The notes under the pieces are model-generated. The model was not told where the DNA came from, searched no databases, and saw nothing but the letters and a program-made list of their open reading frames with translations. 13,770 nucleotides of DNA from Bacteroides sp. (GTDB lineage Bacteria; Bacteroidota; Bacteroidia; Bacteroidales; SM23-62): assembly GCA_030592145.1 (NCBI GenBank), contig JAUVKJ010000013.1, forward strand, positions 1 to 13,770, read 5' to 3'. Both the position numbers and the translations under genes were made by a program. Below, piece by piece: positions 1 through 13,770 of this stretch (within the stretch, counting starts at the first letter, position 1; each line of letters opens with the position of its first letter).

Positions 1-1
1 T

Positions 2-412
2 TACGATAAAGCTGGTGAGTATAGTGAAATACTGAAGGTGACTGATTCAAAAGGTAAGGTAGATTATGATTTTACAGTAGTACAGGTTTTTGACAAGGAA
101 AATCCTGAAAAACGGATTCCTGCTATTCATGCCGGTTTTCATCCTACACTTGGAATAAAACCAGGAGATGCGGTTACATTTCATGTACGTACTTTCCACG
201 GCGATACAGGAAACGAAATATGGGATTTTGGCGATGGAACCCCAAAATTGTCAGTCAAATCTGATAGCATACCCGAAAACCCAAGTCAGGGGAAATATGC
301 AGAAACGCTTCATTCATTCTCCGATCCCGGACATTATATAGTTAAAGTGGAACGTTCGAATGAGCATGGATATACTGCAACTGCCCATCTTCATATTGTA
401 GTTAATAAATGA
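2..412 (+). CDS. PKD-domain protein, C-terminal part (5' end outside window)
   Basis: The reading frame is open from the first bases of the window, so this is the last 136 residues of a longer protein; the GTG at 38 is only an internal codon. The visible part starts with the end of one immunoglobulin-like PKD repeat (AGEYSEILKVTDSKG) and then holds a full PKD domain with the signature WDFGDGTP and the closing strand GHYIVKVERSNEHG. PKD repeats are extracellular beta-sandwiches that act as spacers or as glycan- or protein-binding modules in secreted Bacteroidetes enzymes. The missing N-terminus probably carries the main activity, which cannot be judged here. The stop overlaps the next start by 4 bp (ATGA), pointing to one operon with translational coupling to the GH123-like gene. 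PKD assignment is firm; overall function is unknown. Confidence 0.85.
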   Translation, partial: YDKAGEYSEILKVTDSKGKVDYDFTVVQVFDKENPEKRIPAIHAGFHPTLGIKPGDAVTFHVRTFHGDTGNEIWDFGDGTPKLSVKSDSIPENPSQGKYAETLHSFSDPGHYIVKVERSNEHGYTATAHLHIVVNK

Positions 413-2205
413 TCATTGCCAAAATTTACAAAATGAAAATTGGTATAGCTTTTTTTACAATTCTGTCAGCAATACTAATAATATCATGTTCCCCTGAGAG
501 GGTAAAATATAATACTTATTCTGAACCATCAGATCCGAATCCCGGGGATATAGTTGCCTGGAGCGCGTTACAGAAAGGCATTCATGCAAGCGTTGGAAGC
601 ATTGATAAGCGTTATAAAAAAAGTACCGTCCCCCAAATTGAAATATGCGACAACTGGAAAGGTATTGCCTGGAAAGGAAAAAAAGTAAATGCTCAACTCC
701 TTTTGTGGACATCTGAAAACCTGAACAAAGTCCATTGCGTAGTTTCTGATTTAAAAGATGGAACCGGAAATAAAATTTTGGCTGAAAATATCAATACATT
801 TTTTGTACGCTACATAATAACAGATGAATTTGCTGGCGGATGTGGCCACCGTAAACCTGCTGATTTCGATTCTTCGCTGGTAGCCGATGCGCTTGACCCT
901 ATTCCTTATTTTGATATTGAAGCCAATTCGGCCAGGCCGGTATGGGTTACTATTAAAGTCCCTCATAAAGCGGTAGCCGGGACATATTCCGGGAATATTA
1001 CAATAAAAGCCAAACGGCAAAAAGAAGTTGTTTTCAATATTCAACTTGAAGTGCTGGACAAAGTATTACCAGAACCTGCAGATTGGGCATTCCATCTTGA
1101 TTTGTGGCAAAACCCGTTTGCAGTTGCCCGTTTCAATAAGGTAGAAGTCTGGTCGCAGCAGCATTTCAATTTACTGAGGCCATTAATGAAAATGCTTGCC
1201 AAAGCCGGCCAAAAATGTATTACGGCAAGTATTATACACAAGCCTTGGGGAGGGCAGACTTATGACCATTTTGAATCATTAATAAAATGGGCGAAAAACG
1301 AAAATGGCACATGGTCATATGATTTCACGGATTTTGACAATTGGATTGAATTAGCTATGGATTGTGGAATCACTGCACAAATAAATTGCTACACAATGAT
1401 CCCCTGGGGAAACCGTTTTACTTATTTCGATGAATTAATAGAAAAAGAGACAACTGTTACAGCCCTCACGGGTACAATAGAATATGAAAAAATTTGGACC
1501 CCTTTTCTTCAGAAATTTACAACCCACTTAAACGAAAAAGAATGGCAAAATATTACCACAATAGCAATGGACGAACGTAAATCAGAGGATATGCAAAAAA
1601 TGATTACATTTATTAAATCCATTGCTCCCGAATTAAAAATCACACTGGCAGGAGGTTACCACGAAAAAATCAACAATGATTTATATGATTTATGTGTTGC
1701 TTCAGAGCATATTATTCCAAAAGAAGATATTATCAAAAGGTCTGAAAAAGGTTTCCATACTACTTATTATGTTTGTTGTATTGAACCTTACCCGAATAAT
1801 TTTACCTTTTCGCCTCCGGCTGAATCGGCCTACATGGGCTGGTATGCAGCCAGTAAAGGATACAGTGGTTTCCTCAGGTGGGCATATAACTCCTGGGTGG
1901 AAAATCCCTTAACTGATTCCCGCTTCCGCGCCTGGCCCGCCGGCGACACCTATTTTGTTTACCCGGGAGGCAGAAGTTCAATCAGGTTTGAAAGGCTTCT
2001 GGAAGGTATTCAGGATTTTGAAAAGATTCAGGTTTTACGTTCTGAACTTGAAGCAGCTAACAATGTGGAAGCAAATATGAAACTTCAAAAACTGGAAGAA
2101 ATATTATCGGTTTTTGAAATCTCAGATTTGAAAGATACACCAGCTCATGTGTTTGTAAACAGAGGAAAAGATTTGTTAATAGAGTTAACAAGGGGTTGCG
2201 GATAA
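409..2205 (+). CDS. GH123-like / DUF4091 glycoside hydrolase, lipoprotein
   Basis: Predicted surface or periplasmic lipoprotein glycosidase. The N-terminus is a signal peptide ending in lipobox IISC (Cys27 from the ATG at 409). A second ATG at 433 begins MKIGIAFF and gives a more usual signal length, so it may be the true start; the one at 409 overlaps the upstream stop. Residues about 45-230 look like the beta-sandwich N-domain of GH123-type enzymes and about 230-560 like the TIM barrel. The late block around WAYNSWVENPLTDSRFRAWP and the RFERLLEGIQDFEK stretch is typical of DUF4091. An adjacent acidic pair, D388-E389 in IAMDERK, matches the Asp-Glu pair used by GH123 beta-N-acetylgalactosaminidases for substrate-assisted hydrolysis. 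DUF4091 covers more than GH123, so the GalNAc substrate is only an inference. Next to a rhamnosidase, another plant- or algal-glycan role is equally possible. Confidence 0.85.
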   Translation: MIIAKIYKMKIGIAFFTILSAILIISCSPERVKYNTYSEPSDPNPGDIVAWSALQKGIHASVGSIDKRYKKSTVPQIEICDNWKGIAWKGKKVNAQLLLWTSENLNKVHCVVSDLKDGTGNKILAENINTFFVRYIITDEFAGGCGHRKPADFDSSLVADALDPIPYFDIEANSARPVWVTIKVPHKAVAGTYSGNITIKAKRQKEVVFNIQLEVLDKVLPEPADWAFHLDLWQNPFAVARFNKVEVWSQQHFNLLRPLMKMLAKAGQKCITASIIHKPWGGQTYDHFESLIKWAKNENGTWSYDFTDFDNWIELAMDCGITAQINCYTMIPWGNRFTYFDELIEKETTVTALTGTIEYEKIWTPFLQKFTTHLNEKEWQNITTIAMDERKSEDMQKMITFIKSIAPELKITLAGGYHEKINNDLYDLCVASEHIIPKEDIIKRSEKGFHTTYYVCCIEPYPNNFTFSPPAESAYMGWYAASKGYSGFLRWAYNSWVENPLTDSRFRAWPAGDTYFVYPGGRSSIRFERLLEGIQDFEKIQVLRSELEAANNVEANMKLQKLEEILSVFEISDLKDTPAHVFVNRGKDLLIELTRGCG

Positions 2206-2215
2206 ATTACAGCAC

Positions 2216-4393
2216 ATGAAACATTATCTGATTATTTTTTTATTCTTCTCTTCCTTAGCTGCATGCAATTCAACTGAAAAGAAGCCAACAGGATTAATGG
2301 TTGAATTTATCCGGGATACGGATCATGTTTACATTCTTGACTCTGCACCTGAATTTTCATGGATTGTCCCTGAGAACTTTGAATATCAATCTGCTTATCA
2401 GATTTTAGTTGCCAGATCAAAAGAAAAACTTAAAGATGAACAAACAGATGTATGGAACAGCGGAAAAATCAATAATAATAATTCCGTTGAGCTGGAGTAT
2501 AAAGGACCAGGATTAGCTGATACTACCTCGTATTATTGGAAAGTGAGGGTATGGGGACATGAAATGCATAAACCTTCGCCCTTTTCAGATATTCGTTCAT
2601 TCCAGACCGGAATAATCAAAGGATATTGCACTACACCAAACAAGATACAAACCATCAGAATAGAACCCGAGCAGATAACTAAAATTCACCCGGATCACTA
2701 TTTCATTGACTTTGGAAAGGACGCTTTCGGGAAGCTGGTGCTGGAGCTGAATTCAAAAACAAATGATACAATTACGGTTCATTTGGGTGAAAAATTATCA
2801 GCACATAATAAAATTGAGGTGGATCCGGGAGGAACAATCCGGTACAAAAAAGTCATTTTACCTGTACGCCCGGGTAAGAAAAGATATACCATTAATCCTG
2901 CACCTGATAAAAGAAATACAGGAGCGTCAGCCATTCAACTACCGGATTCCATCGGCGTTGTTATGCCCTTCAGGTATTGTGAAATTGAGCAATTAAATTC
3001 TGATATGCATCTGAAAGATATCTGGCAGAAAGCTTATTTCTATTATTTTGATGATGAAGCCAGTTTTTTTGAATCTTCTGATACTATACTCAATCAAGTG
3101 TGGGATATTTCTAAATACAGCATAAAAGCAACTTCATTTACCGGACTTTATATAGATGGAGACCGCGAGCGAATACCTTATGAAGCAGATGCTTACATAA
3201 ACCAGATGGGGCACTATTGTACAGATCGTGAATACTCAATGGCCAGAAGAACAAATGAGTATTTTATAAAAAATCCGACATGGCCAACCGAATGGATCCT
3301 TCATACAGTGCCTATGTTTTATTACGATCTTATGTATACAGGTAATCTTGAATCAACAGCCTGTTATTATGAAGAACTGAAACATAAAACCTTAATGGCC
3401 CTGGCTCGTGAGGATGGCCTTATTACTTCCGGAAATACAAGTGAAGAACTCATGAAAAATCTTGGTTTTTCAAATCCGGAAATAAAACTAAGAGATATTG
3501 TTGATTGGCCTCCGGCACAAAAAGATACCGGGTGGAAACTGGCAAGCCCGGAAGGTGAAAGGGATGGGTATGAAATGGTTGAGATCAATACGGTCGTTAA
3601 TTCATTTTACTGTCAGAGCCTTAAATTAATGGCTGAACTGGCAGGGTATCTTAATATAAAGAAAGATTCAGTTTTCTTCCAACAACAAGCTATTCAGGTA
3701 AAAGCGTTAATCAATGATAAACTATTTGATAAAAAGAGAGGTGTTTATACAGATGGTGAAAACTCTGACCATGTATCCTTGCATGCCAACATGATACCCC
3801 TGGCATTTGGATTGGTCCCGGAAGAATATACCGCGGGTGTAGTGGGATTTATTAAGACCCGCGGCATGGCTTGCAGCGTTTACGGTGCCCAATACCTTTT
3901 GGAAGGACTTTATGCAGCAGGTGAATCAGAATATGCCTTTGATTTGTTAACTTCTGAAAATGACAGAAGCTGGTATAATATGATTCGGAAAGGTTCAACA
4001 ATAACCATGGAAGCATGGGACATGAAGTATAAGCCAAACTCTGACTGGAATCATGCATGGGGAGCAGCTCCTGCCAATATTATCCCAAGATGGCTTTTGG
4101 GTATCAGACCGGTGAGACCCGGTTTTTCTCATGCTGTTATCAAACCTCAGCCCGGAAGCTTAAATTATTGTAAAATTAAAGTCCCCACAATTCGTGGTTT
4201 TATCAGCGTTGAATATAAAACTAAGATCAACAAGCGGGAATATATAATTCAGATACCTTCAAATATGTCTTGTGAATTTTATATTCCTTCTCAATATGGA
4301 AATATGACTGTAATTCATAATGAAATTGAGATTAACAATTCAGATAACATTATTCTGCTGAATAGTGGGTTAAACAAAATATCTATAAAGTAA
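2216..4393 (+). CDS. GH78-type alpha-L-rhamnosidase, lipoprotein
   Basis: Predicted enzyme removing terminal alpha-L-rhamnose from glycans by inversion. The signal peptide has lipobox LAAC (Cys17). Residues about 28-132 form the fibronectin-like N-domain common in GH78 (APEFSW, then VWNSGK and YYWKVRVW). Residues 135-265 look like a beta-sandwich, about 270-640 the (alpha/alpha)6 barrel, and about 640-725 the C-terminal beta domain (GIRPVRPGFSHAVIKPQPG). Expected acidic positions are present in IDGDRERIPYEADAY (D314, D316, E318, D325) and STITMEAWD (E599, the expected general base). At 725 residues it is compact for the family. The first motif differs from the commoner DCPQRDER form but keeps the seven-residue E-to-D spacing. 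It starts 10 bp after the GH123-like gene without a clear ribosome binding site. Family call strong; rhamnose specificity inferred. Confidence 0.88.
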   Translation: MKHYLIIFLFFSSLAACNSTEKKPTGLMVEFIRDTDHVYILDSAPEFSWIVPENFEYQSAYQILVARSKEKLKDEQTDVWNSGKINNNNSVELEYKGPGLADTTSYYWKVRVWGHEMHKPSPFSDIRSFQTGIIKGYCTTPNKIQTIRIEPEQITKIHPDHYFIDFGKDAFGKLVLELNSKTNDTITVHLGEKLSAHNKIEVDPGGTIRYKKVILPVRPGKKRYTINPAPDKRNTGASAIQLPDSIGVVMPFRYCEIEQLNSDMHLKDIWQKAYFYYFDDEASFFESSDTILNQVWDISKYSIKATSFTGLYIDGDRERIPYEADAYINQMGHYCTDREYSMARRTNEYFIKNPTWPTEWILHTVPMFYYDLMYTGNLESTACYYEELKHKTLMALAREDGLITSGNTSEELMKNLGFSNPEIKLRDIVDWPPAQKDTGWKLASPEGERDGYEMVEINTVVNSFYCQSLKLMAELAGYLNIKKDSVFFQQQAIQVKALINDKLFDKKRGVYTDGENSDHVSLHANMIPLAFGLVPEEYTAGVVGFIKTRGMACSVYGAQYLLEGLYAAGESEYAFDLLTSENDRSWYNMIRKGSTITMEAWDMKYKPNSDWNHAWGAAPANIIPRWLLGIRPVRPGFSHAVIKPQPGSLNYCKIKVPTIRGFISVEYKTKINKREYIIQIPSNMSCEFYIPSQYGNMTVIHNEIEINNSDNIILLNSGLNKISIK

Positions 4394-5905
4394 GTGAGCA
4401 GAAAATATACAGGACTTCTGATCGGAATTATTGTCTTTGTGATTATTTTACTGGCGGCAGACCTGGAGCCGGGAAAGCCGGAAATTACCGCAACTCTGGC
4501 GGTGGCTGCACTGATGTCGATCTGGTGGATTACCGAAGCCATCCCGCTATCAATAACCTCCCTCTTACCCCTTGTCCTGTTTCCAATGCTGGGAATCCTT
4601 GATGGGAAGGAAGTATCCGAGGTATATATCAATCATATCATTTTTATTTACATCGGCGGATTTATTATGGCCCTGGCCATGGAGAAGTGGGGACTTCATC
4701 AAAGGATTGCTTTAAAGATTCTTTTGCTGACAGGGGTGAGCCCGGGCCGGATATTGATCGGGTTCATGCTCGCGTCTGCATTCCTTTCCATGTGGATTTC
4801 AAATACGGCCACTACCATGATGATGATCCCGATCGTTCTGTCAATCATTTCCAGCCTTGAAAAAAATGTTTCCAAGGAATCTGTAAAGCATTATTCCATT
4901 GGTTTACTGCTGGCAATCGCCTACAGCGCTTCGGCAGGAGGTATGGCCACCCTGGTCGGCTCACCTACCAACCTGGTGTATCCCAAGATGCTTACCCTGC
5001 TGTACCCGGGCGCCCCTGAAACCTCCTTCACGGAATGGATGTTCATGGCCTTTCCCATAACTGTAATAATGCTGGTTGCGATCTGGCTGGTCATTTATTT
5101 AAAATTCAGGCCCAGGGAAAGGTGGGCCGACCTTGATGCTTCCCATTTCAGAAAACAGTATCGGGCCCTGGGGCCCTCAACACCGGAACAAAAAATAGTG
5201 TTTATCCTGATCATCCTGCTTGCAATGTTATGGATCTTCAGAACAGGAATAAAGTTTGATTCTTTTACCATTCCCGGTTGGAGCAGCCTGTTTGGCAATC
5301 CGGAATATTTTAATGACGGGACAGTGGCTATATTTATCAGCGCGTTGCTGTTCATCTTTCCGGCGCCCCGCCGTAAAAGAGAAAGGATCATGGATATGAA
5401 GACGCTTAAAAAACTTCCGTGGCATATTATCCTGCTATTCGGTGGCGGATTTGCGCTTGCACTGGCTTTCCAGTCCTCCGGTCTGGCTCTTTGGTTCGGG
5501 CAACAGCTTGAGTGGACAGGCCAGGTGCCTCCCTTCCTGATCATGTTGAGCGTTGTCACGCTGATGTCTTTCCTTACCGAACTTACCACCAATATAGCCT
5601 CCACCCAGATGTTGCTGCCTGTGTTCGCGGGACTTGCAGTCAGTTGCGGAAACAATCCCATGCTGCTTATGATCCCTGCGACCCTGGCTTCCTCACTCGC
5701 ATTCATGCTGCCTACTGCCACTCCGCCAAATGCCATCGTGTTCGGAAGCAATCGGCTGAGTATCCGCACCATGGTCAGGACCGGTTTCATTCTGAATATG
5801 ATCGGGATACTGGTCGTATCCATAATCATGTATTTTATGGCGAACAACTTCCTGGGCATTGAGGCAGGAAAAATTCCGGACTGGGTGAATAACCTGCATC
5901 CATAA
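4394..5905 (+). CDS. DASS/SLC13-family sodium:carboxylate symporter
   Basis: Inner-membrane transporter of the divalent anion:Na+ symporter family, which imports di- or tricarboxylates (or sulfate in some members) with sodium. The 503-residue protein is hydrophobic throughout, with about 11-12 membrane segments. It has the family start (SIWWITEAIPL), the two clamshell-tip motifs SNT (S136-T138) and TTN (398-400), and the paired half-repeat motifs SPTN (190-193) and PTATPPN (440-446). The start is GTG immediately after the TAA of the rhamnosidase in the same frame; no ATG fits, and the full family N-terminus is present, so GTG 4394 is well supported. There is no spacer for its own ribosome binding site, implying reinitiation by ribosomes finishing the rhamnosidase. 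Base composition is clearly higher in GC than the three genes upstream. Substrate not deducible. Confidence 0.92.
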   Translation: MSRKYTGLLIGIIVFVIILLAADLEPGKPEITATLAVAALMSIWWITEAIPLSITSLLPLVLFPMLGILDGKEVSEVYINHIIFIYIGGFIMALAMEKWGLHQRIALKILLLTGVSPGRILIGFMLASAFLSMWISNTATTMMMIPIVLSIISSLEKNVSKESVKHYSIGLLLAIAYSASAGGMATLVGSPTNLVYPKMLTLLYPGAPETSFTEWMFMAFPITVIMLVAIWLVIYLKFRPRERWADLDASHFRKQYRALGPSTPEQKIVFILIILLAMLWIFRTGIKFDSFTIPGWSSLFGNPEYFNDGTVAIFISALLFIFPAPRRKRERIMDMKTLKKLPWHIILLFGGGFALALAFQSSGLALWFGQQLEWTGQVPPFLIMLSVVTLMSFLTELTTNIASTQMLLPVFAGLAVSCGNNPMLLMIPATLASSLAFMLPTATPPNAIVFGSNRLSIRTMVRTGFILNMIGILVVSIIMYFMANNFLGIEAGKIPDWVNNLHP

Positions 5906-5976
5906 TTTTTATTTGTAGCATTAAAATATTTCCCAACCTGATTCGTCCCTATTACCAAAGAGGCATTCCGGATTCC

Positions 5977-6531
5977 ATGACCGCAGAAGAAAGCAGATAT
6001 ATTGAGGATGTAACAAACCAGGAACAGGGCAGGCTCCTGAATTATATCCGGCAGCGTGTCCGCAACCGGGAGGATGCCGAAGACATCCTGCAGGAGGTTC
6101 TATACCAGTTCCTGAGAGGATTCAGCGACATCCGTTCCACGGAAAGGACTACTTCCTGGCTGTTCACCGTTGCCCGCAACAAGATCACGGATTATTTCAG
6201 GAAAAAGAAACCGGAACCCTTGTCCGACAGGCAGGTAATGAGCAGGGAAGAGGATGGTGCGCCCCTTATGCTTGAGGATATACTGCCGGCTCTGACGAGG
6301 GACCCGGAAGACGAGATGATGCGCGAATGGATATGGAATGCCATTGACCGGGCGCTTGATGAAATGCCCGGGGACCAAAGGGATGTTTTTATCTGGAACG
6401 AGTTTGAAGACAAGAGCTTCAGGGAGATCTCCGGCATGACGGGTGAAGGTATCAACACACTTCTGTCAAGAAAACGTTACGCCATCCTGTTCCTCAGGGT
6501 AAAGTTAAGAGAATTGTATAATCAACTTTAA
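5977..6531 (+). CDS. ECF-type RNA polymerase sigma factor
   Basis: A 184-residue sigma-70 family factor of the extracytoplasmic-function type: it has region 2 and region 4 only. Region 2 (about 15-80) includes REDAEDILQEVLYQF and the promoter-melting part TSWLFTVARNKITDYFRKK. A linker of about 45 acidic residues is followed by region 4 (about 122-182), with the DEMPGDQRDVF motif and the helix-turn-helix SFREISGMTGEGINTLLSRKRYA. It would direct RNA polymerase to a small regulon, probably for envelope or stress response. The ATG at 5977 lies 13 nt after a purine-rich AAAGAGG (5957-5963). The stop lies 11 bp before a small membrane protein, and no classical zinc-finger anti-sigma gene follows. 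Family assignment is firm; regulon and signal unknown. Confidence 0.93.
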   Translation: MTAEESRYIEDVTNQEQGRLLNYIRQRVRNREDAEDILQEVLYQFLRGFSDIRSTERTTSWLFTVARNKITDYFRKKKPEPLSDRQVMSREEDGAPLMLEDILPALTRDPEDEMMREWIWNAIDRALDEMPGDQRDVFIWNEFEDKSFREISGMTGEGINTLLSRKRYAILFLRVKLRELYNQL

Positions 6532-6542
6532 AATTATAAGTC

Positions 6543-6887
6543 ATGAAAGCAAGAGGAGTATTTTATTTTGGGAAATTTGTTGTGATGGGCATCGCCTTCC
6601 TGGCCCTGTTCACCTATGTTGTAATGTTGTTATGGAACTGGCTGGTACCGGAATTGTTCAGCGGACCGGTTCTGGATTACTGGCAGACCCTCGGAATCCT
6701 GATCCTTTCAAAGATCCTGTTCACCGGACTGGGACACCACAGCAAAGATGGTCCCCCCTGGAAAGACAGGTCCTGGAGGCATGATAACCTGAAGTCTCAC
6801 TGGAGAAAGAAATTTGAAGAGAAGATGAATGGCAAGCCAGCCGCTGAGGGTAGTCAAGAAGATCCGTTAAAAACAGAGAACGATTAA
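6543..6887 (+). CDS. Small two-helix membrane protein, partner of ECF sigma factor
   Basis: A 114-residue membrane protein. Two hydrophobic segments are visible, about 10-32 and 45-62, separated by a short WNWLVPELFSGPV loop. A hydrophilic charged tail (63-114) follows, rich in His, Trp, Lys and Glu (GLGHHSKDGPPWKDRSW and then HWRKKFEEK). From memory, similar short proteins with a LWNWLVPxLF-type loop and a YWQxLGLLxLSxILF-type second helix occur beside ECF sigma genes in Bacteroidota; I know no established function. The 11-bp spacing implies co-transcription with the sigma gene. Being membrane-bound with a charged, presumably cytoplasmic tail, it could hold or sense for the sigma factor, but no known anti-sigma fold is visible. 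The two-His, Trp-rich tail could bind metal; that is speculation. Confidence 0.75.
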   Translation: MKARGVFYFGKFVVMGIAFLALFTYVVMLLWNWLVPELFSGPVLDYWQTLGILILSKILFTGLGHHSKDGPPWKDRSWRHDNLKSHWRKKFEEKMNGKPAAEGSQEDPLKTEND

Positions 6888-6902
6888 TCCCGCAAATGTT
6901 GA

Positions 6903-6940
6903 CCACCTGGGCAGGACCATGTCCGGAAGGGGGCAGGTGG
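6903..6940. terminator. Inverted repeat between convergent genes, possible terminator
   Basis: CCACCTG (6903-6909) pairs perfectly with CAGGTGG (6934-6940). Inside the loop, GGAC (6914-6917) pairs with GTCC (6921-6924) around CAT. The structure sits in the 67-bp gap between the converging small membrane protein and the lipoprotein gene, where transcription from both sides should end. There is no T-tract on either side, so an intrinsic terminator role is uncertain. Confidence 0.35.
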
Positions 6941-6954
6941 ACTGAGCTCTATTG

Positions 6955-7485
6955 CTACAGTCCCCCCTGGAGAATAAACCTGATTTCGGCCAGAAAATCA
7001 ATCGTTTGATCAACCTTTGAAGCCAGGGTTCCCTGAGCAGTAAGCGTAAACTTGTCCTCGAGGAGATAGTCCTGCAGATCATCCATGTTAAGATCGAGTT
7101 CGATCATGGTGACCCCCCTGGGTACGGGATCAAGCCATGCCAGCCTGGTACTTCCCAGGGTGGGAGTCTCGATGAACAATTCCACACGGGTTACCGGGTC
7201 AAAGGTGTACCCTTCGGTTAGGATGGTGAACCTGGCATCTGAAACCCTTGCCGATTTCAGTTTTTCCTGGGAAACCCCGTTCGCAGAGAGTACAGAATCG
7301 ATGTTTGCATCGAATTCTTCTGTGGTAAAAACAAGATCACCAACTGTATCGGAAGGGTTAATGGGGAATTTCATGGAGTACCATTCCGAATTAAATTTGA
7401 GCAGGTCACTCAGAAGTTCGTCGCAGCCTGAGGTGAAAATCCCGGCCGCCATGAGAAGCATCAGGAAAATCTTTGAAGTTTTCAT
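6955..7485 (-). CDS. Hypothetical lipoprotein, paralogue A
   Basis: A 176-residue protein with a signal peptide ending in TSGC (Cys21), so a predicted outer-envelope lipoprotein. I do not recognise a named domain. The mature part has alternating hydrophobic strands and looks beta-rich, with a Ser/Thr/Asp-rich middle. It is a paralogue of the gene just upstream on the same strand: both share AWxDPVP (116-122 here), an acidic LDL segment, and the nearly identical EDKFTLTAQG (143-152) near the C-terminus. The upstream paralogue ends 19 bp before this start, so the two form an operon in the order B then A. The pair converges on the ECF sigma operon. Whether the sigma factor controls them cannot be told from sequence. 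Confidence 0.82.
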   Translation of the reverse strand: MKTSKIFLMLLMAAGIFTSGCDELLSDLLKFNSEWYSMKFPINPSDTVGDLVFTTEEFDANIDSVLSANGVSQEKLKSARVSDARFTILTEGYTFDPVTRVELFIETPTLGSTRLAWLDPVPRGVTMIELDLNMDDLQDYLLEDKFTLTAQGTLASKVDQTIDFLAEIRFILQGGL

Positions 7486-7504
7486 GTCAATAGAATTTAT
7501 GTAA

Positions 7505-8047
7505 TTACTGATTGATCTGGAATTTTACTTTTGCATGTAACTTTACATTTTCATATACTCTTTCCCTGAGGTAGCCCTGTGCTGTCAGGATAAATTTGTC
7601 TTCATTGAAATATGGCAGGATATTTTCCTCCGTAAGATCAAGGGTAACGGTGGACTGGTCAGCCGGAACAGGATCAGACCATGCTATTTTGGTCTCCCCC
7701 AGGGAATCCGTATAAACCGTCAATTCGAGAAATTTCAGAATGTCAAAGTCCGCATGGGGCTCTGCTTCCAGCAGGCTTACCTGTGCTTCCTTAAGGATAA
7801 CAGCCTCCACCTGGATACCGGTAAGCCCTGCCTTGCTCAAAATGTCGTTCATGTCACTTGAGAAGAGTTCTTCGGCAAAGATATGGAATCCGCTCCGGTC
7901 GGTCACCTGTACTGTAAAATCCATCTCGTAATAACCTGTGTCTATGGAAGGGTGTTGCTCTTCAGAGTGATCCTCACATGAGAGGATAAATCCCGATGCC
8001 AGCATAAATATTAGGGACTTCAAAATATGTTTCCTTTTAATCGGCAT
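7505..8047 (-). CDS. Hypothetical lipoprotein, paralogue B
   Basis: A 180-residue predicted lipoprotein, signal peptide ending in LSC (Cys24) and followed by an acidic, His-containing tether (EDHSEEQH). It is the first gene of a two-gene - strand operon. It shares with its downstream paralogue the AWSDPVP motif (122-128), a TVTLDL strand and EDKFILTAQG (149-158), with the same length and order of elements, so the two arose by tandem duplication. The N-terminal halves have diverged more than the C-terminal halves. No enzymatic motif is visible; a beta-sandwich binding or structural role is a guess. It is divergently arranged with the large Tyr/Gly-rich secreted protein across 210 bp, which allows shared control. 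Confidence 0.82.
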   Translation of the reverse strand: MPIKRKHILKSLIFMLASGFILSCEDHSEEQHPSIDTGYYEMDFTVQVTDRSGFHIFAEELFSSDMNDILSKAGLTGIQVEAVILKEAQVSLLEAEPHADFDILKFLELTVYTDSLGETKIAWSDPVPADQSTVTLDLTEENILPYFNEDKFILTAQGYLRERVYENVKLHAKVKFQINQ

Positions 8048-8257
8048 GAATGCTGTTTATGTTTCCGGTATCAAAATTCATAAATCCGGACATTAATAAA
8101 AAATGATCAGGCATGAAATCTTTACAGTGTTTAAAGTTTTTTGATGAATATTGTGTTTGGCGAGATGAAATTTACATAAATTTATCAGAAATAGCGCTGG
8201 CATGGTATTTGGATATTAGTTCACCAGTAAAACTATTTTGCATAAAAACATAAAGCC
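8048..8257. promoter_or_regulatory. Divergent intergenic region with candidate promoters
   Basis: AT-rich 210-bp region between the divergently transcribed lipoprotein operon and the 789-residue secreted protein. For the + strand gene there are two imperfect Bacteroidetes-type promoters. One is TTTG (8156-8159) followed 17 nt later by TAAATTTA (8177-8184), one base off the TAnnTTTG box. The other is TTTG (8208-8211) followed 22 nt later by TATTTTG (8234-8240), one base short of the box and near the ATG. For the - strand only poorer matches were found. No riboswitch-like structure was recognised. Confidence 0.4.
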
Positions 8258-10627
8258 ATGAAAACACTTAAAGCAATCTCAATATTTATCTGGATCCTGG
8301 CCGTAGCCGCAGCAAAAACTGCTGTTCCCGACAAGCAGGAACCGGAATGGCCGAAAAAAGTGGAAAAGGAATCGTTCCAGATCTCGATCTACCAGCCGCA
8401 GATAAACTCGCTGGAAGGAGATATTCTTGATGCGAGGGCGGCAATCTCTGTTAAGAAAAAAGGTGAGAGGTTGGTATTCGGTGCCATGTGGTTTACAAGC
8501 CGGCTGGTTACCGATTTTGACACCCGGCTTGTCAACCTTACGGATGTTAATATCGAGTCGGTAAAAATTCCGGATGCCGGCGAAGCGGAGGAATCTGCAA
8601 TGATCAGGCTGCTGGAAACTGAAATTCCGGAAATGGACATGACATTCTCACTCGACCGGCTGCTAACCAGCCTGGAGATGGTTGAAAAATCCAATGTATT
8701 ATCAGAGCAGTTCAACCATGCCCCGCCAAAGATCTATTTCGAGGACGAAGCGGCTGTGCTGGTCCTGATCGACGGGGAGCCCATCCTGGAGGATATTGAG
8801 GATACAAAGATCCAGTATGTTGCCAATACTCCGTATTTTATCCTATACAATAAGGCGGACAGATTCTTTTACCTGAAAGGAGGTGACTGGTGGTACAGGG
8901 CCGGCAGGGTAGAGGATACCTGGCGGAAAATAGATAATCCTCCCAACTCAATTCTCCAGATCACACCGACGGAGGATATACCGGAGACAGACGTTGACTC
9001 CATTGCACGCACGCTGGATTATCCGCCGAAGTTAATTCTCAGCAAGGTACCGGCCGAGCTTATCATCACAGACGGTGAACCGGATTTTGCCGCCCTTGAA
9101 GGCACCGATCTTCTATATGTGAGAAATACGGAAAGCGAGATACTGATGGATATCAATTCCCAGGGATATTATGTACTTATAGCCGGCCGGTGGTACAGGT
9201 CAAAATCACTGGATTCGGAAGACTGGGCATTTGTAAATCCGGATGATCTTCCTGAAGGTTTTGCCAGCATTAACACCGATTCGGAGATGGGAAGTGTACG
9301 ATCATCCGTGCCCAATACCCGGGAAGCAAAAGAAGCCATGCTGGAGAACGAGATTCCCCAGACCGCTGAAATCGATCGTAAAAAAGCAAGCGTTGAAGTT
9401 GTTTATGACGGGAATCCCGAGTTTGAAAGGATGCAGGGCACGGAGATGGCTTATGCGGTAAATACGGATAAGTCAGTTCTTTTCATCGATAACCGGTATT
9501 ATTGTGTGGACAATGCAGTATGGTTTGTGTCAGATCATGCCACGGGTCCCTGGCAAGTCTGCGTTTCGGTCCCCAACGACGTACAGTCAATTCCCCCGGA
9601 ATACCCCGTATACAATGTAAAGTATGTATATATTTACGACTATACACCCGATGTTGTATACGTTGGATACACCCCCGGCTATGTATATTCCTATTCCTAT
9701 CACGGCACCATTGTTTATGGGACAGGATATTATTACAGACCCTGGTACAGGACCTATTACTACCCGCGCCCGGTGACCTACGGTTACGGGGTCCATTACA
9801 ATCCGTATACCGGCTGGGGATTCTCTGTCGGCATCAGCTACGGATGGGTCGGGTACAGCTATTACAGGAGACCGTACTATTATACCTCATATTGGGGGCC
9901 CACAGGATACCGCTACGGATACAGGCATGGTTATTATCATGGTTACAATCGCGGGCATTACAGAGGCTATTACCATGGTTACAGTTATGGTGTGTACGCG
10001 AGCAGCCGCTCCGGGTACAGGGCAGGTTACTATGACGGGCGTCGTCATTATTCCCAAAGCCATAATGTTTATAAGAGCAGGTCCACCGGCGTTGTTCATA
10101 CTGGCACAAGGGCAACCACCTATGGTTCCCGGACAGGGTCGGGTGCCACACGCTCCTCCTACAGTAAACCCGCTACAAGCAGTCGTAAGAATAATGTATA
10201 CACTGATCGGAACGGTAATGTATACAGGCAAAAAGGAGATAACTGGCAAAGCAGGGAAGAAGGATCCTGGAAGAAAAGCGATATGCCTGATCGCAGCCGA
10301 TCGTCCGCCACGACTTCTTCAACTGCCCGGTCCGCTAAATCGACAACCGGAACGGCCACTGAACGAAGCAGCCAGACCCGGAGATCAAGCCAGGGAGACA
10401 CCTATAAAAGCAATCAGGGACGCAGTTCATCAGGCAGAACCGGGCAGGATCTGAAAAGGGAATCCCAGGCACGGAGCCAGGGCAGCCAGCGCAGCTACAA
10501 CTACCAGCAGAGCCGGCAGCAGCCTGCAAAGACTTCTACTTCACGCTCACGGAGCAGCAGTTCATCGAAGAGCACGGGTAGCAGCCGTGCGACACAGCCG
10601 TCAAGTTCAAAGGCGCGCAAAAGATAA
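8258..10627 (+). CDS. Secreted three-module, Tyr/Gly-rich protein with basic Ser/Arg tail
   Basis: A 789-residue exported protein (signal peptide about 1-19). After an N-domain (about 35-155) it carries three copies of a 75-80 residue beta-rich module starting near 156, 256 and 375. Each has the pattern VxDGxP, then GTxxxYxxNT, then an aromatic YYxxxxxxWY/WF segment (WWYRAG, RWYRSK, VWFVSD), and ends with W and a proline turn. From about 449 (YPVYNVKYVYIYDYTPDVVY) to about 610 the sequence is extremely rich in Tyr, Gly and Arg/His. The final 180 residues are low-complexity Ser/Arg/Thr/Gln, strongly basic. From memory, the VYVGYTPGY segment is shared with uncharacterised bacterial proteins sometimes labelled carbohydrate-binding family V/XII; I do not trust that as function. 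A surface or matrix structural role binding polyanions is possible. A strong terminator follows. Confidence 0.8.
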   Translation: MKTLKAISIFIWILAVAAAKTAVPDKQEPEWPKKVEKESFQISIYQPQINSLEGDILDARAAISVKKKGERLVFGAMWFTSRLVTDFDTRLVNLTDVNIESVKIPDAGEAEESAMIRLLETEIPEMDMTFSLDRLLTSLEMVEKSNVLSEQFNHAPPKIYFEDEAAVLVLIDGEPILEDIEDTKIQYVANTPYFILYNKADRFFYLKGGDWWYRAGRVEDTWRKIDNPPNSILQITPTEDIPETDVDSIARTLDYPPKLILSKVPAELIITDGEPDFAALEGTDLLYVRNTESEILMDINSQGYYVLIAGRWYRSKSLDSEDWAFVNPDDLPEGFASINTDSEMGSVRSSVPNTREAKEAMLENEIPQTAEIDRKKASVEVVYDGNPEFERMQGTEMAYAVNTDKSVLFIDNRYYCVDNAVWFVSDHATGPWQVCVSVPNDVQSIPPEYPVYNVKYVYIYDYTPDVVYVGYTPGYVYSYSYHGTIVYGTGYYYRPWYRTYYYPRPVTYGYGVHYNPYTGWGFSVGISYGWVGYSYYRRPYYYTSYWGPTGYRYGYRHGYYHGYNRGHYRGYYHGYSYGVYASSRSGYRAGYYDGRRHYSQSHNVYKSRSTGVVHTGTRATTYGSRTGSGATRSSYSKPATSSRKNNVYTDRNGNVYRQKGDNWQSREEGSWKKSDMPDRSRSSATTSSTARSAKSTTGTATERSSQTRRSSQGDTYKSNQGRSSSGRTGQDLKRESQARSQGSQRSYNYQQSRQQPAKTSTSRSRSSSSSKSTGSSRATQPSSSKARKR
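9602..10085 (+). repeat. Tyr/Gly codon-rich low-complexity stretch
   Basis: Within the 789-residue protein this stretch is dominated by TAT/TAC and GGN codons with short irregular repeats such as YRGYYHGYSYG and YRYGYRHGYYHGYNRG. The repetition is of codon type rather than exact DNA units. It opens long spurious reading frames on both strands, which are composition artefacts. Confidence 0.7.
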
Positions 10628-10654
10628 GTCCGGGCCGATCCCGGCAGGCATATA

Positions 10655-11890
10655 CTAAGAGAACAGGCTCAGTTGTTTTTCTCGGGGCTCTGTTCTCTTT
10701 TTATGTTTCTTTCTGCCGGGAATACCGGCCGTTGTCATCCCACCGAATTCAGGAGATTCCTGGTTCTCTTTGTCAATGTACTTTTGATAATGTTCCATAT
10801 TGGGTATAAAGTTTTTTTCAAGTTTATAAAGGAGTGGCACCAGTCCCCTGACGGCCCTCTGCCTGTCATAGATGCCCAGTTTTGCGCGGTCAATCGCATG
10901 TCTCAGGTACTGTAAAGTCTCGTCATAGACAGAGGTTTGTACCGGAAAAGGCTTCCCGTCCTTTCCGCCATGGGCAAATGAAAACCTGGCCGGATCGTTG
11001 AACCTGGTAGGTGTGCCGTGAATGACCTCGCTGACCAGAGTGAGGGACCTTAGTGTTTTGGGACCGAGTCCGTCAAGCAGAAGCAGGTCTTCAAATTCTT
11101 TGAATTTGCGTTCGTAGGCAATGGCCAGGACGGCCCCCAGCCTTTTCAGGTCCACATCACGGTAGCTTACATCATGATGTGTTGGCAGGACCATAAGCCG
11201 GATTTCGTCTATCATTTTATACGGCGATTCATGAGTTATCTGCAAAATGCCTTTCCTTGTTTCAGCAGCCTCAGGGTCTGTGAGGTTCAGTATCTTTCCC
11301 AGGTTTTCCCCGACAATGGAAGTATGCGGTTCCTCCACAAAGGATCTGAGGCTGGCGGAATGCCAGTGGTACCTTCGGGCCATGCCGATGGGGCCATTCA
11401 TTCCCTGCTGAATGACGGACCAGTTTCCGGAATCCGAAACAATAAATGTATGCAGATAGATCTGAAAACCATCCTGAATGGCCGTGTTATCGATCTTGGC
11501 CGAAAGCCTGCTGCAACGGACCAGGGATTCCCCGTCGAGCCCTGTTCGCCCGGAGTACTGAAGCAGTTCATCCGGTGTTCTGAGGGAGTAGGATCCACGC
11601 CCGCCGCATACATATAATCCAAGCTCATGCGAAACAGGATTGATGGCCTTTTTCAGGGCAGCCATTACCGAAGTTGTAATGCCTGAAGAATGCCAGTCCA
11701 TCCCGAGTACGGATCCCAGGGCCTGGAACCAGTACGGATCACTTATCCTTCTCAGGAACTCTTCTTTACCATAGTCTTCAACAATGGCTTCGGTGATCGC
11801 CCTGGCCATTTTTGCCATACGCTCGTACAACCATGCCGGCACCTTACCAGGATGCAGGGGCAGGTCTGCCTGTCCGCTTCGTTTCATCAT
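10655..11890 (-). CDS. DUF763 protein with HhH-like motif and C-terminal sliding-clamp motif
   Basis: A 411-residue cytoplasmic protein of the uncharacterised DUF763 family (COG1415 by memory). Family hallmarks: N-terminal MKRSGQADLPLHPGKVPAWL, SDPYWFQALGSVLGMDWHSSG (D65, H67), QDGFQIYLHTF (D140, H147), YHWHSASL (H175, H177) and PTHHD (H239, H240). Repeated conserved His/Asp suggests metal-dependent chemistry, possibly a nuclease, but none is proven to my knowledge. LLDGLGPKTLRSL (273-283) resembles a helix-hairpin-helix DNA-binding motif. The C-terminus is a basic linker followed by QLSLF (406-410), the classical bacterial beta-clamp-binding pentapeptide, so the protein probably works in DNA replication or repair. 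ATG codons at 11890 and 11887 are adjacent; MKRSG from the second matches the family start better. No clear ribosome binding site. Confidence 0.85.
   Translation of the reverse strand: MMKRSGQADLPLHPGKVPAWLYERMAKMARAITEAIVEDYGKEEFLRRISDPYWFQALGSVLGMDWHSSGITTSVMAALKKAINPVSHELGLYVCGGRGSYSLRTPDELLQYSGRTGLDGESLVRCSRLSAKIDNTAIQDGFQIYLHTFIVSDSGNWSVIQQGMNGPIGMARRYHWHSASLRSFVEEPHTSIVGENLGKILNLTDPEAAETRKGILQITHESPYKMIDEIRLMVLPTHHDVSYRDVDLKRLGAVLAIAYERKFKEFEDLLLLDGLGPKTLRSLTLVSEVIHGTPTRFNDPARFSFAHGGKDGKPFPVQTSVYDETLQYLRHAIDRAKLGIYDRQRAVRGLVPLLYKLEKNFIPNMEHYQKYIDKENQESPEFGGMTTAGIPGRKKHKKRTEPREKQLSLFS
10657..10702 (+). terminator. Intrinsic terminator of the 789-residue protein gene
   Basis: AAGAGAACAG (10657-10666) and CTGTTCTCTT (10690-10699) form a perfect 10-bp stem around a 23-nt loop, ending in a run of five T (10698-10702). 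It is a good + strand terminator 29 bp after the TAA. No T-run follows it on the opposite strand. The whole structure overlaps the last codons and stop of the convergent DUF763 gene. Confidence 0.8.
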
Positions 11891-11903
11891 AATGATTAGA
11901 AAT

Positions 11904-11922
11904 TAGTCAAAAATAATGACTA
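11904..11922 (-). promoter_or_regulatory. Candidate DUF763 promoter -7 box inside a palindrome
   Basis: On the - strand, TATTTTTG (complement of 11908-11915) matches the Bacteroidetes -7 consensus TAnnTTTG exactly. It lies about 20 nt upstream of the DUF763 start, predicting a very short leader. It is enclosed by a perfect 6-bp inverted repeat TAGTCA-N7-TGACTA (11904-11909, 11917-11922), a reasonable operator for a dimeric repressor. No TTTG was found at the expected -33 distance; a TTTGTTTG sits 30 nt upstream, too far. Confidence 0.45.
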
Positions 11923-12058
11923 TATTTTAATCAATAAAAATGAAACAAACAAATCTCCATGAGGAAATTTTATAAAAATGCCGGCTTAGTACAGTTTATT
12001 GGAACTTTCTCATCTCTTCCCGGGTCTGTTCCGGGATTATTGCCTTGTGATATACGGT

Positions 12059-12364
12059 TCAGGCATATTTTTTTCTCTTGGATGCCCTGCCGCTTCCGCT
12101 GAATATGATACCGGCACCGATCACAAAGCCGAAGTTATACCATCCGCCGTTATTATGTACCTCGTACATATGTATACCGTCGGTGAATATGGAAACCACA
12201 AACGTAAATGGAGCGATGAACCCATGCCAGAGTCCCCTCAGAAATCCTGCTGTGGTACCGAAATCACTGGCGACACCTTCCGATGGGTTCCCTCCGGGGA
12301 AACATGATGCAAGAATGATCATCAGAAGAATAATAGTGGCTGGAAGGATAATCTTGTTTTTCAT
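12059..12364 (-). CDS. Small conserved lipoprotein or membrane protein of unknown function
   Basis: A 101-residue protein beginning with a hydrophobic signal and lipobox ILASC (Cys21), so probably a lipoprotein. Two further moderately hydrophobic segments follow, GLWHGFIAPFTFVVSIF (about 44-60) and GWYNFGFVIGAGIIFSG (about 74-90), linked by TDGIHMYEVHNNGG. The tail is basic (RASKRKKYA). From memory, the WHGxIxPF and YEVHNNGGWYNFGF blocks recur in short uncharacterised proteins of Bacteroidota and other Gram-negatives, so this looks like a real conserved gene. No function is known to me. It lies upstream of DUF763 on the same strand, but the 168-bp gap and DUF763's own promoter make an operon unlikely. 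It is divergent from the cold-shock gene. Confidence 0.72.
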   Translation of the reverse strand: MKNKIILPATIILLMIILASCFPGGNPSEGVASDFGTTAGFLRGLWHGFIAPFTFVVSIFTDGIHMYEVHNNGGWYNFGFVIGAGIIFSGSGRASKRKKYA

Positions 12365-12368
12365 TTAA

Positions 12369-12576
12369 TTGAATATTAATGGGGTTTAAATTTATGAAAA
12401 TCCTTTTTAACCTGATCATTAATTCTGCATGAAGATGCTTGCCGGTTATTTTGACATATAATCAGAATTTAACATGTTATTAATAGTTATACTCATAATT
12501 TCTTATTATTTCTCATTATTTCTGGTACCTTTGCGCAATTATTAATTTTTAGTTTTTTAATTTATTATTTTATTTA
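12369..12576 (+). promoter_or_regulatory. Divergent intergenic region and cold-shock gene promoter
   Basis: A 208-bp AT-rich gap. TACCTTTG (12526-12533) matches the Bacteroidetes -7 box exactly and would start transcription near 12540, giving a leader of about 37 nt made almost entirely of A and T before the ATG at 12577, with no Shine-Dalgarno. No good -33 element was found. A perfect 10-bp palindrome TAACATGTTA (12470-12479) lies further upstream and could be a regulator site. TAAATTTA on the - strand close to the small lipoprotein gene is a weak candidate for its promoter. Confidence 0.5.
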
Positions 12577-12768
12577 ATGAAAACAGGTACAGTAAAATTC
12601 TTTAACGACGCCAAAGGTTATGGCTTCATTAAAGACAATGATTCGGAAAATGAGTATTTCACCCATGTATCCGGGTTGATCGATGAAATCAAAGAAGAAG
12701 ATCAGGTAACTTTCGAACTTCAGGAAGGCAAGAAAGGATTGAATGCAGTGAATGTAAAGCAGGCATAA
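12577..12768 (+). CDS. Cold-shock domain protein (CspA-like)
   Basis: A 63-residue single cold-shock domain, a five-stranded OB-fold that binds single-stranded RNA or DNA and acts as an RNA chaperone at low temperature or in growth-phase shifts. RNP1 is KGYGFI (13-18). RNP2 reads YFTHVS (27-32) where the common form is VFVHFS; such variants are usual in Bacteroidota. The family start M-K-T-G-T-V-K-F-F-N is intact and length is typical for a short member. It is monocistronic, preceded by an exact -7 box and an AT-rich leader, and followed 24 bp later by a terminator formed by the end of a MITE-like element. Confidence 0.95.
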   Translation: MKTGTVKFFNDAKGYGFIKDNDSENEYFTHVSGLIDEIKEEDQVTFELQEGKKGLNAVNVKQA

Positions 12769-12792
12769 GATAAGAACGAACTTCTATTGATT

Positions 12793-12834
12793 AAAAAAGG
12801 GGCCGTCTCAAAACAAATTGATTCGGCCCTTTTT
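12793..12834. terminator. Bidirectional terminator between csp and rplS
   Basis: GGGCCG (12800-12805) pairs with CGGCCC (12824-12829), extended by a G-T pair and A-T pairs between the A-run (12793-12798) and T-run (12830-12834). On the + strand the stem ends in TTTTT, serving the cold-shock gene. On the - strand the complement ends in TTTTTT, serving rplS from the other side. The left terminal repeat of the adjacent MITE-like element supplies the first arm. Confidence 0.75.
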
Positions 12835-12985
12835 CTGTGTTTTTCCGAGGATGTTAATTCGCCGCTGCATAATTTGCTTCGCAAACAACGCTAAGGCGGC
12901 TCACCTAATATCCGCTCCAAGTCCAAAAATGGCCATTCACATGTGAAATAGATACAGAGTTGCCCACTTATGAGACAGCCCCTTT
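12796..12985. mobile_element. MITE-like non-autonomous element or IS remnant
   Basis: The ends form imperfect terminal inverted repeats. The left end AAAGGGGCCGTCTCAAAA (12796-12813) and the complement of the right end AAAGGGGCTGTCTCATAA (12985-12968) agree at 16 of 18 positions. Ends of GGGGCTGTCTCA type occur in insertion sequences (IS1182-like ones, from memory). The 190-bp unit has no reading frame worth calling. It carries internal hairpins, TTTGC-TTC-GCAAA (12873-12885) nested in CGCC (12860-12863)/GGCG (12895-12898). No convincing target duplication was seen. It fills nearly all the space between the cold-shock gene and rplS, 3 bp from the rplS stop. Confidence 0.65.
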
Positions 12986-12988
12986 ATC

Positions 12989-13360
12989 TTATTCGCTATT
13001 TTTAGCCGGAGTTGTAATTCTTTTTTCCTGAATACGGGCTTTTTTGCCGGTTCTTCCACGGAGATAAAAGATCCTGGCCCTGCGAACATGTCCTTTTTTA
13101 TTTACATCAATCTTATCAATAAAGGGGGAGGAAATGGGAAAGATCCTTTCCACACCAAAGTTTCCGGACATTTTTCGAACGGTAAATGTTTCGCTGATGC
13201 CGGATCCCCTGCGCTGCAGTACAACGCCGCGGAATTGTTGTATCCTTTCCTTGTTCCCTTCCCTGATCTTATAATGAACAGTGATCGTATCACCCGAATT
13301 GAACGAAGGGAGATTGGCTTCCTTCGTAAATTCCTGCTCAGCTGTTTTTAGTAAATCCAT
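12989..13360 (-). CDS. rplS: 50S ribosomal protein L19
   Basis: A 123-residue bacterial L19, a component of the large subunit near the 30S interface. The family pattern is complete: [20 protein letters not shown], then [42 protein letters not shown] and the basic [18 protein letters not shown] segment, followed by a short Bacteroidetes-type tail. Length is normal. It stands alone here rather than in the rpsP-rimM-trmD-rplS cluster of many bacteria. An exact -7 box lies upstream, and the bidirectional terminator in the MITE-like element lies downstream. The dipeptidase gene lies 72 bp upstream on the same strand. Confidence 0.98.
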
Positions 13361-13398
13361 CGTAGTATAATTTTGTATCCCCCAATTTTTACAGAGCG

Positions 13399-13406
13399 CA
13401 AATTTA
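13399..13406 (-). promoter_or_regulatory. rplS promoter -7 box
   Basis: On the - strand TAAATTTG (complement of 13399-13406) matches TAnnTTTG exactly, about 38 bp before the rplS ATG. It would give a leader of roughly 30 nt. TTTG copies lie upstream in the same AT-rich stretch (CCTTTGTAAAAAATATTTG) but closer than the usual 19-21 nt. The box lies in the 72-bp gap after the dipeptidase stop, so rplS can be transcribed separately. Confidence 0.5.
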
Positions 13407-13432
13407 CAAATATTTTTTACAAAGGTTACATC

Positions 13433-13770
13433 CTAGTGTCCTTTTCCGATGACTTTCAGCTTTTGCCCGTCCTTTTCCACGATCTTCTCATACCACCAGT
13501 CCGGATACCCGGGCTGGTCGGGATTGGCAGGTACCTTTCCACCCATTCCATTGTACTGGAATTCACCGTCTGCCTCCTTTTTCACATTCCCGTCAATATA
13601 TTTTACAAGCAGGAACTGTCCGAGTTCCTTCCATCTCCGGAAGGTATATTCTCCCATGCCTGCCGAGTAGTCGGTAATAAATCCGCGTGCCAGTTCAGGA
13701 TCCTTATCGTATAATTCCCGGGCTGCCTTATCGACCGCTTCAGTATTATTTATGTATTTTGTTTCAAGCT
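13433..13770 (-). CDS. C69-family dipeptidase, C-terminal part (5' end outside window)
   Basis: The last 111 residues of a gene entering from the right edge. The frame is open to the edge; the ATG at 13657 is internal. The sequence ARGFITDYSAGMGEYTFRRW, then KELGQFLLVKYIDGNVKKE, and the closing GYPDWWYEKIVEKDGQKLKV match the C-terminus of peptidase family C69 (PepD-like dipeptidases), secreted or cytoplasmic N-terminal-nucleophile hydrolases. The catalytic N-terminal Cys is outside the window, so activity cannot be checked. Family call comes from the C-terminal pattern and is probable rather than certain. It is upstream of rplS on the same strand. Confidence 0.75.
   Translation of the reverse strand, partial: LETKYINNTEAVDKAARELYDKDPELARGFITDYSAGMGEYTFRRWKELGQFLLVKYIDGNVKKEADGEFQYNGMGGKVPANPDQPGYPDWWYEKIVEKDGQKLKVIGKGH

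Follow-up and report, generated by a model that had tools for sequence, protein, structure and literature searches.

Sliding-clamp motifs in DUF763 proteins of Bacteroidota and haloarchaea suggest a clamp-recruited role in DNA repair

Introduction

Replication and repair both depend centrally on the clients of the sliding clamp. The stretch of DNA analysed here (the window, 13,770 nucleotides) encodes a protein of the Pfam family DUF763 that ends in what looks like a client motif of the bacterial sliding clamp. At least 7,998 database proteins score as relatives of DUF763, which we take to be the family labelled COG1415. A full-text literature search, with preprints and most subscription papers outside its coverage, found no function for it. 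The available part of a 2005 paper (PMC554113) lists DUF763 in archaea, rhizobia and xanthomonads, with Sulfolobus, Pyrococcus, Thermoplasma and Xanthomonas among the carriers, and gives no function there. The accession that it gives for the P. abyssi member is absent from the main text, as far as accessible, of a study of the Pyrococcus abyssi PCNA network (PMC3820547).

Results

The open reading frame at 10655..11890 on the minus strand of the window encodes 411 residues ending in EKQLSLFS. Against Pfam, with E-values up to 1 admitted, the full-length protein matched DUF763 (PF05559) alone, over residues 6-317 (10940..11875, minus strand), with an E-value of 2.3e-133, a score of 444.8 bits against the curated cut-off of 35.5, and profile positions 1-319 of 319 covered. 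The structure model (pLDDT 84) is mostly confident over this core, and residues 397-411 are disordered in it. As the original prediction had it, the protein closes on a clamp-type QLSLF (residues 406-410; 10661..10675, minus strand) behind a basic linker (residues 384-405; 10676..10741, minus strand), which is variable and differs in both length and sequence among homologues.

The tail is strongly conserved in Bacteroidota. The pattern Q[LM]x[LM]F, beginning within the last 19 residues, was found in 231 of 235 Bacteroidota-type homologues, a set of database matches in which the entries with an organism name are nearly all Bacteroidota; the four exceptions end in QLSLDLSFARL (a 341-residue entry), QSRLLN, QLRLPW and QLKLW. 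It was also present at 94 of the 95 loci taken from genomes, whose sequences may overlap with the homologue set, the sole exception being QLKLWDDL. When sequences were clustered on the protein body alone, leaving out the last 40 residues, 63 of the 64 non-redundant Bacteroidota-type sequences carried Q[LMI]x[LMI][FWL] in their last 20 residues; shuffling of the tails gave 0.12 on average and 2 at most. In the 63 motif-anchored rows, positions 1, 2, 4 and 5 of the motif had an entropy of 0-0.2 bits, the third position 2.4 bits and the 25 positions preceding the motif 2.7-3.8 bits, although the low motif values arise partly because the rows were anchored on the motif, by which one row of 64 was dropped. 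Conservation of the tail is far above chance, and the tail is real.

At the DNA level, two patterns for a C-terminal QLxLF occurred at 8 + 8 places in the genome of the window (a 2.0 Mb draft, 72.8% complete), compared with 8 and 14 for the reversed controls, in a count that covered C-terminal QLxLF patterns only; the DNA pattern itself is thus not enriched. Among these 16 places, only the DUF763 gene ends a frame of more than 148 residues. A DnaN was found in the same genome.

In the available part of PMC12309361, the bacterial clamp-binding consensus is given as QL[S/D]LF, more generally QxxLF; the C-terminal QLSLF of PolC bound B. subtilis DnaN with a KD of 3.8 uM, and QLSLPL is a strong E. 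coli clamp peptide. As a control we inspected 30 Y-family polymerase ORFs (30 of 39 matches) from 15 DUF763-bearing Bacteroidota genomes. Q[LM]x[LMI][FW] was present within the last 90 residues of seven, in six of them at most two residues from the C-terminus (QLRLF, QLSLFD, QLELF, QLSMF, QLSLFYF and QLSLF), and each of the remaining 23 had a variant (QLKIPF, for example), an internal form (QISLF, for example) or no motif at all. In one genome (G280), QLSLFD ends both a polymerase (L132) and DUF763 (L043). The QLSLF tail corresponds to a bacterial sliding-clamp client motif at a disordered, conserved site, and DnaN binding is predicted.

The archaeal members were sampled as the best 120 relatives of one haloarchaeal DUF763, the named ones being from haloarchaea and nanohaloarchaea. 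These proteins mostly end shortly past the core, and the C-terminal PIP box that had been anticipated for archaea was rejected, with the two-aromatic pattern found from residue 300 on in 0 of 120. They carry an insert ahead of a conserved [ML]Px[HR]H, and a PIP-like motif was first spotted in this internal loop and then counted there with a single-aromatic pattern. Q..[LIMV]..[FYW] was present in the 60 residues upstream of the [ML]Px[HR]H anchor in 110 of the 112 scored proteins, eight of the 120 having no anchor and being left unscored. Examples are QRSLADF, QQTLGDF and QSTLDAF; both exceptions read ETSLADF. After redundancy reduction the count was 37 of 38 against 0.5 in shuffles, the pattern occurring about once per whole protein. 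The expectation of an archaeal PIP box therefore stands for an internal site in haloarchaea and nanohaloarchaea, not for the C-terminus. In the protein of the window, the corresponding loop lies directly before the His pair 238-239 (11174..11179, minus strand), of which H239 is invariant. The haloarchaeal loop matches the single-aromatic PIP-box form of PCNA clients, and PCNA binding is predicted for it. With a tail in Bacteroidota and an internal PIP-like motif in haloarchaea, the family carries the motif type of the local clamp in two lineages, at different sites.

Plasmid copies of DUF763 were found in 230 records, 218 of them from Rhizobium, Sinorhizobium or Ensifer. We picked 15 of the 230 for variety, namely 13 alphaproteobacterial plasmid loci and two haloarchaeal ones. 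None of the 13 alphaproteobacterial loci has the C-terminal tail; the recurrence that was expected of it thus holds in Bacteroidota and fails here, and clamp docking through the tail is not family-wide. In the loop equivalent to the archaeal PIP-like site, 12 of the 13 have Q[LP]xLPHL, and the Devosia locus is without the Q. Position 2 is a leucine in four (QLALP, QLMLP, QLSLP and QLTLP) and a proline in eight. Since the proline forms are non-canonical, this motif is a lead only, despite its likeness to QLSLPL, and is only suggestive of a clamp motif. On a Shinella zoogloeoides plasmid (L098, about 6001-7141), DUF763 is split into two frames and unannotated as a gene.

NCBIfam, PADLOC and PHROGs gave no match to the protein of the window. 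A mobile or viral origin was rejected, since 50,697 phage records contained no match, no match to viral contigs was confirmed, and PHROG and PADLOC were likewise negative, and an anti-phage defence system was set aside, with no PADLOC family matching up to E 1.

Conservation in the core was examined over 146 bacterial and archaeal sequences. Invariant polar residues include D65, H67, S68, S69, D134, D140, Y145, H147, Q161, Q162, R172, R173, Y174, H175, H239, D299, K310 and D311. Most of the histidines and aspartates pointed out in the original prediction are among them (D65, H67, D140, H147, H175 and H239), but H177 in YHWHS varies. Four stretches on the minus strand are candidate active-site motifs: DWHSSG (residues 65-70, 11681..11698), residues 140-147 with D140, Y145 and H147 (11450..11473), ARRYHW (residues 171-176, 11363..11380), which may contact DNA instead, and GGKD (residues 308-311, 10958..10969). 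DWHSSG, ARRYHW and GGKD are invariant throughout.

The helix-hairpin-helix (HhH)-like element predicted earlier lies at residues 265-290 (LLLLDGLGPKTLRSL...; 11021..11098, minus strand), where G274 and G276 are invariant in the same 146 sequences. Cut-out segments matched HHH and HHH_3 with E-values of 0.0016-0.1, but all under the Pfam cut-offs (12.9-18.6 bits against 24 for HHH, and 14.1 against 27 for HHH_3), and the scan of the full-length sequence gave no HHH match (E up to 1). Comparison of the structure model gave no clear match to any known fold, nuclease and glycosylase folds included. A nuclease or other enzyme activity would be in keeping with the HhH-like element and the polar residues that are conserved.

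For the alphaproteobacterial copies, the flanking stretches explored were 6 or 8 kb long, or shorter where the record ended. Repair genes (AlkB, 3-methyladenine glycosylase, Ku, LigD or UdgX) lie near six of the 13. In Rhodopseudomonas, the last base of the AlkB gene is the first base of DUF763; the Bosea copy adjoins a 3-methyladenine glycosylase, which is followed by two Ku genes and LigD; a 3-methyladenine-type glycosylase adjoins it in Ensifer canadensis. LigD is found nearby in Shinella, LigD-like and glycosylase genes in an unannotated Phyllobacterium record, and UdgX with topoisomerase IB in Sinorhizobium meliloti. A clear repair neighbor was absent from the fetched stretches of the other seven loci, four of which have an endonuclease/exonuclease/phosphatase-family gene, and from both haloarchaeal loci.

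On four Rhizobium plasmids (L095, L124, L125 and L127), DUF763 sits in a block with endonuclease/exonuclease/phosphatase-family and lysylphosphatidylglycerol-synthase-domain genes, and in three of these a phospholipase gene is also beside it. Boxes resembling GTTC-N7-GTTC, which we take to be the alphaproteobacterial LexA-like consensus, were seen on either strand within about 60 bases upstream of DUF763 in two of the 13 loci (L093 and L122); these are too few to be of use and were set aside.

No constant gene partner or operon was found in Bacteroidota, where the commonest neighbor cluster occurs in 17 of 80 loci. Two of the 80 have LigD-like genes at most 6 kb from DUF763 (one match being weak), and in one genome (G138) Ku is 5.4 kb away. 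By eye, a MutM/Nei-type glycosylase look-alike (start MPEGPSI...) was noticed in L013 and six other loci among L002-L081, with a median position some 1.6 kb downstream from where DUF763 starts. In the window itself, a gene for a 789-residue protein (8258-10627, plus strand), whose C-terminal half is Tyr/Gly-rich and Ser/Arg-rich and which has no Pfam match, is tail to tail with DUF763 across a gap of 27 bases. Two adjacent genes at 6955-7485 and 7505-8047 (both minus strand) encode proteins with lipoprotein-like N-termini, apparent tandem paralogues by eye, which share LDPVP.../EDKFTLTAQG stretches; neither has a Pfam match above the cut-off.

DUF763 also co-occurs with Ku. In a sample of 198 Bacteroidota genomes, DUF763 was present in 11, Ku in 24 and both in nine, that is, Ku in 9 of 11 genomes with DUF763 against 15 of 187 without (Fisher p 6e-8 by genome and 0.0009 by genus, in tests that ignore phylogeny). 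Within the four families holding nine of the DUF763 positives the figures were 9 of 9 against 6 of 21 (p 0.0007, phylogeny again ignored). Ku was likewise present in 37 of 43 further DUF763-bearing Bacteroidota isolates, with no Ku match in the other six; these isolates are the ones among the 80 loci not marked as metagenome-assembled or uncultured, and their genus mix differs from that of the 198-genome sample. The genome of the window, 72.8% complete, gave no Ku match.

Catalase, taken as a control for lifestyle, was also enriched phylum-wide (8 of the 11 genomes with DUF763 and 27 of the 187 without it; p 5e-5, phylogeny ignored), so that part of the Ku link is explained by lifestyle; within the four families it reached 8 of 9 against 12 of 21 (p 0.20). 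One sub-threshold catalase match was excluded from these counts. Co-occurrence with 3-methyladenine glycosylase or with photolyase was uninformative, each being too common (149 of 198 genomes).

Discussion

Taken with the gene context, the results above favor a model where the sliding clamp would bring DUF763 to DNA. The Bacteroidota proteins would use their disordered C-terminal arm for this, its QLxLF end docking in the peptide pocket of DnaN, and in haloarchaea a PIP box on the loop before the conserved His pair would dock on PCNA; judged from the motifs, docking on both sides is very likely. That DUF763 has a role in DNA repair, as the original prediction proposed, is quite likely from the clamp motif, the gene context and the Ku link, although this last line is partly confounded by lifestyle. 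At the clamp, the core, with its HhH-like DNA-contact element and its invariant Asp, His, Arg, Gln and Lys residues, would work on DNA that is damaged or broken; the likeliest role is that of a nuclease- or glycosylase-type enzyme that processes lesions or ends. From these data we infer that the clamp is bound, that the HhH-like element contacts DNA and that the core is catalytic, along with the kind of substrate, the enzyme activity being suggested by the conserved polar residues and the HhH-like element. As a whole, DUF763 is probably a clamp-recruited DNA-repair protein with a core of this kind.

One could argue that the C-terminal QLxLF, placed as it is at the very end of the Bacteroidota proteins, has another function there, for instance as a structural cap or as a terminal signal for degradation. 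We regard this as highly improbable: the exact clamp consensus is kept with its third position free, polymerases in the same genomes share such ends, the tail is disordered in the model, and archaeal members have their PIP-like motif at another site. The same clamp-motif evidence, the tail and the PIP-like loop, would also be explained if clamp binding were real and DUF763 were a non-enzymatic regulator or scaffold bound to the clamp, one that restricts the access of polymerases, for instance, or links end-joining proteins to the clamp. That no catalytic fold was recognised in the structure comparison agrees with this; the many polar residues invariant across the divide between bacteria and archaea look more like an active site, however, and we consider a regulator or scaffold rather unlikely.

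The protein might also use docking on the clamp or nucleic acid for a different task, such as replication timing or DNA-linked metabolism, the repair link then being a by-product of large, stress-tolerant genomes. The enrichment of catalase, the absence of a constant operon partner and the metabolic neighbors seen in several loci would fit such a role, but within the four families Ku is still associated with DUF763 and catalase is not, and repair genes adjoin some of the alphaproteobacterial copies; the chance that this is the explanation appears very small.

If DUF763 is indeed a clamp-recruited repair protein, a more far-reaching model is possible, which we put forward tentatively. DUF763 could form a class of DNA-repair enzyme that has so far escaped notice, shared by bacteria and archaea and built on a fold new to the structure databank. 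The two sides would then have acquired clamp docking independently, through the DnaN tail in the one case and the PCNA loop in the other. In bacteria, the enzyme would stand at the junction of clamp-based repair and Ku/LigD end joining and might, for instance, trim or excise damaged ends ahead of the fill-in and sealing steps. Should the Ku link hold, DUF763 could be the missing processing factor of bacterial end joining, and should the fold be new, it would add an enzyme class, which it has a chance of being. The motif pattern offers a cheap and sharp hypothesis with ready point mutants.

Among known systems, Pfam DUF763 (PF05559) itself is matched over its full length with no difference. PolC and the Y-family polymerases have a C-terminal pentapeptide identical or near-identical to the DUF763 tail (for PolC, the available part of PMC12309361), and the rest of these proteins is without sequence kinship to DUF763. 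Bacterial end joining by Ku and LigD co-occurs with DUF763, sometimes nearby; the proteins are non-homologous to it, and Ku is missing in two of the 11 sample genomes and in six of the 43 isolates.

EndoQ is closer in kind, and Pab0431 of Pyrococcus abyssi is presumably EndoQ. In the accessible main text of PMC3820547, Pab0431 is a PHP protein with a PIP box, recovered by PCNA pull-down. EndoQ, a PHP-type endonuclease with a PIP box and stimulation by PCNA, is likewise a family for DNA maintenance, present in archaea and in some bacteria, that was found through a clamp motif, and the PIP motif of the kodakarensis enzyme is needed both for PCNA binding and for PCNA stimulation of the endonuclease (PMC4858679, available part). 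Its PIP boxes given in the same source, QRSITEFL and QRTLLQYI, resemble the haloarchaeal DUF763 loop QRSLADF. Unlike EndoQ, DUF763 matches no other family in sequence (Pfam, E up to 1) and has no clear fold match, and its archaeal PIP-like motif is internal, not C-terminal. EndoQ is nevertheless the nearest precedent for DUF763 among clamp-recruited genome-maintenance families.
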